Shown here: in pieces, positions 1 through 64,000 of the stretch
Numbering within the stretch: the stretch's first letter is position 1
Layout of the letters: every line of letters starts with the position of its first letter
DNA from: Halobacterium rubrum
GTDB taxonomy: Archaea; Halobacteriota; Halobacteria; Halobacteriales; Halobacteriaceae
Assembly: GCF_021729015.1 (NCBI RefSeq)
Contig: NZ_JAJQQZ010000002.1
Span: 496,001-560,000, forward strand
DNA length: 64,000 nucleotides
Reading direction: 5' to 3'
Notes under the pieces: generated by a model
The model's input: the letters and a program-made list of their open reading frames with translations, nothing else
The model's database searches: none
Told to the model about the DNA's origin: nothing
Translations under genes and position numbers: made by a program

Positions 1-1
1 G

Positions 2-208
2 ACGGAGAAGCGTGAGGAGGTCCTGAATTTGAAAGACCTGATCAAACGGATTGAAGACGAGAACTCAGACGGAGCGCCAATTGACGAAGTCGTCCGGCGA
101 GCGAAGGCAAATGGTATCTCTGAGGAGACAGCGAGAGCGGATATTGAGAAGTTGAGAAACAAAGGAGAACTCTACGAACCGAGAGAGGACGTGTTCCGGT
201 CAATCTGA
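2..208 (+). CDS. mcm: MCM replicative helicase, C-terminal end (partial)
   Basis: The window opens inside this gene; only the last 68 codons are present and the reading frame starts at base 2. The fragment is a small winged-helix module: a run of charged helix, then GAPIDEVVRRAKANG, ISEETARADIEKLRNKGE and a final YEPREDVFRSI. This matches the C-terminal winged helix of archaeal MCM, the hexameric ATPase that unwinds DNA at replication forks. The AAA+ core lies outside the window, so activity cannot be judged. Codon use is AT-richer than in the genes beyond 4 kb, and the neighbours are accessory genes, so this may be an element-borne MCM copy rather than the main chromosomal one. That last point is inference. 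Confidence 0.6.
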   Translation, partial: TEKREEVLNLKDLIKRIEDENSDGAPIDEVVRRAKANGISEETARADIEKLRNKGELYEPREDVFRSI

Positions 209-408
209 CCCGTATAAGTAATCAACTTTGTTGGAGACGTTTCCAGTAGGATTCAAAATCGGCTCTCGGTCATCTTGAGATAATCGAGAAAAGGGAAATA
301 GTATCTCAGGATGAAGCAGTAATTGAAACCAGCAAGCTCGACTTGACTTGCGAAAGGAATACCCGGTGCCGTTCCCGACGAGTTTCGTGACTGGTTCAGA
401 TAATTCTC

Positions 409-1131
409 CTACGTGAGGGCTTGTGGATGGAATACAGACACCACAGTTAAGGAGGATTCAATGCCAGTGTCATTTGACAGAATGTCCCCTTCATCGGTAC
501 TGATGAATGCGATCTCCTCGATACCATCTGTATCTGCGAGACGATAGGAGTCTAATAGAATGTCTCGATCTGCCTTGTTTTCTATTAGATTATCCAAATC
601 CCGGTACTCGGGCTCATATTGCTGACTATACGAAGATGGCCGATCACGAAATACATTCAGGTCAATCGGCCGTTGGGACTCGTCTCGGAGCGCTCTGACG
701 AAGTCCGTTGGATCCTCAAAACATTCGTCGATATCGCCAACATTCGCGGATAGAGCACGTGTATTGTCTGATTGCGAGAGGCCGATGTAGAGATTAGGGA
801 TGTGGCTTACTAATCTCAACACTCCGCGAATAGAGTCATCATCAAACTCGCTCCGGATGAAGTCAATAATATCCTGCTCTGCATTCACACCACCATCTGT
901 GTCACAGTCCTCAAACACTTTGCGAGCGGCTTGTTTCGCAAGTCGGCGCTGTTTATTGACTACGTCCTCCGCTTCATCAAGGACAGCTTCGCTTGTGTGA
1001 ATTGCAGCTTCAGCGTATGGATTGGCAGAGGTGTATTCGCTAACAGGGTCCCTCTGGTTATCCCATTCAACAGTGTAGCCAATTAGAATATTCGTGTCTA
1101 TGAAGTGGTCTTCCGGATATCTGCCGGACAT
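409..1131 (-). CDS. PIN-domain-like protein
   Basis: The protein has 240 residues. Near the N terminus it carries FIDTNILIGY, with the first conserved PIN aspartate at about residue 12. Near the C terminus it has NKADRDILLDSYRLAD and FISTDEGDIL, which fit the later acidic residues and last strand of a PIN nuclease fold. PIN domains are metal-dependent RNases, often toxins of TA modules, but this protein is longer than the usual 130-150 residue VapC and has a middle helical insertion. Its ATG overlaps the stop of the upstream gene by one base (TGATG), so the two are translationally coupled. It may be the effector of a two-gene module. The PIN assignment is moderately firm; the toxin role is inference. 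Confidence 0.6.
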   Translation of the reverse strand: MSGRYPEDHFIDTNILIGYTVEWDNQRDPVSEYTSANPYAEAAIHTSEAVLDEAEDVVNKQRRLAKQAARKVFEDCDTDGGVNAEQDIIDFIRSEFDDDSIRGVLRLVSHIPNLYIGLSQSDNTRALSANVGDIDECFEDPTDFVRALRDESQRPIDLNVFRDRPSSYSQQYEPEYRDLDNLIENKADRDILLDSYRLADTDGIEEIAFISTDEGDILSNDTGIESSLTVVSVFHPQALT

Positions 1132-2054
1132 CAGTTGTCCTGCTGAAGGCCTTCAACCACTTTGCCCCATCCCGACTCTTGTGGAGACTGGAAATCCGTT
1201 GGTCCGTCCGAATTTCCTTCAAGTTCTTGTGCGACGAATTCACGGAACTGCTTGATTTCTGCTTCGAAGGATTCCTTTTTCATCATGTAGTCTGACTCCC
1301 ACCCTTCCAGATCGTCTTCGTACTCCGGGTCATGTTCAACCATCCTGAGCCGATAGCAGAAGAGTTGCCAGAACGATTTGGCTAATTCGTTAAACGTTCC
1401 AGACCCGTGGCGGTCGTCATCGACGACCTCCAGGTACCGTTTGGCGACCGTATAGAAGCGCGAGTAAAGCTTGTTGACTTCGTTGAATTGGTCGCCCACA
1501 GGAAGGTATGCCTCCGCAGTCCCGATTAGGTTCGAGATTTCTTCGGTACTGTAGTGCCAAGGAACACCCTGATCGTATTCTTCGACTGCATCCATCACTT
1601 CGAATTTGAAAAAGCGCTGGAATTCGTACGGAGCGTCTTCGTAGACTTCCCCCAGCTTTTGCTCTAGGTCCGCATAGATATCGTAGTCCTCTTCCAACAC
1701 TCGCTCAAGAGCGGCAGCAGCAGCGGTATAGCTATCACCCGTAAACTCCAAATCTGGACCTTCTGGTGCTTGCTTGAATTTCAGCCCCCCATCGACACTT
1801 TTCTCGGTTTCCACAGCACCAAGATCTCGTGCTCGGTTCACAGTGCTCTGGACTTCATCTGATACTGGTCCATCAAGATACCAGTAATAGGGAAGCTGTT
1901 GAGCTATGTCGTTATCATCGTCAAGACGCTTCTTGAGATAGTAGAATACCTTCTGGACGTCCAAGTAGTATAGATAGGTCTCCTCATCCAACTCGTCTAG
2001 AGCGTGAGAGAGCAAGCCGACTAGCTTATCAGTATCTGTATGTGGACGGCTCAT
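1131..2054 (-). CDS. Uncharacterised protein with YwgA/SocA-like N-terminal region
   Basis: The product has 307 residues and no membrane segment. The first 85 residues show a pattern resembling the YwgA/SocA (DUF4065, 'Panacea') fold: a helix with KLVGLLSHAL, then LDVQKVFYYLKK, then YYWYLDGPVSDEVQ, which recalls the 'LQKLxYxL ... YGPYSxEL' signature of those antitoxin-associated domains. The remainder is helical and acidic, with a tryptophan-rich stretch (SFWQLFCYRLRM). It is the first gene of a two-gene operon with the PIN protein (one-base overlap). The pairing suggests a regulator or antitoxin, but the fold match is weak and from memory. Base composition is AT-rich, and I counted five CTAG tetramers in and just before it, a word that is rare in the GC-rich remainder. 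Confidence 0.5.
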   Translation of the reverse strand: MSRPHTDTDKLVGLLSHALDELDEETYLYYLDVQKVFYYLKKRLDDDNDIAQQLPYYWYLDGPVSDEVQSTVNRARDLGAVETEKSVDGGLKFKQAPEGPDLEFTGDSYTAAAAALERVLEEDYDIYADLEQKLGEVYEDAPYEFQRFFKFEVMDAVEEYDQGVPWHYSTEEISNLIGTAEAYLPVGDQFNEVNKLYSRFYTVAKRYLEVVDDDRHGSGTFNELAKSFWQLFCYRLRMVEHDPEYEDDLEGWESDYMMKKESFEAEIKQFREFVAQELEGNSDGPTDFQSPQESGWGKVVEGLQQDN

Positions 2055-2182
2055 CTCTAGTCTTACTAGCGTGTCTGTGCGTATCTGGATAAGTATTTCC
2101 CAACTAAGCGGGACACGCTCACACAGCCAGAATATGGCCCATACTTCCTCTAATCCCTTTTCGTCCCATATCTGGCCGGCCT

Positions 2183-3016
2183 TTACGAGGATTGGTAGTA
2201 ATGAATTGCCATCCCGGTGAAGAACCCGGCGCCGTGCCCGACGAGGTTCGTGAATCCGCCCTGGTTCTGGACGCTAGCGGGGAAGCTGCCGACGACGAGG
2301 TACAGCGCGGCGAGCGTCCCGAACGCGAGAATCACTGCGAGGCGGTCGTTGGCTCGAGCCCACTCGCCGAGGCCGGTCACCGCGACGGTGCCGTTCCAGC
2401 TGGCGTAGGCGACGACCGCGAGCAGCACGGCGAGCAGCGCCAGCATCAGGTAGCGAATCGGCCCGGCGAACGTGATGGCCCACGTCGCGAACAGGACGAT
2501 GCCGAACATGCTGGCGGCGTACATCGCGTTCTCCTCGGGTAGCTCGTTGTCATAGGCGTCGAGGATCCGCATGAGGAGAAGGCCGGCGAAAGCGGCGACG
2601 ATGCCGGAGAGCCCGCGGCCGTAGCCGATCGAGGCGTCAACAACAATTCCCCACGTGAGGTAGCTGGCGGCGTTCGCTATCATTGGTACCGCGAGCACGA
2701 TGAACGCGAACGCCTGGAAGAATTCTCGGCGGCGGTTCTGGTAGACGTAGAGCGCGTACAGTGTTGGGACAGAGAGCAGGTAGCCGACAACGTTCCCGAG
2801 TAGGTGACTGGTATTCGCGTGAACAAACGCGGCCGTATAGAACTGATAGACCGTTGGGTTTTGATAGTTGAGAGCCAGTTGGGCGAATACGACACCGTCA
2901 AAGTGCAAGGCAAGTGCCAAAAGAATCGGAACGGCGATGAAAATGCTGTTCATGATGTTGATTCCGCCAGGTCCTCTCGTACTTGAACGAGCCAACTCTC
3001 TGAATTGGTTGGACAT
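2183..3016 (-). CDS. Rhomboid-family intramembrane serine protease
   Basis: This 277-residue polytopic membrane protein has about seven hydrophobic segments. The rhomboid signature is visible: HANTSHLLGNVVGYLL (H71 and N75 in the HxxxN motif), the serine motif GYGRGLSGIVAAFAG (Ser137 as probable nucleophile) and the last segment LVGHGAGFFTGM (His261 as the dyad partner). Rhomboids cleave substrates within the lipid bilayer; in haloarchaea they have been linked to surface protein processing. It is read divergently from the winged-helix gene at 3166, with a 149-bp shared promoter region. Its GC content is higher than its left-hand neighbours, so it may not share their origin. The catalytic residues appear intact, so it is probably active. 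Confidence 0.85.
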   Translation of the reverse strand: MSNQFRELARSSTRGPGGINIMNSIFIAVPILLALALHFDGVVFAQLALNYQNPTVYQFYTAAFVHANTSHLLGNVVGYLLSVPTLYALYVYQNRRREFFQAFAFIVLAVPMIANAASYLTWGIVVDASIGYGRGLSGIVAAFAGLLLMRILDAYDNELPEENAMYAASMFGIVLFATWAITFAGPIRYLMLALLAVLLAVVAYASWNGTVAVTGLGEWARANDRLAVILAFGTLAALYLVVGSFPASVQNQGGFTNLVGHGAGFFTGMAIHYYQSS

Positions 3017-3116
3017 CTACATCAGTCAGGACGGACGGGATACATAAGAAGGGAATAGACGTTTTAGAGCTTCTAACACCCATTCACAAGTGTTTCGGGG
3101 GTGCATCATCGGCATG

Positions 3117-3138
3117 AACCCCCGTTCAGGGGTTATTT
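3117..3138 (+). promoter_or_regulatory. Palindrome overlapping a TATA-like box
   Basis: AACCCC (3117-3122) and GGGGTT (3129-3134) form a 6-bp inverted repeat with a 6-nt spacer. It overlaps the TATA-like GTTATTT at 3132-3138, which lies 28-34 nt before the ATG at 3166. A protein bound here would block transcription of the winged-helix gene, so autoregulation is plausible. No binding data are available from sequence alone. Confidence 0.35.
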
Positions 3139-3165
3139 GAGACTGCGTTTAGTGACAGTAGAACG

Positions 3166-3723
3166 ATGAGCCTCCCCGAAGAATTTCGAGAGGAGTTCGA
3201 TTCAAAGGGAGAAACCTTCTTCCAAATCGCCGAAACTCTCTATGAGAACCACGGCGACCAATTTACACTCTCAGATTTAGCTGATGAGGTGGGACTATCG
3301 AAGAGCCGAGTGAGTACCCATCTCGAGGAGCCACAGGAAGGGGACTGGGTGAGTAAAAACTCCGGGGACACCACCTACGTCTGGAACACCGAGAAGTACA
3401 ATCCCATCGAGATTGAGACGACTGACGCCGTGTTTGGACTCTATACGGATTTGTGGGAGGTCTTAAAACGACACTCTCGGGCGACAACTGGCACGCCAGC
3501 TATTGCTGGGTTAGTACTCTTTATCACTGCAGGAATGATGTGGTTCCTCTATTTCGGATTCTCAGTAGGACTCTTCCAAGAGTCAGTCATACCGATTACG
3601 GGCTATTTCGGTGTTGGACTCGTGCTATTCATAACAGGGGTGGCTGTGACGCTATTGTCTCCGACTATGGCTATCGCAAACAGGGCAATTCTCAAGATTT
3701 ACCAAGTGCTGAAGAATAGCTAA
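3166..3723 (+). CDS. Membrane-anchored winged-helix protein
   Basis: The protein has 185 residues. Residues about 15-70 form a winged helix-turn-helix, with the recognition region LSDLADEVGLSKSRVSTHLE. Residues about 108-133 and 140-167 are two hydrophobic segments, so the DNA-binding part would be held at the inner face of the membrane. Such one-component membrane regulators are common in haloarchaea; the target is unknown. The ATG at 3166 is supported by a TATA-like box about 30 nt upstream, consistent with a leaderless message. A T6 tract at about 3750, after the stop, may terminate transcription. Base composition is lower in GC than genes after 4.2 kb. It may regulate itself or the divergent rhomboid gene. 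Confidence 0.65.
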   Translation: MSLPEEFREEFDSKGETFFQIAETLYENHGDQFTLSDLADEVGLSKSRVSTHLEEPQEGDWVSKNSGDTTYVWNTEKYNPIEIETTDAVFGLYTDLWEVLKRHSRATTGTPAIAGLVLFITAGMMWFLYFGFSVGLFQESVIPITGYFGVGLVLFITGVAVTLLSPTMAIANRAILKIYQVLKNS

Positions 3724-4011
3724 TTCCGGCCGAGGTCCGATTGATGGAGGTTTTTTCCGGTGTATTCAGTTCGACTTCTAAAGCAATTCAACTATTGATG
3801 GTTTTGCTGGCTTGACTCCACAATCGGCGATAGATTACCTCACCGTCGCCCGTCAGTCATCAGCGAAGGCACGACAGCGGCGACCCGCAACCAGAGTATG
3901 ATTGAACCCCAGACTGCCCGAAATTTACGTTCGCCTCGGTCAAAGTGTAACTATGCGTTTCAGGCAGTAACGCGACCGAACCCGTTGGCTCAGAATCGGC
4001 CACCGTATGGA

Positions 4012-4121
4012 TGGGCCCTGGCGGATTTGAACCACCGCTCACCCGGTGTCCCACAGCGCCGCCGGGGTGCGACGGCACTGGTATGAGCCGGGGGCTTTGA
4101 ACCAGACTAAGCTAAGGGCCC
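4012..4121 (-). tRNA. Elongator tRNA-Met(CAU) with intron
   Basis: On the minus strand the acceptor GGGCCCT pairs with AGGGCCC, the D stem is GCTT/AAGC, the anticodon stem is CCCGG/CCGGG, and the T arm is GGTGG-TTCAAAT-CCGCC. The anticodon loop CTCATA gives CAU. Between position 37 and the 3' half of the anticodon arm lies an intron of about 34 nt in the canonical archaeal place, leaving a mature tRNA of 76 nt. No CCA is encoded. The 3' end points at the low-GC accessory segment, a usual arrangement for tRNA-integrated elements. Confidence 0.9.
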
Positions 4122-4229
4122 TGTGGCAGGAGTTTCTCTGGAACGGCCTTTAGCGTGTCGGGTTCGGGACCCGACGCCGCCGGTCGATGCTCGCAGCAGA
4201 GGCAGGCAGACAGGTGGGAAGCCGAGGGG

Positions 4230-5612
4230 TCAGGTGTCGGCGCCTGCGTCGTCGTCGTCGTCGCTAGGCGCTTCGCCGCTGCCGTCGGGGGCGGCGGGGC
4301 TTGGTGGCTGGACGACGAGGCGGTCGATGCGGGCGTCGGTGACGGCGTCGACGCGGAGGACGAAGCCGTCGTGTTCGAGTTCGTCGCCGACTTCGGGGGC
4401 GCGGCCGAGGCGGCTGAACACGAGGCCGCCGACAGTCTCGACGTCGTTGGTCTCGAATCCGGTGTCGAGGCGGTCGTTGACGGTCTGGACGGGGACGCCG
4501 CCGTCGACGAGGTAGGTGCCGTCGCCGCGAGTCTCGATGGCCGGCTGCTGGCTGTCGGTGTCGAACTCGTCCTGGATGTCGCCGACGATCTCCTCGAGGA
4601 TGTCCTCGATGGTGAGGATGCCCTCGAAGACGCCCCACTCGTCGATGACGACCGCGAGCTGGCTGCCCTCGCGGGCCTGAAAGTCCGCGAGGATGGCGTC
4701 GATGCGGCGGGTCTCGGGGACGACGATCGCCTCGCGCGCGAGGTCGCGGGCGGTGAGGGCGTCGCCGCGGTCGGGTTCGGTCTCGGTCGCGCGGAGGATG
4801 TCCTTGGCGTGCACGAAGCCAACGGGCTGCTCGCCGTCGTCGTCGAGGACGAGGTAGCGAGTGTAGGTGCCGTCGGCGGCGACGGCCCGGAGATCCGAGA
4901 GCGGCATCGAGGCGGGGACGGTAGCGACGTCGGGCCGCGGAATCATGACCTCGCGAGCGACGGTATCCCCGAGTTCGAAGACGCTCTCGATCATCTCCAC
5001 CTCGTCGACGTCGATTTCGCCGGTCTCCTCCGAGCGAGTGAGAATCATCCGGATCTCCTCCTCGGTGTGTGTCTCCTCGCTCTCCGACGCGGGGGAGACG
5101 CCGGCGAGCTGCGTGAAGTAGTTCGCCGTGCCGTTGAACACGACCAGTCCGGGCCGGAACACGAAGTGGAAGACCTTCATCAGTGGCGCGACGACGAGCG
5201 CGATCTTCACGGCGTCCTGAATGGCGAACGTCTTCGGGGCGAGCTCGCCGAAGACGACGTGGAGGAACGTGATGGTCCCGAACCCGATGGCGAACGCGAC
5301 GATGTGGACCAGGCTCGCCGGCAGCAGCTGGCCGAGCACGGGGTCGATGAGCGCGGCGAGCGCGGGCTCGCCGACCCACCCGAGGCCGAGCGAGGACAGC
5401 GTGATACCGAGCTGGCTCACCGCGAGGTAGCTGTCGAGGTTCTCGACGGCCTCCTTGACGGCTTTCGCCCCGGGTTTCCCGCGCTCGACGAGGCCGTTCA
5501 CTTGCGTCGGCCGCACTTTCACGAACGCGAACTCCGCGGCGACGAACACGCCGTTCATCACCACGAGGAACAGCGCGAGCAGCACGCCGCCGACGTCGAC
5601 GAGGTCTACCAT
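4230..5612 (-). CDS. CNNM/CBS-domain transporter-like protein (CorC/HlyC family)
   Basis: The product has 460 residues. Residues 1-190 hold the CNNM membrane domain, with hydrophobic segments near 8-28, 60-85, 100-122 and 135-155, including the conserved VFGELAPKTFA. Residues about 205-330 form two CBS motifs (for example REVMIPRPDVATVP and DEWGVFEGILTIEDILEEIVGDI), which usually bind adenosine nucleotides. Residues 345-430 form the CorC_HlyC-type C-terminal domain. A short acidic tail follows. Members of this family are implicated in Mg2+ or other cation efflux, but the substrate here is not deducible. It stands alone between tRNA-Met and tRNA-Asn. The ATG start puts the first membrane helix right at the N terminus, as in homologues. 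Confidence 0.9.
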   Translation of the reverse strand: MVDLVDVGGVLLALFLVVMNGVFVAAEFAFVKVRPTQVNGLVERGKPGAKAVKEAVENLDSYLAVSQLGITLSSLGLGWVGEPALAALIDPVLGQLLPASLVHIVAFAIGFGTITFLHVVFGELAPKTFAIQDAVKIALVVAPLMKVFHFVFRPGLVVFNGTANYFTQLAGVSPASESEETHTEEEIRMILTRSEETGEIDVDEVEMIESVFELGDTVAREVMIPRPDVATVPASMPLSDLRAVAADGTYTRYLVLDDDGEQPVGFVHAKDILRATETEPDRGDALTARDLAREAIVVPETRRIDAILADFQAREGSQLAVVIDEWGVFEGILTIEDILEEIVGDIQDEFDTDSQQPAIETRGDGTYLVDGGVPVQTVNDRLDTGFETNDVETVGGLVFSRLGRAPEVGDELEHDGFVLRVDAVTDARIDRLVVQPPSPAAPDGSGEAPSDDDDDAGADT

Positions 5613-5716
5613 GCCCGTCCTTGACGGGTGAGGTCCTTGTATGAGAGGGTCGGCGAACTGCCACTGGGGAAGTCCCGGAGCCGACGCTCCGCGAGTGAGT
5701 GTGCGAGAAGCGCCGT

Positions 5717-5762
5717 CGGGAGACTACCGTCTCCCGGGCCGTGAATTTCGGAGAAATTCACG
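5717..5762. repeat. Two palindromes directly after tRNA-Asn
   Basis: A 10-bp palindrome, CGTGAATTTC/GAAATTCACG with a 3-nt spacer, spans 5740-5762 and overlaps the last two bases of the tRNA-Asn gene. A second, CGGGAGAC/GTCTCCCG with a 4-nt spacer, spans 5717-5736. Both lie just downstream of the tRNA in its transcription direction. They could act in 3'-end formation. They lack the T-arm copies seen after tRNA-Arg, tRNA-Val and tRNA-Phe. Confidence 0.6.
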
Positions 5763-5833
5763 CCGCCACCAGGGCTCGAACCTGGGACAACGTGGGTAAC
5801 AACCACGTGCTCTACCATCTGAGCTATGGCGGC
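5761..5833 (-). tRNA. tRNA-Asn(GUU)
   Basis: Read on the minus strand, the acceptor GCCGCCA pairs with TGGCGGC, the D arm is GCTC-AGATGGTA-GAGC, the anticodon loop is TTGTTAC (anticodon GUU) and the T loop is TTCGAGC. It has 73 nt, discriminator G, no intron and no encoded CCA. It lies between the CNNM gene and the divergent CCA-adding enzyme gene. Confidence 0.95.
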
Positions 5834-5936
5834 TCGCACTCTCCGGTAACCGGGGCGTTTTGAAATGGCTTTCGTTTCGCAAGCAGGCGGGGCGGGCATC
5901 GACACGGCTTAGGCGCGGAGTCGTGAACGCGGAGGC

Positions 5937-7289
5937 ATGAGCGACTTCGAGGCGGTCGTCGGGCGCGTCAGCGAGCGCGTGGACCCGACGGCCGAGGAGC
6001 GGCGGGCCCTCGCGGCCGCAGCCGGCCGGCTGGCCGACCGGGCGCGGGACGCCATCGCCAACCTCCCCGTCGACGCCGAGGTGGTGCAGGTCGGGAGCAC
6101 CGCTCGCGGGACGTGGGTGGCTGGCGACCGGGACATCGACCTGTTCGTGCAGTTCCCCAGCGACCTCCCGCGGGAGGACCTGGAGGCGTATGGGCTGGAG
6201 GTCGGCAAAGCCGTGCTTCCGGACGGCCACGAGGAGTACGCCGAACACCCCTACGTGAAAGGCGAGTTCGAGGGGTACGACGTCGACCTCGTGCCGTGCT
6301 ACGGCGTGGAGAACGCCACGGCCATCCAGTCGGCCGTCGACCGGACGCCGTTCCACAACGAGTACCTCCTCGAGCGACTGGACGACGACCTCGCCGGCGA
6401 CGTCCGGCTGTTCAAGCAGTTCCTCAAGGGCGTCGGCGTCTACGGCAGCGACCTCCGCACGCAGGGGTTCTCGGGCTACCTCGCGGAGCTGCTCGTCGTC
6501 GAGTACGGGGGGTTCCGGGCGACACTGGCGGCCGCCCAGGACTGGCGGCCGCCGGTCGTTCTCGACCCCGAGGACCACCAGGCGGCGGAGTTCGACGACC
6601 CCCTCGTCGTCGTCGACCCCACTGACCCGGAGCGCAACGTCGCCGCCGTGGTCTCCGAGACGAACGTCGCGACACTCCAGCACCACGCCCGCACGTTCCT
6701 CGAAGACCCCGACGAGGACGCCTTCGAGCCGGCCGACCGCGAGCCACTGGACGAGGAAGCGCTGCGCGCCCACCTCGAGCGGCGCGCGACGACGCCGCTG
6801 GCGGTCGTCTTCGACGCGCCCGACCTCGTCGAGGACCAGCTCTACCCCCAGCTGTACCGGTCCCGTGATGGCCTCGTCCGGGGGCTGCGGGAGTACGGCT
6901 TCCAGGTGTTGCGGTCGGCGACGTGGGCCGACGGCCGCGCCGTCCTGTTCGTTGAGCTGTCGGTCGCCGAACTCCCCGCGGTCGAACGCCACGTCGGCCC
7001 CCCCGTGCACGTCGAGGACCACGCCCGCGGCTTCTACGAGAAGTACGCCGCGGACGACGACGCCTACGGGCCGTTCGTCGACGACGGTCGGTACGTCGTC
7101 GAGCGCGACCGCGAGGTGCGGACGGCCCACGAGTTCGCCCGCGACCGCCTCGACGAGGTGGCGCTGGGCGCGCACGTCGCGTCGCTGGTCGCCGAGGCGG
7201 ACTACGAAGTGCTGGTCGGCGGGGAGGTCGCGTCGCTGGTCTCGGAGTTCGGCAAGGGGTTCGCGGCCTACTTCGAGCCGAACGCCTGA
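5937..7289 (+). CDS. cca: CCA-adding tRNA nucleotidyltransferase (archaeal class I)
   Basis: The product has 450 residues, the usual length of archaeal class I CCA enzymes. It adds C, C and A to tRNA 3' ends; none of the tRNAs in this window encodes CCA, so the enzyme is required. The nucleotidyltransferase signature QVGSTARGTW (residues 51-60) is followed by DRDIDLFV with the metal-binding Asp66 and Asp68, and YDVDLVPCY supplies the third acidic residue. The middle and C-terminal parts match the archaeal body and tail domains (FKQFLKGVGVYGSD). Its 3' end overlaps the convergent deacetylase gene by 22 bp. The ATG at 5937 lies just upstream of the family's conserved N terminus. Confidence 0.95.
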   Translation: MSDFEAVVGRVSERVDPTAEERRALAAAAGRLADRARDAIANLPVDAEVVQVGSTARGTWVAGDRDIDLFVQFPSDLPREDLEAYGLEVGKAVLPDGHEEYAEHPYVKGEFEGYDVDLVPCYGVENATAIQSAVDRTPFHNEYLLERLDDDLAGDVRLFKQFLKGVGVYGSDLRTQGFSGYLAELLVVEYGGFRATLAAAQDWRPPVVLDPEDHQAAEFDDPLVVVDPTDPERNVAAVVSETNVATLQHHARTFLEDPDEDAFEPADREPLDEEALRAHLERRATTPLAVVFDAPDLVEDQLYPQLYRSRDGLVRGLREYGFQVLRSATWADGRAVLFVELSVAELPAVERHVGPPVHVEDHARGFYEKYAADDDAYGPFVDDGRYVVERDREVRTAHEFARDRLDEVALGAHVASLVAEADYEVLVGGEVASLVSEFGKGFAAYFEPNA

Positions 7290-8293
7290 TGCGTGTCGCG
7301 GAGCTCGTCGAGGACTGACCGGACGCTCGTACTGACATCGTCCTCGTCGTCGTCGAGCTCGACGGGCTCCCGGCCGTCGAACGTCTCGTGGACGACGCCG
7401 ACGCCCTCGGCGAGCGTGTCGAGGCTGTAGCCGCCCTCGAGGACGAACGCCAGCGGCGCGTCGGTCGCGTCACTGACGGCGCGGACGCGGTCGGCGAGCA
7501 TCGCGTACCCCTCCGTCGAGACGTGGAACCGCGAGATGGGGTCGTGGCGGTGCGCGTCGAACCCCGCGCTCACCAGGAACAGCTCGGGGTCGAAGGCCTC
7601 GATGGCCGGCGCGACTAGTTCGTCGACGGCCGCGGTGTAGTCGGCGTCGCCCGCGCCCGCCGGGAGCGGGAGGTTCAGCGTCGTCCCCTCGCCGTCGCCC
7701 TCGCCGGTCTCCTCGACGGCGCCCGTCCCCGGATAGAGGCTCTCCTCGTGGATTGACGCGTAGAACACGTCGCCGCGGTCGTAGAAGATGTCCTGCGTGC
7801 CGTTGCCGTGGTGGACGTCCCAGTCGAAGATGGCGACCCGGTCGAGGCCGTGCTCGTCAAGGGCGTGCTGGGCGGCGACGGCGGCGTTGTTCACGAAACA
7901 GAACCCCATCGCGTCGTCCGCGACGGCGTGGTGGCCGGGCGGCCGGCCCAGCGAGAACGGCGTGTCCCGGCCGTCCGCACCGTTCAGCGCGGCTCGCACG
8001 GCGTCCATCGCGAGCCCGGCGCTCGCGAGCGCGGCCGGCCACGTCGCTTCGGAGGCGGCCGTGTCCGGGTCCCAGTTCCCGCCGCCGCGCTCACAGAACT
8101 CCCGAATCTCCTCGACGTAGCCGTCGTCGTGGACGGCCGTCACGTCCGCCTCCTCGGCGGGCGCCGCGCCCTCGTAGGTGACGCCGTGGCGCTTCTGGAG
8201 GCCGCGTTTGACCGCGCGAAGCCGGTCGGGGCTCTCCGGGTGGCGCGAGCCGGGATCGTGGTCGAGACACGTCTCGCTGAACCCGAATCTCAT
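7268..8293 (-). CDS. Histone deacetylase/acetylpolyamine amidohydrolase family protein
   Basis: The 341-residue protein matches the zinc-dependent deacetylase fold. RPPGHHA carries the two charge-relay histidines, and FDWDVHHGNG contains zinc ligands; SAGFDAHRHDP and LEGGYSLD complete the active-site loops. Substrates in the family include acetyl-lysine, acetylpolyamines and acetoin-related compounds; which applies here is unknown. The gene overlaps the preceding histone gene by 4 bp (ATGA), so histone and deacetylase homologue are co-translated. The final 22 bp overlap the CCA enzyme gene on the other strand. All catalytic motifs look intact. The operon suggests, but does not prove, that the substrate is the histone or another chromatin protein. 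Confidence 0.9.
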   Translation of the reverse strand: MRFGFSETCLDHDPGSRHPESPDRLRAVKRGLQKRHGVTYEGAAPAEEADVTAVHDDGYVEEIREFCERGGGNWDPDTAASEATWPAALASAGLAMDAVRAALNGADGRDTPFSLGRPPGHHAVADDAMGFCFVNNAAVAAQHALDEHGLDRVAIFDWDVHHGNGTQDIFYDRGDVFYASIHEESLYPGTGAVEETGEGDGEGTTLNLPLPAGAGDADYTAAVDELVAPAIEAFDPELFLVSAGFDAHRHDPISRFHVSTEGYAMLADRVRAVSDATDAPLAFVLEGGYSLDTLAEGVGVVHETFDGREPVELDDDEDDVSTSVRSVLDELRDTHQAFGSK

Positions 8294-8721
8294 TCCACGA
8301 GCTCGAAGTACGTCTGGACGTCCTCGGCCTGCACGGTGCGACGGCCGGCGTGCTCGGCGAGCAGCGCCGCGCCCGCCGCGGCCTCCGAGGCGTACGCCTC
8401 GAGGACGTCCGCGAGTGCGACGCGGGCGTCCTTCGACACCCGGAACCGGTCGTCGACGTCCATGCGAGCGATGCGGTCGACGGGCGCCACCGGCAACTGG
8501 AGGTCCGTGTCGTCCGGCACCGACTCCACCTCGAAGTCCTCGGCCATCAGGGTCTTTCGGCCGTCCTCGCTGGCGACGGCCGCCGCGTCCACGGCCAGAC
8601 TCGCCCCGTGGCGCTGGATGCGGCGCGCGAGTTCCTCTGCCGCGCCAGCGCTCACCCGCAGGTCACCCGCGTGCCGCCGGATGATGCCGTCCACCGGCGC
8701 GAACGGGAGTTCGACGCTCAT
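8290..8721 (-). CDS. Archaeal histone, two fused histone folds
   Basis: The product has 143 residues made of two consecutive histone folds. The first starts with ELPFAPVDGIIRRHAG and ends with KTLMAEDFEVE; the second starts with LPVAPVDRIARMD and ends with RRTVQAEDVQTYFEL. Haloarchaeal histones are typically such end-to-end doublets, equivalent to a dimer in one chain. The protein is acidic and has few lysines, unlike methanogen histones, so strong nucleosome-like wrapping is doubtful. In Halobacterium and Haloferax the homologue behaves more like a regulator than a packaging protein (established knowledge). It is the first gene of an operon with the deacetylase homologue. A TATA-like GTTAAGC lies about 30 nt upstream of the ATG. 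Confidence 0.93.
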   Translation of the reverse strand: MSVELPFAPVDGIIRRHAGDLRVSAGAAEELARRIQRHGASLAVDAAAVASEDGRKTLMAEDFEVESVPDDTDLQLPVAPVDRIARMDVDDRFRVSKDARVALADVLEAYASEAAAGAALLAEHAGRRTVQAEDVQTYFELVE

Positions 8722-8793
8722 GCGTCAATGCGTGGCGCTCGCACGCTTAACTGTTTCCGTTACTCCGAGAAACTGGCGGGGCGGACGGCGCGG

Positions 8794-10257
8794 TCAGTGG
8801 AGTTCTTCGGCCTGCAGGCGGCCGTCGTGCAGCGACCCCCGGACGGTGACTTCCTGGCCGAGCGTCACGTCGGCGTCCGTCTCGACGCTCATCGTCTCCT
8901 CGCCGTCGTCGAGGATTACTGGGTCCCGAGCCTGTACGACCACGCCCGTGAACTCGACGTCCTCGGCCGTCTCGGCGGCGCTCGGGGACGCCCCGTTCGA
9001 CCCACCGGTAGCGCTCGCCGTCGGGTCGTCGCCGTCGGCGCTCGCGTCCGCTTCGTTGTCGTCGGTGTCGTCGCCGTCGCCGGCGAACGCGCCGAGGCCC
9101 TGCCCGCTGTTCCCGGCGTCGTCGCCCGCGCCGCCCTGTCCGGTGGTGCCCTCGGAGAGCTGGATGACCGAGGCCTGCCAGCCCGCCGACGCCTCGAGGT
9201 CGTCCTGCCAGCCGTCCTGAATCTCCACGTCGACGAACGCCACCTCGTCGCCGGGGCCGACGTCCATGTCCGCCTTGTCGCCCCACATCGCCACCCGGAT
9301 GTCGCCCGTGTCGTCCTGCACGCGGACGTTCCGGACCTGCCCCTCGCTGCCGTCGTCCCGGTCGAAGGTGCGTTTCGGGTCCGCGGACCGGATTACGCCG
9401 GCGATGTCCGCGACGTCGTCCAGTTCGAGGCTGTCGATGGGCGACGCGTCCGGCTCGAACGCCACGTCGGCGTCCACGGGGTCGACCGCGCCCCGGTCGC
9501 CGACGTGGAGCTCGAGGCTGCCGTCGCGCTCCCGGACGTAGCCGTCCACGACCTCCACGACCTCGCCGGGGTCGAGGTCGAGAGCGGTCTCCGCCTGGTC
9601 GTCCCAGAGCGTCACCCGCACCCGGCCGGTCTCGTCGCCCAGCACCAGGTTCGAGACCTGCCCCTCGCTGCCGTCGTCCCGGTCGAAGGTTCGGACGTCC
9701 TCCGTCGAGAGCACCTCCCCGACGAGGTTCACGTCCGAAATGCCCAGCGAGAGGTCGCCGACGTCGTACTCGTCCTGGACCTGCACGTCGATGTCCTCGT
9801 CGTTGTCGATTTCGACCTCGTCGACGCTGACCTCCACGCCGTTGTAGCCGTCTTTCGGCCGGCCCTTGATTCGGAGGACGTCACCCACGGAGAGCTCGTC
9901 GGTGGCGGCCTCGGCCTGCTCGTCCCACAGCGAGATGCGGACGCTGTCCGTCTCGTCCGCCACCTCGACGTTCACCACGCGGCCCTCGGGCTGGTCGTCG
10001 TCGTCGCGCTCGAAGGTCCGGACCTCGCCGACGCTCGTGACCTTCGCGAGGAACTTCACCTCGTCCATCTCCGGCTCGATGTCCGCGACCCCGTTGACCT
10101 CCCCGTCGTCGACCTCGTGGGCGATGAGCATGGCTGCCGTCTCCTCGTCGGCGAGCCCGCCCATCTGTTCGACCTTCGACTCGACGGCCTCCCGGAACTC
10201 CTCGATGGAGACGTCGTCGGTGTCGAGGTCCTCGTAGATGTCCTCGATGTCGCCCAT
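8794..10257 (-). CDS. Single-stranded DNA-binding protein RPA, multiple OB folds (RpaC-type)
   Basis: The 487-residue acidic protein contains three recognisable OB folds at about residues 60-155, 165-270 and 285-375. Each carries the motif TFxRDDGSEGQV...VxDxTGxxRVxxWDxxA. A low-complexity linker (about 385-425) leads to a fourth short beta-rich segment at the C terminus (VEFTGVVVQARDP). RPA covers single-stranded DNA during replication and repair. Haloferax has three RPAs; the one with three OB folds and no associated rpap gene is RpaC, which fits here because no RPA-associated gene is adjacent. No zinc finger is evident. It lies 72 bp upstream of the histone gene's own promoter, on the same strand. 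Confidence 0.85.
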   Translation of the reverse strand: MGDIEDIYEDLDTDDVSIEEFREAVESKVEQMGGLADEETAAMLIAHEVDDGEVNGVADIEPEMDEVKFLAKVTSVGEVRTFERDDDDQPEGRVVNVEVADETDSVRISLWDEQAEAATDELSVGDVLRIKGRPKDGYNGVEVSVDEVEIDNDEDIDVQVQDEYDVGDLSLGISDVNLVGEVLSTEDVRTFDRDDGSEGQVSNLVLGDETGRVRVTLWDDQAETALDLDPGEVVEVVDGYVRERDGSLELHVGDRGAVDPVDADVAFEPDASPIDSLELDDVADIAGVIRSADPKRTFDRDDGSEGQVRNVRVQDDTGDIRVAMWGDKADMDVGPGDEVAFVDVEIQDGWQDDLEASAGWQASVIQLSEGTTGQGGAGDDAGNSGQGLGAFAGDGDDTDDNEADASADGDDPTASATGGSNGASPSAAETAEDVEFTGVVVQARDPVILDDGEETMSVETDADVTLGQEVTVRGSLHDGRLQAEELH

Positions 10258-10395
10258 TGTCGGTTCAGGTCAAAGAGACGGCCGGCATAAGCGTTTTCGG
10301 TGTCGGCACGCCCCCGCGCTGTCCGCCCGGTCGGTCGCTGTCGCTGCCGTCCATACCGGGCGTGCTTCGCCCTCCCGTTTGAACGTTCGCCTCAG

Positions 10396-11067
10396 TCACT
10401 GGACGTGGTCGAGCACCTCGTCGCGGACGTACTCCAGGAAGGCCTCGGCGTCGTAGCTCGCCGGCTGGTAGACCTCGACGTAGCCGCTGCGCGAGGCCGT
10501 CATCTTCACCTCCTCGTCGTCGTCGTAGCCGTACGCGAGCCCGAGTTGCGTGAGCGTCGCGCCGTCCAGCAGCGCCGGCAGGTCGCGGCTCGCGCGCAAG
10601 TCCGCGCCGTGGAACGTCCCGTTCACGCCGCCGTCGCCGTCGCCGGAGACGCCGACGCGCCACGGCGTCGCGGCGTCGTGGTCGCCGAGCACGCCCTCGA
10701 GGTCGATTGTGGCGCGCTCGATGCTGGTGTTCGTCTCGGCGCCGACGAGGTCGAACGCGAACGCCCCCGCGCCGCTGCCGACCGCGACGAACTCGCCGGG
10801 GACGCCGACGAACTCCGTGAACTCCGTCGTGACGTCCGTGCCCTCCGTGACCGTGATGCCGTCGTCCTCGATGGCCGCGTCCCGCGAACTGGTCAGTCGC
10901 TCCGCGGCCGCCCGCCCCTGGAACGCCATCCCCCCGGACGGCAGCGAGAACACGCGGTCGATCTCCAGACGGCGGTCGAGCTCGCGGCCGCCCTCGGTGA
11001 CCGTCTCCGCGTACGAGTCCACCATCTCGAACGACCCATCGACGACGCCGAGTACGCCTGCCCTCAT
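10396..11067 (-). CDS. Conserved haloarchaeal protein of unknown function
   Basis: The start is placed at the ATG giving MRAGVLGVVDGSFEMVDS; the longer open frame upstream reads as low-complexity Arg-rich shadow sequence. The 223-residue product is soluble and acidic, without membrane segments or recognised catalytic motifs. It looks like a two-part alpha/beta protein, with VGSGAGAFAFDLVG and an HGADLRASRDLPALLDG segment. I do not recognise its function. It is a single gene flanked by RPA and a secreted lipoprotein, all on the minus strand with separate promoters. Confidence 0.7.
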   Translation of the reverse strand: MRAGVLGVVDGSFEMVDSYAETVTEGGRELDRRLEIDRVFSLPSGGMAFQGRAAAERLTSSRDAAIEDDGITVTEGTDVTTEFTEFVGVPGEFVAVGSGAGAFAFDLVGAETNTSIERATIDLEGVLGDHDAATPWRVGVSGDGDGGVNGTFHGADLRASRDLPALLDGATLTQLGLAYGYDDDEEVKMTASRSGYVEVYQPASYDAEAFLEYVRDEVLDHVQ

Positions 11068-11141
11068 GTCGGTTCGACCGAGAGCACCCCGGGTCATAAC
11101 GGTTGGTGGTCGTGTCAGAAGAAACTCACCACCGGCGAGGC

Positions 11142-11585
11142 TCAGAGCGCCACACCCGCCACGTCGCGGCGCTCGCCACGGGAGTCGTGGACGACGACGG
11201 CGCCGTCTGGCGGTCCGCCCACGACCGTGACTGACGCCTCGTAGGTGACCTCGGTGAGGCACTGCACGCAGGAGTCGACGCCCTCGCGTGCGACGCTCGC
11301 CACCACCACCCGGAGCTCACCGTCCTCCACGCTCGCACGCTCCAGGCGCGCGGTCCGGCAGCCGTCCCGCACGGTCGTCGTCCCGGAAACCGACACCGTC
11401 TGTCCGCTCACGCTCACCGACGCCGCCTCCCGGACCGCCCCACAGCCGGCGTCGGCCACCGAGAAGGCGGTGTCCGAGACACCGGGCCGTGCCGTCGTCC
11501 CGTCGCCGCTGCCCGCCGGCAGCCCCACACAGCCCGCTGTGGCCGCTGCCGACACCGCCGCAGCGAGCACGGTACGACGACGCAT
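11142..11585 (-). CDS. Small secreted lipoprotein
   Basis: The product has 147 residues. It starts MRRRTVLAAAVSAAATAGC, an N-terminal signal with consecutive arginines, an Ala-rich core and a lipobox whose cysteine would be lipid-anchored. The mature part has several further cysteines (CGAVREAAS, RDGCRTARLE, SCVQCLTEV), so disulphides or metal binding outside the cell are possible. It resembles haloarchaeal extracytoplasmic proteins of unknown role. The start at 11585 is chosen because the longer frame upstream runs antisense through tRNA-Arg and its repeats. Confidence 0.7.
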   Translation of the reverse strand: MRRRTVLAAAVSAAATAGCVGLPAGSGDGTTARPGVSDTAFSVADAGCGAVREAASVSVSGQTVSVSGTTTVRDGCRTARLERASVEDGELRVVVASVAREGVDSCVQCLTEVTYEASVTVVGGPPDGAVVVHDSRGERRDVAGVAL

Positions 11586-11676
11586 ACCACAGTGTTCGCC
11601 GGACGGCGTGAAATGACTTGCCACCGGGACCGCCAATCGTAACCGCTTTACGTAAACCCGGGCTACGAAAGAGTGA

Positions 11677-11749
11677 GTCCGGATAGGGTAGTGGACTATC
11701 CTCTTGGCTTGCGGAGCCAGGGACCGGCGTTCAAATCGCCGTCCGGACG
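11677..11749 (+). tRNA. tRNA-Arg(GCG)
   Basis: The acceptor GTCCGGA pairs with TCCGGAC, the anticodon stem is TTGGC/GCCAG with loop TTGCGGA (anticodon GCG), and the T arm is CGGCG-TTCAAAT-CGCCG; the discriminator is G. It has 73 nt and no intron. An AT-rich CTTTACGTAAAC just upstream may be its promoter. Immediately downstream, the gene's own 3' end is repeated as part of a 134-bp tandem unit. Confidence 0.93.
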
Positions 11750-12017
11750 TAATTTCTCGCGCTGCTACGACGACGAGCGACCGCCGTGTCGCTCGTCTCG
11801 TACAGCGAGTGGTTTCGTCAGGCGATTTGAGCTTGACAGACAAGCGCAGCGAGTCTGTCGGCGTTCAAATCGCCGTCCGGACGTAATTTCTCGCGCTGCT
11901 ACGACGACGAGCGACCGCCGTGTCGCTCGTCTCGTACAGCGAGTGGTTTCGTCAGGCGATTTGAGCTTGACAGACAAGCGCAGCGAGTCTGTCGGCGTTC
12001 AAATCGCCGTCCGGACG
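11725..12017 (+). repeat. 134-bp tandem repeat carrying tRNA-Arg 3' ends and palindromes
   Basis: The 3' end of tRNA-Arg (CGGCGTTCAAATCGCCG plus TCCGGACG) occurs at 11725, again at 11859 and at 11993, giving two essentially identical 134-bp units and a third truncated end. Each unit contains, in order: a tRNA 3' end; palindrome P1 (11760-11807, and again 134 bp later); an inverted T-arm copy GGCGATTTGAGC (11821-11832); and palindrome P2, GACAGAC/GTCTGTC with an 11-nt loop (11835-11859). The inverted T arm can pair with the T-arm copy on either side. Confidence 0.9.
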
Positions 12018-12439
12018 TTCCTCTGTAGACTACACCCGAGAGCGACGTCTATGTCGCTCTCGGCGTACTGGTGTGTTAGCGTCGAGGCGATTTGAGGTTG
12101 ACAGACGAGCGGAGTGAGCCGACCGTCTCGGGACGTTCAAATCGCCGTCGGACCGGCGGTCCGACGAGGCGCCGACCACGGGTCGGCGCCGCCGTCCGGA
12201 CGTTCCTCACTGCGTTCGTCACGACCGGACGAGCCCGTGCTCACGCGGTTCGTACGGACGCCGTCCGGACGGTACTTATCCTGCTGCCACGACCGCGAGA
12301 GCCCTCTGTGACTCTCGCCTCGTGCAGGGAGTCGTCACGCTCTCGTACCCGCCCACCGGCGAGTGAGCGAGGGGACTCCGGCTGGCCGGGCAGCGACGCG
12401 GGCCGACTGGTTTTTGCCCTCGGCGACCCGAAGACGCCC
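12018..12439. repeat. Degenerate continuation of the tRNA-Arg repeat array
   Basis: No gene is apparent. A third, diverged unit follows. It has palindrome P1 CCGAGAGCGAC/GTCGCTCTCGG (12036-12063), an inverted T arm GGCGATTTGAG (12086-12096), a degenerate P2 beginning GACAGACGAGCGGAGTGAGC, and another T-arm copy with TTCAAATCGCCG near 12136. Further fragments of the GCCGTCCGGACG tRNA end appear near 12190 and 12270, with palindromes such as GGCGCCGACC/GGTCGGCGCC around 12170-12192. The region looks like decaying repeats. Confidence 0.7.
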
Positions 12440-13054
12440 ATGGACGCGGCGCTGCGTGCGGGAGTCGCAGTGTACAACGCCGGCTACTACCACGCCGCCC
12501 ACGACGCCTGGGAGGACGAGTGGCTGGCGCTCGAGGACGGAACCGCCGACGAGCGGTTGCTCCACGGACTCGTGCAGTTCACGGCCGCCGTGCACCACGC
12601 CCGCGGGCGGAACTGGGCGGGCGCGGTCGGGCTCTGCGAGAGCGCGCGCGAGTACCTCGCGGCAGTACCGGGCGACTATCGCGGCGTGAACGTCGCCGAC
12701 GCCGGAGACTACCTCGGCGCGCTCGGCGATGACCCCGAGCGCGTCGAGCGCGAGCCGCCGCTGGCGCTGACCGTCGACGGGGGCGCGCTCGAGCTCGACG
12801 ACCTCGAACCACCGGCTGCCGTCGAGGCGGCCGTGGTGCTGGCCGAGGCGCTGGGCTACGACGAGGCAGAGTTCTCGGCCGCTGCCGAGTACGCCCGCGA
12901 CACGCTCTCCGACGGCGGGTACGGCGAGTTCGCGGGGCTGCTCTGTGACTTCGTGACCGAGCGCGAGCAGCGGGCGCTGGTCGCGACCCGGCTCGGTCAG
13001 CACGTCCGGCGCAAACAGCGCCGGGAGGACGACGTGGCCGGCCTGTTCGACTGA
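12440..13054 (+). CDS. DUF309 domain protein
   Basis: The product has 204 residues. The N-terminal part, YNAGYYHAAHDAWEDEWL followed by LLHGLVQFTAAVHHARGRNW and the segment around GLCESAREYL, matches the helical DUF309 family, whose conserved His/Glu residues are thought to form a buried active or metal site. Function is unknown. The start at 12440 is chosen because it gives MDAALRAGVAVYNAGYYH right at the domain; the open frame upstream runs through degenerate tRNA repeats and is not credible. It is convergent with the small membrane protein gene at 13088. Confidence 0.75.
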   Translation: MDAALRAGVAVYNAGYYHAAHDAWEDEWLALEDGTADERLLHGLVQFTAAVHHARGRNWAGAVGLCESAREYLAAVPGDYRGVNVADAGDYLGALGDDPERVEREPPLALTVDGGALELDDLEPPAAVEAAVVLAEALGYDEAEFSAAAEYARDTLSDGGYGEFAGLLCDFVTEREQRALVATRLGQHVRRKQRREDDVAGLFD

Positions 13055-13087
13055 TCGACCGGCTGTCTGACTCGCTGTGCCGGCGGG

Positions 13088-13348
13088 CTACGCCGCTGCC
13101 GCGAACAGTTCCGTGTACGCGATGTAGCCCGCGACGACGAGGCAGGCGAGGCCGGCCGCGCGGACGAACCACGGCGCCCACGCGCCGAACGGGTCGTCGC
13201 CGTCGCTGCCGTACTCGCCGCCCTGGCGGCGCCGGCGGGTCGGCCCGACGAACACCGACAGCAACAGCATCGCTCTCGGCTTCGCGAGCAACGCGACGCC
13301 CAGCAGGGCGCCGAGTCCGACCGCGAGCAGCTCGCGGACGCCGACCAT
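13088..13348 (-). CDS. Small membrane protein next to htpX
   Basis: The product has 86 residues with two hydrophobic segments, about residues 5-33 (LLAVGLGALLGVALL) and 62-82 (LACLVVAGYIAYTELF), separated by a basic then acidic loop. It starts exactly where the HtpX gene stops, with no gap, so the pair forms an operon. Function is unknown; a partner or substrate-delivery role for HtpX is conceivable but untested. Confidence 0.7.
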   Translation of the reverse strand: MVGVRELLAVGLGALLGVALLAKPRAMLLLSVFVGPTRRRRQGGEYGSDGDDPFGAWAPWFVRAAGLACLVVAGYIAYTELFAAAA

Positions 13349-14185
13349 CTACGAGCGGAGTCGCTGGATGCGCTTCTCCATCGGCGGGTGCGTGGAGACG
13401 AGCTTCGACAGGAGGCTCGTGCTCTCCCCGAAGATGCAGAGCGCGGAGACGTTCTCGTCGACCCGGGACTCCTGGCTGCGCTCGTTGCCCTTCGAGATCT
13501 TCTCGAGGGCGCGGGCGAGCGGTTCGCCGGTGCCGATGGCTTCCCGGGCGTCGGCGTCGGCGACGTACTCCCGGTAGCGGCTGATGGCGAGCACGAACAG
13601 CATCACGAACATCTGGACGAGGTTGCCGACCACGATGGCGAGGAAGAAGTCCGCGATGTCGTTGTCGCCCGTGAACAACACGATGTACTGGGCGACGATG
13701 CCCACGACGGACGCGATGCCCTGCCCGATCACCATCGTCACGACGTCGCGGTTGGCGATATGCGAGAGCTCGTGGGCGAGCACGCCGTCGAGCTCCTGGT
13801 TGTCCAGAATCTGGATGAGCTCCTCGGAGACGACGACGGTGCCGTTGCCCTTGCGGCCGACGGCGAACGCGTTCGGGACGCCCATGCGGGCGACCTTGAG
13901 CGTGGGCTTCTCGATGCCCATGTCCCGCGAGAGCGCTTCGACGCGCTGGTGGATGCGCGAGTAGCGCTGTTCGTCCATGTCTTCGGCGCCGACGCTCCGG
14001 AGCGCGGCCCACTTGCCGATCTTGTACTGGACGCCGACGAGCAGGACGCTGCCGACGATGGCGATGGCGAGGATTGTCTGGCTCTGCCCGAAGAAGAACC
14101 ACGCGGCAGCTACCGCTACCGAGTAGAACGCGAAGAGGATGGTCCCGACGATGGCCATCCGTATCTTGAGGCCGGTGTGTCTCAT
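13349..14185 (-). CDS. htpX: Membrane zinc metalloprotease HtpX
   Basis: The 278-residue protein has two N-terminal membrane segments (about 10-50), then the zinc site LAHELSHIANRD with His138, Glu139 and His142. Further membrane segments lie at about 150-205, and RYREYVADADA provides the likely third ligand Glu. It ends with the conserved STHPPMEKRIQRL. HtpX degrades misfolded membrane proteins. The product is complete and all motifs are present. It is followed directly by a small membrane protein gene. Confidence 0.95.
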   Translation of the reverse strand: MRHTGLKIRMAIVGTILFAFYSVAVAAAWFFFGQSQTILAIAIVGSVLLVGVQYKIGKWAALRSVGAEDMDEQRYSRIHQRVEALSRDMGIEKPTLKVARMGVPNAFAVGRKGNGTVVVSEELIQILDNQELDGVLAHELSHIANRDVVTMVIGQGIASVVGIVAQYIVLFTGDNDIADFFLAIVVGNLVQMFVMLFVLAISRYREYVADADAREAIGTGEPLARALEKISKGNERSQESRVDENVSALCIFGESTSLLSKLVSTHPPMEKRIQRLRS

Positions 14186-14278
14186 ACCGAGAGATAGTTA
14201 CGCGTCCTCGCTTATAAATCCGTCCGCAGTCGCGGGAGGAATTCGCACGGCGACGAGGGGAGTCGCTGTATCGACCCG

Positions 14279-14470
14279 TCAGGCGACGTGGTCGTCGCCG
14301 TCCCACTCGGCGGAGTTGTCCACGGGGTCGTACCCGAGCGCTTCCCTCGCGCGGTCGATGGAGTAGTACTTCCGGTCGTTGTCGGAGACGCCGACAGGCT
14401 CGCTTCGCTCGCCTGTCGAGCCCTCGTTCGCTCCGCTCACGGGGATGCCGTAGACGACCTCGTAGCCGGT
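14279..14470 (-). pseudogene. Duplicated 3' fragment of azf, interrupted by a 57-bp palindromic insertion
   Basis: This segment is a close copy of the last part of the neighbouring azf gene (compare 14500-14630). It keeps the codons for the YYSIxRAxEALGYDP..NSAEWDGD region and a different short end followed by a stop. The 5' three quarters are absent, so it cannot encode an enzyme. Relative to azf it has 57 extra bases at 14389-14445. Downstream of them the match resumes exactly (TGCCGTAGACGACCTCGTAGCC). It may be the remnant of a tandem paralogue or a partial duplication. Confidence 0.8.
14389..14445. repeat. 57-bp insertion with GAGCGAAGCGA-loop palindrome
   Basis: The insert lies between GTCGGAGA and TGCCGTAG, which are adjacent in the intact azf copy. 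Its core, 14393-14417, is a palindrome GACAGGC/GCCTGTC with an 11-nt loop TCGCTTCGCTC, the complement of GAGCGAAGCGA. The stem and loop lengths equal those of the P2 palindrome after tRNA-Arg. The right half, with GTTCGCTCCGCTCACGGGG, is another GAGCGnA-rich stretch. No clear target-site duplication is visible. Confidence 0.75.
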
Positions 14471-14487
14471 CTAGAGGCGCGGACGGT

Positions 14488-15255
14488 TTACTCCGCGTCG
14501 ACGACCTTCTCGTCGCCGTCCCACTCGGCGGAGTTGTCCTGGGGGTCGTAGCCGAGGGCCTCCTTCGCGCGCTCGATGGAGTAGTACTTCCGGTCGTTGT
14601 CGGAGATGCCGTAGACGACCTCGTAGCCGTAGTCGGCCGCGAGACAGCAGTCGAAGAGGTGCGCGCAGTCCCGGTGGGACAGCCACATCGCCTGCCCGCG
14701 CTCGTAGTCGATGGGCGGGTGGCCCTCGGTGAGGTTGCCGATGCGGACGGCGGCGAACGTGAGGTCGTGTTCGTCGTGGTAGTAGCGGCCGAGGGTCTCG
14801 CCGGCGGCCTTCGAGACGCCGTAGAGGTTCCCGGGCCGGGGCAGTTCGGTGCCGTCCAGCCGGAAGTCGTCCTCGCTGCGGTAGAGGTCGGGCTTGCGGT
14901 CGGTCTCGTAGTGGCCGACGGCGTGGTTCGAGGACGCGAACACGAACCGGTCGACGCCAGCGTCGACGGCGGCGTCGAGGATGGTCTGGGTGCCGTCGAT
15001 GTTGTTCCGGAGGACGCTGTCCCAGGGCGCCTGCGGACGGGGGTCGCCGGCGAGGTGGATCACGGCGCCGACGCCCTCGACGGCCTCGCGGACGGCAGCC
15101 TCGTCGGTGACGTCGGCGACGACGAACTCGTGGTCGGGGTCACCCGTCGGCGGCTCGCGGTCCAGCAGCCGCCAGTCGTAGGCGTCGCCGATGCCGCCGA
15201 GGATGGCCTGTCCGACGCGCCCCGAGGCGCCCGTGAGGAGGACCGGCTCGTCCAT
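14488..15255 (-). CDS. azf: NAD-dependent glucose-6-phosphate dehydrogenase, Azf type
   Basis: The 255-residue extended short-chain dehydrogenase carries the nucleotide motif TGASGRVGQ (residues 8-16), DPRPQAPWDSVLRNNIDGT, the SSNHAVGHYE segment and the catalytic YGVSK. It ends with DNDRKYYSIERAKEALGYDPQDNSAEW. From memory this closely parallels the Haloferax Azf enzyme, which feeds glucose-6-phosphate into the haloarchaeal oxidative pentose phosphate pathway. Uronate dehydrogenase is a related alternative. The gene is complete. A truncated copy of its 3' end lies just downstream. Transcription is from the minus strand, divergent from the membrane protein gene at 15336. Confidence 0.8.
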   Translation of the reverse strand: MDEPVLLTGASGRVGQAILGGIGDAYDWRLLDREPPTGDPDHEFVVADVTDEAAVREAVEGVGAVIHLAGDPRPQAPWDSVLRNNIDGTQTILDAAVDAGVDRFVFASSNHAVGHYETDRKPDLYRSEDDFRLDGTELPRPGNLYGVSKAAGETLGRYYHDEHDLTFAAVRIGNLTEGHPPIDYERGQAMWLSHRDCAHLFDCCLAADYGYEVVYGISDNDRKYYSIERAKEALGYDPQDNSAEWDGDEKVVDAE

Positions 15256-15335
15256 TCGAGTAGTTCTGTGCCCGACTGGGCTATCAATGGTGCGGTTCGT
15301 CGCGTTTAATTAGGCAGCGTGCCAGCACGCAGGTG

Positions 15336-15704
15336 ATGGACGCAGTGAGGTACGGGACCGGCGGCTCGGTGGTCGCCGGCGTGGGGCTGACTGGTGTTTC
15401 GGGGTACGCACTGTTCGGGCAGCCGGTGGGTTCGCCGGTCGTCGCGGCGGTGCTGTCCCTGACGGTGCTCGCGGGCGTCGTCGTGGCGGGCGGCGGCCTG
15501 CTGGCGGCGACTGACCGGCTGCCGGCCCGGACAGTGGTGGCGGCAGCGGTGGCGCCGGCTGGCCTCGGTGGGGCGACCGTCGGCGTCGTCGAGGGGAGTG
15601 CCGTCGCCCGCTGGATAGCGGTGGTCATGGGCACGGCCCTGGCGTGTGCCGTCCTCGGGTTCGTGCTCGTGGCGGCGACGGCCGGCGACGGCGACAGGGC
15701 TTAG
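15336..15704 (+). CDS. Small integral membrane protein
   Basis: The product has 122 residues, almost entirely hydrophobic, with four probable membrane segments (about 8-25, 30-55, 62-85 and 88-115) rich in Gly, Val and Ala. I do not recognise a family. A TATA-like TTTAATTA at 15305-15312 sits about 27 nt upstream of the GTG/ATG pair at 15333/15336, which indicates a leaderless transcript. It stands 23 bp before the MptD-like gene and may be co-transcribed with it. Confidence 0.6.
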   Translation: MDAVRYGTGGSVVAGVGLTGVSGYALFGQPVGSPVVAAVLSLTVLAGVVVAGGGLLAATDRLPARTVVAAAVAPAGLGGATVGVVEGSAVARWIAVVMGTALACAVLGFVLVAATAGDGDRA

Positions 15705-15727
15705 TTCGGGCCGACCCCAGCCGACGT

Positions 15728-16054
15728 ATGGCGAGTGACGCCCAGCAGGCGTGTTTCGAGGCGGGCATCAAGTTCGGCGCGCTCTACCACCAGTTCGCAG
15801 GAACGCCCGTGAGCCCGGCGAGCGCGCCGAGTCTGGAGACGGCAATCGAGGAGTCCATCGAGAACCAGCCGTTCTGCGAGGCCGTGACTGTCGACATCCT
15901 CACCGACGAACTGGACGTGGAGCACGACTACACCGAGCTGACGGGCGAGTACATGGAGGTCGAGCTGCACGTCGACTACGAGGGCACCGAAGTCGTCGCG
16001 GAGATGGCGATGCAGGACGGCTACCCGCTGATGGAGCTGGCGAGCGTCGAGTGA
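15728..16054 (+). CDS. mptD: Archaeal dihydroneopterin aldolase, MptD-like
   Basis: The 108-residue protein has the signature of the small archaeal aldolase family (formerly DUF372): ACFEAGIKFGALYHQFAGTPVS at the N terminus, then SLETAIEESIENQPFCEAV and a C-terminal HVDYEGTEVVAEM. MptD cleaves 7,8-dihydroneopterin to the hydroxymethyl-dihydropterin in archaeal pterin/tetrahydrofolate-type cofactor synthesis. Length equals that of the family. The start at 15728 gives MASDAQQACFEAG, right at the family's N terminus. The assignment rests on recalled motif similarity. Confidence 0.7.
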   Translation: MASDAQQACFEAGIKFGALYHQFAGTPVSPASAPSLETAIEESIENQPFCEAVTVDILTDELDVEHDYTELTGEYMEVELHVDYEGTEVVAEMAMQDGYPLMELASVE

Positions 16055-16114
16055 GGTGTGTTCACGTCCACTCCGGGGCGTGCTTTTAAATCGACTCCGG
16101 TCGAATCGGGGGAC

Positions 16115-16525
16115 ATGAGTCAGTCATCGCTCGACGACGACGAACTGTTCGGGGAGGCCGCCGAGGAGATGCGCGCCGACGTCGAGGAGCACCTCGACGC
16201 CGCCCGAGCGGAGCTCCCGGAAGCGGACGCCGTCTGGGACGTGGAGGACGCGGAGAACACGCTCGGCGTCCTGAACGCGCTGCGGTCCGCGCTGGACGTC
16301 GACGACGTCCAGTCCCACCTGCGGGACGCGAAGAAAGCGTTCGTGGTCGGGGAGCGCGCCGACGCCTTCGACGACGCCGACGACCTCGAAGCCGACCTCG
16401 AGGCCGTCGAGGACGTGCTCGGCGACCTCGAGACCGCCCGCGAGCAGGTCGGCGAACTGGCGTCGACAGTGCCCGAACTCCGGTCGGCGCTCGACGACGC
16501 GGCCGGCGAGGCAGACGACGAGTAG
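16115..16525 (+). CDS. Acidic helical haloarchaeal protein
   Basis: The 136-residue product is highly acidic and predicted to be nearly all helical, with heptad-like spacing (DDADDLEADLEAVEDVLGDLETAREQ), suggesting a coiled coil. The start MSQSSLDDDELFGEAAEEMR is typical of a conserved haloarchaeal family of unknown function. A TATA-like TTTTAAA at about 16083 lies about 30 nt upstream of the ATG, consistent with a leaderless message. It converges with the creatininase-family gene. No catalytic or binding motif is visible. Confidence 0.75.
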   Translation: MSQSSLDDDELFGEAAEEMRADVEEHLDAARAELPEADAVWDVEDAENTLGVLNALRSALDVDDVQSHLRDAKKAFVVGERADAFDDADDLEADLEAVEDVLGDLETAREQVGELASTVPELRSALDDAAGEADDE

Positions 16526-16566
16526 ACGGCCATCCCGGCGAGCGGTGACCGCTTCGACGGTCGCCG

Positions 16567-17307
16567 CTATCGGTGCGGCGGGCGGTCGGTGTCGCGGTCG
16601 GCGACAGCCGCGAGGAGGTCGCACAGCGACTCCGTGGCGAGGTCGAGGAGCTCCGCGCCGCGCTCGCCGTCGCCCTCCCGCGGGTCGCCGACCACGCCGT
16701 TCTCGGTGAACTCGGCGACGTCCACGGCGAGGTTCGCGTGGGAGGTCCACTCCCCCCAGCCATCGCTGGCGCCGTCGGCCGCCGCGTCGACCCGGTCCTC
16801 GCGAATCAACTCGGGGTCCGTGTGGCGGAGGAACGCCGTCTCCAGCGGGCCGGCGTGGCCCATGTCGGCGCTGTGGTCCCCGACGGCGTCGAACCACGTG
16901 AACGGCACGGCGTAGGCGTCGTCGTGGCGCGAAATCGTGGCACACACCTCGCCGAGCGCCGGGACGTTCCCGCCGTGGCCGTTCACGACGACGACCCGGT
17001 CCCAGCCGTGGCTCGCGAGGCTCCCGACGACGTCCCGCACGGTCGCTCTGAACGTCTCCGGGGACACCCACAGCGTCCCCGTGAACTGGCGGTGCTCCTC
17101 GGAGACGCCGACCGTCACGGGCGGCGCGACCACGACCTCGCCGTCGTCGTAGGCGTCGGCGCCCGCCTCGGCGACGGCCTGTGCCGTGAAGTGGTCCGTG
17201 CCGAGCGGGGCGTGTGGCCCGTGCTGTTCCGTGCTGCCGACCGGCACCACCGCGAGGTCCGTGTCGGCGGCGTCCGCGTCCGTCCACGTCGCGTCAGCGA
17301 GCCGCAT
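16567..17307 (-). CDS. Creatininase-family amidohydrolase
   Basis: The product has 246 residues from the chosen ATG (MRLADATWTD), the usual family N terminus; an ATG 13 codons further upstream (17346) is possible. Metal-binding motifs are present: VPVGSTEQHGPHAPLGTDHF (Glu and His/Asp ligands), VVVNGHGGN, and the later GHAGPLETAFL with Glu. Members include creatininase, mycofactocin MftE and the archaeal formamide hydrolase ArfB of riboflavin/F420 synthesis. In archaea the ArfB role is attractive because F420 is present in haloarchaea, but the sequence alone does not decide. A TATA-like CTACAAG about 30 nt before 17307 supports the shorter start. Confidence 0.85.
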   Translation of the reverse strand: MRLADATWTDADAADTDLAVVPVGSTEQHGPHAPLGTDHFTAQAVAEAGADAYDDGEVVVAPPVTVGVSEEHRQFTGTLWVSPETFRATVRDVVGSLASHGWDRVVVVNGHGGNVPALGEVCATISRHDDAYAVPFTWFDAVGDHSADMGHAGPLETAFLRHTDPELIREDRVDAAADGASDGWGEWTSHANLAVDVAEFTENGVVGDPREGDGERGAELLDLATESLCDLLAAVADRDTDRPPHR

Positions 17308-17405
17308 GTCCGTGGCGACGCAGGCCCGGGGCTTGTAGGCTGTCATCCGACAACGACAGCACAGAGAGAGCAGGAGGAGGGAGGAAGGGGAGGAGAAGGA
17401 GGCGC

Positions 17406-19334
17406 TTAGTCGTCGTCTTCGCTGTCGGCGTCGACGGTCGCCTGCCGTCTCGCGGCGCGCTCGACGAACTCGTCGGGGAGCTCGTCGATTTCGCCCGCCT
17501 GCACGCCCCAGAGGTTCGCGTACAGGCCCTCCTCGCCGATGAGGTCGTCGTGGGTGCCGCGCTCGACGATCTCGCCGTCCTCGAGGACGACGATCTGGTC
17601 GGCGTCCTTGATGGTCGACAGCCGGTGTGCGATGGAGAACGTCGTGCGGTCCTCCGTCAGCCGGTCGAGGCTGCGCTGGATGAGCATCTCCGTCTCCGTG
17701 TCGACGTCGCTGGTCGCCTCGTCGAGCACGAGAATCTCGGGGTCCTTGAGGATGGCTCGCGCGATGTCGATGCGCTGGCGCTGGCCGCCCGAGAGTTTGA
17801 CGCCGCGTTCCCCGACCTCGGTGTCGTAGCCGTCCGGGAGGTTCTGGATGAACTCGTGGGCCTCCGCCGCCTTGGCGGCGTCCACGACTTCGTCGCGGTC
17901 TGCGTCGAAGGTGCCGTACGTGATGTTCTCCTCGACGGTGCCGTAGAACAGGAACGTGTCCTGGCTGACGTAGCCGATGTGCTGGCGCAGACTCGGCAGC
18001 GTCGTCTGAGAGATGTCCTGGCCGTCGATGCGGACCTCGCCCTCGTCGACGTCGTACATCCGGAGCAGGAGCTTCAGCACCGTCGACTTCCCGGCGCCGG
18101 TCGGCCCGACGAGCGCGAGCGTGTCGCCGCCGTCGACCCGGAAGTCGATGTCCTCGACGATGGTCTCCTCGTCGCCGTACCCGAAGGAGACGTCGTCGTA
18201 GACGACCTCGCCGTCGTCGACGACGAGCTCGTCGGCCTCGGGGTTCTCCTCGATGCGCGACGGCTCGTTCATCAACCCGAAGATGCGCTCGCTGGACGCA
18301 CGCGCCCGCTGGTACATGTTGATGATCTGGCCGAACTGCGCCATCGGCCAGATGAACTGCTGGCTCAGCAGGATGAACGTCACGAACTCGCCCTCGCGGA
18401 GCGTCCCGGAGAAGAACGCCGGCGCGCCGCCGATGACCCAGAGCCCACCGAACACGAACGTCAGCACGAAGCCGACCCCGGAGATGATACGCAGCGCGGG
18501 GAAGAACTTGATGCGGATGGTAATCGCGCCCCAGTTCGCGTCGAAGTAGCCCTGTGAGACGTCGTCGACGCGCTCGGACTCGTAGCTCTCGGTGTTCGAC
18601 GTCTTGATGACCTGGATGCCGCCGAGGTTGTTCTCCAGCCGCGAGTTCAGGTGACCGACCGACGACCGGACGTCGGCGTACTTCGGCTGGATGGCCTTCA
18701 CGAACCGGTAGGTGAACAGCGCGATGATGGGCACCGGCAGCATCGTGAGGATGGCGAGTTGCCAGTTCACGTAGAACAGGTAGACGCCGATGGCGACCAC
18801 CATTACCGACAGCCGGAACGCCGAGTTCAGGCCGTCGTTCAGGAACCGCTCGAGGCGGTTGACGTCGTTGCTGAGGATGGACATCATCTCACCGGTCTGC
18901 TTCGTGGCGAAGAAGTCCATGTTCAGCCGCTGCATCTTGTCGTACGTGTCGGTGCGGACCTGGTGCTGGATGTTCTGGCTGAACGAGTTCCAGCCCCAGT
19001 TGCGGATCCAGTGGAACCCCGCCCCCAGCAGGAACGATCCCGCGATGAGGCCGCCCATCAGGAGGAGTTTCCCCTCGTCGTCCGGCGGCACCCACGATCG
19101 GGGGAGCCAGGGCAGGAACGGCTTGTTCTGCTGGATGACAGAGTCGATGGCGAGCCCCAGGAGGACCGGCGGCGCGAGGTCGAGCACGCGAGCGAACACC
19201 GACGCCACGATGGCGACGACGGCCTGAAAGTCGTAGTTCCGGCCGTACTCGTCGAACAGCTGTACCATCGCGTTGTCGACCTCCTCCCGCTGTTCCTCGA
19301 AGGGGTCGTCGTCCTCGTCCGATGCCGTACTCAT
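17406..19334 (-). CDS. ABC transporter, fused membrane and ATPase domains (exporter type)
   Basis: The 642-residue protein is a half-size type IV ABC exporter. An acidic N terminus precedes six membrane helices (about 35-350), followed by the ATPase domain with Walker A LVGPTGAGKST, Q-loop YVSQDTFLFYG, signature VKLSGGQRQRIDIARAI, Walker B EILVLDEATSDVDTE and H-loop SIAHRLSTI. It would act as a homodimer pumping lipid or drug-like molecules outward; the substrate is unknown. The C-terminal tail is Asp/Glu-rich. It is a single gene; the downstream creatininase gene lies on the same strand with a 98-bp gap. Confidence 0.93.
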   Translation of the reverse strand: MSTASDEDDDPFEEQREEVDNAMVQLFDEYGRNYDFQAVVAIVASVFARVLDLAPPVLLGLAIDSVIQQNKPFLPWLPRSWVPPDDEGKLLLMGGLIAGSFLLGAGFHWIRNWGWNSFSQNIQHQVRTDTYDKMQRLNMDFFATKQTGEMMSILSNDVNRLERFLNDGLNSAFRLSVMVVAIGVYLFYVNWQLAILTMLPVPIIALFTYRFVKAIQPKYADVRSSVGHLNSRLENNLGGIQVIKTSNTESYESERVDDVSQGYFDANWGAITIRIKFFPALRIISGVGFVLTFVFGGLWVIGGAPAFFSGTLREGEFVTFILLSQQFIWPMAQFGQIINMYQRARASSERIFGLMNEPSRIEENPEADELVVDDGEVVYDDVSFGYGDEETIVEDIDFRVDGGDTLALVGPTGAGKSTVLKLLLRMYDVDEGEVRIDGQDISQTTLPSLRQHIGYVSQDTFLFYGTVEENITYGTFDADRDEVVDAAKAAEAHEFIQNLPDGYDTEVGERGVKLSGGQRQRIDIARAILKDPEILVLDEATSDVDTETEMLIQRSLDRLTEDRTTFSIAHRLSTIKDADQIVVLEDGEIVERGTHDDLIGEEGLYANLWGVQAGEIDELPDEFVERAARRQATVDADSEDDD

Positions 19335-19401
19335 GTCCCTGACTCAAAGTGGCCACCCGGCAAAAGCGTTTCCTACGAATCGAAACACTGCCGCGAAGTG
19401 G

Positions 19402-19935
19402 TCACGCGTACTCGTCGGGGACCTCCAGCCGGTCGCCCTCCTCGACGCCGTGCTCGTCGGTCCACTCGTACGGCACCTCGAGCACCCACTTCCCGCGGCC
19501 GCTGTACCGCGTCAGGTTCTCGTTGTCCGACTCAGTCTGCGCGTGGTGAATCCTCGTGATGGTGCCGTCCGCGCCCACGAACACGATGTCGATGGGGAAG
19601 TCCATCGACCGCATCACGTAGTCGTACTCGCCCTCGCTCCCGTACACGAACAGCATCCCCTCGTCCTCACCCAGCGACTCGTGCTCGCTGAGGCCCGTGT
19701 ACCGCTCGCTCTGCGTGTCCGCGATCTCGACGGCGACCGTCCCGAGCGTCTCGTCGGTGTCCGCGTCCACCACGGAGACCGTCGGCAGGTCCGTCGTCGT
19801 CGTCGTCGTCGTCGTCGCCGGTGGCGACGACTCCCCGCCAGCCGGCGCCGACCCGCTACCTGGAAGCCCAGCACACCCAGCCGTAGCGAGCAGTGCGACG
19901 GTAGCGACTACGACAGCCAGCGAACGCCTGTCCAT
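19402..19935 (-). CDS. DUF192 lipoprotein
   Basis: The product has 177 residues. The N terminus MDRRSLAVVVATVALLATAGC is a lipoprotein signal with a lipobox cysteine at residue 21, followed by a Ser/Thr-rich linker (a run of threonines near 42-49) that spaces the domain from the membrane. Residues about 55-175 are a DUF192 domain, with ADTQSERYTGLSEHESL, GMLFVYGSEGEYDYVMRSMDFPIDIVFV and KWVLEVP. DUF192 proteins are extracytoplasmic and of unknown biochemical role. Length and motifs are complete. It lies next to the ABC exporter on the same strand. Confidence 0.9.
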   Translation of the reverse strand: MDRRSLAVVVATVALLATAGCAGLPGSGSAPAGGESSPPATTTTTTTTDLPTVSVVDADTDETLGTVAVEIADTQSERYTGLSEHESLGEDEGMLFVYGSEGEYDYVMRSMDFPIDIVFVGADGTITRIHHAQTESDNENLTRYSGRGKWVLEVPYEWTDEHGVEEGDRLEVPDEYA

Positions 19936-20016
19936 ACTCGTGGTACGGCATCCCGGGGTTTGGCCGTTCCGGCGAAGGGAAACCGTTTTTGCCGCCCGAC
20001 GGCTCCACTCGATTAC

Positions 20017-20090
20017 GGGTTCGTGGTCTAGTTGGTCATGACGCGGCCTTTACAAGGCCGAGGTCGGTGGTTCGAATCCGCCCGAACCCA
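20017..20090 (+). tRNA. tRNA-Val(UAC)
   Basis: The acceptor GGGTTCG pairs with CGAACCC, the anticodon stem is CGGCC/GGCCG with loop TTTACAA (anticodon UAC), and the T arm is GGTGG/CCGCC around TTCGAAT. It has 74 nt with discriminator A, no intron and no CCA. Its T-arm sequence recurs in inverted and degenerate direct form just downstream. Confidence 0.95.
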
Positions 20091-20225
20091 CTTACTGAGA
20101 CTGCGCCGAGCAGCAACGCGTGTGTCGCTGCGAGCGACGACCGGTAGTTGGGTCGCGGATTCGAACCCTGGAAGACGAGCGTCAGCGAGTCTTCCTTCGG
20201 TGAGAAACCGCTCGAACCCCCCACT
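20091..20225. repeat. Palindromes and T-arm copies after tRNA-Val
   Basis: Downstream of the tRNA, an inverted T arm GGATTCGAACCC lies at 20157-20168. A palindrome GGAAGAC/GTCTTCC with the 12-nt loop GAGCGTCAGCGA follows at 20170-20195. After it comes a degenerate copy of the tRNA end (CCGCTCGAACCCCCCAC) near 20208-20224. A weaker GCAGC/GCTGC palindrome precedes the inverted T arm. The order matches the arrays after tRNA-Arg and tRNA-Phe, with one unit here. Confidence 0.75.
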
Positions 20226-20251
20226 TCTCGTGGCGCTCCCAAAGAGCGTCG

Positions 20252-21355
20252 TCAGTCCTCTGTTTGGCTCGTCGGAGCGTCGGCCGACTCGGGCCGCTGG
20301 TACGGCGAGTGTGAGACCACGTAGCCGTTGTCGACGTGCACGACGTCGTCGACGGTGTAGAACCGCATGGGTACCTCCTGTTTCGTCGTCACGGGGAAGT
20401 CGTAGTGCTCGGCGTCGTACTTGAACGTCTCGCCGTCACCGTGGCGCCGACCGACGAACGCCTCGTGGCGAGCGAGTCGCTTCTCGACGGTCGCCTGTGC
20501 GAGCTCCGGGACGCTCTCGACGTCGTCGTCGAACACGTCCACGAACGCCTCGTTCAGCTCGTACCCCACCGAGTTCCGGCCCGCGACCATCGCCGCCAGA
20601 CTCGTCGTTCCCGTCCCCCAGAACGGGTCCAGCACCGTGTCGCCGTACGTGCTGTACATGTTGACGAGACGGTAGGGAATCTCCAGCGGGTACGCCGCCG
20701 AGCGGTCCCGGAGTCCGTCGTCGCCCTCGGCGGTTGCGGCATCGTCCGCCAGCTCCTGGAACGTCCCCGTCACGTCCTCCCAGACGTCGGAGAACCACTC
20801 GTTGCGCTCCTCCCAGAAGTACGCCGACTCGTAGCGGACGTCCGTCGAATCGAAGTCCCGGCTGTCGCTCCCGTTCCGGAACACCAGCAGGTACTCGTGT
20901 TCGAGCGTCGCGTACGCGTTCGGCGGCAACATCCCACTGCCCATGAACTTCGCCGCCGAGTTCGCGGGCTTCCGCCAGAGGATGTCGGGCAGCGGCTCGA
21001 ACCCGAGCTCGTCGAAGTACTCCGTGACCCGGGCGTGGTTCTGGTAGACCCGGAAGCTGTCGTCGACCGTCCGGGTCGCGTCCCCGACGTTGATACAGGC
21101 GATGCCGCCGTCGACGAGGACCCGGCGCACCTCGTCCCACGTCTCCTGGAGCACCTCGTGCATCAACGAGAACGCCGCCTCGCCGTCGCCAGCGTCCAGC
21201 GCGGCCTCGATGTCGGGGTTCAGCGACGCGAACACGTCGTCCCACATCTCGATCATCGGGTACGGCGGCGACGTCACCACCAGCTCGACGGCGTCGTCCT
21301 CGATCCGGGAGAGGTCGTTGGAGTTCCCGACGAACACCCGGTGCTCGGTCTCCAT
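20252..21355 (-). CDS. zim: DNA methyltransferase, N4-cytosine/N6-adenine type, probably CTAG methylase Zim
   Basis: The product has 367 residues from the ATG giving METEHRVFVGNSND; a longer start at 21406 is less likely. The catalytic motif IV is TSPPYPMIEMWDDVF, followed later by motif I LDPFWGTGTTSLAAMVAGRNSVGYE, the beta-class order. TSPPY is typical of N4-cytosine enzymes. A widespread haloarchaeal orphan methylase, Zim, modifies CTAG and has this architecture; I assign it by recalled similarity. No restriction endonuclease gene is adjacent, so it is orphan. It lies immediately after the tRNA-Val repeats, on the opposite strand. Confidence 0.65.
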   Translation of the reverse strand: METEHRVFVGNSNDLSRIEDDAVELVVTSPPYPMIEMWDDVFASLNPDIEAALDAGDGEAAFSLMHEVLQETWDEVRRVLVDGGIACINVGDATRTVDDSFRVYQNHARVTEYFDELGFEPLPDILWRKPANSAAKFMGSGMLPPNAYATLEHEYLLVFRNGSDSRDFDSTDVRYESAYFWEERNEWFSDVWEDVTGTFQELADDAATAEGDDGLRDRSAAYPLEIPYRLVNMYSTYGDTVLDPFWGTGTTSLAAMVAGRNSVGYELNEAFVDVFDDDVESVPELAQATVEKRLARHEAFVGRRHGDGETFKYDAEHYDFPVTTKQEVPMRFYTVDDVVHVDNGYVVSHSPYQRPESADAPTSQTED

Positions 21356-21527
21356 ACGGGACGCTAACGGCGGAGAACCTAGAAGGTACTGGTGGAGCCG
21401 ATACACCGCGATAATTAGTGTCGTATAGCTGTAACGTAGACTGCCTGGTGACCGCTCGTCTCAGTGTCTACGATAATCGAGAAATTGGAATGGCGGTCCG
21501 AGGGGACCGGCCAGCGAGCGCTGCTAC

Positions 21528-21893
21528 TTAGATGTCAGTGCGGACGACCGTGGAAGAGTTATCCTCGGTCACCGCAACGACGTTCCCACCATCGCAGTTG
21601 TCGATGGTGACACCAACGGTAGCAAGGTTACTAGAGCTGTTGTACTCGTCCGTAGTGTTAGTACAGTAGGCACCGGCAGTACTACTACCGAGCGACGTGA
21701 CAGTCACGTTTCCGCTGTCTACCGTCACGCCGGCCTGCGCGTTGTTCTGTACGTTGCTGCCGAAGCCGAGCACGGCACTGGCGATGACCGCGGCGAGGAT
21801 GACTGTGATTGCGACCATCAGGATGACGCCGATGACCGGCGACACCCCGCGGTCCTCCATTTCCATGTCGTCGAAGAGGCTGATTTTCGTCAT
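21528..21893 (-). CDS. Type IV pilin-like protein (archaeal pilin N-terminal domain)
   Basis: The start at 21893 gives MTKISLFDDMEMEDRGVSPVIG, placing the class III signal correctly. The prepilin peptidase (PibD) site is DRG followed by VSPVIGVILMVAITVILAAVIASAVLGFG, the hydrophobic assembly helix of haloarchaeal pilins. The mature head is short (about 90 residues), Thr/Ser/Asn-rich, with two cysteines (YCTNTT and NCDGG) and several N-glycosylation sequons. It would be assembled into adhesion pili. The gene is less GC-rich than its neighbours and contains a CTAG, hinting at a different history or expression class. Confidence 0.9.
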   Translation of the reverse strand: MTKISLFDDMEMEDRGVSPVIGVILMVAITVILAAVIASAVLGFGSNVQNNAQAGVTVDSGNVTVTSLGSSTAGAYCTNTTDEYNSSSNLATVGVTIDNCDGGNVVAVTEDNSSTVVRTDI

Positions 21894-21990
21894 TGTTGTT
21901 ACCCAGCCACGCCGACCGTACAGCAACCCTACCCGGGTTCGCCCTTCCGCGCCGGTCCACGTTCGTGGCTGGACCGGTCTATATGCCGAG

Positions 21991-22000
21991 CATACTTAAG
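21991..22000 (-). promoter_or_regulatory. TATA-like box of the pilin gene
   Basis: On the minus strand CTTAAGTATG forms a strong haloarchaeal TATA-like box about 100 nt upstream of the pilin ATG. Transcription starting about 27 nt downstream would give a 5' leader of about 70 nt, unusual beside the mostly leaderless genes here. A second AT-rich CATATAG at about 21980-21986 could also serve. Confidence 0.5.
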
Positions 22001-22274
22001 CCCTCCCCCGGCTTAGCACCTGCTTAACAAACGACAAGAACACCCTGAGCAACGCTCTACTAGTTAATTTCTTCACGTACAGGCAGTTATTGAAGGTGGT
22101 CGTGGTGCCGTCGTGATGCGGTCGTGACGGTCCTCGTTCGGAGTGACTCGTGGCCGCCAGCTGTAGAAAGCAGCGCAGAATCGACCGGAGGACAAAGAGG
22201 ATGTCCCCTCGTGGCACCTCGGCTGTCTGGATTCGAAACCCTTTTTTCTGCAACCGTCGTCCTCACGAGTGCGA
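22001..22274. other. Intergenic region between pilin and tRNA-Phe
   Basis: I see no credible gene in this stretch. It contains a few AT-rich words (TACTAGTTAATTTC near 22047) and short open frames with no codon-bias support. The last 20 bases before tRNA-Phe may hold its promoter (CCCTTTTTTCTG at about 22238). Confidence 0.4.
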
Positions 22275-22348
22275 GCCGCCTTAGCTCAGATTGGGAGAGC
22301 ACTCGACTGAAGATCGAGCTGTCCCCCGTTCAAATCGGGGAGGCGGCA
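22275..22348 (+). tRNA. tRNA-Phe(GAA)
   Basis: The acceptor GCCGCCT pairs with AGGCGGC, the D arm is GCTC/GAGC, the anticodon stem is CTCGA/TCGAG with loop CTGAAGA (anticodon GAA), and the T arm is CCCCG-TTCAAAT-CGGGG. It has 74 nt, discriminator A, and no intron. Its 3' end is repeated twice downstream. Confidence 0.95.
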
Positions 22349-22600
22349 TATTCTGAACTCGTGAGCGGAGCGAGCGAGTGAAGAAACGACGCCGAGCCGA
22401 TTTGAGCCTGGAAGTCACAGCCCGCGCAGCGGAGCGAGCAGGAATGTCTTCCAACGTTCAAATCGGGGAGGCGGCATATTCTGTGGCTGTTCACGTTGTT
22501 CGCAGCCACAGCAAGGACGCCGACGCGAGTTGAGCTCGCGAGTCGCGCGCAGCCTAGCGAGCACGTCTCACGGCGTTCAAATCGGGGAGGCGGCACGTTC
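22349..22600 (+). repeat. Repeat array of tRNA-Phe 3' ends and palindromes
   Basis: The tRNA end GTTCAAATCGGGGAGGCGGCA recurs at 22456-22476 and 22575-22595, spaced 128 and 119 bp. Unit 1 holds palindrome P1 ACTCG/CGAGT (22357-22379), an inverted T arm CCGATTTGAGC (22397-22407) and palindrome P2 GGAAG/CTTCC (22410-22452) with a GCGGAGCGAGC interior. Unit 2 holds P1 CTGTGGCTG/CAGCCACAG (22481-22511), a degenerate inverted T arm GCGAGTTGAGC near 22525, and a GCCTAGCGAGC-type interior. The architecture equals that after tRNA-Arg, although the palindromes differ in sequence. Confidence 0.85.
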
Positions 22601-22669
22601 TAAGACGCCGAGCGATTGCGCTGTCCCGAGGCGCCAGAGCGCTTATTCGTCGTCTGCGAATTCGTTCGC

Positions 22670-23122
22670 ATGCGCGTGGGGCCGGTGGTGGACCGGGACG
22701 TGTTCGCGCCGGCGTCCAGACACAACTACTACGTGACGAGTCCGGCAGACCTGCAGGACGTGGCGGGGTGGTCACGAGGGGAGCTGTACACTGCGGTGGA
22801 GGCGGCCGACGACGGTGAGGACGGCTGTGTGGTCGTGGATTACGGGCGGGACGCGCTCTATCTGGCGGCGGGCCGGCGGCTGTCGTACCGGCCACCACGG
22901 CTGTTCGGCGTGAGTGGTGAGCCAGCGCTGGTGGTACCGGAGGCGCGGCGGTACGACCCTGAGACTGGCGAGGGAGAGTCTCTGGGCGAGGTCGTCGTGA
23001 CGCCGACGTTCGACGTGCTCGTGCCGGCGTTCGACTGGAGTGTCCTCGACGAGGACGACCTGCCGCCGGCAGTGCCGCGGGGGTCGCAGTCGCCGTCTGG
23101 TGCGGGAACGCCGTCCTCGTGA
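22670..23122 (+). CDS. Conserved haloarchaeal hypothetical protein
   Basis: The product has 150 residues from the ATG at 22670 (MRVGPVVDRDVFAPASRHNYYVTS), which lies about 28 nt after a TATA-like GCTTATTC and so fits a leaderless start. It is a soluble alpha/beta protein with the segments GWSRGELYTAVEAADDGEDGCVVVDYGRD and ARRYDPETGEG. I do not recognise the family. Its last bases overlap the remains of a CopD-like gene on the other strand. It follows the tRNA-Phe repeat array. Confidence 0.6.
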   Translation: MRVGPVVDRDVFAPASRHNYYVTSPADLQDVAGWSRGELYTAVEAADDGEDGCVVVDYGRDALYLAAGRRLSYRPPRLFGVSGEPALVVPEARRYDPETGEGESLGEVVVTPTFDVLVPAFDWSVLDEDDLPPAVPRGSQSPSGAGTPSS

Positions 23123-23244
23123 GTGGCGTTACCCGGGGACGCCGGCGGCAGGACGGCGTAGGCGACGTAGAGCATCGACCCGGTCCAGAGCGCGGCCGAG
23201 GCGACGTGGACGACGGACGACGACGCCAGCAGCGCCGACTGCAT
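23119..23244 (-). pseudogene. N-terminal fragment of a CopD-like membrane protein
   Basis: From an ATG at 23244 the minus strand reads MQSALLASSSVVHVASAALW then TGSMLYVAYAVLPPA, the first membrane helix typical of haloarchaeal CopD-like (copper resistance/transporter) proteins, with the early HVASAALWTGS signature. After about 40 codons the frame runs into sequence belonging to the opposite-strand gene and loses similarity, so only the start of the gene remains. The family assignment is from a short segment. Confidence 0.4.
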
Positions 23245-23374
23245 CGCGAGTGGAGTGAACGCCGGTGGCAAAGCTATGCTTCGCAAGGGGGGCTTGCCCC
23301 GTAGTGGTGGTACCAAATTCTCAGGGTGCGGGCAGCGGCTGAAAGCACTCGGTCGCACAGCGCGAAGCGTGGGT

Positions 23375-24340
23375 GTGTTCCGAGTGCTCGTGAGCGACGG
23401 GATGGGGATGCTGGACGGGCTCGCGGCCGCCATCGAGGAGGAAGCGGGCGGAGACGTCGCCGTAGACTGGCAGGTCGCCCAGACCGAGGACGAACTCGTG
23501 GCAGCCGTGGCGGCGGCCGGCGCGGACGCCGTCGTCACCGGCGCGGGGACGCCGGTGACGCGGGCAGTGTTGCGCGACACGGACGTCGAGGTGGTCGTGC
23601 GCGCTGGCGTCGGCGTGGACAACGTCGACCTCGACGCCGCGAAGGAGTACGGGGTCGCGGTGGCGAACGCGCCCGACTACTGCACGCGGGAGGTCGGCGA
23701 GCACGCGGTGGCGTTGCTGCTGGCGGCCGCCCGACGGCTCCACGTGTACGACCGACAGACACGGCGGGGCAACTGGGCGTGGGACGAGCCGCCGGCACCG
23801 GGGCGGCTCGGGGCAGCGACGCTGGGCTTCGTCGGCTTCGGAAGTATCGCGCAGTCGGTGGCGGACGCGGCCGTCGCGCTCGCCGGGGACGCCGTCGCCT
23901 ACGACCCGTACGTCGACGAGGCGACCGCTGCCGACTACGGCGTCGCGCTGGCGGACTTCGAGGCGGTCTGCGAGCGCTCGGACCTCCTCGTCGTGTTCGC
24001 GCCCCTGACAGCGGAGACCAGAGGACTCGTGGACGAGGCGGCGCTGGACCGGCTGCCCGATGGTGCCGTCGTCGTGAACGTCGGCCGGGGGGCCGTGGTG
24101 GACGACGGCGCGCTGGCAGCGGCCCTCGACGACGGCTCGGTATCGGCCGCAGCACTGGACGTGCTGCCGACCGAGCCGCCCGAGGACTCGCCTCTCGTGG
24201 GGCGTGAAGACGTGCTGGTGACGCCACACGCCGGCTGGTACTCGGCAGAGGCGCGCCGGGAGCTCGTCGATTCCGTGGCGGCGTCGGTCGCAGCCGTCGT
24301 CGACGGCGAGGCGGTCCCGGGCTGGACCCGAGTGGTATAA
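23375..24340 (+). CDS. D-2-hydroxyacid dehydrogenase (SerA-like, NAD-binding)
   Basis: The product has 321 residues from the GTG at 23375 (read as MFRVLVSDGMGML), which sits at the family N terminus; frames further upstream pass through noncoding sequence. Substrate-binding motif AGVGVDNVDLDAAKEYGVAVANAP, nucleotide motif LGFVGFGSIAQSVADAA, catalytic arginine region VNVGRGAVVDDGALAAAL, and the late VTPHAGWYS with His are all present. Family members oxidise or reduce 2-hydroxyacids such as 3-phosphoglycerate or glyoxylate; no ACT domain is present, so a biosynthetic SerA with feedback control is less likely. It lies 25 bp before the carbonic anhydrase gene and may be co-transcribed. Confidence 0.88.
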   Translation: MFRVLVSDGMGMLDGLAAAIEEEAGGDVAVDWQVAQTEDELVAAVAAAGADAVVTGAGTPVTRAVLRDTDVEVVVRAGVGVDNVDLDAAKEYGVAVANAPDYCTREVGEHAVALLLAAARRLHVYDRQTRRGNWAWDEPPAPGRLGAATLGFVGFGSIAQSVADAAVALAGDAVAYDPYVDEATAADYGVALADFEAVCERSDLLVVFAPLTAETRGLVDEAALDRLPDGAVVVNVGRGAVVDDGALAAALDDGSVSAAALDVLPTEPPEDSPLVGREDVLVTPHAGWYSAEARRELVDSVAASVAAVVDGEAVPGWTRVV

Positions 24341-24365
24341 GCCGGTCGCGGGCCGACGCGTTCGT

Positions 24366-25079
24366 ATGCCAGCTGCGTCGCTGCGAGAGCTCCTGGAACG
24401 GAACGACCGCCACGTCGCGTCGCTCGCCGACGACCACTTCGCGGCCGTGCAGGACGGCCAGTCGCCGTCCGCCGTGTCGGTGTGTTGCTCTGACTCCCGC
24501 GTGCCGCAGGCGGACATGTTCGACGTCGAGGAGCCAGGGTGGCTGTTCTCACCGAGCACCATCGGCAACCAGGTCTGGGACCGCGTGGACGGCGAGCGCG
24601 TCGTCGACGGGAGCGTCCTGTATCCGGTCGAGTACGCGGGAACGGATACCGCCGTCGTCGTCGGCCACACCGGCTGCGGCGCGGTGACGGCCGCGCTGGA
24701 GGCCGTCCAGCAGCGAGACAGCGACGGCGAAGCCGAGAGCGGGGACGCTCACCCCGCGGGCGTCGCGAAGTGGGTCGCCGAACTGGTGCCGGTCGTCGAG
24801 GCCGGACTGGCCGACGACCGGGTGCGCGAGGCCCGCGACGCGAGCCTCGTGGACCAGCTCGTGGAGTTCAACGTCGACCGGCAGGTGGCGTTCCTCCGGG
24901 AGAGCGAGGACGTCCCGGCGGACGTCGACGTCTACGGGTTCGTCTACGACTTCCATGGCGTGTACGGCGACGACCACGGTCGCGCGTACCTCGTGAACGC
25001 GAACGGCGAGACGGACGTCGGCGCGCTCCGGGAGCAGGCGCCCGACGAGTTCGGCGAGTCGGTACAGCGGCTCCTGTGA
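24366..25079 (+). CDS. Beta-class carbonic anhydrase
   Basis: The 237-residue protein has the beta-carbonic anhydrase zinc site: SVCCSDSRVPQADMFD with Cys41, Asp43 and Arg45, then VVVGHTGCGAVTAAL with His and Cys ligands about 60 residues later. It interconverts CO2 and bicarbonate in the cytoplasm; no signal peptide is present. The C-terminal part NVDRQVAFLRES and VYGFVYDFHGVYGD matches the family. An acidic insertion (residues about 113-125) is typical of halophilic surface loops. It follows the hydroxyacid dehydrogenase closely on the same strand. Confidence 0.93.
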   Translation: MPAASLRELLERNDRHVASLADDHFAAVQDGQSPSAVSVCCSDSRVPQADMFDVEEPGWLFSPSTIGNQVWDRVDGERVVDGSVLYPVEYAGTDTAVVVGHTGCGAVTAALEAVQQRDSDGEAESGDAHPAGVAKWVAELVPVVEAGLADDRVREARDASLVDQLVEFNVDRQVAFLRESEDVPADVDVYGFVYDFHGVYGDDHGRAYLVNANGETDVGALREQAPDEFGESVQRLL

Positions 25080-25158
25080 CCAGCGGTCGCAGCGGGTAGC
25101 CGGACCACCGAACCAAGTTCCCGTCCGTTTTAAGCCGACAGAATACGTAGGTCGGAGT

Positions 25159-25407
25159 ATGTTGCTCCGAGCACTCGCAGTCGTCGCCGGAACGTTCACC
25201 GCCGTGTTCCCCGAGCGCGTCGTCGAGAGCGCGCGAGACGCCGCGCTCGGCGCGTGCTACGAGAACCCGGGCGACCTCCAGCCGAAGGAGTGGTACGTGG
25301 ACGCCACCCGACTGCAGGGCGCTATCCTCGCCGTCGCCGGCGTCCTCGCCGTCGCGTTCGACGCGCTCGTCGAGGACCGAGACGCGGCCGACGCGGGCGA
25401 AGACTGA
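25159..25407 (+). CDS. Small haloarchaeal membrane-associated protein
   Basis: The product has 82 residues. A hydrophobic start (LLRALAVVAGTFTAVFP) is followed by a soluble helix with CYENPGDLQPKEWYVDATRLQG and a second membrane segment (AILAVAGVLAVAFDAL). It is a small conserved haloarchaeal protein of unknown function. A TTTTAAGCCG box about 28 nt upstream of the ATG is a plausible promoter. Nothing more can be inferred. Confidence 0.7.
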   Translation: MLLRALAVVAGTFTAVFPERVVESARDAALGACYENPGDLQPKEWYVDATRLQGAILAVAGVLAVAFDALVEDRDAADAGED

Positions 25408-25492
25408 CGCGGCCGGCTGTGCGGTCGCGCGGGCGCGAGCCGCCGGAGCAGTTCGATGAAACGCTTATCAGTGCGCCCGCTCTATAGCCGCT

Positions 25493-26149
25493 ATGACCTA
25501 CGACACCGTCGTGTTCGACAACGACGGGGTCCTCGTTGGCCGCACCCGGTACGACGTACTGGAGCGGGCCACCGAGGAGACGTTCAAGCGATTCGACGTG
25601 GACGACCCCGACCCGGAAGACGTTGAGGCGATGACCATCGGCGCGACCCCCAAGACGGTGGGGGACGTCTGCAGCCGGTACGGCATCTCCCCGAAGGACT
25701 TCTGGCCGGAGCGCGACAAGGCGCTCACGGAAGCCCAGCGCGACGAGGTCCGGGAGGGCCGGAAGACACTGTACGACGACCTCGACACCCTCCACGACCT
25801 CGACGTGAACATGGGCATCGTGTCCTCGAACCAGCAGGCGACCGTGGACTTCGTCCTCGACCACTTCGGCGTCCGCGACCTGTTCGGCACGGCGTACGGC
25901 CGCGAGCCGACGATCCAGAGCCTCGAACGCCGGAAGCCGAACAGCCACTACATCGACCGCGCGCTCGCGGACCTCGACGCCGACACCGCGCTGTTCGTCG
26001 GCGACAACGAGAGCGACATCCGCGCGGCGGAGAACGCCGGCATCGACTCGGCGTTCATCCGGCGCCCCCACCGCGAGAGCTGGGAGCTGAACGTCTGGCC
26101 CACCTGGGACATCGACGACCTCAGCGACCTGCACGATATCTGCGAGTAA
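25493..26149 (+). CDS. HAD-superfamily hydrolase
   Basis: The product has 218 residues. HAD motif I is VVFDNDGVL with nucleophile Asp9 and acid/base Asp11, motif II is GIVSSNQ, and motif IV is TALFVGDNESDIRAAENAG. A helical cap lies between motifs I and II (residues 18-90). Members are phosphatases for small phosphorylated metabolites such as phosphoglycolate; the exact substrate is not evident. A TATA-like CGCTTATCA about 25-30 nt before the ATG suggests a leaderless transcript. Complete and intact. Confidence 0.88.
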   Translation: MTYDTVVFDNDGVLVGRTRYDVLERATEETFKRFDVDDPDPEDVEAMTIGATPKTVGDVCSRYGISPKDFWPERDKALTEAQRDEVREGRKTLYDDLDTLHDLDVNMGIVSSNQQATVDFVLDHFGVRDLFGTAYGREPTIQSLERRKPNSHYIDRALADLDADTALFVGDNESDIRAAENAGIDSAFIRRPHRESWELNVWPTWDIDDLSDLHDICE

Positions 26150-26263
26150 TCTCTCGGCCGGTCTCAGCGGCCGTGTGGCTCCGAGGGACGCTCTCGGCGT
26201 GCCTCCGGCCGCCGCTGCGAGCCCACAAGGATTATCAATGACAAGCGTCTCTACGTAGTTGCA

Positions 26264-26458
26264 ATGGCGACAGGCACCGTTGACTTCTTCAACGACACTG
26301 GCGGTTACGGTTTCATCGAGACTGAGGACGCGGACGAGGACGTTTTCTTCCACATGGAGGACGTCGGCGGTCCGGACCTCGAAGAGGGGCAGGAGGTCGA
26401 GTTCGACATCGAGCAGGCCGACAAGGGCCCGCGCGCGACGAACCTCACCCGTCTGTAA
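26264..26458 (+). CDS. cspA: Cold-shock-domain protein
   Basis: The 64-residue single-domain CSD protein carries the RNA-binding motifs GTVDFFNDTGGYGFIET (RNP1) and DVFFHMEDV (RNP2). It binds single-stranded RNA or DNA and probably melts RNA secondary structure. The protein is acidic, as expected in a halophile. A GATTATCA box lies about 30 nt upstream of the ATG, so the mRNA is probably leaderless. A T-rich GTTTTCAGACAG after the stop may terminate transcription. Confidence 0.95.
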   Translation: MATGTVDFFNDTGGYGFIETEDADEDVFFHMEDVGGPDLEEGQEVEFDIEQADKGPRATNLTRL

Positions 26459-26598
26459 TCGGTAATCCGTTCAGAGGTATCGTTTTCAGACAGTTACGCT
26501 CCCAGCCGGGAGTGTAGCGAACGGGTGCGGCCGCGAGGCCCACTCTGCGGTTTCTATCGAGACGAACAACTGGGCAGCGACGCGTCCTCGCGCGTTCT

Positions 26599-27450
26599 TC
26601 AGTCGAGTCGCGCGCGGTCGTCGCTCGTCAGCGACAGCTGGGTCGCGGCGACGTTCTCCTCGAGGTGGTCGACGCTCGAGGTGCCCGGGATGGGTAGCGT
26701 GACCGGTGAGTGGTCGAGCAGCCACGCGAGCGCGACCTGCCGGACGGTCGCACCGTGGTCGTCGGCGACCGTCTCCAGCGGCGCGCGTTTCTCGCCGAGG
26801 TCGCCGCCGCCGATGGGGAAGTAGGGGATGAAGCCGACGTCGTAGTCCTCGCAGGCGGACAGGACGGCCTCGTGCTCGCGGTTCGCGACGTTGTACTCGT
26901 TCTGGACGGTGGCCACGTCGACGATGTCGCGGGCGGTCTCGAGCTGGTCGACGGAGACGTTGCTGAGGCCGACGTGGTCGACGAGCCCGTCGTCTTGCAG
27001 CTCGGCGAGCCGGTGGACGGATTCCTCGAAGGGCGTGTCGGGGTCCGGGGAGTGCAACTGGAGGAGGTCGATGGAGTCGACGCCGAGGCGGTCCAGCGAG
27101 CACAGCGCCTGGTTCTCGAGGAAGTCGGGGTCGCCGTGGGGCAGCCAGTCGCCGTCGTGTGTCCGCAGCAGCCCAGCCTTCGTCGCGACGAACGTCTCGT
27201 CGTCGGCGTCGTCCTCGTCGAGGGCCTCCCGGATGAGGCGCTCGCTGACGCCCGGCCCGTAGGAGTCCGCGGTGTCCACGAAGTCCACGCCCAACTCGAC
27301 GGCGCGCCGGACCACGGCCCGGGCGGCGTCCTCGTCGTCGGGCCTCCCGATGATGTCCGGGCCGGTGATGCGCATCGCGCCGAAGCCCATCCGGTGGACG
27401 GTCGCCTCGCCGCCGACGTCGAACGTGTCGCTGTCGTTGGCTGGTGCCAT
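26599..27450 (-). CDS. Aldo/keto reductase
   Basis: The 283-residue protein is a complete (beta/alpha)8 AKR. It has VHRMGFGAMRITGPD at the N terminus, GVDFVDTADSYGPGVSE with the catalytic Asp and Tyr, the lysine strand DETFVATKAGL, SIDLLQLHSPDPDTP with the His, and GLSNVSVDQLE. Such NADPH enzymes reduce aldehydes or ketones; the substrate cannot be told. The C-terminal IPGTSSVDHLEENVAA binds the cofactor phosphate. It is a single gene with its own promoter, convergent with the cold-shock gene. Confidence 0.9.
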   Translation of the reverse strand: MAPANDSDTFDVGGEATVHRMGFGAMRITGPDIIGRPDDEDAARAVVRRAVELGVDFVDTADSYGPGVSERLIREALDEDDADDETFVATKAGLLRTHDGDWLPHGDPDFLENQALCSLDRLGVDSIDLLQLHSPDPDTPFEESVHRLAELQDDGLVDHVGLSNVSVDQLETARDIVDVATVQNEYNVANREHEAVLSACEDYDVGFIPYFPIGGGDLGEKRAPLETVADDHGATVRQVALAWLLDHSPVTLPIPGTSSVDHLEENVAATQLSLTSDDRARLD

Positions 27451-27499
27451 ACCGACTCGACGAGGGCCGACAGAATAGGCGTGGGGGTGGCGGAACCGC

Positions 27500-29299
27500 C
27501 TACGGCTGCCACTGGTCCCGGAGCTCCGTCCGGGGCCTCGACGGGTCGTCCTCCGCGACGAGCTTCCGGAGGTGGCGGACGTGGAACGCGTACTCGCGGT
27601 CCTGCCGCAACACGAGGTCCCGGCCCTTCAGTTCGCTCAGTAGCGTGTGGACCGACTCGACGTCGACGTCCGTCGCCTCGGCGAGGTCGTGGGCGGTCGC
27701 GCCCGGGTTCGTCGCGAGTTCGGTCACCACCGACCACGCCACGTCGTCGTTGCAGTTCGACTGCCGGCGAGCAGCGTTCACGCGCGTCACGACCGGCGGC
27801 GCCTGCAGGAGGTCCACGACCGTCTCCGGCTCCGGCGCGTCGTCGTCGCCAGTTCCGTCGGCCAACGCGCCCTCGCTGTCGCCGCCCTCCTGCACCTGGA
27901 GGCGCTCGCCGCGCCGCCGCAGCCGGTCCTGGACGACGTCCACGAGCGCGTCCCGGCCGCCGGCGTCGCCCTCACCGAACGAGAACGTCGACGCGTCCGG
28001 CGCCACGTCGTCACTGCCGCCGTCGTCTGTCCCGTCGCCCGAGTCGTCGTCCGGCTCCGACTCTGGCGCCGGCTGCCCGGGCGCCTCTGTCTGCTCCTCC
28101 TCCTCCCCGGCACCGTCTGCCGGGTCGCTCGCATCCGACGGCGGGGCTGACGCCTCGCCCGAAACGTGTGCCTCGAGTTCGTCGATGCGCTCCTCGAGGC
28201 GCTCGATCTGCTCGTTTTTCGTCTGCAGGGTCGCCTGGTAGGAGTCCGGCGGCCCGCCGTCGCCGTGCACGAGCGCGTTCGCCATCTTCCGCGCGGCCGC
28301 CGACACGTCGCGGGCGGTCTCCAGTTCGGACTCCAGCTCCGCGATGCGCTCCTCGCGGGTCTCCACCTTCGACTCCAGCTCCGCGATGCGGTCCTGTTCC
28401 TGCTCTTTGCGGCTCGTGATGTCGTCCAGGTCCTCCATCAGGGAGCCCGAGACGGACTTCAGGTCGGGGCGCTCGAAGTCGTCCAGACCCGGCGTCGCGC
28501 CGGCGTCGAACGTGCGCTTTCGCTTGAACTGGACGCGCTCGACGTTCTGGTCGCTCCAGTCCATCTGCACGAACGCCTCCCCGTCGTTCAGGTCGACGAC
28601 CTCGTCGGCGTACTCGCTGCCGACGATGCGGCTCACCACGTTCGTGTCGTTGTCCCACGTGAGCCGGTGCCAGACCAGCCAGTTCGCCTGCGTGATGAAG
28701 TCCTTCTTCACGTCCGCCGGCCGCTGGCTGATGCCGACGATGCCCAGCCCGTGCTTGCGGCCGCGCTTCCCGACCTTGATGAGGAGGTTCCCGGTCTCGT
28801 CCATCCCACCGCCCTCGGGGATGTACTCGTGGCACTCCTCGACCACCAGCAGGAACGGCTTCTTCAGTTTCTTCTCTTTCGCGAAGATCTGGCGGACCGT
28901 CTCCCGCAGCAGCTCGTCGGCCTCGTCGCCGTCGAGGTAGCCCGAGACGTCGAGGATGATGGGGACGTTCTCCTCCAAGGCGAGGTGCGCGAGCTTCTCG
29001 GCGTGCTCGGTCCCCACCTGGATGTCGCACTCCTCGTCGGCGCCCGCGTGCAGGAGCTCGTACTCCTCTTTGAGGCCGTAGTACTCGCCGTCCGTGTCGA
29101 CGATGAGGACGGGGTAGCCGGCCTCCAGCAGCTCCTCGACGACGACGCTCGTGGTGTTGGATTTCCCCGACCCGGACTTCCCGGTGACGAACGCGCGGCC
29201 GGTCAGCACTTCGACGATGGGGAACTCCAGTGGGCTGCCGTCCGCGAGCTCCCCGACGCGAATCCGCTGCTCGTCGGCCTCGTCCGCGGCTTCGGTCAT
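27500..29299 (-). CDS. HerA/VirB4-like ATPase with coiled coil and winged-helix tail
   Basis: The product has 599 residues from the ATG at 29299. The N-terminal ATPase (about 1-270) has Walker A TGKSGSGKSNTT (Lys46), Walker B PFLLVVEECHEYIPEGG and a sensor region IVGISQRPADV. A long coiled coil follows (about 290-385), then an acidic low-complexity linker (about 385-470), and a C-terminal helical/winged-helix region ending RHLRKLVAEDDPS. It resembles haloarchaeal HerA-like DUF87 ATPases that pump or translocate DNA, but lacks a neighbouring NurA nuclease. The ATPase motifs are intact. Role in DNA processing is inferred from the family. Confidence 0.85.
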   Translation of the reverse strand: MTEAADEADEQRIRVGELADGSPLEFPIVEVLTGRAFVTGKSGSGKSNTTSVVVEELLEAGYPVLIVDTDGEYYGLKEEYELLHAGADEECDIQVGTEHAEKLAHLALEENVPIILDVSGYLDGDEADELLRETVRQIFAKEKKLKKPFLLVVEECHEYIPEGGGMDETGNLLIKVGKRGRKHGLGIVGISQRPADVKKDFITQANWLVWHRLTWDNDTNVVSRIVGSEYADEVVDLNDGEAFVQMDWSDQNVERVQFKRKRTFDAGATPGLDDFERPDLKSVSGSLMEDLDDITSRKEQEQDRIAELESKVETREERIAELESELETARDVSAAARKMANALVHGDGGPPDSYQATLQTKNEQIERLEERIDELEAHVSGEASAPPSDASDPADGAGEEEEQTEAPGQPAPESEPDDDSGDGTDDGGSDDVAPDASTFSFGEGDAGGRDALVDVVQDRLRRRGERLQVQEGGDSEGALADGTGDDDAPEPETVVDLLQAPPVVTRVNAARRQSNCNDDVAWSVVTELATNPGATAHDLAEATDVDVESVHTLLSELKGRDLVLRQDREYAFHVRHLRKLVAEDDPSRPRTELRDQWQP

Positions 29300-29374
29300 C
29301 GAGCGGAGCCACGCAATCCGGTGGGAAAACCGTTGCCCCACCGGCCCGGTCCGGCCGCGCTGGACAGGACCGTC

Positions 29375-30739
29375 CTACTGGCTGCCGGGGTGGCCGTCGG
29401 GGAGGCCGCGACGCCCGAACGTCGACTCGCGGAGCGTCTCGCCGTCGGGGTCCGCGAGCAGGCCGCGCTCGCGGAGCTCCGGTACGACGAGGTCGACGAA
29501 GTCCCGGAGGCTGTCGGGGCGCGCGACCTCCTTGACGTTGAAGCCGTCGACGCCGACGTCGTGGAACCAGTGCTCGAAGACGTCTGCGACCTGCTCGGGC
29601 GTCCCGACGACGACCGGCGAGGTGGTTCCGAGGCCGGCGAACTCGGCGACCTCCCGGACCGTCCAGTCGCGGTCGTCGTTCGACGTGAACGCGTTCACGA
29701 CGCCCTGGATGGCCTCCGTCTCGATGTGTTCGAGCTCCTGGTCGGGGTCGAGTTCGGAGAGGTCCATATCCACGAACCCGGACATGAGCGCGAGCACGCC
29801 CTCGGTGTCGATGGCGTCCCGGTAGGCGTCGTGTTTCGCCTCGGCGATGTCCTCGGTCTCGCCGACGATGGGGACGATGCCGGGGAAGAACGCGAGGCTG
29901 TCGGGGTCGCGGCCGTGGGCCGCCGCGCGCTCCCGGAGGTCCTCGATGTAGTCGACGACGGCGCCCTCGGAGGGCTGGCTGACGAAGACGGCTTCGGCGT
30001 GCTCGGCGGCGAACTCGCGCCCGCGGTCCGAGGAGCCCGCCTGGTAGAGCACGGGCGTGCGCTGGGGCGACGGTTCGGCGCCGTGCGGGCCGGGCACGTC
30101 GAAGTGGTCGCCCTCGTGGTCGATGGCGTGGACCTTCTCGGGGTCGCTGAACGTCGCAGCCGCCTTGTCCTGGACGACGGCGTCGTCCTCCCAGGAGTCC
30201 TCCCACAGCGAGTAGAGGACGTCCATGAACTCGTCGGCGCGGTCGTAGCGCTCGTCGTGGTCCATGCGGTCGTCGTAGCCGAGGTTCTCGGCGGCGGACT
30301 CGAGGTAGGAGGTGACGACGTTGAACGCGACGCGGCCGTCCGTGAGGTGGTCGAGCGTGGAGAACTCGCGGGCGAGCTGGTAGGGGTGGTTGTAGGACGT
30401 GGACTTCGTCACTGCGAACCCGAGGTCGTCGGTGACCTCGGCCATCGCGGGAATCAGGTACGCCGGGTCGTTCGACGGCGTCTGGACGGCCTTCTCGACG
30501 GCCGTCTCGCGGTCGCCGCCGTAGACGTCGTAGATGCCGCGGACGTCCGCGAAGAACACGGCGTCGAAGCCGCCGCGCTCGGCCGTGCGCGCGACGTCCG
30601 TCCAGTACTCGCGGTCGCTGTAGCGGTGGCTCTGGTCGCCGGGGAGCCGCCAGGAGCCGACGGAGACGTGCTCCACGGCGTTCATCGTGAAGAGGTTGAG
30701 GCGCAGCCGGTTGCTGCCGGCTTCGGCGTCGTCGGTCAT
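29375..30739 (-). CDS. LLM-class flavin-dependent monooxygenase (NtaA/SnaA/DszA family)
   Basis: The 454-residue TIM-barrel protein starts with RLRLNLFTMNAVEHVSVGSWRLPGDQSHRYSD and continues with GGFDAVFFADVRGIYDVYGG. The core has STLDHLTDGRVAFNVVTSYLESAAENLGYD, characteristic of the NtaA/SnaA/DszA branch, and TPVLYQAGSSDRGREFAAEHAEAVFVSQPS. These enzymes use reduced FMN supplied by a separate reductase to oxidise chelates, sulphonates or thioethers. No flavin reductase gene is adjacent, so it must be supplied elsewhere. Full length for the family. Confidence 0.88.
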   Translation of the reverse strand: MTDDAEAGSNRLRLNLFTMNAVEHVSVGSWRLPGDQSHRYSDREYWTDVARTAERGGFDAVFFADVRGIYDVYGGDRETAVEKAVQTPSNDPAYLIPAMAEVTDDLGFAVTKSTSYNHPYQLAREFSTLDHLTDGRVAFNVVTSYLESAAENLGYDDRMDHDERYDRADEFMDVLYSLWEDSWEDDAVVQDKAAATFSDPEKVHAIDHEGDHFDVPGPHGAEPSPQRTPVLYQAGSSDRGREFAAEHAEAVFVSQPSEGAVVDYIEDLRERAAAHGRDPDSLAFFPGIVPIVGETEDIAEAKHDAYRDAIDTEGVLALMSGFVDMDLSELDPDQELEHIETEAIQGVVNAFTSNDDRDWTVREVAEFAGLGTTSPVVVGTPEQVADVFEHWFHDVGVDGFNVKEVARPDSLRDFVDLVVPELRERGLLADPDGETLRESTFGRRGLPDGHPGSQ

Positions 30740-30973
30740 TACCCGGGGTTCGCGGCGACGGGGTTTACCGGAGCCGGCACCGGCGACCGCGTGGCGTTGT
30801 CACGGACACCGGCAAGAACCGCTGGCTGTGGCCGTGGCTGTGCTGGCCGAGTCGTCAGGGGCGTGCAGGCGGCGGGGCGGGCCGGTGCGCGGTGCCGCCG
30901 TTTCGAGTCCGCGCGCACCGGGCGGCGGTCAAGTGGTCACGAGCCGGAGTGGTCCCGGCCTCGCACTTGAAGT

Positions 30974-32197
30974 TCAGCAGGAGCAGTAGTAGTCGCGGTC
31001 GTCGAACTCGACGTCGAGCCGGTGGGCGATGGGCGCGGGGTCGCTGGGCCGGTAGACGGCGGTTGTGAGGTCGCCGGCGTCCTCGAAGGCCCCCGAGACG
31101 AGCGCCTGCCAGTCCTCGCTGGCGAGCACGTCGCCGGTCTCGCCGCCGGCGACGAGCGGGAGGTAGTCCTCGAGGGAGATCCAGCGCGCGTCCTGCAGGG
31201 GGTCGGCCTCGTAGTCGACGCCGGTGGCGTCGCTGTAGGCGGCCATCGGGAGGTTCGCGCCGGCCTGCACGGGCATGCTGATCCACTTCCAGGGCCGGGT
31301 GTTGACGTCGAGGAGGACGTACTCGCCGCGGTCGCGGTCGAAGACGAACTCCGCCTCGCTGATGCCGTGGTAGCCGGCGTCCTCGATGACCGACAGGGCG
31401 CGCTCGCGGAGTTCGGGGTTCTCGACAGTCTCGACGACGCAGGACGTGCCGTAGCCCAGCGGTGCGCGGACGCGAGCGTTCCCAACGACGGCGAGTGGGT
31501 CGCCGTCTTCGGGGACGTAGGAGGCCAGCGACTGGTCCTCGCCGCGCGCGACGGGGACCTTCTCCTGGGCCATGACCTCGATGCCGGTCTCCCGGGCCAT
31601 CTCGACGACATCGCGGTACTCCTCGCGGTCCGCCACCTCGATGACGTTCGTGCCGACGGCCTCCTCGAACTCGCGCTTGCGCGCGGGTTTGAGCACGAGC
31701 GGGAAGCCGAGTGCGTCGGCGGCGTCTTCGGGGTCGGTCCGGGACAGGTGGTGGGTCTCCGGGTACGGGACGCCAAGTTCCTCGCAGCGGTCGTAGAGAC
31801 TGGTCTTGTCGAGGACGGCGTCCAGCGTCTCGCTGTCCGCGAACGGCAGGCGGACGCCCTCGGGTTCGGTCTCGGCGAACGCGAGCGCCCACTCGTCCAT
31901 GCAGCCGAACGCCACCGGCTCGTGGTCGAGTGCGGCAGCCAGCGCCTCGACGTCCTCGCGGAAGCCCGCCTCGTCGTCCAGCGGGTACGTGACGCGGCCG
32001 GCGTAGTCGACGGCGTCGGAGGGGGGTGCGGCGCCGTCGCCGGACCGGTCCAGCGCGACCACGGGGACGCCGTGGGCGTCGAGCGCGCGAGCGACGGAGA
32101 GGCCGGTGACGTGGGCGTTCGCGACGAACGCCGGCGGTCGGTCGAAGTCCGCGTCGGCGAGCGCGTCGCGGAGGTCTGGGAGCTCTCGGAAGGTCAC
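30974..32197 (-). CDS. ATP-grasp family ligase
   Basis: The product has 407 residues. After an N-terminal preATP-grasp segment ([20 protein letters not shown]), the ATP-grasp core shows [34 protein letters not shown], and the metal-binding [13 protein letters not shown]. It ends in an unusual tail, YYCSC. Relatives carboxylate-ligate peptides or sugars; the substrate is unknown. Similar ATP-grasp genes accompany haloarchaeal polysaccharide or natural-product loci, but no such context is seen here. A 234-bp noncoding gap with no visible features lies downstream, before the monooxygenase gene. Confidence 0.8.
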
Positions 32198-32354
32198 GGG
32201 CGGTTTTCCAGGCGGGGCGGCTAAAGCGACCCGGTACCCCGAACGGTCGCCGGTAGTCGGGCGCCGGTCGGGGCTGCGGGCCAGCGACGGCGGATTCGCG
32301 GCGACGGTTCGAAGCCTTTATTCGCGCGCTGACCCTGAGCAACGGGTAGTAACT

Positions 32355-32885
32355 ATGTCCGAGAAGCCGGCTTCCATGTACCGGAAGATCGACAAGCCGT
32401 CGTACACGCGGCGGGACTACGTCACCGGCATCCCCGGTTCGAAGATCGCCCAGCACCAGATGGGCGACCTGCAGGCCGACGCCGACGAGTACCCCGTCCA
32501 GATCAGCCTCGTGCCCGAGGAGCAGTGCCAGCTCCGCCACGGCTCGCTGGAGGCTGCGCGGCTGTCCGCGAACCGCCACCTCATCAAGGAGCTCGGTGAG
32601 GGCAACTACAAGATGCAGCTGCGCAAGTTCCCCCACCAGATCATCCGGGAGAACAAGCAGGCGACCGGCGCGGGTGCGGACCGTGTCTCCGACGGGATGC
32701 GGCAGGCGTTCGGCGTCCCGGTCGGGACCGCCGCCCGCATCTACCCTGGCGAGCAGCTGTTCACGGCGTACTGCGACGTCGAGCAGGCGGAAGCCGTCAA
32801 GGAGGCGTTCCGCCGCGCGTACAACAAGATCACGCCGCCGTGCAAGATCAACGTCGAGCGCGGCGAAGAGCTGCTCGTCCGGTAA
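32355..32885 (+). CDS. rpl10e: Large ribosomal subunit protein uL16 (L10e)
   Basis: The 176-residue protein begins [31 protein letters not shown] and continues with [21 protein letters not shown] and [30 protein letters not shown], the archaeal/eukaryotic L10e signature. It binds 23S rRNA near the peptidyl transferase centre. Full length. A TATA-like CTTTATTC lies about 35 nt upstream, giving a leader of about ten bases. Codon use is strongly biased, as expected for high expression. The gene stands alone, as usual in haloarchaea. Confidence 0.97.
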
Positions 32886-32996
32886 CGGAGCGGCAGTCCG
32901 AGACGCCGGCTTCTCCCGGTTCCTCGGTCCTTTTCACCGGTTTCCGTGTTCGCCAGTAGCGGCGGCTTTTTCCTCCGGGCGTCCCGAGTAAGTGGT

Positions 32997-33857
32997 ATGC
33001 TGGGGCTGGCGGTCGCCAACGACGCGGAGACGTTCGAGCGGATGCGCGGGCCGCTGGCCGACCGCGGGATTCGCGCCGAGCACGTCTCCGTGGAGAGCGA
33101 GGTGACGCACCTCGGGGACCCGCCCGTGGACGCGTCGCGGTTCGACGCCGGGTTCGTCTACCCGGGCCGCCTGATGGAGGGCGGAGTAGTCGACGCGTTC
33201 CTCGACGTGCCGTGGGTGAACGACCGCGCGGCAGTGCTGCGGTCGCGGAACAAGGCGGGGGCGCTGGCGGCGCTGGACGCGGCCGGGGTGCCGGTGCCGG
33301 AGACCGTCTACGTCTCGAACCCGGCTGACGCCGGCGAGATCAGGGACGTGTTCGCAAAACTGGAGCCGCCCGTGGTCGTGAAGCCGAACTCGACGACCCG
33401 GGGGGTGGGCGTGACGAAAGTCCACGACCCGGACTCGCTGGACGGCGTCACGGACTACCTCGAGCTGGTCCACGACTACCGGGCGACCGGCGACAAGTCC
33501 TACCTCGTCCAAGAGTTCCTGGCGGACGCCGTCGACTACCGCGTGATGGTGCTGGACGGCGAGGTCGTCGGCGCGGTCCGGCGGGACTCCCCGGGCTGGA
33601 AGCACAACGTCCACGGCGGCGCGACCGCGACGGGCGTCGACCTCCCGGAGCGGCTGCGCGCGCTCGCCGTCGACGCCGCCGACGCGCTCGACATCGACTT
33701 CCTCGGCGTGGATATCCTCGCGACCGACGAGTACGCGGTCGTCTCCGAGACGAACGCGCGCCCGACCATCGACGACGAGGCGAAGTACGAGGACGGCTTC
33801 TACGACAGGCTGGCGGCGCTGATTCGGCGGACGGCAGAACAGGAAGACGCGGCGTAG
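32997..33857 (+). CDS. RimK-family ATP-grasp ligase
   Basis: The product has 286 residues from the ATG at 32997 (MLGLAVANDAETFERM). The ATP-grasp signature is clear: NKAGALAALDAAGVPVPETV, VVVKPNSTTRGVGVTKV, YLVQEFLADAVDYRVMVLDGEVVGAVRRDS and FLGVDILATDEYAVVSETNARPTID with the magnesium ligands. RimK-type enzymes add glutamate or other amino acids to proteins or cofactors, including F420 and tetrahydromethanopterin; LysX/ArgX-like roles need a carrier protein, not seen here. The role is therefore open. It converges with the Hsp20 gene with a 15-bp gap. Confidence 0.85.
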   Translation: MLGLAVANDAETFERMRGPLADRGIRAEHVSVESEVTHLGDPPVDASRFDAGFVYPGRLMEGGVVDAFLDVPWVNDRAAVLRSRNKAGALAALDAAGVPVPETVYVSNPADAGEIRDVFAKLEPPVVVKPNSTTRGVGVTKVHDPDSLDGVTDYLELVHDYRATGDKSYLVQEFLADAVDYRVMVLDGEVVGAVRRDSPGWKHNVHGGATATGVDLPERLRALAVDAADALDIDFLGVDILATDEYAVVSETNARPTIDDEAKYEDGFYDRLAALIRRTAEQEDAA

Positions 33858-33872
33858 CGGCGGGCCGCGGGC

Positions 33873-34259
33873 TTACTTGACGTCGATGTTCGTCGACGTG
33901 TCCGTGCGGTCGAACGCGACCTCGAGGACGCCGTTGTTGTACGTGGCTTCCCCGGAGCGCGCGTCGACGCGGCCCGGCAACTCGATGCGTTCGTCGTACT
34001 CGCGGTGGCCGGAGTGCGCGCTGACGGTGACGGAGTCGCCGTCGCACTGGATGGAGATGTCCTCCTTCTCGACGCCCGGCAGGTCCGCGATGACGCGGAC
34101 GTCGTCGTCGGTCTCGTGGACGTCGACGTGCGTGCTGGACGCGAAGCCGCTCTGGTCGCCGCGCTCGAGGCCCTGCCCTTCGCCCATCATCTCTTCCATC
34201 ATCCGCTCGATCTCCCGGAAGATGTCGTCGAACGGGTCGTCCCGGTCGTCGCGTCTCAT
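33873..34259 (-). CDS. Small heat-shock protein, Hsp20 family
   Basis: The 128-residue protein has a short N-terminal region with methionine-rich helix (ERMMEEMMGEG), then an alpha-crystallin domain: HVDVHETDDDVRVIADLPGVEKEDISIQCDGDSVTVSA and the C-terminal GEATYNNGVLEVAFDR. It would bind unfolded proteins to prevent aggregation. The IxI tail motif common in the family is reduced to NIDVK. Acidic and complete. Transcribed alone. Confidence 0.9.
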   Translation of the reverse strand: MRRDDRDDPFDDIFREIERMMEEMMGEGQGLERGDQSGFASSTHVDVHETDDDVRVIADLPGVEKEDISIQCDGDSVTVSAHSGHREYDERIELPGRVDARSGEATYNNGVLEVAFDRTDTSTNIDVK

Positions 34260-34334
34260 GGCCCGGGCTAGGAGTGGACTGTGGAAAAGGGTTCGGGCTG
34301 TGTGAGCCTCCGTCTGGCGCGACGATGACGAGCG

Positions 34335-35342
34335 TCAGATGCCGAGGGCGTCGTTCGTCGTAGCGACGGACTCCTCGGCGTCAAGCTCGCCGGTGATAGC
34401 GCGGACGGCGTCGACGTTCTCGGGGACGACGTCAGACTCCTGGTGGATGGCCTGGAAGCAGTAGAAGTCCGGGCCCTCCATCGTGACGGACTCGCCCCAG
34501 AGGCAGTTCTCCCAGAGGTCGCCGCGGGGCCGGCCCATGTCGTTGGCGTACTCCTTGAGGGGGCCGGTGCCCTCGATGCCGAGGTCCGCGTCGAGGACCA
34601 TGATGCGGGACTGGCCGGCGAGCACGTCGCGGACCTCGTCGGCGTCGGGTTCGCTCTCGAGGGTGACGTTGACGCTGTGCATGTGCATCAGCGTCGCTGG
34701 CACCTTCATGCCGAGCGTGTCGATGTCGAGGTCGGGGAAGATGGTCTCGACGTCGGGGCCGTGGTGGCTCGGAATCGTGATGGGGTCCGGGAGGATGTCG
34801 TTGATGGGGCCGCGGTCGGTCTGGGCGGGGTCGCCACCGCGGCGCACGAGCGTCGTCCGCACCTTCTCGACGCCGTACTCCTCGCGGAGCGGGGCGAGCA
34901 GGCGGGAAAGCCCCGTCGTGTTGCAGGAGACGACGCGGACGTGGTCGGCGCCCTCGGCCGCGGCGAAGTTCGAGCGGGCGTTGAACGAGACGTCCGCGAC
35001 GTCGGCGTCCTCGCCGCCCTGGTAGATGGCGGGCGTGTCGTGTTTCTCGTAGAGGCTGCGGTTCTGCGCGCCGATGCCCGAGGGCGTGGCGTCGACGACG
35101 ACGTCGCTGTCGGCGACGAGTTCGTCGACGAGCCCGGCGGTCTCGATGCCGGCCTCGGGGAACTGCTCCGCGCGGTCCTCGACGGCGGCGTAGAGGTCGA
35201 ACCCGCGCTCGCGGGCCTGTCTGGCCTCGTAGTTCGGGCGGGTCTTGGCGACGCCCGCCACCGTCATGTCGGGCTGGGCGTCGACGGCGTCCGCGACGCG
35301 CTTCCCGATGGTGCCGTAGCCGTTGATGCCGACGCGAATCAT
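34335..35342 (-). CDS. gap: Glyceraldehyde-3-phosphate dehydrogenase, archaeal type II
   Basis: The 335-residue protein starts [20 protein letters not shown], with the cofactor-binding glycine motif. The catalytic cysteine is in [11 protein letters not shown] (Cys140). [16 protein letters not shown] and the substrate-binding end [19 protein letters not shown] match archaeal type II enzymes, which use either NAD or NADP and act in gluconeogenesis. In Haloferax, the homologous gene lies near the HVO_0476-type zinc-finger gene, and such a gene is present here at 37006, supporting synteny. Complete. Confidence 0.95.
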
Positions 35343-35482
35343 GTACTGGAGTCTGCCACGGGACGCCGGATAACCGTTTCGAGGTCGCTGTGCGTCGATT
35401 TACCGAGGTTCGAGTAAACTGAGTCCGTGTGGTGTGGTGGCGAAGCACTTTCGACCCGCGAGCACGTAGTTGCGGCTGCAGT

Positions 35483-35584
35483 ATGTCCGAGCGCGAGACC
35501 GAGCGCGAGGACTGGCAGCTCCCGGAGAACGCGGAGGTGCAGCTAGACCTGTTCGAGGACGTCGAGGAGCCGTCGGACGTGTGA
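35483..35584 (+). CDS. Small acidic protein, 33 residues
   Basis: This short open frame starts with ATG at 35483 and encodes 33 residues: MSERETEREDWQLPENAE, then VQLDLFEDVEEPSDV. Its strong acidity and codon pattern (third-position G/C) look coding, and short acidic proteins of this kind are conserved in haloarchaea. It is too short for a functional inference. It lies between divergent gap and the peptidase gene, in the latter's direction. Confidence 0.5.
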   Translation: MSERETEREDWQLPENAEVQLDLFEDVEEPSDV

Positions 35585-35643
35585 CGCCCACCCACCCCAC
35601 ATTTCTCGAAAACGCTATCCGGGCCGCGGACGCACGTCTGGAC

Positions 35644-36597
35644 ATGAGTGACTTGCGTGCGGCCGCGGAGACGGCAGTCGAACAGTGCCTCGGCCTCGCG
35701 GCCGACGAGACCTGCGTGGTCGTCACCGACGACGACCGCGAGCGCATCGGCGACGCGCTGTACGAGGTCGCCAGCGAGGTCAGCGACGACACCGCCGTCC
35801 TCCAGTATCCGACCGGCGACCAGCACGGCGAGGAGCCGCCGGCGCCGGTCGCCGCAGCGATGAAGGACGCCGACGTGTTCCTCGCGCCGACCACGAAGAG
35901 CCTGAGTCACACGCGCGCCCGAGGCGCCGCCAACGACGCCGGCGCCCGGGGCGCCACCCTCCCCGGCATCACCGAGGACGTGTTCACGACGGGGCTGGAC
36001 GCCGACTACGAGACCATCGAAGCCCACTGCGAGGACGTGCTCGCGCAGGTCGCGGACGCCGACGAGGTCCGGGTCACGACGCCCGCCGGCACCGACATCA
36101 CGTTCGAGGCCGGCGACCGCGAGTGGCGCGACGACACCGGCATCGTCCACGACGACGGCGACTTCTCGAACCTCCCCGCCGGCGAGGTGTTCGTGTCGCC
36201 CGAGGACGCCAACGGCACGTACGTCGTCGACGGTACGATGATGCCCCACGGCAAGCTCGACGACGACGAGGCGCTGCGCTTCGAGGTCGCTGACGGCTTC
36301 GTCACCGACATCTCGGACGACCAGGTCCGCGAGCAGGTCGAGGCCGCCAGCAACGAAGTCGGCGAGGACGCCTACAACCTCGCGGAGCTCGGCATCGGCA
36401 CGAACGTCGCCGTCACCGACCTGGTGGGGAGCGTCCTGCTCGACGAGAAGGCCGCCGGCACCGTCCACATCGCCATCGGCGACGACGCCGGCATCGGCGG
36501 CGACACCGACGCGCCCCTCCACCTCGACGGCATCATCCGGGAGCCCACGGTTTTCGCCGACGGGGAGGTCGTAGACCTCCCAGCAGTCGAGCGGTAA
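35644..36597 (+). CDS. M29-like aminopeptidase family protein
   Basis: The product has 317 residues. The C-terminal two thirds recall M29/leucyl aminopeptidase-like proteins: LAPTTKSLSHTRARGAANDAGARGATLPGITEDVF, the middle YVVDGTMMPHGKLDDDEALRFEV, and LAELGIGTNVAVTDLVGSVLLDEKAAGTVHIAIGD followed by PLHLDGIIREP with His/Asp ligands. These match family members in which Glu, His and Asp bind metals, but the protein is shorter than bacterial M29 peptidases (about 400 residues), so enzymatic activity is uncertain. It is followed by a 408-bp noncoding stretch. Confidence 0.7.
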   Translation: MSDLRAAAETAVEQCLGLAADETCVVVTDDDRERIGDALYEVASEVSDDTAVLQYPTGDQHGEEPPAPVAAAMKDADVFLAPTTKSLSHTRARGAANDAGARGATLPGITEDVFTTGLDADYETIEAHCEDVLAQVADADEVRVTTPAGTDITFEAGDREWRDDTGIVHDDGDFSNLPAGEVFVSPEDANGTYVVDGTMMPHGKLDDDEALRFEVADGFVTDISDDQVREQVEAASNEVGEDAYNLAELGIGTNVAVTDLVGSVLLDEKAAGTVHIAIGDDAGIGGDTDAPLHLDGIIREPTVFADGEVVDLPAVER

Positions 36598-36706
36598 CGC
36601 CGCGAGACGGGGAAGAAGTCGAACTGCCGAGCCCGTAATAACGGACTGGGCAGCCGACAGAATCGGCCTACCGGCCATCCGGTATCGGGAGGACTGAAAG
36701 GGGCGG

Positions 36707-36895
36707 CGGGCTCGCCAGCCGAGACGAAGTAAGCACGCGAGCACAGCGAGCGCGCGTGGTTCGAGGGACGCACAGCGTCTCTCGTCACTGAGCGAATCGA
36801 AGATTCGCGAGGGCTGCGAACGCTACGCGTTCGCCCGCTCTCGAAAGAGCGCTTCACGCTCTTTCGGCGACAGCGAGACGCAGGCGGCGAGCCCG
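36707..36895. repeat. Five consecutive hairpins enclosed by an outer inverted repeat
   Basis: The gap from 36598 to 37005 has no gene. Within it, CGGGCTCGCC (36707-36716) and GGCGAGCCCG (36886-36895) form an outer 10-bp inverted repeat. Inside lie five separate palindromes: CACGCG/CGCGTG (36734-36758); CGAGGGACG/CGTCTCTCG (36762-36784, one G-T); GCGAATC/GATTCGC (36792-36808); GCGAACG/CGTTCGC (36816-36834, extended by GG/CC); and CGAAAGAGCG/CGCTCTTTCG (36842-36866). The first has an AGCACAGCGAG loop, similar to the tRNA-associated elements. Confidence 0.85.
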
Positions 36896-37005
36896 TCGGG
36901 GCTTTCTACACCAGATCATCAGAGTGAGGACTCCGAAAACCAGAATTACAGGATTCCCCTGCTAGACTCCGCGCGTTTTTACGTCCGGACGGACAATTCG
37001 TCTGT

Positions 37006-37671
37006 ATGAACGACGTAGTTGACGCTGGGGAGCAGGTCGGACTGTCGTGTCCGTCCTGTTCTCCGGACCTGGAGACGGTCCACGAGGTCTTGACGACCGG
37101 CGGGGGCCACGCGACAGTCGAGTGCGGGGAGTGCGGGCACGTCCACAAGGAGAGCCTGGAGAGCGAGGACACCGAGGCCGTCGACGTGGTGGTGTCGCAG
37201 GACGGCGAGTCGTTCACGGGCCGGACCGAGTTCGACCCGGAGGAGACGGTGTACGAGGGCGACGAGTTCATCGTGGAGACCGAGGAGACCATCGCGCAGG
37301 TCCGTGTCACGAGCATCGAGGTCGGCCCCGAGGACCGGACGACGCGCGCGGACGTCGAGGACGTCGAGACCGTCTGGACGCGCGCCGTGGACAACGTCTC
37401 CGTGGACGTGACCGTCCACCCGAAGGAGGGCAGCGACGAGGGCAGTCGGAGTCTGGAAGTCCACGTGCCAGGCGACTTCGAGTTCGTCGTCGGGGAGACC
37501 GCCGAGTTCGGCGACGAGGAGTTCGAGGTGGAGGGCATCCACGTCCGAGAGTCCGCCGAGGGCGACTACAAGTTCCCGAAGCTCGGGGAGGCCGGTGACA
37601 CGGTGTTCGCGAAGGACGTGAAACGCGTCTACGGCGCGGACGAGTCCAGCGCCGCCTGGTCCGCCTGGTAA
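37006..37671 (+). CDS. HVO_0476-family zinc-finger protein
   Basis: The 221-residue protein has an N-terminal zinc ribbon with Cys15, Cys18, Cys40 and Cys43 (LSCPSC and VECGECGH). Beta-rich domains follow (HKESLESEDTEAVDVVVSQDGE to KFPKLGEAGDTVFAKDVKRVYG). It belongs to a conserved haloarchaeal family named after the Haloferax gene HVO_0476; function unknown, probably nucleic-acid or ribosome related because of the ribbon. A TTTTTACG box about 28 nt upstream of the ATG fits a leaderless start. It is followed by the isoaspartate methyltransferase gene (19-bp gap), probably as an operon. Confidence 0.85.
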   Translation: MNDVVDAGEQVGLSCPSCSPDLETVHEVLTTGGGHATVECGECGHVHKESLESEDTEAVDVVVSQDGESFTGRTEFDPEETVYEGDEFIVETEETIAQVRVTSIEVGPEDRTTRADVEDVETVWTRAVDNVSVDVTVHPKEGSDEGSRSLEVHVPGDFEFVVGETAEFGDEEFEVEGIHVRESAEGDYKFPKLGEAGDTVFAKDVKRVYGADESSAAWSAW

Positions 37672-37690
37672 CGAGGAGAGGTATCCAGAG

Positions 37691-38338
37691 ATGTCGGACA
37701 GAGCCAGCGAGCGGGCGGCGCTCGCCGACGCGCTCGCCCGCCGGCCGAACGTCAGCGACCGGGCCGCAGATGCCATCCGAACCGTGCCCCGCCACGAGTT
37801 CGTGCCAGCGGGCAAGCGGTCGTCGGCGTACGACGACCGGCCGCTGCCCATCGGCGAGGGCGCGACCATCAGCGCGCCGCACATGGTCGCCATCGTCGCG
37901 ACCCACCTCGACCTCCGCGAAGGCGATACGGTCCTCGAAATCGGGACGGGCTGTGGTTACCACGCCGCGGTGACGGCCGAGCTGGCCGGCGCCGAGAACG
38001 TCTACTCGGTGGAGTACGTCGACGAGCTCGCCGAGCGCGCGAGGCAGACGCTCGCCGACACCGGCTACGGCGACGTCTCGGTTCGGGTGGGGGACGGCCA
38101 CGACGGCTGGCCCGAGCACGCGCCGTACGACGCTGCCTACCTGACGTGCGCGGCGGCCGAGTTCCCCGGCGCGGTCGTCGACCAAGTAGAGACGGACGGG
38201 CGAGTGGTCGCACCCATCGGGACGGGCCGCCAGCGGCTCGTCGTCGGCGAGAAGCGCGCAGACGGCGGCCTCGACACGACCGACGAGGGCGCGGTGCGGT
38301 TCGTGCAGATGCAGGGCGGCGACGGCGAGGACGACTGA
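37691..38338 (+). CDS. pcm: Protein-L-isoaspartate O-methyltransferase
   Basis: The 215-residue protein shows the family N terminus VSDRAADAIRTVPRHEFVPAGKRSSAYDD, RPLPIGEGATISAPHMVA, and the SAM-binding motif DTVLEIGTGCGYHAAVTAELAG. YDAAYLTCAAAEFP and VVAPIGTGRQRLVV complete it. It methylates damaged isoaspartyl residues as the first step of repair. All conserved residues are present. It follows the zinc-finger gene and is separated from the related gene at 39406 by a methyltransferase-like gene. Confidence 0.93.
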   Translation: MSDRASERAALADALARRPNVSDRAADAIRTVPRHEFVPAGKRSSAYDDRPLPIGEGATISAPHMVAIVATHLDLREGDTVLEIGTGCGYHAAVTAELAGAENVYSVEYVDELAERARQTLADTGYGDVSVRVGDGHDGWPEHAPYDAAYLTCAAAEFPGAVVDQVETDGRVVAPIGTGRQRLVVGEKRADGGLDTTDEGAVRFVQMQGGDGEDD

Positions 38339-38375
38339 GCGGAGCGTGCCACTCGCGGCAGCCGCCGCTGGCTAT

Positions 38376-38423
38376 CGGGTCAGCCGCCGTGCTACCTGCC
38401 GGGTCGGCCGCCGGGCTACCTGC
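38376..38423 (+). repeat. Two tandem 24-bp imperfect repeats
   Basis: CGGGTCAGCCGCCGTGCTACCTGC is followed directly by a copy differing at two positions, with a truncated third start afterwards. Each contains GCTACCTGC. It lies in the spacer between pcm and the next gene. No role is evident. Confidence 0.6.
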
Positions 38424-38466
38424 CGGGGCCGCCCCACTTTTTCCGCGCGGACGCCGTGCGCCCGGT

Positions 38467-39384
38467 ATGGACGACTACCGCGAACTGCTGTTGCTGCGGG
38501 CGGCCCGCGAGACCGGGGTGCTGGACGCGCTGGTTTCCACTGCCGACACGCCCGGTGAGGTCGCCGAGCAGGCGGGCGTGACCGAGCGCGCCGCCGAGCA
38601 GACCGTCGGCGCGCTCGTCGACCTCGGCTTTCTGGAGTGGGTCGGCGGCGCCGTCCAGCCGACCAACCGCATGCTCGGGTTCGTCACGAAGACCGACGTG
38701 CGCTCCGTCGGCTCGCTCCCCCGAGCGCTGGACGTGGCGGGCGCGCTCGTGGACCTCCCCGACGCGATGCAGTCGGGTGACCCGGCGGCGTTCGGCGTCG
38801 ACGACGAGACGGCGCGCCGGAATCGGCTCGGCGCTGCTGCTGCCCGGGACACCGCCGACGTGCGAGCGGCGGTGACGGCGGCGGTCCGCGAGCACCCCGA
38901 GGCCGACTCGGTGCTCGTCGTCGGCGACGACGCCGGCCAGCACGCCGTCGAGTTCGCGCGCCGCGGCTTCGACGCGGCGCTGCGCCACGAGACCGACGTC
39001 GTCGACGCGCTCCGTCCGCTGCTGGCGCCCGAACCGGTCGAACTCGTCGCGGGTCCCGTCCCGGAGCCCGTCGACGCGGATGCCGACCTCGTCGTGCTAC
39101 CACACGCCCTCGCGGAGCGAAGCGACGAGGAGGCAAGCGAGGTGCTCGCTGCCGCCCGGGAGTCCGCGAGCGAGGACGGCGGCGTCGTGGTCGCCATCGA
39201 TACGTTTGGCAGCGACCCCGGACTGACCGCCGAGCTGCTCGCGACGACGACTGGCGGCGCCGTCCGCGAGCCGGAGACGGTCGCGGCGTGGTTCGAGGAC
39301 GCCGAGCTCGCAGACACGGGCACCGCGGACGTGCCGGGAACGGGCTACGGCGTGGTGGCCGGTCGCAGGCGCGCAGTTCAATAG
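38467..39384 (+). CDS. Winged-helix methyltransferase-like protein
   Basis: The 305-residue protein starts with MDDYRELLLLRAARETGVLDALVS, then a winged helix (TPGEVAEQAGVTERAAEQTVGALVDLGFL), as in the dimerisation domain of plant-type O-methyltransferases. The C-terminal half has a Rossmann-like stretch (DSVLVVGDDAGQHAVEFARRGF; VVLPHALAERSDEEASEVLAAAR) in which the usual SAM motif GxGxG is altered to VGDDAGQ, so it may not bind SAM normally. Function is unknown. It sits between two isoaspartate-methyltransferase homologues on the same strand, which suggests a shared transcript. Confidence 0.7.
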   Translation: MDDYRELLLLRAARETGVLDALVSTADTPGEVAEQAGVTERAAEQTVGALVDLGFLEWVGGAVQPTNRMLGFVTKTDVRSVGSLPRALDVAGALVDLPDAMQSGDPAAFGVDDETARRNRLGAAAARDTADVRAAVTAAVREHPEADSVLVVGDDAGQHAVEFARRGFDAALRHETDVVDALRPLLAPEPVELVAGPVPEPVDADADLVVLPHALAERSDEEASEVLAAARESASEDGGVVVAIDTFGSDPGLTAELLATTTGGAVREPETVAAWFEDAELADTGTADVPGTGYGVVAGRRRAVQ

Positions 39385-39405
39385 GCTGCGGGCGGAACTT
39401 CCGCC

Positions 39406-40149
39406 ATGGAGTTCGCGGCGCTGCGCGAGGAGATGGTCGACAGCCTCCTCCACGAGGGGACGGCCTTGCCGGACGCACGGCCGGCGGACGCGGCGATGCG
39501 CGCGGTGCCCCGCCACGAGTTCGTCGACGCCGACCACCGCGCGTACACCGACCAGTCGTTCGAACATCAGGGAACGCGGGTGCTCCCGCCGTCGACGGTC
39601 GCCCGGCTGGTCGCCGCACTCGAACCACGCGAGGGCGACGACGTGCTCGTCGTCGGCGCCGGTGTCGGGTACACGGTCGCGGTGCTCGCCGAGATTGTCG
39701 GCCCCGAGCACGTCCACGCCGTCGACATCGACCGCCAGCTCGTCTACGACGCCCGCGGGAACCTCGCGGACGCCGGCTACGGCGACGTGCTCGTGGACTG
39801 CCGGGACGGCGCCGAAGGCCTCCCGGAGTACGCGCCGTTCGACCGTGTGCTGGTGGAGGCGGCGGCGGTCGGCGCGCCGCCAGCGCTGCTCGAACAGCTC
39901 GCCGACGACGACGGCCGGCTGGTGTTCCCCGAGGGGACGGGCGACCAGCGGCTGGTGTCCGTCGACGCGAGCGGGGAGACTGTCGGCGTCCACGGCCCGG
40001 TGGCGTTCGCGCCGCTGCTGGTGGACGGCGAACAGGCCAGCGCCGTTGAGCGCAACCGCACCGTCCGGGAGGACCGCGAGCGCGCGGCGAAGGCCGCCGA
40101 GTCGCGGCGAGGCTGGGAGCGCGACTGGATCGACTGGGACGACTACTGA
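39406..40149 (+). CDS. Second isoaspartate methyltransferase homologue
   Basis: The product has 247 residues. It is clearly related to Pcm (RPADAAMRAVPRHEFVDADHRAYTDQSFEHQGTRVLPPSTVARLVAAL, DVLVVGAGVGYTVAVLAEIVG, RVLVEAAAVGAPPALLEQLADDDGRLVFPEG) and has a C-terminal extension with a charged helix ending RRGWERDWIDWDDY. The SAM motif GAGVGY differs slightly from the GTGCGY of the other copy. This is a paralogue probably acting on a different target. Its 3' end overlaps the convergent carboxypeptidase-like gene by 7 bp. Confidence 0.85.
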   Translation: MEFAALREEMVDSLLHEGTALPDARPADAAMRAVPRHEFVDADHRAYTDQSFEHQGTRVLPPSTVARLVAALEPREGDDVLVVGAGVGYTVAVLAEIVGPEHVHAVDIDRQLVYDARGNLADAGYGDVLVDCRDGAEGLPEYAPFDRVLVEAAAVGAPPALLEQLADDDGRLVFPEGTGDQRLVSVDASGETVGVHGPVAFAPLLVDGEQASAVERNRTVREDRERAAKAAESRRGWERDWIDWDDY

Positions 40150-40625
40150 CGGACCACCAGGAGGTTCGTGTTCTCGCGGCGGTCGACGTACTGGTCGCCG
40201 GCCGGCGGCTTCAGCGAGATGCGTAGCGTGCCGTCGGCCTGGTTCGGGCCGAGTTCGGGCGCGATGTCGAGGCTGGCGGTGCCGTCGTCCCCCGTCGTCG
40301 CGGTGGCGACGCCGTCGAGGTCGGCGGTCCCGCTCTTCACGACGACGGTCGCGCCGGAGACGGGGTCGCCGTCTGCGTCTACGGCCGTCACGTTGACGGT
40401 CTGCTCGCCGGGTTCGACGACGTCCGGGCTGGGTTTCGCGTCGAGTTCGCTGACGGCGAGCGTGTTCACGCCGTTGACCATGCTGAGCATCACGCTGAGC
40501 GCGGCGACGCCGACGACGAACGCGACGACGAGCCGGACTGGCAGCCCCTCGATGCCGCGGTCGTCGTCGGCGAACTGGCCGAGCGCGAGCCGGCGCCGGA
40601 GCCGGTCTGGGAACGAGTCGAACAC
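40143..40625 (-). CDS. Membrane-anchored beta-sandwich protein (carboxypeptidase-regulatory-like)
   Basis: The product has 160 residues from a GTG at 40625 (read MFDSFPDRLRRRLALGQFADDDRG). One membrane segment (VVAFVVGVAALSVMLSMV) is followed by an external Ig-like/CarboxypepD_reg domain: VVEPGEQTVNVTAVDADGDPVSGATVVVKSG and ATTGDDGTASLDIAPEL. A longer start at ATG 40703 exists, but it would overlap the start codon of the divergent gene (CATG on both strands). A TTTATC box 26-31 nt before 40625 favours the shorter form. Function unknown; such proteins are surface-exposed. Confidence 0.65.
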   Translation of the reverse strand: MFDSFPDRLRRRLALGQFADDDRGIEGLPVRLVVAFVVGVAALSVMLSMVNGVNTLAVSELDAKPSPDVVEPGEQTVNVTAVDADGDPVSGATVVVKSGTADLDGVATATTGDDGTASLDIAPELGPNQADGTLRISLKPPAGDQYVDRRENTNLLVVRQ

Positions 40626-40701
40626 GGCCCGGAGTGGTCCCGCTCTCGCTGATAAAGGCTCGTGCGAGGGTTCTTCCGTGGAGACGGGACCACTCCGGGA
40701 C

Positions 40702-41745
40702 ATGGACGTGCTCGGTGGCGACGGCGCGGTCTGTGGACGGCTCGGGCGCTACCTCGCCCGGGACGGCAGCACGGGAGCGCGGGTGGCGCTGGACTTCGAC
40801 CGGCCGCACGCGGGCGTGGTCGTGGGGAAGCGCGGCAGCGGGAAGTCCCACACGCTCGGCGTGCTGGCCGAGGGGCTGGCGGAGGCACCCGGCGTCGCGC
40901 CGGTCGTCGTCGACCCGATGGGAGCGTTCGGAGGACTGCGAGCGGGTGGGCTGGACGCGGTGACGCCCAGGGTGCGGGCGGACGCGCTCGACCCGCGGGC
41001 GTGGTGCGTGCTGCTCGACCTCGACCCCGCCAGCCACGCGGGGACGCTCGTCTGGCGGGCGGCGGCCGCCGAGTCGACGCTCGACGGGATGCGGTCGTGG
41101 GTCGCCGAGTCGAGCGCGTCGGCGGCGGCGAAGCGCGGCGCCGGCAACCACCTCGCGCTCGCTGCGTCCTGGGGATGTTTCCGACCGGACGCGCCGAGCG
41201 CTGGCGCGCTGGTCGACGGCGGCGGCGCGGTACTCGACTGCACGCAGTATCGGGGGGCGGCGCTGCAGGCGGTCGTGGCGGCGGTCGCGTCGGGGCTGTA
41301 CGACCTCGCGGCGACCGGCGACCGGCGGACCCCGCTCCCGTGGCTGCTCGTGGACGAGGCGCACGCCGCGGCAGCCGGCGCCGCGCGCGAGGCGGTCGAC
41401 ACGCTGTACACGCGAGGCCGGGCGCCGGGTGCGAGCGTCGTGCTGGCGACCCAGCGCCCGAGCGCGCTCCCCGAGACCGCCGTCTCGCAGTCCGACCTCG
41501 TGGTCGCTCACAGACTGACCAGCGAGCGCGACGTGGACGCGCTCGCGTCCGTGCAGCCGACCTACCTCGCCGGGTCGCTCGCCGACCGCCTCCCTCGGGG
41601 GACCGGCGACGCGCTCGTCGTCGACGACGCCACGGAGACGGTCTGCACCGTCCGGGTGCGCGAGCGCCGCACCGAGCACGGCGGTGAGAGCGCGCGGGCG
41701 ACGAGCGTCGCAACCGGGCTGGAGGCAGGCGGTCGTGCCGAGTAG
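40702..41745 (+). CDS. HerA/FtsK-like ATPase, short form
   Basis: The 347-residue protein has a DUF87/HerA-like ATPase core. Walker A is VVVGKRGSGKSHTLGVLAEGL near residue 45, Walker B PLPWLLVDEAHAAAAG, and VVLATQRPSALPETAVSQSDLVVAHRLTSERD follows. Unlike the larger HerA-like protein at 27500 it has neither coiled coil nor winged-helix tail, and no nuclease gene is adjacent. It could translocate DNA or move a nucleoprotein. It starts divergently from the membrane-anchored gene at the shared CATG. Both genes lie just upstream of the Mo/W island. Confidence 0.75.
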   Translation: MDVLGGDGAVCGRLGRYLARDGSTGARVALDFDRPHAGVVVGKRGSGKSHTLGVLAEGLAEAPGVAPVVVDPMGAFGGLRAGGLDAVTPRVRADALDPRAWCVLLDLDPASHAGTLVWRAAAAESTLDGMRSWVAESSASAAAKRGAGNHLALAASWGCFRPDAPSAGALVDGGGAVLDCTQYRGAALQAVVAAVASGLYDLAATGDRRTPLPWLLVDEAHAAAAGAAREAVDTLYTRGRAPGASVVLATQRPSALPETAVSQSDLVVAHRLTSERDVDALASVQPTYLAGSLADRLPRGTGDALVVDDATETVCTVRVRERRTEHGGESARATSVATGLEAGGRAE

Positions 41746-41816
41746 CCCGGGCAGTCGGCGACGGCGGCGGCACTGGGGTGAACCCTTTTGGCCGCCCCCG
41801 GCTCTAGTGCGACGCG

Positions 41817-43595
41817 ATGACGGAGCGCAGCCCCCGACGCCTCCTCCGGGTCGACCTCGGCGAAGAGACGGTCGAGAGCGAGCCGGTGCCGGAGGCGTGG
41901 CTGCGGCGCTACCTCGGCGGGAAGGGGCTGGGCGCCCGGTACCTCTACGACGAACTCGACGCCGGCGTCGACCCGCTCGGCCCGGAGAACGCCCTGCTGT
42001 TCCTGCTGGGGCCGCTTTCCGGGCTGCTCCCCGGGGAGTCGCGGTACGCCGCCGTCACGAAGTCCCCGCTCACCGGTGGGTTCCTCGACTCGTACGCGGG
42101 CGGGCAGTTCCCGGGGGCGCTGGCGGGCGCACTCCCCGAGCACGTCGGCGTCCTCGTGACCGGCGTCGCCGAGGAGCCGGTCCGGCTCGTCGTCCGCGAC
42201 GACGACGCGACTCTCGAGCCGGCCGGAACGTGGGGCTCGGACACCGCCGAGACGGCGGCCGCGTTCCCGGACGCCGAGGTGGCGTGCATCGGTCCCGCCG
42301 GCGAGAACCGGGTGGCGTACGCCACCATCGCGTCGGACGGCGGCGAGCACCACGCCGGCCGCGGCGGCGCGGGCGCGGTGATGGGCAGCAAGCGCCTGAA
42401 GGCCGTCGTGGCGCACGGCGACCCGCCGTCGGGGCTGGCGGCGCTCCGGGAGTCGTACGCCGAGCGGTTCCGCGAGGACGCGACCGGGCGGTGGCTCGAC
42501 GCCAGCGGCACCGTCGAGACGGTGGACTTCGCCGACGAGGTCGGCGCGCTCGCTACCCGGGGCTGGCGGGACTCCGAGTTCGAGGGCAGCGAGGACGTGG
42601 GCGTGGCGGCGGTCCGGGAGCGCGCGGTCGGCCGGGAACGCGACGAGGACACCGGGCAACGGGGGTTCCACGTCGACACCGACGCCGGCGAGTCGGTCCC
42701 CCGGGGTGCGACGGCGATGTCGCTAGGCGCGGGACTCGGCATCGACGACTTCGACGCGGTCGCCGCGCTCGGCGAGACCTGCAACCGGCTGGGCGTCGAC
42801 CTCGTGAGCGCCGGGAGTGCAATCGCGTGGGCGGTCCGCGCCAGCGTCGAGGGGTACGTCGGCCGGCCGCTGGCCTTCGGGGACGCCGACGACGCCCGCG
42901 AGGTGCTCGGGGAGATTGCGCGCCGGGAGACCGACCTCGGAGCCGCGCTGGCCGACGGCGTCGACGCCGCGGCGCAGCGGTATGGCGGCGAGGCGTTCGC
43001 GCCGACGGTCAAGGCGATGGAGCTGCCGGCGTACGACCCCCGGGGTGCGGCGAGCATGGCGCTCGCGTACGCGACCAGCGACCGGGGCGCCTGCCACCGG
43101 CGCGCGCTCCCCGTGGAGCGCGAGGTGTTCGACGGCGAGTGGTCGCCGGAGCGCGCGGCTCGCGGCGTCGTCGCCGAGCAGGACCGCCGGTCGGTGCTGT
43201 GGAGCCTCGTGGTCGACGACTTCGTCGGCGACGTCTTCGACGACCTCGGGGCGGAGTGGCTGGACGCCGCCGGCGTCGACTACGCGGGCGACCTGGAGAC
43301 GCTGGGCGAGCGCGTCTGGACGCTCACCCGGCTGTTCAACGTCAGGGAGGGCGTCTCCCGGGCGGACGACAGCCTCCCGGCGGTGCTCCGGGGGCCGCCG
43401 GAGGCCGGCGGTGATGCCGACAGTGGTGACGCCGGCGGCGTGGACCCCGAGCGCTTCGAGGCGATGCTTGACGCCTACTACGAGCGCCGGGGGTGGAGCC
43501 GGGCCGACGGCCGACCGACCCGGGAGACCGTCGAACGGCTCGGACTCGGTGGTGTGGTGGACGACGCGACGCCGCTGGGAGCGCCCGGGGACTAA
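41817..43595 (+). CDS. Aldehyde:ferredoxin oxidoreductase paralogue lacking Fe-S cysteines
   Basis: The product has 592 residues with the AOR fold. The N-terminal tungstopterin domain has RRYLGGKGLGARYLYDELDAGVDPLGPENALLF, KSPLTGGFLDSYAGGQFP and AGRGGAGAVMGSKRLKAVV. The middle domain should carry CxxCxxxC for the [4Fe-4S] cluster (see CHSCPVAC in the gene at 55858); here the matching region (RGFHVDTDAGESVPRGATAMS) has no cysteine. Only the later single cysteine in SDRGACHRR remains. It may therefore lack electron-transfer capacity or use another partner. Start and length are family-like. It precedes the formate dehydrogenase-like gene by 81 bp, in the same direction. Confidence 0.85.
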   Translation: MTERSPRRLLRVDLGEETVESEPVPEAWLRRYLGGKGLGARYLYDELDAGVDPLGPENALLFLLGPLSGLLPGESRYAAVTKSPLTGGFLDSYAGGQFPGALAGALPEHVGVLVTGVAEEPVRLVVRDDDATLEPAGTWGSDTAETAAAFPDAEVACIGPAGENRVAYATIASDGGEHHAGRGGAGAVMGSKRLKAVVAHGDPPSGLAALRESYAERFREDATGRWLDASGTVETVDFADEVGALATRGWRDSEFEGSEDVGVAAVRERAVGRERDEDTGQRGFHVDTDAGESVPRGATAMSLGAGLGIDDFDAVAALGETCNRLGVDLVSAGSAIAWAVRASVEGYVGRPLAFGDADDAREVLGEIARRETDLGAALADGVDAAAQRYGGEAFAPTVKAMELPAYDPRGAASMALAYATSDRGACHRRALPVEREVFDGEWSPERAARGVVAEQDRRSVLWSLVVDDFVGDVFDDLGAEWLDAAGVDYAGDLETLGERVWTLTRLFNVREGVSRADDSLPAVLRGPPEAGGDADSGDAGGVDPERFEAMLDAYYERRGWSRADGRPTRETVERLGLGGVVDDATPLGAPGD

Positions 43596-43648
43596 CCGCT
43601 GGGAACCGCGCGGTGGCTTTATTGCCAGACGCGCCGACAGTTCGACGC

Positions 43649-43687
43649 ATGGTGCCACGTACCGTGGGTGGTGTGGATGTCCGGTGA
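43649..43687 (+). other. 12-codon open frame overlapping the fdhA start
   Basis: An ATG at 43649 lies 26-31 nt after a TATA-like TTTATT (43618-43623), the normal distance for a leaderless start. It reads MVPRTVGGVDVR and stops at 43687, overlapping in another frame the ATG (43677) of the formate dehydrogenase gene. Its translation could affect that of the larger gene. It may also be accidental. Confidence 0.3.
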
Positions 43688-45821
43688 GCCCGACGAACCG
43701 GTGAAGACCATCTGTCCGTACTGCGGCGTCGGCTGCGGCATCTCCGTCCAGTCGGGCGACGAGCCCGGCGACATGCGGTTCCTGCCGTGGGGCGACGCCC
43801 CGGTCAACGAGGGGCGGGTCTGCATCAAGGGCGGCGCGGCGACAGAGGTCGTCGACCACGAGGACCGCCTGACCGAGCCGCTCGTCAGGGAGGACGGCGA
43901 GTTCCGCGAGGCGTCGTGGGCGGAAGCGTACGACCGCGTGGAGTCCGAGCTCCGGCGCATCCGCGACGAGCACGGGCCGGACGCGATGGGGTTTTTCGCG
44001 TCCTCGAAGACGACCAACGAGGAGAACTACCTCCTCCAGAAGCTCGCGCGGCGCTACGGCACGAACAACGTCGACAACTGCACGCGGATGTGCCACGCGT
44101 CGACGGTGTGGGCGCTGCGCACGTCGCTGGGCGCCGGCGCGATGACCAACAGCATGGCGGACCTCCGGGCGGAGACCGACGTGTTCTGGATCCAGGGCGC
44201 GAACCCCGGCGAGCAACACCCCATCGCCAACAGCCAGTACTTCCGGCAGGCGGTGCTGGACGGCGCGACCGTGATTCAGGTGGACCCACACGCGAACAAG
44301 ACGACGCGGTCGTTCGAGATCGAGGACACCGACCGCCACCAGCACCTCCAGCTCGAGCCCGGCACCGACATCCCGCTGCTGAACGTCGTGCTGAAGACGA
44401 TTCTGGAGCGCCACGAGGCCGACCCCGACGCCGGCTGGATAGACGAAGCGTTCGTCGAGGAGCGTACGAAGGGCTTCGAGGACCTGCAGGAGACGCTGGC
44501 GGACTTCGACAAGGAGGCGGCCGCCGAGGAGTGTGGCGTCCCGCTGGAGGCCATCGAGGCGGCGGCCGAGAAGTACGCGATGGCCGACAATGCCGCCATC
44601 TTCACCGGGATGGGGATGAGCCAGCACGCCTGCGGCGTCGACAACGTCCAGAACGAGATCAACCTCGCGCTCGTCACGGGGAACCTCGGGAAGCCGGGGT
44701 CGGGCGTGAACCCCCTCCGCGGCCAGAACAACGTCCAGGGGACCTGCGACGTGGGCGCGATGCCGAACGTCCTCCCCGGCTACCAGCTCGTCGACGACGA
44801 CGAGGCCCGGCAGTCCGTCGAGGACGTCTGGGGCTTCGAGGTGCCCGACGAGCCCGGGCTGACGAACGTCGAGATCTCCCACGAGGCCGGCGAGTCGGTT
44901 CACGGCCTCTACGTGATGGGCGAGAACCCCGTGATGAGCGAGCCGGACGGCAACCGCGTCGAGGAGCGCCTCGAGCAACTCGAGTTCATGGTCGTGCAGG
45001 ACATCTTCATGACGGAGACGGCCGAGCACGCCGACGTGGTGCTGCCGGCGACGTCGTGGGCGGAGCGCGGCGGCACCGTCACGAACACCGACCGGCGCGT
45101 CCAGCGCATGCGCGCCGTCGAGAAGGTCCACGAGTCGACCGAGCACGACCTCGAGATGCTGATGGAGGTCGGCAGCCGGCTGTTCGGCCCCGAGGACTTC
45201 CGGTTCGACGACGCCGAGGCGGTCTTCGAGGAGCTCCGGCAGGTGTGTCCGAGCTACCACGGGATGACCTACGACCGACTCGGGACGGAGGGCATCCAGT
45301 GGCCCTGCGAGGAGCCCGGCGACGAGGGCGACCAGTTCCTCTACGAGGACAGCTTCGACACCGAGGACGGCCTCGGCCGCATCGTGGGCGTCACCCACCA
45401 GCCGCCGGCGGAGACGCCCGACGACGAGTACCCGCTCGTGCTCACGACCGCCCGCCTCGAGGAGCACTACAACACGGGCACGATGAGCCGGCGGTCGCCG
45501 ACGCTGAACCGCCAGACGCCCGAGAACTTCGTGGACGTCCACCCGGCGGACGCCGAGCGCTTCGGCATCGAGGACGGCGACACGGTGGCGCTGCGCTCGC
45601 GCCGCGGCGAGATCGAGGTCGAAGCCCACGTCACCGAGGACATCAAGGAGGGCGTGGTGTGGACCACGCCGCACTTCGCGGCGGCGTCCGCGAACCGGCT
45701 GACGAACGACGTGCTCGACGAGCGCGCGAAGATTCCCGAGTACAAGGCCGCCGCCGCCGACGTGTCGGTGGCGATCGAGGCCACCGACGACGACAGCACC
45801 GGGGCGGCCGGCGACGACTGA
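43677..45821 (+). CDS. fdhA: Formate dehydrogenase-like molybdopterin oxidoreductase, alpha subunit
   Basis: The 714-residue protein has an N-terminal [4Fe-4S] motif CPYCGVGCG (Cys13, Cys16, Cys20) and GRVCIKGG (fourth Cys). The molybdopterin core includes the metal-ligand cysteine in DNCTRMCHASTVWAL (Cys in place of selenocysteine), NPGEQHPIANSQYF, the cofactor loops VTGNLGKPGSGVNPLRGQNNVQG and TAEHADVVLPATSWAERGGT, and the C-terminal SANRLTND. It oxidises formate or acts as a related oxidoreductase. The absence of adjacent beta/gamma subunits is notable: electron acceptor genes must lie elsewhere or it may use ferredoxin. It is intact and full length. Confidence 0.88.
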   Translation: MSGEPDEPVKTICPYCGVGCGISVQSGDEPGDMRFLPWGDAPVNEGRVCIKGGAATEVVDHEDRLTEPLVREDGEFREASWAEAYDRVESELRRIRDEHGPDAMGFFASSKTTNEENYLLQKLARRYGTNNVDNCTRMCHASTVWALRTSLGAGAMTNSMADLRAETDVFWIQGANPGEQHPIANSQYFRQAVLDGATVIQVDPHANKTTRSFEIEDTDRHQHLQLEPGTDIPLLNVVLKTILERHEADPDAGWIDEAFVEERTKGFEDLQETLADFDKEAAAEECGVPLEAIEAAAEKYAMADNAAIFTGMGMSQHACGVDNVQNEINLALVTGNLGKPGSGVNPLRGQNNVQGTCDVGAMPNVLPGYQLVDDDEARQSVEDVWGFEVPDEPGLTNVEISHEAGESVHGLYVMGENPVMSEPDGNRVEERLEQLEFMVVQDIFMTETAEHADVVLPATSWAERGGTVTNTDRRVQRMRAVEKVHESTEHDLEMLMEVGSRLFGPEDFRFDDAEAVFEELRQVCPSYHGMTYDRLGTEGIQWPCEEPGDEGDQFLYEDSFDTEDGLGRIVGVTHQPPAETPDDEYPLVLTTARLEEHYNTGTMSRRSPTLNRQTPENFVDVHPADAERFGIEDGDTVALRSRRGEIEVEAHVTEDIKEGVVWTTPHFAAASANRLTNDVLDERAKIPEYKAAAADVSVAIEATDDDSTGAAGDD

Positions 45822-45848
45822 CCGAGACACCGCGGCGCTGCCGGGCCA

Positions 45849-46451
45849 TCACTCGACTTCTGGGCCGTACTTGTCTTTCCAGCGCCGCCAGAGCACCGTG
45901 TAGAGGTCCCACTGCGTGAGGCCGTCGTGGCGTGCGGCGAGGTCGCGGGCGGCGTCGAGGAACCGGCCGTAGTCGTCGACGTCGAGGGAGTCGGGGGACT
46001 CCGAGTCGAGGTCGGTGAGGTCGGCGACGACCCGCCACTCGCGCTCGCCGACGACCTGATAGCGGTCGGGGTCGACGAACAGCAGGAACGCCGACCCGAC
46101 ACCGACGTCCACGCCGGAGAGGTCCAGCAGGGCCGACAGCGCCGCCTCGTAGTCGGGGGCGTCGCAGGCCGCAGCGATGGCGGCCCGGACGTCGGCGGGG
46201 TCGGCGGCTTCGAACTCGCCCTCGATGCGGCGGCGTTGTGCGCCCGGGTAGGCGCCGAGGAACCGCCGGAAGTACCACTGGACGACCCACTCGGCGTCCC
46301 GGGGGCCGTAGTCGCCCTCGCGGAAGGCGTCGGGCAGCGTCTCGACGGCCTCCCGCTCGACCGCGTACAGCGGCTCCTCGTCCCGGTACGTTGACCGGTA
46401 GCGTTCCACGGTTTCGTCGTCCACAGCCGCCAGTCCGGCGGCCGGACGCAT
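45849..46451 (-). CDS. Conserved haloarchaeal protein of unknown function
   Basis: The product has 200 residues from the ATG at 46451 (MRPAAGLAAVDDETVERYRST), with the longer frame upstream rejected as Arg-rich shadow. It is soluble and helical, with WVVQWYFRRFLGAYPGAQRRRIEGEFEAAD, ALLDLSGVDVGVGSAFLLFVDPDRYQVVGEREWRVV, and a tryptophan-rich end WDLYTVLWRRWKDKYGPE. I recognise no catalytic motif. The position between formate dehydrogenase and mobA genes, and convergence with fdhA, suggests an association with the Mo/W island but not a function. Confidence 0.6.
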   Translation of the reverse strand: MRPAAGLAAVDDETVERYRSTYRDEEPLYAVEREAVETLPDAFREGDYGPRDAEWVVQWYFRRFLGAYPGAQRRRIEGEFEAADPADVRAAIAAACDAPDYEAALSALLDLSGVDVGVGSAFLLFVDPDRYQVVGEREWRVVADLTDLDSESPDSLDVDDYGRFLDAARDLAARHDGLTQWDLYTVLWRRWKDKYGPEVE

Positions 46452-46534
46452 AACGGTTGGCCGGCGAAAGCGAGTCGGCACACTGTGGCGGGCGGCGACC
46501 AAGACTCTTGGCGGTGCGCGGCCAACCACCGGTC

Positions 46535-47146
46535 GTGCGAAGTGGCGTCATCATCGCGGGCGGCCGGTCGACGCGGTTCGAGGGCGGCGACAAGGCGGTC
46601 GCCGACCTCGCCGGCGAGCCGATGGTCCGCCGGGTCGCCGACCGGGTCGCGGCGGTCGTCGACAAACTCGTCCTGAACTGCCGGACTGACCAGGAGCCGG
46701 CGCTCAGGGAAGCGGTCGAGGGCGTGGGCGTGCCGGTGTCGGTGGCGGTCGACCCGGAGCCCGACCGGGGGCCGACGGCGGGGCTGGCGGCCGGGCTCGG
46801 CGCGGCCGACGCCGAGTACGCCGCCGTCGTCGCCTGCGACATGCCGTTCGTCGACCCCGCGTTCCTCGCGTGGCTGTTCGAGCGAGCCGACGACCACGAC
46901 GCCGCCGTGCCGCGGCCGGACGACTGGTACCAGACGACGCAGGCGGTCTACCGGACCGGGTCGGTCGCGGCCGCCTGCGAGCGCGTGCTCGCGGACGACG
47001 ACGCCGACAGCCGCATCCTGACGGCGCTGTCGGACCTCGACGTGGCCGCCGTCGACCGGGAGGCCGTCGAGGCGCACGGCTCGATGGAGACCTTCGAGAA
47101 CGTCAACACGCACGAGGACCTCCAGGCTGCGAGCGAACAGTTCTGA
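46535..47146 (+). CDS. mobA: Molybdenum cofactor guanylyltransferase MobA
   Basis: The 203-residue protein is read from the GTG at 46535 (MRSGVIIAGGRSTRF). It carries the nucleotidyltransferase signature AGGRSTRFEGGDKA, VDKLVLNCRTDQEP, GPTAGLAAGLG and AVVACDMPFVDP, with Asp metal ligands, and FENVNTHEDLQAA at the C terminus. MobA attaches GMP to molybdopterin to make MGD, needed by the neighbouring formate dehydrogenase-like enzyme. Family length is about 200 residues. It ends 18 bp before the convergent YqeC gene. Confidence 0.9.
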   Translation: MRSGVIIAGGRSTRFEGGDKAVADLAGEPMVRRVADRVAAVVDKLVLNCRTDQEPALREAVEGVGVPVSVAVDPEPDRGPTAGLAAGLGAADAEYAAVVACDMPFVDPAFLAWLFERADDHDAAVPRPDDWYQTTQAVYRTGSVAAACERVLADDDADSRILTALSDLDVAAVDREAVEAHGSMETFENVNTHEDLQAASEQF

Positions 47147-47164
47147 ACGGCGGGCCGTCGGCAG

Positions 47165-47899
47165 TCAGCGCTCGACGACGCCCACGAGCGGGTCGTCGGC
47201 CCGCAGTTCGGCGAGCACGACCCGCGGGACGTCCTCGGCGAGCGCGAGGAGGGCTTCGGCGATCTCGCGGGCCGTTCCCTCGAGGTGGTCGTCGTCGACC
47301 TTGTTCACGAGCGGGACGGCGGTCGCGCCGACGGGGACGCCTCTCAGGCCGCCGTCCGGACTCGCCAGCACCTTCGCGACGTCGCCGGGACCGATGGTTT
47401 CGCCGGGGTCGCGGCCGGTGAGCGCGGCGACGCGGTCGACGCGGTGGACCGTCTCGCCGTCCAGCGGCCGCCCGACGGCGTGCGCGCTGACCACGGGGAC
47501 GACCGTGTCGGCAGTCCGGGGGAGTTGTGGCTCGCTGTCGTCGGGGGCCTTGAACTCTCGCATCCGGGCGCCGTCGGCCTTCACGACCACGGGGTGGTCG
47601 GTGGCCGCGAGGTCGGCGACGACTGCCGTGTCGTAGCCCCGGTAGCGGTCCTCGCGCTCGCGCTCCGGAACGACGCCCAGTGGGAAGTCGCCGGAGTCGG
47701 CGGCCGCGACGGCGGCCACTGGGTCGTCGGTGACGGCGACGCGCGCGACCCAGTCGTCGAAGATGGGGATGCGGACGGTGGCCGTGACCACGGGCTCGTC
47801 GAGGCGGGCGGCCAGCGTCGCCATCGCCGTCTTCTTCCCGCCCGCGCCGACCACGCATGTCGTGCCGTCGCGCGCCTCGAGCGCGTCGACGATGTCCAT
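47165..47899 (-). CDS. YqeC-like selenium/molybdenum hydroxylase maturation protein
   Basis: The 244-residue protein begins MDIVDALEARDGTTCVVGAGGKKTAMATLAARL, with a GAGGKKT P-loop-like motif, then EPVVTATVRIPIFDD, VVVKADGARMREFKAPDDSEPQLP and the C-terminal VNKVDDDHLEGTAREIAEALL. In bacteria YqeC accompanies molybdenum hydroxylases and the selenium-dependent cofactor operon. No selenium genes are visible, so in this organism it may serve another molybdo- or tungstoenzyme. The family assignment is by motif recall. Placed between mobA and the tungstate transporter operon. Confidence 0.75.
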   Translation of the reverse strand: MDIVDALEARDGTTCVVGAGGKKTAMATLAARLDEPVVTATVRIPIFDDWVARVAVTDDPVAAVAAADSGDFPLGVVPEREREDRYRGYDTAVVADLAATDHPVVVKADGARMREFKAPDDSEPQLPRTADTVVPVVSAHAVGRPLDGETVHRVDRVAALTGRDPGETIGPGDVAKVLASPDGGLRGVPVGATAVPLVNKVDDDHLEGTAREIAEALLALAEDVPRVVLAELRADDPLVGVVER

Positions 47900-48036
47900 G
47901 TCGATGGAAGGGACGGCGCCCGGTTAACGGTTATCCGTGCAGTGGCGGCTAGGGCTGCGACGACGCCAGCAGCGTCGGTGGCGGGGCAGGGCTGGCTGCC
48001 AAACCTATTTGGGCCCGCCGTTCGGTCGTTGTATCT

Positions 48037-48963
48037 ATGCCGATACAACGACGGAAGTTCCTCGCCACTGCCGGCACTGCGGCGGCCGCCGGGCTGGCGG
48101 GCTGTTCGAGCGTGCTCGGGAGCGACAGCGGCGACACCGGCGTCGCCGGCGAGACGCTGACGCTCACCACGACCACGAGCACGTACGACACCGGCCTGCT
48201 GGACGCCCTGAATCGGCCGTTCCAGAAGCGCTACGGCGTCACGGTCGACGCCGTCGCGCAGGGCACCGGGGCAGCTCTGGAGACGGCGCGGAACGGCGAC
48301 TCGGACGTCGTCATGGTGCACGCCCGGTCGCTCGAAGACGAGTTCATGCGGCAGGGGTACGGCGTGAACCGCCGGGACCTGATGTTCAACGACTTCGTCG
48401 TCGTCGGCCCCGAGAGCGATCCCGCCGGCGTCGCGGGCAGCGACTCGGCGACGGGGGCGTTCGCGGCCATCGCCGAGTCCGGGTCGACGTTCGTCTCCCG
48501 GGGCGACAACTCCGGGACGCACACGAAAGAGAAGGTGGTCTGGGAGGAGGCCGGCGTCGAGCCCGGCGGGAACTGGTACCGGGAGGCCGGCGCGGGGATG
48601 GGCGACGTGCTCAATCAGGCCAGCGAGAGCCGCGCGTACACCCTCGCAGACCGCGGGACGTTCCTCTCGATGCAGACGAGAATCGACCTCTCGATTCTCG
48701 TGCAGGGCCCCATCGAGGGCGGCCCCGAGTTGCTCTCGAACCCATACGGCATCATCGCCGTCAACCCCGCCGTCCACGAGAACGTCAACTACGACCTCGC
48801 GATGGCGTACATCGGCTACGTCACCAGCCCCGAGGGCCAGGAAGTCATCGACGACTACACCGCGAACGGCCAGCAGCTGTTCTTCCCGCGCGCCCTCTCG
48901 GAGGACCCGGACTTCCAGCAGTACGTCCCCGAGGGCTGGCGCAGCGAGGCGGACGACTCATGA
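48037..48963 (+). CDS. tupA: Tungstate/molybdate ABC transporter substrate-binding lipoprotein (TupA-like)
   Basis: The product has 308 residues. It starts with a Tat-type signal ([21 protein letters not shown]), where RRKFL is the twin-arginine motif and AGC the lipobox, so it is exported folded and lipid-anchored, the usual route in haloarchaea. The binding-protein core shows [78 protein letters not shown] and [19 protein letters not shown], typical of TupA-type oxyanion receptors. It is the first gene of the tup operon, followed by permease and ATPase genes. Confidence 0.92.
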
Positions 48964-48986
48964 CGTCCCCCGAGGTGACCTGAGCC

Positions 48987-49733
48987 GTGTTACCGACTGG
49001 CGTACTGGGCGTGTTCGCGGACGCGGCCGCCGTGCCGTTCGTGGCGTTCCCCTTCGAGCCCCGGTACGTCCTCAGCATCGTCTTCGTCTCGCTGTACGTC
49101 AGCGTCACCGCGGTCGTGCTCAGCACGCTCGCGAGCGTGCCACTGGCCATCGCGGTCGGCTTCGCCGACTTCCGGGGGAAGCGGCTGGTGACGTCGATAA
49201 TCAACACGGGAATGGGGTTCCCGAGCGTCGTCGTCGGCCTGCTCGTGCTCGTGACGCTGTCGAACTCGGGACCGCTCGGGCACCTCGAGTTGGTGTTCAC
49301 GAAGAAGGCGATGATCATCTCGCAGTTCGTGCTGGCGACGCCCCCCATCACTGGCATCACGCTCGCGGCCGTGACCGGCGTCCGGGAGGACGTCCGGGAC
49401 GCCGCGTTCGCGCTCGGCGGGACGCGGACCGACGTGGCTCTGACCGTCGTCAAACAGGCCCGCTACGGCATCGCGACGGCCGTGCTCGCCGGGTTCGGGC
49501 GCGCCATCAGCGAGGTCGGGTCCGTGCTCATCGTCGGCGGGAACATCGCCGGCGCGGGCGGCGTCTCCAAGACGCGGACGCTGACGACCGCAATCCGACT
49601 CGAAGCGCGGCAGGGCCGCTACGAGCTCGCGCTCGTGCTCGGCGCGGTGCTGGTCGCCGTCGTGCTCGCCGTCAACGCCGTGGTCGTCCGGCTCGGCGAC
49701 AGCAAGACCTGGACGGGAGGTGGGCTGCGGTGA
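48987..49733 (+). CDS. tupB: Tungstate/molybdate ABC transporter permease (TupB-like)
   Basis: The 248-residue protein has about six membrane helices and the permease EAA-type loop [46 protein letters not shown], which contacts the ATPase. It would move tungstate or molybdate across the membrane. Located 23 bp after tupA; its stop overlaps the start of the ATPase gene by 4 bp, so the three proteins are made in one operon. The start at GTG 48987 ([17 protein letters not shown]) is supported by spacing. Confidence 0.92.
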
Positions 49734-50575
49734 GCCTCGACGCCCGCGGCGTCACCCACGCCTACGACGACGAAGACGGCGGCGGCGGAACGGGCGACGC
49801 ACGGCGCAGTGACGGCGGGACGAGCGTCGCCGGCAGCGGGACGGACGGCTCGCCGGTCGTCCGCGACGTCTCGCTGTCCGTCGACCCGGGCGAGGTGGTC
49901 GCCGTCATCGGGCCGTCGGGCGTCGGGAAGACCACGCTGCTGCGGCTGCTCGGGCTGTTCGCGCGGCCCGACGAGGGCGCGATAGCGGTCGACGGGACCG
50001 AGGCGTGGGCGGCCGGCGAGCGCGACCGGCTGGCGCTGCGGCGCGACATCGGCGTGGTCTTCCAGGAGGCTAGCCTGTTCGACGCCACCGTCGCGCGCAA
50101 CGTCGAGTACGGCCTCCGGGTGCGGCGGTCGTGGCGCGAGCGCCTCCGGGACGAACTCCGGGGGTTGGTCGGCGACCACGAGCCCCCCGACGCCGTCCGG
50201 GACGCGCTCGAAGTGGTCGGACTCGCGGACTACGTCGACCACGACGCCGGCTCGCTGTCCGGCGGCGAGGCCCAGCGGGTGGCGTTCGCTCGCGCGCTCG
50301 CCTACGACCCGAACTACCTGCTGCTGGACGAACCGACGTCCGACCTCGACCCGCGGAACACGGCGGTCATCGAGGACGCCGTCGCGGACGCCAGCGACCG
50401 GGGCATCGGTACGGTCGTCGCCACCCACGACATGAATCAGGCGCGCCGGGTCGCCGACCGGGCCGCGGTCCTGCTCGGCGACGGCGTCGTCGAGGCCGGG
50501 CCGACCGAGCGCGTGTTCGAGGACCCGCGGGACGACCGAACGCGGCAGTTCATCGCGGGGGAGCTGGTGTACTGA
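49730..50575 (+). CDS. tupC: Tungstate/molybdate ABC transporter ATPase (TupC-like)
   Basis: The 281-residue protein is read from a GTG overlapping the permease stop (GTGA). It has a Gly/Asp-rich insert after the first strand (about residues 15-40), then Walker [21 protein letters not shown]-loop [20 protein letters not shown], signature [16 protein letters not shown], Walker [16 protein letters not shown] and H-loop [15 protein letters not shown]. It powers the TupB permease. Its last codon overlaps the next gene's ATG (TGATG). Confidence 0.93.
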
Positions 50576-51270
50576 TGGACGACGACTTCGCCGCGCGGCT
50601 GGCCGTCGGCGACGACGTCACCGTCGACGAGCGCGACGTGGAGATGCTGGCGGCCATCGACCGCGAGGGGTCGATGCACGCCGCCGCCCAGCACCTCGGC
50701 CGGTCGTACCCCCACATGCAGCGGCGCCTCGACGAGCTGGAGGCTGCGGCCGGCGACCTGACGGAGCGGGCGCGCGGCGGCGCGGGCGGCGGCGGCACCA
50801 CGCTCACGGACGACGGACGGGCCGTCGTCCGGCGGTTCTCGCGACTGCGAGCGGAGCTGTCCGGGGCGGCGTCCGTCACCGAGTCCGTGTTCCCGGGGAC
50901 GGTCGTGGACCGGGACGGCGAGATCGCGTCCGTGGAGACAGACGCCGGCACCGTCGCCGCCGTGACGCCGCCAGACGCCTCGACAGTCGACGTGACCGTG
51001 CGGTCGGACGCCGTGGCGCTCGGTCGGCCGGGCGGCGTCGACCCGGACGACACGAGCCTGCGCAACGAACTCGCGGGCACCGTCAGCGAGGTCGACGCCG
51101 GCGACGCCGTCGTGGCGGTGACCGTCGAACTCGACGGCGGCCCGGCGCTGCACGCGCTCGTCACCGAGGCGAGCCGCGACCGGCTCGACCTCGCCGCGGG
51201 CCGCCGGGTGGTCGCGCGCTTCAAGGCCACCGCGACCCGGGCGGTTCCCGTAGACCCGAGTCGGCAGTAG
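50575..51270 (+). CDS. ModE-like regulator (winged helix plus TOBE/molybdate-binding domain)
   Basis: The 231-residue protein starts [34 protein letters not shown] and has the ModE-type winged helix HAAAQHLGRSYPHMQRRLDELEAAAGDL followed by a GGAGGGGTTLTDDGRAVV turn. The C-terminal half (about 105-225) looks like TOBE/Mop beta domains (GTVVDRDGEIASVETDAG; NELAGTVSEVDAGDAVVAVTVELDGG). It would sense molybdate or tungstate and control the transporter operon to which it belongs as fourth gene (1-bp overlap with tupC). The family assignment is good; which oxyanion is sensed is unknown. Confidence 0.85.
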   Translation: MDDDFAARLAVGDDVTVDERDVEMLAAIDREGSMHAAAQHLGRSYPHMQRRLDELEAAAGDLTERARGGAGGGGTTLTDDGRAVVRRFSRLRAELSGAASVTESVFPGTVVDRDGEIASVETDAGTVAAVTPPDASTVDVTVRSDAVALGRPGGVDPDDTSLRNELAGTVSEVDAGDAVVAVTVELDGGPALHALVTEASRDRLDLAAGRRVVARFKATATRAVPVDPSRQ

Positions 51271-51344
51271 GAGAGCGGGGCGGGTATCGGTTCGGCCCTC
51301 CGGAGAGTCGTGGGTTTTTGGCCGTCGCAGCCCTCCGGTCCGGT

Positions 51345-52613
51345 ATGACACACGACCGCAAGACCGCCGGGTTCAAGGAGCGAACCCGGGTCGACGCGGC
51401 GCGCGAGCGGCTGCTCTCGGCCGTCGAGGGGCTCTCGCGCACCGAGACGGTGTCCCTCGGGGAGGCCGACGGGCGCGTGCTCGCCGCGGACGCGGTGGCG
51501 CCGCGGCCCGTCCCGCACTACGCGCGGGCGGCGATGGACGGCTTCGCAGTCAGGGCCGAGGACACGTTCGGCGCCGGCGACCGGTCGCCGGCCGTCCTCG
51601 ACGTGGCCGACGACGAGGCGGTCGGGCCGAACCGGGCAGTCCGCGTGCACACTGGCAGCGACCTGCCCGAGGGCGCGGATGCCGTGGTGATGATCGAGGA
51701 CGTCGAGCGGCGCGGCGACCGCATCGAGGTGTTCGACGCGGCCGCGGGCGGCGAGAACGTCGCGCCGGTCGGCGAGGACGTCGGGGAGGGCCAACACCTC
51801 TACGACGCCGGCCACCGGCTACGGCCGTCGGACCTCGGGCTCCTGAAGTCGGTCGGCGAGGACGCCGTCGAGGTGTACGAGCGCCCGTCCGTGAGCGTGA
51901 TTCCGACCGGCGAGGAACTCGTGCAGGCCGACCCCGGCCCCGGTGAGGTCGTCGAGACGAACGGCCAGACCGTCGCCCAGTACGTCTCGCGGTGGGGCGG
52001 TGACCCGACCTACCGGGACGTCGTCACCGACGACGAGGCCGCGCTCCGGGCGGCGGTTCGCGGCGACGTCTCGGACCACGACGTCGTGGTGACCACGGGC
52101 GGCTCCTCCGTGGGCGAGCGCGACCTGCTGCCGGAGGTGCTCTCGGAGCTGGGCGAGATACTGGTGCACGGCGTCGCACTGAAGCCCGGCCACCCGGTCG
52201 CGTTCGGCGTCGTCGAGGACACGCCCGTGGTTGCACTTCCGGGGTACCCCGTCGCCGCCATCGTGAACGCCGTCCAGTTCCTCCGCCCGGCGCTCAAGAC
52301 GGTGGGTCGCCTCCCCATCCAGGACCACCCGGCGACCGAGGCCGAGCTCGCACGGAAAATCGCCAGCGAGCCCGGAACGCGGTCGTTCGTCCGCGTCGAG
52401 CTGGACGAGACCGAGGGGGGCGGCGACAGTGGCAGCGAGGACGGTGCCGACGGCGACGGTGGCCGCCCGACTGCGACGCCGACGCGCGCGAGCGGGTCCG
52501 GAGTGCTGTCCAGCGTCGCGCTGGCGGACGGCTGGGTGGTCGTGCCGGAGGGCCGCGAGGGGTACGACGCGGGGACGACGGTCGCAGTCCAGAACTGGGA
52601 GTGGTCGGCGTGA
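51345..52613 (+). CDS. moeA: Molybdopterin molybdenumtransferase MoeA
   Basis: The 422-residue protein is read from the ATG at 51345 (MTHDRKTAGFKERTRVDAARERLLSAVEGL). The MoeA motifs are ARAAMDGFAVRAEDTF, VHTGSDLPEGADAVVMIEDVE, RPSVSVIPTGEELVQ, VVTTGGSSVGERDLLPEVLSELG, VALKPGHPVAFGVVEDTPVVALPGYPVAAI. It inserts Mo (or W) into activated molybdopterin. An acidic low-complexity insert (about residues 356-385) interrupts the C-terminal domain. Its stop overlaps the GTG of the next MoeA-type gene by 4 bp, so the two are co-translated. Confidence 0.92.
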   Translation: MTHDRKTAGFKERTRVDAARERLLSAVEGLSRTETVSLGEADGRVLAADAVAPRPVPHYARAAMDGFAVRAEDTFGAGDRSPAVLDVADDEAVGPNRAVRVHTGSDLPEGADAVVMIEDVERRGDRIEVFDAAAGGENVAPVGEDVGEGQHLYDAGHRLRPSDLGLLKSVGEDAVEVYERPSVSVIPTGEELVQADPGPGEVVETNGQTVAQYVSRWGGDPTYRDVVTDDEAALRAAVRGDVSDHDVVVTTGGSSVGERDLLPEVLSELGEILVHGVALKPGHPVAFGVVEDTPVVALPGYPVAAIVNAVQFLRPALKTVGRLPIQDHPATEAELARKIASEPGTRSFVRVELDETEGGGDSGSEDGADGDGGRPTATPTRASGSGVLSSVALADGWVVVPEGREGYDAGTTVAVQNWEWSA

Positions 52614-54511
52614 GCGAGGACGGCGACCGCCGCGAGTTCCGGGACCTCGCGTCGCCGGAGCGCGCCCGCGAGGTGCTCGCCTCGCTTGACCTCGACCCGG
52701 AGCCGGAGAACGTCCCGCTGGCCGACGCCCGTGGGCGGGTGCTGGCCGAGCGCGTCGACGCCGCGCTCGACGTGCCGGGGTTCGACCGCGCGAGCATGGA
52801 CGGGTACGCCGTCGTCGCCGAGGACACGTTCGACGCCGACGAGGTCGACCCCGTCAGGCTCGACGTCGTCGGGGCGGTCCACGCCGGGGAGGAGCCCAGT
52901 GTCGCCGTCGAACCGGGGTCCGCCGTCGAGGTGTCGACGGGCGCCGTCGTGCCGCCCGGTGCCGACGCGGTCGTGAAAGTCGAGGAGACGACGGAGGCCG
53001 ACGGCGGCGACGCGGTCGAGGTGCGGACGAGCGTCGCACCCGGCGACGCCGTGATGCTGGCGGGTGCCGACATCGCCGCCGGGTCGCGGGCGCTCGGCCC
53101 CGGGACGGAGCTGACCGCGCGGGAGATCGGGTTGCTGTCGGCGCTCGGCGTCGACGAGGTGCCGGTCCGCGGCACGCCGACGGTCGGCATCGTGTCGACC
53201 GGCGACGAGCTCGTGCGGCCGGGTGAATCCCTCGACAGCGCCGCCGGCCAGATTCACGACGTGAACAGCTACGCCATCGCGGCGGCCGTCGAGGAGGCCG
53301 GCGGCGACCCGGTGCTGTACCCGCACGCCGGCGACGACTACGACGAGATGGAGCGACTGCTCGTCGAGGGCGCCGAGGAGTGCGACCTCGTGCTGTCCTC
53401 GGGGTCGACGTCCGCGAGCGCCGTCGACGTCATCTACCGGGTGGTCGAGGAGCGCGGCGACCTGCTGTTGCACGGCGTCGCCGTCAAGCCCGGGAAGCCG
53501 ATGCTCGTCGGCGAGATCGGCGGGGCGGCGTACGTCGGCCTGCCGGGCTACCCAGTGTCGGCGCTGACCATCTTCCGGGCGTTCGTCGCGCCGCTCGTCC
53601 GCGAGGCGGCCGGACTGGACGAACCCCGGACGGCCGTCGTGAGCGGCGAGATGGCCGTCCAGGAACGCTACGGCGAGGGGCGCCAGCGCCTGCTGCCCGC
53701 CGGCCTCGTCGCCGACGGCGACGGCGACCTGCTCGTCTACCCCGTCGACAAGGGCAGCGGCGCGACCACGAGTCTCGTGGACGCCGACGGCACCGTCACG
53801 GTGCCCGCCGACACCGCCTACCTCGCCGCGGGCGAGTCCGTGGACGTGACGCTGTTCTCGCCGGACGTCCGGCCGCCGCGGGTGCTGGCCGTCGGCGAGG
53901 ACGACCCGCTGTTCTCGCGGGTGCTGGACGACGTCGCCCGGCCGCGGTTCCTCCCGGTCGGCACCCGCGAGGGGCTGCGGCGGCTCCGCGAGGGCGTGCC
54001 GGACGTCGCCGTCGTCGCCGGCCCCGAGACGCCCGACGGCGACACCGTCGACCTCGGCGGCTGGACCCGGGACTGGGGGCTGGTCGTCCCCGACGGGAAC
54101 CCGGACGGCGTCGACGGCCTCGGCGACCTCGTGGACCGCGACCTCCGACTGGTGAACCGGGACGCGGGCTCGGGGCTCCGCCGGAGCTTCGACGACGCCG
54201 TCGAGGCGCTGGCCGACGAGCGCGCGACGAGTCGCCGGGAACTCACCGACGCCATCGACGGCTACGGGCTGACGACGAAAGCCCACGAGAGCCCGGCTCG
54301 CAAAGTCGCGGCGGGCGAGGCGGACGCCGGGCTCGGGCTGCGAGCGACGGCGGCGAGCCTCGGGCTCGGGTTCGTCCCGCTCGGCACACAGCCGGTGGAC
54401 GTCGTGGCGGCGCCCGAGCGAGCCGAGAAGCCCGGCGTCCGGGACCTCGCGGACGCGCTCGCGGACTGCGGCCGGCTGGCCGCGTCGCTGGACGGTATCG
54501 AACCGCAGTGA
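52610..54511 (+). CDS. MoeA fused to a periplasmic-binding-like (PBP/LysR-effector type) domain
   Basis: The 633-residue protein is read from GTG 52610, overlapping the previous stop. Residues 1-400 form a MoeA protein (FDRASMDGYAVVAEDTF, STGAVVPPGADAVVKVEETT, IVSTGDELVRPGESLDSAAGQIHDVNS, VLSSGSTSASAVD, VAVKPGKPMLVGEIGGAAYVGLPGYPVSAL). Residues about 405-633 are a substrate-binding-type domain (GLRRLREGVPDVAVVAGPETPDGD; DLRLVNRDAGSGLRRSFDDAVEALADER; ESPARKVAAGEADAGLGLRATAASLGLGFVPL), a fusion known in archaea. It may sense the oxyanion or cofactor during metal insertion. Two MoeA proteins in one operon suggest a separation of Mo and W, an inference. Confidence 0.9.
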   Translation: MSEDGDRREFRDLASPERAREVLASLDLDPEPENVPLADARGRVLAERVDAALDVPGFDRASMDGYAVVAEDTFDADEVDPVRLDVVGAVHAGEEPSVAVEPGSAVEVSTGAVVPPGADAVVKVEETTEADGGDAVEVRTSVAPGDAVMLAGADIAAGSRALGPGTELTAREIGLLSALGVDEVPVRGTPTVGIVSTGDELVRPGESLDSAAGQIHDVNSYAIAAAVEEAGGDPVLYPHAGDDYDEMERLLVEGAEECDLVLSSGSTSASAVDVIYRVVEERGDLLLHGVAVKPGKPMLVGEIGGAAYVGLPGYPVSALTIFRAFVAPLVREAAGLDEPRTAVVSGEMAVQERYGEGRQRLLPAGLVADGDGDLLVYPVDKGSGATTSLVDADGTVTVPADTAYLAAGESVDVTLFSPDVRPPRVLAVGEDDPLFSRVLDDVARPRFLPVGTREGLRRLREGVPDVAVVAGPETPDGDTVDLGGWTRDWGLVVPDGNPDGVDGLGDLVDRDLRLVNRDAGSGLRRSFDDAVEALADERATSRRELTDAIDGYGLTTKAHESPARKVAAGEADAGLGLRATAASLGLGFVPLGTQPVDVVAAPERAEKPGVRDLADALADCGRLAASLDGIEPQ

Positions 54512-54521
54512 GAAGTGCGCG

Positions 54522-55679
54522 CTACGCGGCGGGTTCGTCGGCGGTCCCGTCGTCGCCGCTGTCGCTGTCGCCGTCGTCGTCGGCGTACTCGTAGGGGTCG
54601 CGGTCGCCCTCGACGTCGAGGTAGTCGTCGTTGACCTCCCACTCGCCGTCGTCGGTTTTGACCATGTACTCGCCGTAGTACGGGACTCTGTTGTCGACGG
54701 TCTCGCGGAACGCCGCCCGCATCGACTCCTTCGTCTCGCCGATGCCCCGGAGGTCGTCGTTGCGGTTCAGACAGCCCTTGAGGTAGCCGTCGTGGGTGAG
54801 CCGGACGCGGTGGCAGTTCGCGCAGAACTGGGGGTTCTCGACGGGGTCGACGATCTCGACCATCCCCCGGCCGGCCATCGCGCCGTCGGCGGCGTCGTCG
54901 TCCGCGATACTCGCGCCACCGTCGGCGGCGGCAGCGGCGCCTTCGGCGGCCGCCGCCTCGGCGCCGTCGGCGGCCTCACTGCTCTCCACCCAGTACCGGC
55001 GCCGGTCGTGCATCTCTCGGGTCTCGACGTGGTCGGCCCGGTCTTCCAGCCAGCCGTGGACGCGGTCGATGTCGATGGCCCACTCGGGGTGGCCGGCGAG
55101 CTCCGGCATGTACTCGATGAGCTGGAGCTGGAGGCCGTCCCGCTCGGCGACGTGGTCGACCATCTCCGGGACGTAGCCGGCGGTCGGCTCGAAGACGACC
55201 ATGTTCAGCTTCACGGGCGCCAGCCCGGCGTCGAGCGCTGCCTCCACGCCCTCGAGGACCTTCTCGTAGGCGCCGCTCTGCGTGAGCTCGGCGAACGCCT
55301 CCTCGTCCATCGCGTCCTGGGAGATGTTGACGCGTTCGAGGCCGGCGTCGACGAGGGCCTCTGCGCGCCCCGGGAGGAAGGTGCCGTTGGTCGTCATCGA
55401 GACCTCCATGCCGTCCGGGGTGCGCCGCACGATCTCCTCCAGGTCCGAGCGCAGCATCGGCTCGCCGCCCGTGAACTTCACGGCGTCGACGCCGAACTCG
55501 TGTGCGACCTCGAGGAAGGCGACGACGCGGTCGGTGGAGAGCTCGTCCTCGCGGGGGTCCATCGGGCCGCGGGTGTCCCCGAGGCCCTCGTTGTGGCAGT
55601 AGACGCAGTCGAAGTTACAGCGGTCTGTGAGAGAGACGCGGACGCCGGACACGTCCCGTCCGAAGTCGTCCTCGAGCAT
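54522..55679 (-). CDS. moaA: GTP 3',8-cyclase MoaA
   Basis: The 385-residue radical-SAM protein has the cluster motif [17 protein letters not shown] (Cys21, Cys25, Cys28), [25 protein letters not shown] and the C-terminal second cluster [20 protein letters not shown]. It rearranges GTP to the first pterin intermediate of molybdopterin synthesis. Residues about 236-270 are an Ala/Asp-rich insertion absent from typical MoaA, and a C-terminal acidic tail is present. The product ends within 12 bp of the MoeA-PBP stop, convergent with it. A strong TATA-like box lies about 30 nt upstream. Confidence 0.93.
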
Positions 55680-55704
55680 CCTAGTGCCAATCTTTCACAC
55701 TCGA

Positions 55705-55715
55705 CCTATTTAAAG
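55705..55715 (-). promoter_or_regulatory. TATA-like box of moaA
   Basis: On the minus strand CTTTAAATAGG lies 26-36 nt before the moaA ATG at 55679, matching a haloarchaeal leaderless promoter. The AOR promoter faces the opposite way further right. Confidence 0.55.
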
Positions 55716-55822
55716 CGTTGCCACGCGGCGACATCGGGACCCCGGGACGCCACAGCGGTGGCCAGACGCAGCACCGTCGACCGCCGGAGGCAGCGCCGGC
55801 AACGGCCAGCAACCACCCTGAA

Positions 55823-55830
55823 GATTAAGT
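55823..55830 (+). promoter_or_regulatory. TATA-like box of the aldehyde oxidoreductase gene
   Basis: GATTAAGT lies 28-35 nt before the ATG at 55858, fitting a leaderless or short-leader transcript. The 178-bp interval shared with moaA thus holds two divergent promoters and could be a common control point for W enzyme and cofactor synthesis. Confidence 0.5.
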
Positions 55831-55857
55831 AGACTCCACCGAAAGTTCATAGAAGAT

Positions 55858-57792
55858 ATGACTGATCTGGGTGGCTTTCACGACCACGTCGCGCGAGTCG
55901 ACCTCGGCGACGGACAGGTGAACTACGAGAGCGTCCCCGACGAGGACGCGAAGAAGTACATCGGCGCCCGGGGCCTCGGCGTCAAGTACGTCTTCGACAA
56001 CGGCGTCGACGTCGACCCGCTCGGCCCGGACAACCTGCTGGCGTTCATGAACGGCCCGCTGACGGGCACGCAGACGACGATGAGTGGCCGCATCGCCATC
56101 GTCACGAAGTCCCCCATCCGGGGGCAGGTGACCGACTCCCACCACGGCGGCTGGAGCGGCGCCCGCCTCAAGTGGGCGGGCTTCGACGGCCTCCTGTTCG
56201 AGGGGCAGGCCGACGACCCCGTCTACGCCGTCGTCGAGGACGGCGAGGTGGAACTGCGTGACGCCAGCCACCTCTGGGGGCAGGGCGTCCACGACACGAT
56301 GGGCGACATCGAGGACGAGGTCGACGGCGAGTACGGCAAGAACCTCTCCACGATGGCCATCGGGCCGGGCGGCGAGAACGAGGTCCGGTACGGCTGCATC
56401 ATCAACGAGGACGACCGCGCGTCCGGCCGCGGCGGCACGGGCGCCGTCATGGGGTCGAAGAACCTCAAGGCGGTCGTCGTCAAGTCCACGACGGAGATGC
56501 AGAAGCCCGCGGACCCGGAGACGTTCCGGGAGGGCCACAAGCAGGCGATGCAGCTCATCCAGGAGTCCGACGTGACGGCGCCCAACGAGGGCGGCCTCTC
56601 GCGGTTCGGGACGAACGTCCTGATGAACCCCACCGAGGAGATGGACGGCCTCCCGACGAAGAACGGCCACTACTCGTCGACGCGCTCGATGCGCGAGTCC
56701 GAGGACAGCGACATCGACTCCGAGCAGGTGTCCGGCGAGACCGTCCGGGAGAACATCCTCGTCGACGAGCCGACGTGTCACTCCTGCCCGGTCGCCTGCA
56801 AGAAGGAGGTCGAGGTCCAGACGATGCACAAAGGCGAGGACCTCAACGTCCGCATGGAGTCCCTTGAGTACGAGTCGGCGTGGGCGCTCGGGCCGAACTC
56901 CGCGCACACGAACCTCGAGGACGTCACCGTGATGATCGACCGGTGTAACGACCTCGGCATCGACACCATCGACGCCGGCAACACGATGGCGATGGCGATG
57001 GAGATGACCGAAGAGGGCAAGTTCGACGGGCTCGGCGACGGCCTGGAGTGGGGCGACTCCGAGGAGATGATCGACCTCCTGACGCGCATCGCGCGCCGCG
57101 AGGACGACCTCGGCGACGCCCTCGCGGGCGGCCCGAGCCACCTCGAGGACGAGTTCGACGGCGAGGAGAACTCCCTCGCGGTGAAGGGCCAGACGATGGC
57201 GGCCTACGACCCGCGCTGCATGAAGGGGATGGCCATCGGGTACGCGACCTCGAACCGGGGGGCCTGCCACCTCCGCGGGTACACGCCCGCCGCGGAGATT
57301 CTGGGCATCCCGGAGGAGGTCGACCCCCACGAGCCGGAGGGGAAAGGCGAGCTGTGCGCGACCTTCCAGGACCTCCACGCCATCAGCGACTCCTTCGACA
57401 TCTGCAAGTTCAACGCGTTCGCGGAGGGCATCGAGGAGTACGTCCTCCAGTACAACGGGATGACCGGCCGCGACGTCACCGAGGACGAGCTCATCGAGGC
57501 CGGCCAGCGCATCTACACGCTGGAGCGGTACTACAACAACCTCGCCGGGTTCGACGGCGAGGACGACAGCCTGCCCGGGCGGTTCGTCGAGGGCCACGAG
57601 GACGCCGTGCCCGCGCAGGGCGGCTCCGAGGGGCAGCTCGCCGAGCTCGACCAGATGAAAGACGAGTACTACGAGGTCCGCGGCTGGGTCGACGGCGTCG
57701 TGCCGGACGACCGCCTCGAAGAACTCGACATCGAGGTCGGCCCCGGCACGGGCGTCTCCAGCGGCGACTCGGCCGCGCCCGCCGACGACTGA
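55858..57792 (+). CDS. aor: Tungsten-dependent aldehyde:ferredoxin oxidoreductase
   Basis: The 644-residue protein has all AOR landmarks. The tungstopterin-binding segment is RGLGVKYVFDNGVDVDPLGPDNLLAFMNGPLTG, with KSPIRGQVTDSHHGG and SGRGGTGAVMGSKNLKAVV. The [4Fe-4S] motif is CHSCPVACKKEVEV, with the fourth cysteine in the SNRGACHLRG region. The C-terminal end is TGRDVTEDELIEAGQRIYTLERYYNN. It oxidises aldehydes to acids with ferredoxin as acceptor. It is the best candidate user of the neighbouring tungstate importer and cofactor enzymes. It is followed by a small gene of unknown role 49 bp later. Confidence 0.93.
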   Translation: MTDLGGFHDHVARVDLGDGQVNYESVPDEDAKKYIGARGLGVKYVFDNGVDVDPLGPDNLLAFMNGPLTGTQTTMSGRIAIVTKSPIRGQVTDSHHGGWSGARLKWAGFDGLLFEGQADDPVYAVVEDGEVELRDASHLWGQGVHDTMGDIEDEVDGEYGKNLSTMAIGPGGENEVRYGCIINEDDRASGRGGTGAVMGSKNLKAVVVKSTTEMQKPADPETFREGHKQAMQLIQESDVTAPNEGGLSRFGTNVLMNPTEEMDGLPTKNGHYSSTRSMRESEDSDIDSEQVSGETVRENILVDEPTCHSCPVACKKEVEVQTMHKGEDLNVRMESLEYESAWALGPNSAHTNLEDVTVMIDRCNDLGIDTIDAGNTMAMAMEMTEEGKFDGLGDGLEWGDSEEMIDLLTRIARREDDLGDALAGGPSHLEDEFDGEENSLAVKGQTMAAYDPRCMKGMAIGYATSNRGACHLRGYTPAAEILGIPEEVDPHEPEGKGELCATFQDLHAISDSFDICKFNAFAEGIEEYVLQYNGMTGRDVTEDELIEAGQRIYTLERYYNNLAGFDGEDDSLPGRFVEGHEDAVPAQGGSEGQLAELDQMKDEYYEVRGWVDGVVPDDRLEELDIEVGPGTGVSSGDSAAPADD

Positions 57793-57841
57793 CGACGACG
57801 ACGAGGACCGCCCGCCGGACACACGACTTCTCAATTCTTCA

Positions 57842-58240
57842 ATGGACGACGACCACGACGCAGCAGACGACGACGACGATTTCGAGTTCCGGGTAGAGGC
57901 GCGACTGACCAGCCACGGCGTCTACGTCGAGAACGTGACAGAGACCGACGACGGCTACGAGCTGTCCTACGAGTCGGTCTCGACCGGCAAGGAGGGCGCG
58001 ATTCCCCACCGGGAGGTCGGCCGGGTCATCAACGTCTTCCGGGACCTCCACGCCGACGACTGGGCGGGCGCCCCCATCGAAGCCGACGTCTTCGACCTCG
58101 ACGGCAACTACCAGGGGCGCTGGCACGTCGAGGCGGCGTGGCTGGACGAGCTACACAACGGCGACCTGACGGAGGTGGAGTTCTCGCGGCGGGTCGTCGA
58201 CACCATCGAACACGACGGCGGCGACAGCGACGAGACGTAG
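57842..58240 (+). CDS. Conserved haloarchaeal protein, unknown function
   Basis: The 132-residue acidic protein begins MDDDHDAADDDDDFEFRVEARLTSHGVYVENVTETDDGYELSYESV and has IPHREVGRVINVFRDLHADDW and GRWHVEAAWLDELHNGDLTEVEFSRRVVDTI. It looks like a beta-strand then helix arrangement with no membrane segment. I do not recognise the family. It follows the AOR gene in the same direction by 49 bp, so it may be co-transcribed with it. Confidence 0.65.
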   Translation: MDDDHDAADDDDDFEFRVEARLTSHGVYVENVTETDDGYELSYESVSTGKEGAIPHREVGRVINVFRDLHADDWAGAPIEADVFDLDGNYQGRWHVEAAWLDELHNGDLTEVEFSRRVVDTIEHDGGDSDET

Positions 58241-58324
58241 GACCGAGTCGGCGGCCGGGCGGCGAGACGCAAGACGAGGGTACGGACTGCACGGCGGGCT
58301 GGCGGCCGGCTGGCCGAGGCGTCG

Positions 58325-58681
58325 TCACGCGAGGACGACCGGCTGGCGGATGTCGAGGGCGGTCTCGAACTCGGCCTCGCGGTCGAGCCGACGGCCGTCC
58401 CGGAGGAACTGCTTCTCGTGTGCGCGCCTGACGGCATCCACTTCGTTCTCCGCGAGGTCCAGCGCGTCACCGACCGCCGGCCAGTGGTCGCTGTCGGCGA
58501 GGTAGTAGACGGTGCCGTCGGCGTCCACGCGCTCGTACTGGCGCTCGTAGACCCGTTGCTGGTCGGCGAGGTGCCGCTGGACGCGGTCGAGCAGCGGTGA
58601 CAGCCGCTGGAGCGGGACGCTCGCGCGAGCGCCGGCGAGCAGGACGACCTGCCCCTCGATGGGGTGGGACTGGTCGGACAT
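58325..58681 (-). CDS. Conserved hypothetical protein
   Basis: The product has 118 residues, helical, with VPLQRLSPLLDRVQRHLADQQRVYERQYERVDADGTVYYLADSDHWPAVGDALDLAENEVDAVRRAHEKQFLRDGRRLDR. No known domain is recognised. It is one of three short minus-strand genes embedded in the Mo/W island, starting 12 bp after the next gene ends. A role with the AOR or cofactor enzymes is only suggested by context. Confidence 0.6.
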   Translation of the reverse strand: MSDQSHPIEGQVVLLAGARASVPLQRLSPLLDRVQRHLADQQRVYERQYERVDADGTVYYLADSDHWPAVGDALDLAENEVDAVRRAHEKQFLRDGRRLDREAEFETALDIRQPVVLA

Positions 58682-58693
58682 CCTCGCCCGGGG

Positions 58694-58954
58694 TCAGCCC
58701 CCCGCGCGGATCGCCTTCTGGGAGAACGCCTCCACGACTGGGTCGAGGACGTCGTCGCTGTCGGCCTCGAACGCCACGGTCACCTCGGTGAGCTGGATGG
58801 AGGGCCCGATGGAGACTTTCTCCGCCGAGACCGAGGCCCGCCAGCCGTCGCCGGCGACGGTGTCCTCGCCGGTCTGTTCGCCGCCGACGCTCTCGAGGTA
58901 CCCGAGTGCCGCCCGGGTGGAGATGCCCCGGTAGCTCCGAACGCGTTCGACCAT
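58694..58954 (-). CDS. Conserved hypothetical protein (small beta/alpha)
   Basis: The 86-residue protein begins MVERVRSYRGISTRAALGYLESVGGEQTGEDTV and ends FEADSDDVLDPVVEAFSQKAIRAGG. It is soluble, alternating beta and helix, without metal-binding residues. The closing Gly-Gly is notable: a C-terminal GG is the hallmark of ubiquitin-like modifiers, but the rest does not look beta-grasp-like. It may be translationally linked to the gene at 58325 (12-bp gap). Confidence 0.6.
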   Translation of the reverse strand: MVERVRSYRGISTRAALGYLESVGGEQTGEDTVAGDGWRASVSAEKVSIGPSIQLTEVTVAFEADSDDVLDPVVEAFSQKAIRAGG

Positions 58955-59021
58955 CGTTGTCCGATAGGGGCGAACGGGGGCTAAAGCTGTCGGGGGCGGT
59001 AGCCGCGGCCGGGACCGCCGG

Positions 59022-59399
59022 CTAGCCGGGTCGGATGCCGTCGTCGAAGATGCGCTCGTGGCGGGTTCGGTTGATGCGGTCGGCGAGGTCCTCGTGGTCG
59101 TAGATCTGGCGGACGACCGAGGCGACGAGGTCCCGCCACGCCATCGCGTAGATGGGGGACTGGCCCCACGCGCGGAGCTCGACGACGTAGTCGTCGTACT
59201 CTTCCCAGCGGTCCTCGAAGTGCTCGACGGCGTCGACGACGCCCTCGATGGCGTCGTCCTCGTCGTCGGCGGCGAGCGCGGCGTTGAGGTCTCGCTCCCA
59301 GCCCTCGACGGCCTTCTGCATGTCCATCTTCGTCTCGTCGCTGTCCTCGGGGAGGGAGTCGACGATGCCTTTCGGAATCGCCAGGTCGAGTTCGTCCAT
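59022..59399 (-). CDS. Conserved haloarchaeal hypothetical protein
   Basis: The 125-residue protein is helical and acidic, starting MDELDLAIPKGIVDSLPEDSDETKMDMQKAVEGWERDLNAAL and ending MAWRDLVASVVRQIYDHEDLADRINRTRHERIF. It has a run of tryptophan/tyrosine-rich residues (FEDRWEEYDDYVVELRAWGQSPIY). No function is apparent. It has its own promoter region and precedes the divergent MoaD-like gene at 59536 by 137 bp. Confidence 0.65.
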   Translation of the reverse strand: MDELDLAIPKGIVDSLPEDSDETKMDMQKAVEGWERDLNAALAADDEDDAIEGVVDAVEHFEDRWEEYDDYVVELRAWGQSPIYAMAWRDLVASVVRQIYDHEDLADRINRTRHERIFDDGIRPG

Positions 59400-59535
59400 A
59401 CCTACGTTCGGCGCGCCATCGGTGTTAAAGATGCGTGGGCCGTCGACGGGCCGGCGACGCGGGAGGACGGCCGACAGTTACGGTCCGAACATGTTCCGAG
59501 GAACGGCTTTCGCCGCCGAGCCCCTAGTTCCGGGC

Positions 59536-60054
59536 ATGAACAGCGGAGAGTGCCCCGAGGGAGGGAACCGCAGCGTGCGGGGAGACGGCGGCGAGCCGAG
59601 GGGCGACGGCGGTGGCGGCGAGCTCGCCTCCGGCCGGTCCCCAGCGGGCGGTTCGGACGCCGAGCCGGCGACCGAGGCCGGCCCCGACGCGACGACCACG
59701 GTCGACGTGAAGTGCACGGGCCACGTCCAGGAGGAGGTCGGCGAGATGTCCTTCGAGTACACCTTCGAGGGCGACACGCTGCGGGCGTTCCTCGAGGCGT
59801 TCTTCGACGAGCACGACGTCGAGGACATGCTCATCGCGGAGACCGAGGCCGAAGCGACGACGAAGGGGTGGGCGCCCGACGACGTCGACCTCCCCGGCGA
59901 GAACTGGGCGAAGAACCCCGAGGGCGAACAGACCCGGGCGTTCGCCCGCGTGACGGTCAACGGCCAGTTCAACGAACACCTCGAGGGCCTCGACACGCCC
60001 CTGACGGACGGCGACCGGGTCGCGCTCATCTACCCGTTCATGTTCTGCCTGTGA
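59536..60054 (+). CDS. MoaD-like beta-grasp protein with N-terminal extension, no C-terminal GG
   Basis: The product has 172 residues. The first 50 are Gly/Ser/Pro/Glu-rich and disordered. The remainder reads VKCTGHVQEEVGEMSFEYTFEGDTLRAFLEAFFDEHDVEDMLI and ends AFARVTVNGQFNEHLEGLDTPLTDGDRVALIYPFMFCL, which resembles a MoaD/ThiS beta-grasp fold (the last strand DGDRVALIYP is typical). It lacks the terminal Gly-Gly needed for adenylation and thiocarboxylate formation; its end is FMFCL instead. Such MoaD-like proteins occur in haloarchaeal AOR clusters. A sulphur-transfer role via the penultimate cysteine is speculative. Confidence 0.65.
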   Translation: MNSGECPEGGNRSVRGDGGEPRGDGGGGELASGRSPAGGSDAEPATEAGPDATTTVDVKCTGHVQEEVGEMSFEYTFEGDTLRAFLEAFFDEHDVEDMLIAETEAEATTKGWAPDDVDLPGENWAKNPEGEQTRAFARVTVNGQFNEHLEGLDTPLTDGDRVALIYPFMFCL

Positions 60055-60072
60055 GGCCGGCGGCGCTCCCGG

Positions 60073-60351
60073 CTACCCGCCCGCGACCGGCGGGAAGACG
60101 CTGAGCACCTCGCCGCCCTCGAGGGTCGTCTCCAGGCCGTCGACGTGCGTGACGGCTCGGCCGTCCCGCATGATGGTGACGTAGTCCCGCAGCGACCCGT
60201 CCTCGTCGAACAGCTCGAGGTCCTCGTACTCGTCGTCGAGGCGGTCGAGGACGTCGCCGACGGTGGTGACGCCCTCGTACTCCCGGACGACCGTCTTCTG
60301 GCCGACGGCGTCCCGGTAGTTCGCGAAAAAGCGCATCGTGAACTCCTGCAT
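60073..60351 (-). CDS. samp: Ubiquitin-like small archaeal modifier/MoaD (SAMP type)
   Basis: The product has 92 residues from the ATG at 60351 (MQEFTMRFFANYRDAVGQKTVV); an internal ATG (60336) is also possible. It is a beta-grasp protein ending PPVAGG, the di-glycine tail required for adenylation by UbaA and thiocarboxylation. SAMPs act both as sulphur carriers in molybdopterin/tRNA thiolation and as protein modifiers. It lies divergent from the ubaA gene by 126 bp. As no other GG-ended MoaD is in the island, this is its best sulphur carrier for MoaE. Confidence 0.88.
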   Translation of the reverse strand: MQEFTMRFFANYRDAVGQKTVVREYEGVTTVGDVLDRLDDEYEDLELFDEDGSLRDYVTIMRDGRAVTHVDGLETTLEGGEVLSVFPPVAGG

Positions 60352-60477
60352 GCCCGCACCCACGGGCTCGGTGACATAAAATGCACAGGGCAGCCGGGGG
60401 TCCCCAGCCGTCGGACGCGGCGGCCGGCGGCTGCCGGCCCCGGTGGGCTTTTGCCGGGCTCCGTCCAACAGGGAGCC

Positions 60478-61377
60478 ATGAGCGGTCTGGACCTCGACCC
60501 CACGCAGCTCGACCGGTACTCCCGGCACATCATCATGGACGACGTGGGTCCGGCGGGCCAGCAGGCCCTCCTGGACGCGTCGATACTCGTGGTGGGCGCC
60601 GGCGGCCTCGGGTCGCCCGTCCTCCAGTACCTCGCGGCGGCGGGCGTCGGGACGCTCGGCGTCGCCGACGACGACGTCGTCGAGCTGTCGAACCTCCAGC
60701 GCCAGACCATCCACGGGAACGACGACGTCGGCCGGAAGAAAGCCCGGAGCGCGGCCGAGTTCGTCGAGAGTCGGAACCCGGACGTCGACGTCCGGACCCA
60801 CGACCTCCGGGTGTCGCCGGAGAACGTCGAGGCGCTCATCGCGGACTACGACTTCGTCGTGGACGCCTCGGACAACTTCCAGACGCGGTTTCTTGTGAAC
60901 GACGCGTGCACGCTCGCGGGCGTCCCATTCTCCCACGGCGCCATCTTCCGGTTCGAGGGACAGGTGACGACGTTCCCGGGCGGCGAGGACGCGCCCTGCT
61001 ACCGGTGTCTGTTCCCCGAAGCGCCGCCGGAGGGGACGGTGCCGGACTGCTCGACCGCCGGCGTGCTCGGGGTGCTGCCGGGGACGGTCGGGTCGATTCA
61101 GGCGACGGAGGCCGTGAAGTGGGTGCTCGACGAGGGCGAGCTGCTGGACGGCCGGATGCTGTTCTACGACGCCGCCAACATGGAGTTCGACACCTTCGAG
61201 GTGGCGAAGCGGCCGGACTGCCCGGTGTGTGGCGACGACCCCGCCGTCGAGTCCGTCCACGACGTCGAGTACGTCGACTCCTGTGCCATTGGCGGCGGCG
61301 GCGACGACGACGGGGAGAACGCAGGGGCTGTCGGGACTGGGGACGGGGACGACGACGCTGAAGTCACGCAGGACTGA
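60478..61377 (+). CDS. ubaA: UbaA, E1-like adenylyltransferase (MoeB/ThiF family)
   Basis: The 299-residue protein begins MSGLDLDPTQLDRYSRHIIMDDVGPAGQQALLDASILVVGAGGLGSPVLQYLAAAG, with the nucleotide-binding glycine motif. It has zinc-binding cysteines CYRCLFPE and CPVCGDD, the catalytic DCSTAGVLGVLPG and LQATEAVKW-like VGSIQATEAVKWVLDEG. It adenylates the C-terminal Gly of SAMP/MoaD. The acidic tail after residue 275 is low complexity. Close neighbours are SAMP (divergent) and MobB-MoaE (convergent), forming a sulphur-transfer and Moco module. Confidence 0.93.
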   Translation: MSGLDLDPTQLDRYSRHIIMDDVGPAGQQALLDASILVVGAGGLGSPVLQYLAAAGVGTLGVADDDVVELSNLQRQTIHGNDDVGRKKARSAAEFVESRNPDVDVRTHDLRVSPENVEALIADYDFVVDASDNFQTRFLVNDACTLAGVPFSHGAIFRFEGQVTTFPGGEDAPCYRCLFPEAPPEGTVPDCSTAGVLGVLPGTVGSIQATEAVKWVLDEGELLDGRMLFYDAANMEFDTFEVAKRPDCPVCGDDPAVESVHDVEYVDSCAIGGGGDDDGENAGAVGTGDGDDDAEVTQD

Positions 61378-61382
61378 GCCGG

Positions 61383-62246
61383 TTACTGGGGCTGGTCGTG
61401 GCGCCAGAACGCCTCGTCGACGGTGACCTCCTTCTTGAACAGCGGGACCTCGTCCTTGAGGCGGTCAATGCCGTCGGAGACGGTGTCGAAGGCCTCCTCG
61501 CGGTGGCCGGCGAGCACCACCACGTAGACGACGTCCGCGCCCGCGGGCACGACGCCCGTGCGGTGGTGCATGCGGACGTCGAAGACGCCGTCGCGGGCGC
61601 AGAGCTCCTCGCGGATGGTGGCCAGGCGCTGCTCGGCGACGGCGTCGTAGCGCTCGAACTCGAGGTGTTCGGTCGGCGTGTCGTCGGGGCCGTCCCGGCG
61701 GCGGACGCGCCCGGTGAACGTCGCGACGGCGCCGGCGAACTCGCTGTCGGCGTGGGTCAGCGCTCGCGCGACCAGCGAGTCCAGCGTCTCGCGGGGGTCG
61801 GTGGCCTCGACGGCGTCGACGACGGCGTCGACGTCCAGCGCGTCGGCGTCCGGCGCGGTCACGTCGGGGTCGGCGGCGGCGTGGTCGCCGACTGCGACGG
61901 TCGGGAGGTCGGCGTCCGGGAACCCCTCGGCGACGACGTAGTCGAACTCGGGCGCGAGGTCGTCGAGCACCTCGTCGAGCGTGCGGTCCTCGCCGCTCGC
62001 AGTCCACCACGAGCCGTCCGCGGCGAGCGTGACGGAGCGCGTGGCCTCGGTGTCCGGCGCCCGGTCGGTGGGCGCGCTGGGAGCGCCTGCGTGGTCGTCG
62101 TCGTCGGCGTTGCCGTCGTAGTCGGCCGGGCGCTGGCTGCGCTGCACCGTCGCGACGCTGCCGCGCTCGGCGAGCGCCCCGACCACGGCAGCGACGGCCG
62201 ACTGGCGCGCTGCCCGCCCGGAGCCGACGACCGCGAGTGCCTTCAT
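61383..62246 (-). CDS. MobB-MoaE fusion protein
   Basis: The product has 287 residues. Residues 1-140 resemble MobB (Moco synthesis GTPase-like), but the Walker A region is VVGSGRAARQSAVAA, where the GKS/GKT lysine is missing, so nucleotide binding is doubtful. Residues about 155-287 form a complete MoaE, the large subunit of molybdopterin synthase: EFAGAVATFTGRVR, MHHRTGVVPAGADVVYVVVLAGHREEAFD and PLFKKEV with the catalytic lysine. MoaE transfers sulphur from MoaD/SAMP to precursor Z. The fusion of MobB with MoaE is known in haloarchaea; the degenerate P-loop is notable here. Confidence 0.85.
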   Translation of the reverse strand: MKALAVVGSGRAARQSAVAAVVGALAERGSVATVQRSQRPADYDGNADDDDHAGAPSAPTDRAPDTEATRSVTLAADGSWWTASGEDRTLDEVLDDLAPEFDYVVAEGFPDADLPTVAVGDHAAADPDVTAPDADALDVDAVVDAVEATDPRETLDSLVARALTHADSEFAGAVATFTGRVRRRDGPDDTPTEHLEFERYDAVAEQRLATIREELCARDGVFDVRMHHRTGVVPAGADVVYVVVLAGHREEAFDTVSDGIDRLKDEVPLFKKEVTVDEAFWRHDQPQ

Positions 62247-62655
62247 GGGCGTCCGTTGGCCCGCGGGCGTGTTAAGGTTCGCCCAGTCGGCGCCGAGCGT
62301 GTGGCCGGCGGCTCGACGGCGGGTCCGGTTCGTCGTTGGACCCGCCCGGGCGCGTCGCTTCGATGCGGCCCTCGCGGCGTCCAGAATCCCCGCCGAGGCA
62401 CCGAAACATTACTTAAACGTTTGGTGTGGCACCATTTCACAGCCAGTTCGGATTCCCGTCGTAGCGACGCTGTCGCCCCCACGAGCGTGTGAGACAGTCC
62501 CACGCTTTCGTGACCCGGAGAAGTGAAAATAACACAAAGTATTTACCACCGACGGTACACCACTCGAACACCCCTACCCACTGGTGCCAGCGTCCAGTAC
62601 CGCCCTCCGTGGGCGAGACCGATGCAGGTGCCGAAACCGCGAAACTCAACCAAAC
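62247..62655 (+). promoter_or_regulatory. Upstream region of the S-layer gene with two TATA-like boxes
   Basis: The 409-bp gap has no credible gene. A TTACTTAAACG box lies at 62409-62419, about 240 nt before the ATG, and a second TATA-like AGTATTTACC lies at about 62539-62548, about 110 nt before it. S-layer genes of haloarchaea are known to have strong promoters and long leaders. The stretch between about 62440 and 62655 is less GC-rich than its surroundings and may form a structured leader. Confidence 0.5.
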
Positions 62656-64000
62656 ATGACAAGCAAAACAGACAAACTCCGCGCGGTCTTCCTGACGGCG
62701 CTGATGATCGGTAGCGTCTTCGCTGCCGGCGTCGCGTTCACAGGTGGAGCCGCTGCGGCGGCGAGTTCAAACTCGCTGGACCTTGGCGACGGTGACGACA
62801 ATGCCGTCGCGATTGCGCCCAGCGACAATCTGACTGACGTACAGGTCGACACGGATGGTAACGCTCTGGCTGGAAACAGCACGTTCGTCTTCGTAGACAC
62901 CGACGACGACGGTGAATACGATTCCGGCGAACCGATGGCAACCAACTCCTCGACTTACGATCAGACAACGCAAACGACTGATCTTGCCATCGACACGGTC
63001 GATACATCGGGCCTCTCGGACGGCGACTACACGGTTTACGCCTACGAGAACGAGTCCCTGAACGCCGGTGACTCCAGCTTCGATGACAGCGAATCGCTGA
63101 CCATCGACTCGGACACGCCGAGCATCCGGAAGGCGACTCACTACCTGAATGGAACTGACGACTCCATCCTCGAAATCGCATTCGACGGGGACGTCAGCTC
63201 CACGACTAACTCCGAGGTCACTCTCCTTGACGCGGACGGAGATACCATCGGGAGCACGGTCACTCAGGGCAACCTCAACGACGATGATGGCGACGCTCGA
63301 GTCACCATTGACGCGGGCACCTCCATCGACAACGATGTCGCCGAGGTTGAAGTGAACAACTTCACCAACCTCGCCGGTGAGGATATCTCCGACGACACGG
63401 TTGGTGTGACAATCGCGCCGCAGACGATCAACACGACTGCCCCGGAAGACGTTGAGGCCTACGCGGGCACCAACGTCGCCCTCAAGGGCAACCTCTCGGA
63501 CAGCTTCGACATCTCGGGCCCCGATGTCGGCACCACGCGTGGTGCCGGCACGGGTAGCCAGGTCTACGTCTTCAACACGGACGACCTGGAGACCGGCGAC
63601 TACAACATCACCACTAACACCCAGAGCGATATCTCCACGCTGACGCTGGAGAGCCTCGGTCTGGAAGCTAGTGCCGATGCAGACTCCTTCGACACTAACA
63701 CGGACGTTACGGTCACTGCGACCGCTGACGACATCAACCGTGACGTCGAAGCAGTCCTGCTCGACTCCAACGGTGACGCCACTGACTACACCGCAGAGGG
63801 CACGATTAGCTCTGACGGTGACGTGACCCTCAACTTCGGTGCGGTTGTCGCCGAGGACGTTGGCAACTACACCGCTCAGGTCACCGACGTTGACTCCGGT
63901 GTTACTGCCGAGACCGACGTATTCTCGGCCGTTGAGGCTGCCGATACCAACACCGAGTTCGTCAACATCGAGCCTGCCGCCCGTGGTGACGTCGCCTCGA
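62656..64000 (+). CDS. S-layer glycoprotein, N-terminal part (partial)
   Basis: The window ends inside this gene after 448 codons. The N terminus MTSKTDKLRAVFLTALMIGS is a signal peptide, cleaved around GGAAAA (residue about 35). The mature region is Asp/Thr/Ser-rich, with repeated beta-sandwich-like modules (for example TLTLESLGLEASADADSFDTNTDVTVTATADDINRDVEAVLLDSNGD) and many N-glycosylation sequons (NLT, NST, NSS, NGT, NIT, NYT). It forms the surface lattice. The typical C-terminal membrane anchor and PGF motif are outside the window. Codon bias is strong and GC content is lower than in the island, both usual for highly expressed S-layer genes. Confidence 0.9.
   Translation, partial: MTSKTDKLRAVFLTALMIGSVFAAGVAFTGGAAAAASSNSLDLGDGDDNAVAIAPSDNLTDVQVDTDGNALAGNSTFVFVDTDDDGEYDSGEPMATNSSTYDQTTQTTDLAIDTVDTSGLSDGDYTVYAYENESLNAGDSSFDDSESLTIDSDTPSIRKATHYLNGTDDSILEIAFDGDVSSTTNSEVTLLDADGDTIGSTVTQGNLNDDDGDARVTIDAGTSIDNDVAEVEVNNFTNLAGEDISDDTVGVTIAPQTINTTAPEDVEAYAGTNVALKGNLSDSFDISGPDVGTTRGAGTGSQVYVFNTDDLETGDYNITTNTQSDISTLTLESLGLEASADADSFDTNTDVTVTATADDINRDVEAVLLDSNGDATDYTAEGTISSDGDVTLNFGAVVAEDVGNYTAQVTDVDSGVTAETDVFSAVEAADTNTEFVNIEPAARGDVAS

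Follow-up and report, generated by a model that had tools for sequence, protein, structure and literature searches.

Tandem units of tRNA 3'-end copies and covarying hairpins downstream of tRNA genes in Halobacterium and across the Halobacteria

Results

Organisation of the tRNA-Arg(GCG) tail

The window, the whole 64,000-nucleotide stretch of the Halobacterium rubrum genome that was analysed, contains a functional tRNA-Arg(GCG) gene followed by an array of units built around its 3' end, and tails of related design lie behind tRNA-Val(TAC) and tRNA-Phe. The features, in window positions, are:

11677-11749, + strand: tRNA-Arg(GCG), functional copy, T loop GTTC from 11729 (ARAGORN; Rfam RF00005)
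11725-11858, + strand: unit 1, 134 bp (tRNA 3' end, palindrome P1, inverted T arm, palindrome P2)
11760-11807, + strand: P1 hairpin of unit 1, core GACGAGCGACCGCCGTGTCGCTCGTC at 11772-11797 (RNA and DNA folds)
11821-11831, - strand: inverted T arm (R'') of unit 1, its partner being the copy at 11863-11874 (fold)
11835-11859, + strand: P2 hairpin of unit 1 (short form)
11859-11992, + strand: unit 2, 134 bp
11863-11883, + strand: copy 1 of the tRNA-Arg 3' end, exact, from the T-loop GTTC to the discriminator base
11894-11941, + strand: P1 hairpin of unit 2
11955-11965, - strand: inverted T arm of unit 2
11969-11993, + strand: P2 hairpin of unit 2
11993-12130, + strand: unit 3, 138 bp, with P1 stem and P2 unlike those of units 1 and 2
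11997-12017, + strand: copy 2 of the tRNA-Arg 3' end, exact
12037-12062, + strand: P1 core of unit 3, CGAGAGCGAC..GTCGCTCTCG, placed partly by eye from the alignment
12086-12096, - strand: inverted T arm of unit 3
12100-12134, + strand: P2 region of unit 3, longer and of other sequence, its 3' side retaining GACCGTCT
12135-12146, + strand: copy 3 of the tRNA-Arg 3' end, T-loop part alone, the acceptor part displaced by two hairpins
12147-12190, no strand assigned: two perfect hairpins (12147-12165 and 12168-12190) between the T-arm copy and the acceptor copy
12194-12202, + strand: acceptor copy GTCCGGACG
12203-12271, + strand: second kind of unit (inverted acceptor 12223-12231, hairpin 12231-12259, direct acceptor copy 12263-12271)
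12259-12335, + strand: degenerate acceptor and P1 region, 75% identity to unit 1
20092-20230 (end approximate), + strand: unit after tRNA-Val(TAC), decayed, with CGCGGATTCGAACC as inverted T arm and GGAAGACGAGCGTCAGCGAGTCTTCC as P2
22328-22595, + strand: array like that of tRNA-Arg after tRNA-Phe, two units

The sequence-only reading of this locus had described tandem units running tRNA end, P1, inverted T arm and P2, two of them near identical and a third keeping only the architecture. The order is confirmed, with units of 134, 134 and 138 bp, and units 1 and 2 are in fact 100% identical. For unit 3 the different P1 stem stands, both sides of the core being altered relative to unit 1 when compared by eye, but not the loss of all else: unit 3 aligns with the first two units, at 73% identity over the blastn match, and more than the architecture is therefore kept. 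The tip of the inverted T arm, GGCGATTTGAG, is found at 11821, 11955 and 12086, and P2 of units 1 and 2 reads GACAGAC-AAGCGCAGCGA-GTCTGTC, a 7-bp stem with an 11-nt loop. Beyond 12140 the array continues to about 12335 as split and acceptor-only copies, and its second kind of unit is present also at four other loci (L016, L018, L019 and L021).

The stretch from the tRNA to the first copy is predicted to fold much more stably than its dinucleotide shuffles (z of -6.0 as RNA and -4.8 as DNA). With the tRNA included, the predicted minimum-energy fold pairs the 5' acceptor strand of the tRNA with the downstream copy, and the two alternative folds proposed earlier for this locus are thus real at the level of prediction.

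Tails in the genome

The genome gives 43 tRNA matches, and 42 genes were examined for tails, a copy being defined as a match, with at most three mismatches, to the last 20 nt of the gene itself (from GTTC) no more than 420 bp beyond it. A copy follows 18 of the 42 genes (22 of 42 when acceptor-only copies are counted) and precedes none of the 42, and this asymmetry, together with the fold z-scores, excludes chance. In nearly all tails the tRNA end is followed by a T-rich stretch, P1, the tRNA's own T arm in inverted form, P2, and then the own T loop with acceptor. Within the window, the tRNA-Phe tail (22275-22595) holds two further exact copies of its own 3' end, at 22456-22476 and 22575-22595, with R'' at 22397 and 22525 and P2 at 22413-22449 and 22541-22568, and tRNA-Val(TAC) with its decayed tail occupies 20017-20260. 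A shorter P2 pattern matched 14 times in this genome and 0 times in the control, 12 of the 14 matches falling inside tRNA tails. ARAGORN also called a tRNA-Val(GAC) at 52725-52798, an apparent false positive inside a reading frame that is MoeA-like by eye; the genome tRNA match list has no tRNA there.

Spread across Halobacterium and the Halobacteria

At least one full unit follows tRNA-Arg in 8 of 13 Halobacterium genomes, the others having acceptor copies or none, and the comparison of related strains that had been suggested finds unit numbers differing among the 13 congeners. The T arm of tRNA-Arg has two alleles, GGCG..CGCC and GGAG..CTCC, and the first inverted arm corresponds to the allele of its host at 8 of 8 unit-bearing loci, four for each allele. 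The gene 3' of the tail varies between species (at least three kinds by eye, L009-L021); given that this downstream gene differs between species, the tRNA-Arg tail is a synteny break.

The same order after tRNA genes, which the sequence-only reading proposed to look for in other haloarchaea, is found behind many tRNA genes and class-wide. Across a set of 292 Halobacteria genomes, many genera and families have a second copy of the tRNA-Phe 3' end at a spacing of about 105-165 bp. P2 beside a T-loop copy was found in 170 of 194 genomes of the class and in 61 of 65 genera, with many matches against one control match; the class-wide pattern is AGTCRC..C-(8-38)-YGTCT-(4-12)-GTTCRANNC. When a stricter pattern was scanned over 85,000 species, haloarchaea alone were present among the 80 matches listed. 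No true example was recognised among viral contigs (IMG/VR), where one loose and two tighter patterns gave chance matches only, and a single 65-nt example used as the query returned none from plasmids (PLSDB) and one weak chance match from phage records. An Rfam search of 10500-13500 gave only tRNA, with E up to 1, and no description of such repeats in haloarchaea was found in the openly licensed literature. A simple decaying duplication, confined to one strain and free of compensatory change, had been named as the outcome that would speak against a conserved structure; the class-wide spread and the covariation of P2 are its opposite.

Anatomy and covariation of the hairpin

R'' pairs with the copy (R'), and between them lies the stem NNNAGTCG/CGTCTNNN, in which a T.T mismatch is conserved; further in come a small internal loop and then a variable stem whose cap is usually GA-RC-GNA-GY-GA. 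The tip is in most cases a C(GNA)G triloop, and a shorter, fully paired form of P2 also exists, as in units 1 and 2 of the window. In 34 sequences, uncorrected for relatedness, 98% of P2 stem cells are paired, changes on both sides of the stem number 42 cells against 10.9 in shuffled controls, and the covariation score is 0.51 against 0.119 +/- 0.023 when shuffled and at most 0.098 when slid. In 127 further matches, likewise uncorrected, the two outer pairs of the L box (AGTCG/CGTCT) are 97-98% Watson-Crick, with 3-4 pair types each. Pairs were counted by script or on the L box; the MAFFT alignment shifts R'' by one column. Given that the inverted arm tracks the T-arm allele and P2 covaries strongly, the earlier suggestion that structure rather than sequence is conserved is upheld. 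Conservation of AGTCG/CGTCT with its mismatch would require a putative binding partner.

R'' fits its own tRNA at 11.14 of 13 positions, against 10.23 +/- 0.09 for shuffled tRNAs, and the base opposite T-loop position 57 forms T-A 50 times and C-G 18 times. A tally of transitions in R'' finds G.T on the sense strand at 39 of 304 possible sites and A.C at 7 of 380, a bias in which a single position dominates and the sequences tallied are related. This excess of G.T over A.C suggests that it is the tRNA-sense strand that folds, either as RNA or as single-stranded DNA. Inside P2, wobble pairs are rare, nearly all pairs being Watson-Crick, and the sense-strand bias is weaker than in R''.

Copies belong to their own tRNA

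A tRNA lies 5' of P2, within 400 bp and on the same strand, for 84 of 127 P2 matches, several of the others being cut by the locus edge. The copy is identical to its own tRNA at 20/20 nt in 47 of the 84 and at 18/20 or more in 62 of the 84, and copies that fit a foreign tRNA better number 0-1 in 80. The idea of a mobile palindrome that carries tRNA ends from place to place is not supported by these counts: practically all copies are own copies, and the units therefore do not wander with foreign ends, or else units that did so were lost. An exchange of cassettes among tRNAs was rejected as well, on the same grounds. T-loop copies repeatedly gain one base at the same site, GTTCA[N]AATC (L382, L388, L393, L394, L431, L436 and several tRNA-Phe tails).

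Integrative elements and candidate enzymes

Elements of about 2-21 kb at tRNA-Phe are bounded by the T-loop-to-3'-end block that is also copied in the tails, and a phage-integrase domain was found in five ORFs picked from five of these loci. In L134, L132 and L138 the element is inserted in the real tRNA and the tail lies beyond it. Integration regions at tRNAs used by tyrosine integrases are reviewed in PMC8371274. Given that the element ends share the copied block, the boundary of the copies is that of tyrosine integrases at tRNAs; that the two boundaries coincide does not prove that an integrase makes the units. The 134-bp units have the duplicated tRNA 3' end of an att core, and neither an integrase nor a cargo gene lies between their copies. 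A casposon-like target duplication was considered for the acceptor copies of 13-15 nt; terminal inverted repeats were not seen. The Y1 transposase (Y1_Tnp) was rejected as driver because it is absent from tail-rich genomes (for example G095, 15, and G077, 11) and does not correlate with tails over 97 genomes (Spearman -0.05); the genome studied here has 0. No integron integrase scored above the TIGR02249 cut-off in any of the 97 genomes.

P2 away from tRNA genes

Halorubrum genomes carry a GC-rich repeat, several hundred bp long and dispersed, in which P2 was also seen (L359 at about 3300-3800, L358, L368, L374, L425 and others); no credible Rfam match was found for it. At a few protein-gene ends the last codons are repeated downstream with P2, as in aspS and an RdgB-like gene, both named by eye (L428 at about 5770, L448 at about 7787). 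The end of an enolase-family gene (by eye) is reiterated downstream with P2 in L004 and L028, at about 1450-1650, where gene-end variants are exchanged with tail copies between two Halobacterium species.

Discussion

Knowledge of the tRNA-linked repeats (TLRs) of E. coli dates from 1978. PMC8144298 describes 22 of them at 10 loci in K-12, each with 18-19 bp identical to the end of the tRNA or rRNA gene that precedes it, and gives them no settled function; some are transcribed with that RNA and processed, and some are bound in vitro by Hfq and CsrA. The sequence-only reading had known of no named element of the type described here; the TLRs are one, a named class with the same hallmark. Like the TLRs at tyrT/rtT and rrA/rrB/rrF, the haloarchaeal units lie directly 3' of the gene, in one to several units per locus, and each repeat ends in the same sequence as the gene before it. 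The haloarchaeal copy starts at the T-loop GTTC and runs 20-21 nt to the discriminator base, compared with 18-19 bp in E. coli. Unlike TLRs, the haloarchaeal units contain a hairpin with the kept AGTCG/CGTCT that is common to many tRNAs and nearly the whole class, and the scale also differs, with 18 of 42 tRNA genes in this Halobacterium genome against the 10 loci of K-12. No sequence similarity between the two was found, the Rfam matches being tRNA only. The E. coli tyrT repeats (L452 1567-1941) also have an inverted 3' end, GGGGAAGGAT, which the predicted fold pairs with the copied end. For one unit the complementary stretch exceeds in length that of 295 of 300 shuffles, for the other two not clearly so; no mention of an inverted 3' end in these repeats was found in the part of PMC8144298 consulted. 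Judged from sequence, the haloarchaeal units are placed here as a new TLR-like variant, probably independent of the TLRs of E. coli. They would add to the TLRs another set that is much larger and apparently of separate origin, in archaea that include a genetically tractable genus (Haloferax, in which H. gibbonsii and H. prahovense have tails at loci L333 and L364); its hundreds of natural variants and covarying hairpin make the origin and role of TLRs testable by comparison. One recurrent structure that matches no Rfam family shapes tRNA 3' flanks across a whole class.

The reading preferred here, with a probability of roughly 0.45, is that these units are the archaeal counterpart of TLRs, that recombination at the tRNA 3' end has amplified them and that their folded sense strand is under constraint. 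It starts from what is observed, namely the architecture, the own-copy rule, the covariation, the class-wide spread and the unit numbers that differ among congeners; units come and go fast, while pairing is retained and so is the match to the own tRNA. Recombination between direct copies at the tRNA 3' end would multiply and contract the units, the recombining block being the attachment site that tyrosine-integrase elements of Halobacteria would also use. Selection would keep the folded tRNA-sense strand, most likely as a read-through trailer RNA, in which R'' and P2 would lock the T-arm copy and so prevent it from competing with the genuine T arm; they may also present a binding or cleavage site to a putative protein. 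Against this reading, a T-rich stretch lies directly 3' of the tRNA and much transcription may therefore end before the unit. The Watson-Crick P2 and its C(GNA)G triloop fit a DNA hairpin equally well. Given that a full copy is absent from over half of the tRNA genes, a general role in maturation is not needed, and a purely locking role leaves the conservation of AGTCG/CGTCT, the P2 of the Halorubrum repeat and the P2 at protein-gene ends unexplained.

The layout of the hairpin raises the possibility that it is instead a folded DNA recombination site, attC-like in its order R''-spacer-L''-tip-L'-spacer-R', with the units as tiny cassettes moved by a putative tyrosine recombinase whose strand exchange would fall at the G/TTC step in the T loop. 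An arrangement of two boxes with spacers around a variable tip, the kept mismatch, the C(GNA)G tips and the start of the copy at GTTC are all consistent with this, as are the integrase-encoding elements bounded by the same T-loop-to-end block, the hairpin types that are common to different families yet differ between congeners, the gene-end swap in L004/L028 and the reiterated ends of aspS and the RdgB-like gene. However, it is somewhat unlikely. Integron boxes follow the consensus RYYYAAC / GTTRRRY, which the haloarchaeal R' (GTTCRAA) and L box (AGTCG/CGTCT) do not fit, and no integron integrase exceeded the cut-off in 97 genomes. The units have no gene cassettes or other cargo, none was recognised in IMG/VR, PLSDB or phage records, and even the tails, in which a cassette from another tRNA should do no harm, contain practically none of that kind. 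Furthermore, the wobble bias points to the sense strand, while integron attC uses the bottom strand. A related proposal is doubtful: an undescribed class-wide recombination or copying system would read the T.T-mismatch hairpin, act at the T-loop GTTC (and seldom at the ends of protein genes) and keep replacing the sequence 3' of each tRNA by copies of that tRNA's own end. Retention of a duplicate attachment site for defence, or for the excision of integrative elements, would account for copies that coincide with the att block and for the extra T-loop base in some of them, which would spoil an attachment site; it is nevertheless very improbable, given that the elements examined insert in the real tRNA with the tail beyond and that the copies are without the left half of the site. 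The likeness to tyrosine-integrase att sites in tRNA genes is the block repeated at the element ends (PMC8371274), and the units differ from such elements in being about 134 bp long, in having their own hairpin before the copy and no integrase, and in not having been found in the viral and plasmid sets searched.

It is also conceivable that the tails are neutral debris, in which scars of integrative elements and tandem duplications accumulate and template switching makes or corrects the palindromes. Patchy presence, identical tandem units and the use of tRNA 3' ends as integration sites would be expected of debris, and snap-back synthesis could create R'' from R'. This is improbable, since template-switch correction would remove a mismatch and the T.T mismatch is kept, along with the internal loop, class-wide and beside compensatory change; the directional wobble bias and the exact own copies also count against it. 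Mobilisation of the palindrome by Y1 transposases of the IS200/IS605 type would make the units PATE- or REP-like, which they resemble in being short, palindromic and non-coding imperfect hairpins with a kept mismatch, and PATEs are described in Haloquadratum (PMC3119063). This origin has hardly any probability: the units are bound to tRNAs rather than dispersed (12 of 14 pattern matches), the Halorubrum repeat excepted, and neither the own genome nor G095 and G077 encodes Y1_Tnp, in keeping with the missing correlation.

In tRNA-Phe fragments whose first bases lie in the anticodon arm, two hairpins stand directly before GTTC (L094, L123, L125, L135-L137); the hairpins differ in sequence and share their position, and some of these fragments form the end of elements about 10 kb long. 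A hairpin of the second kind was also seen within a protein reading frame, YyaL-like by eye, at 1501-1548 in L026 and L035, from two Halobacterium species.
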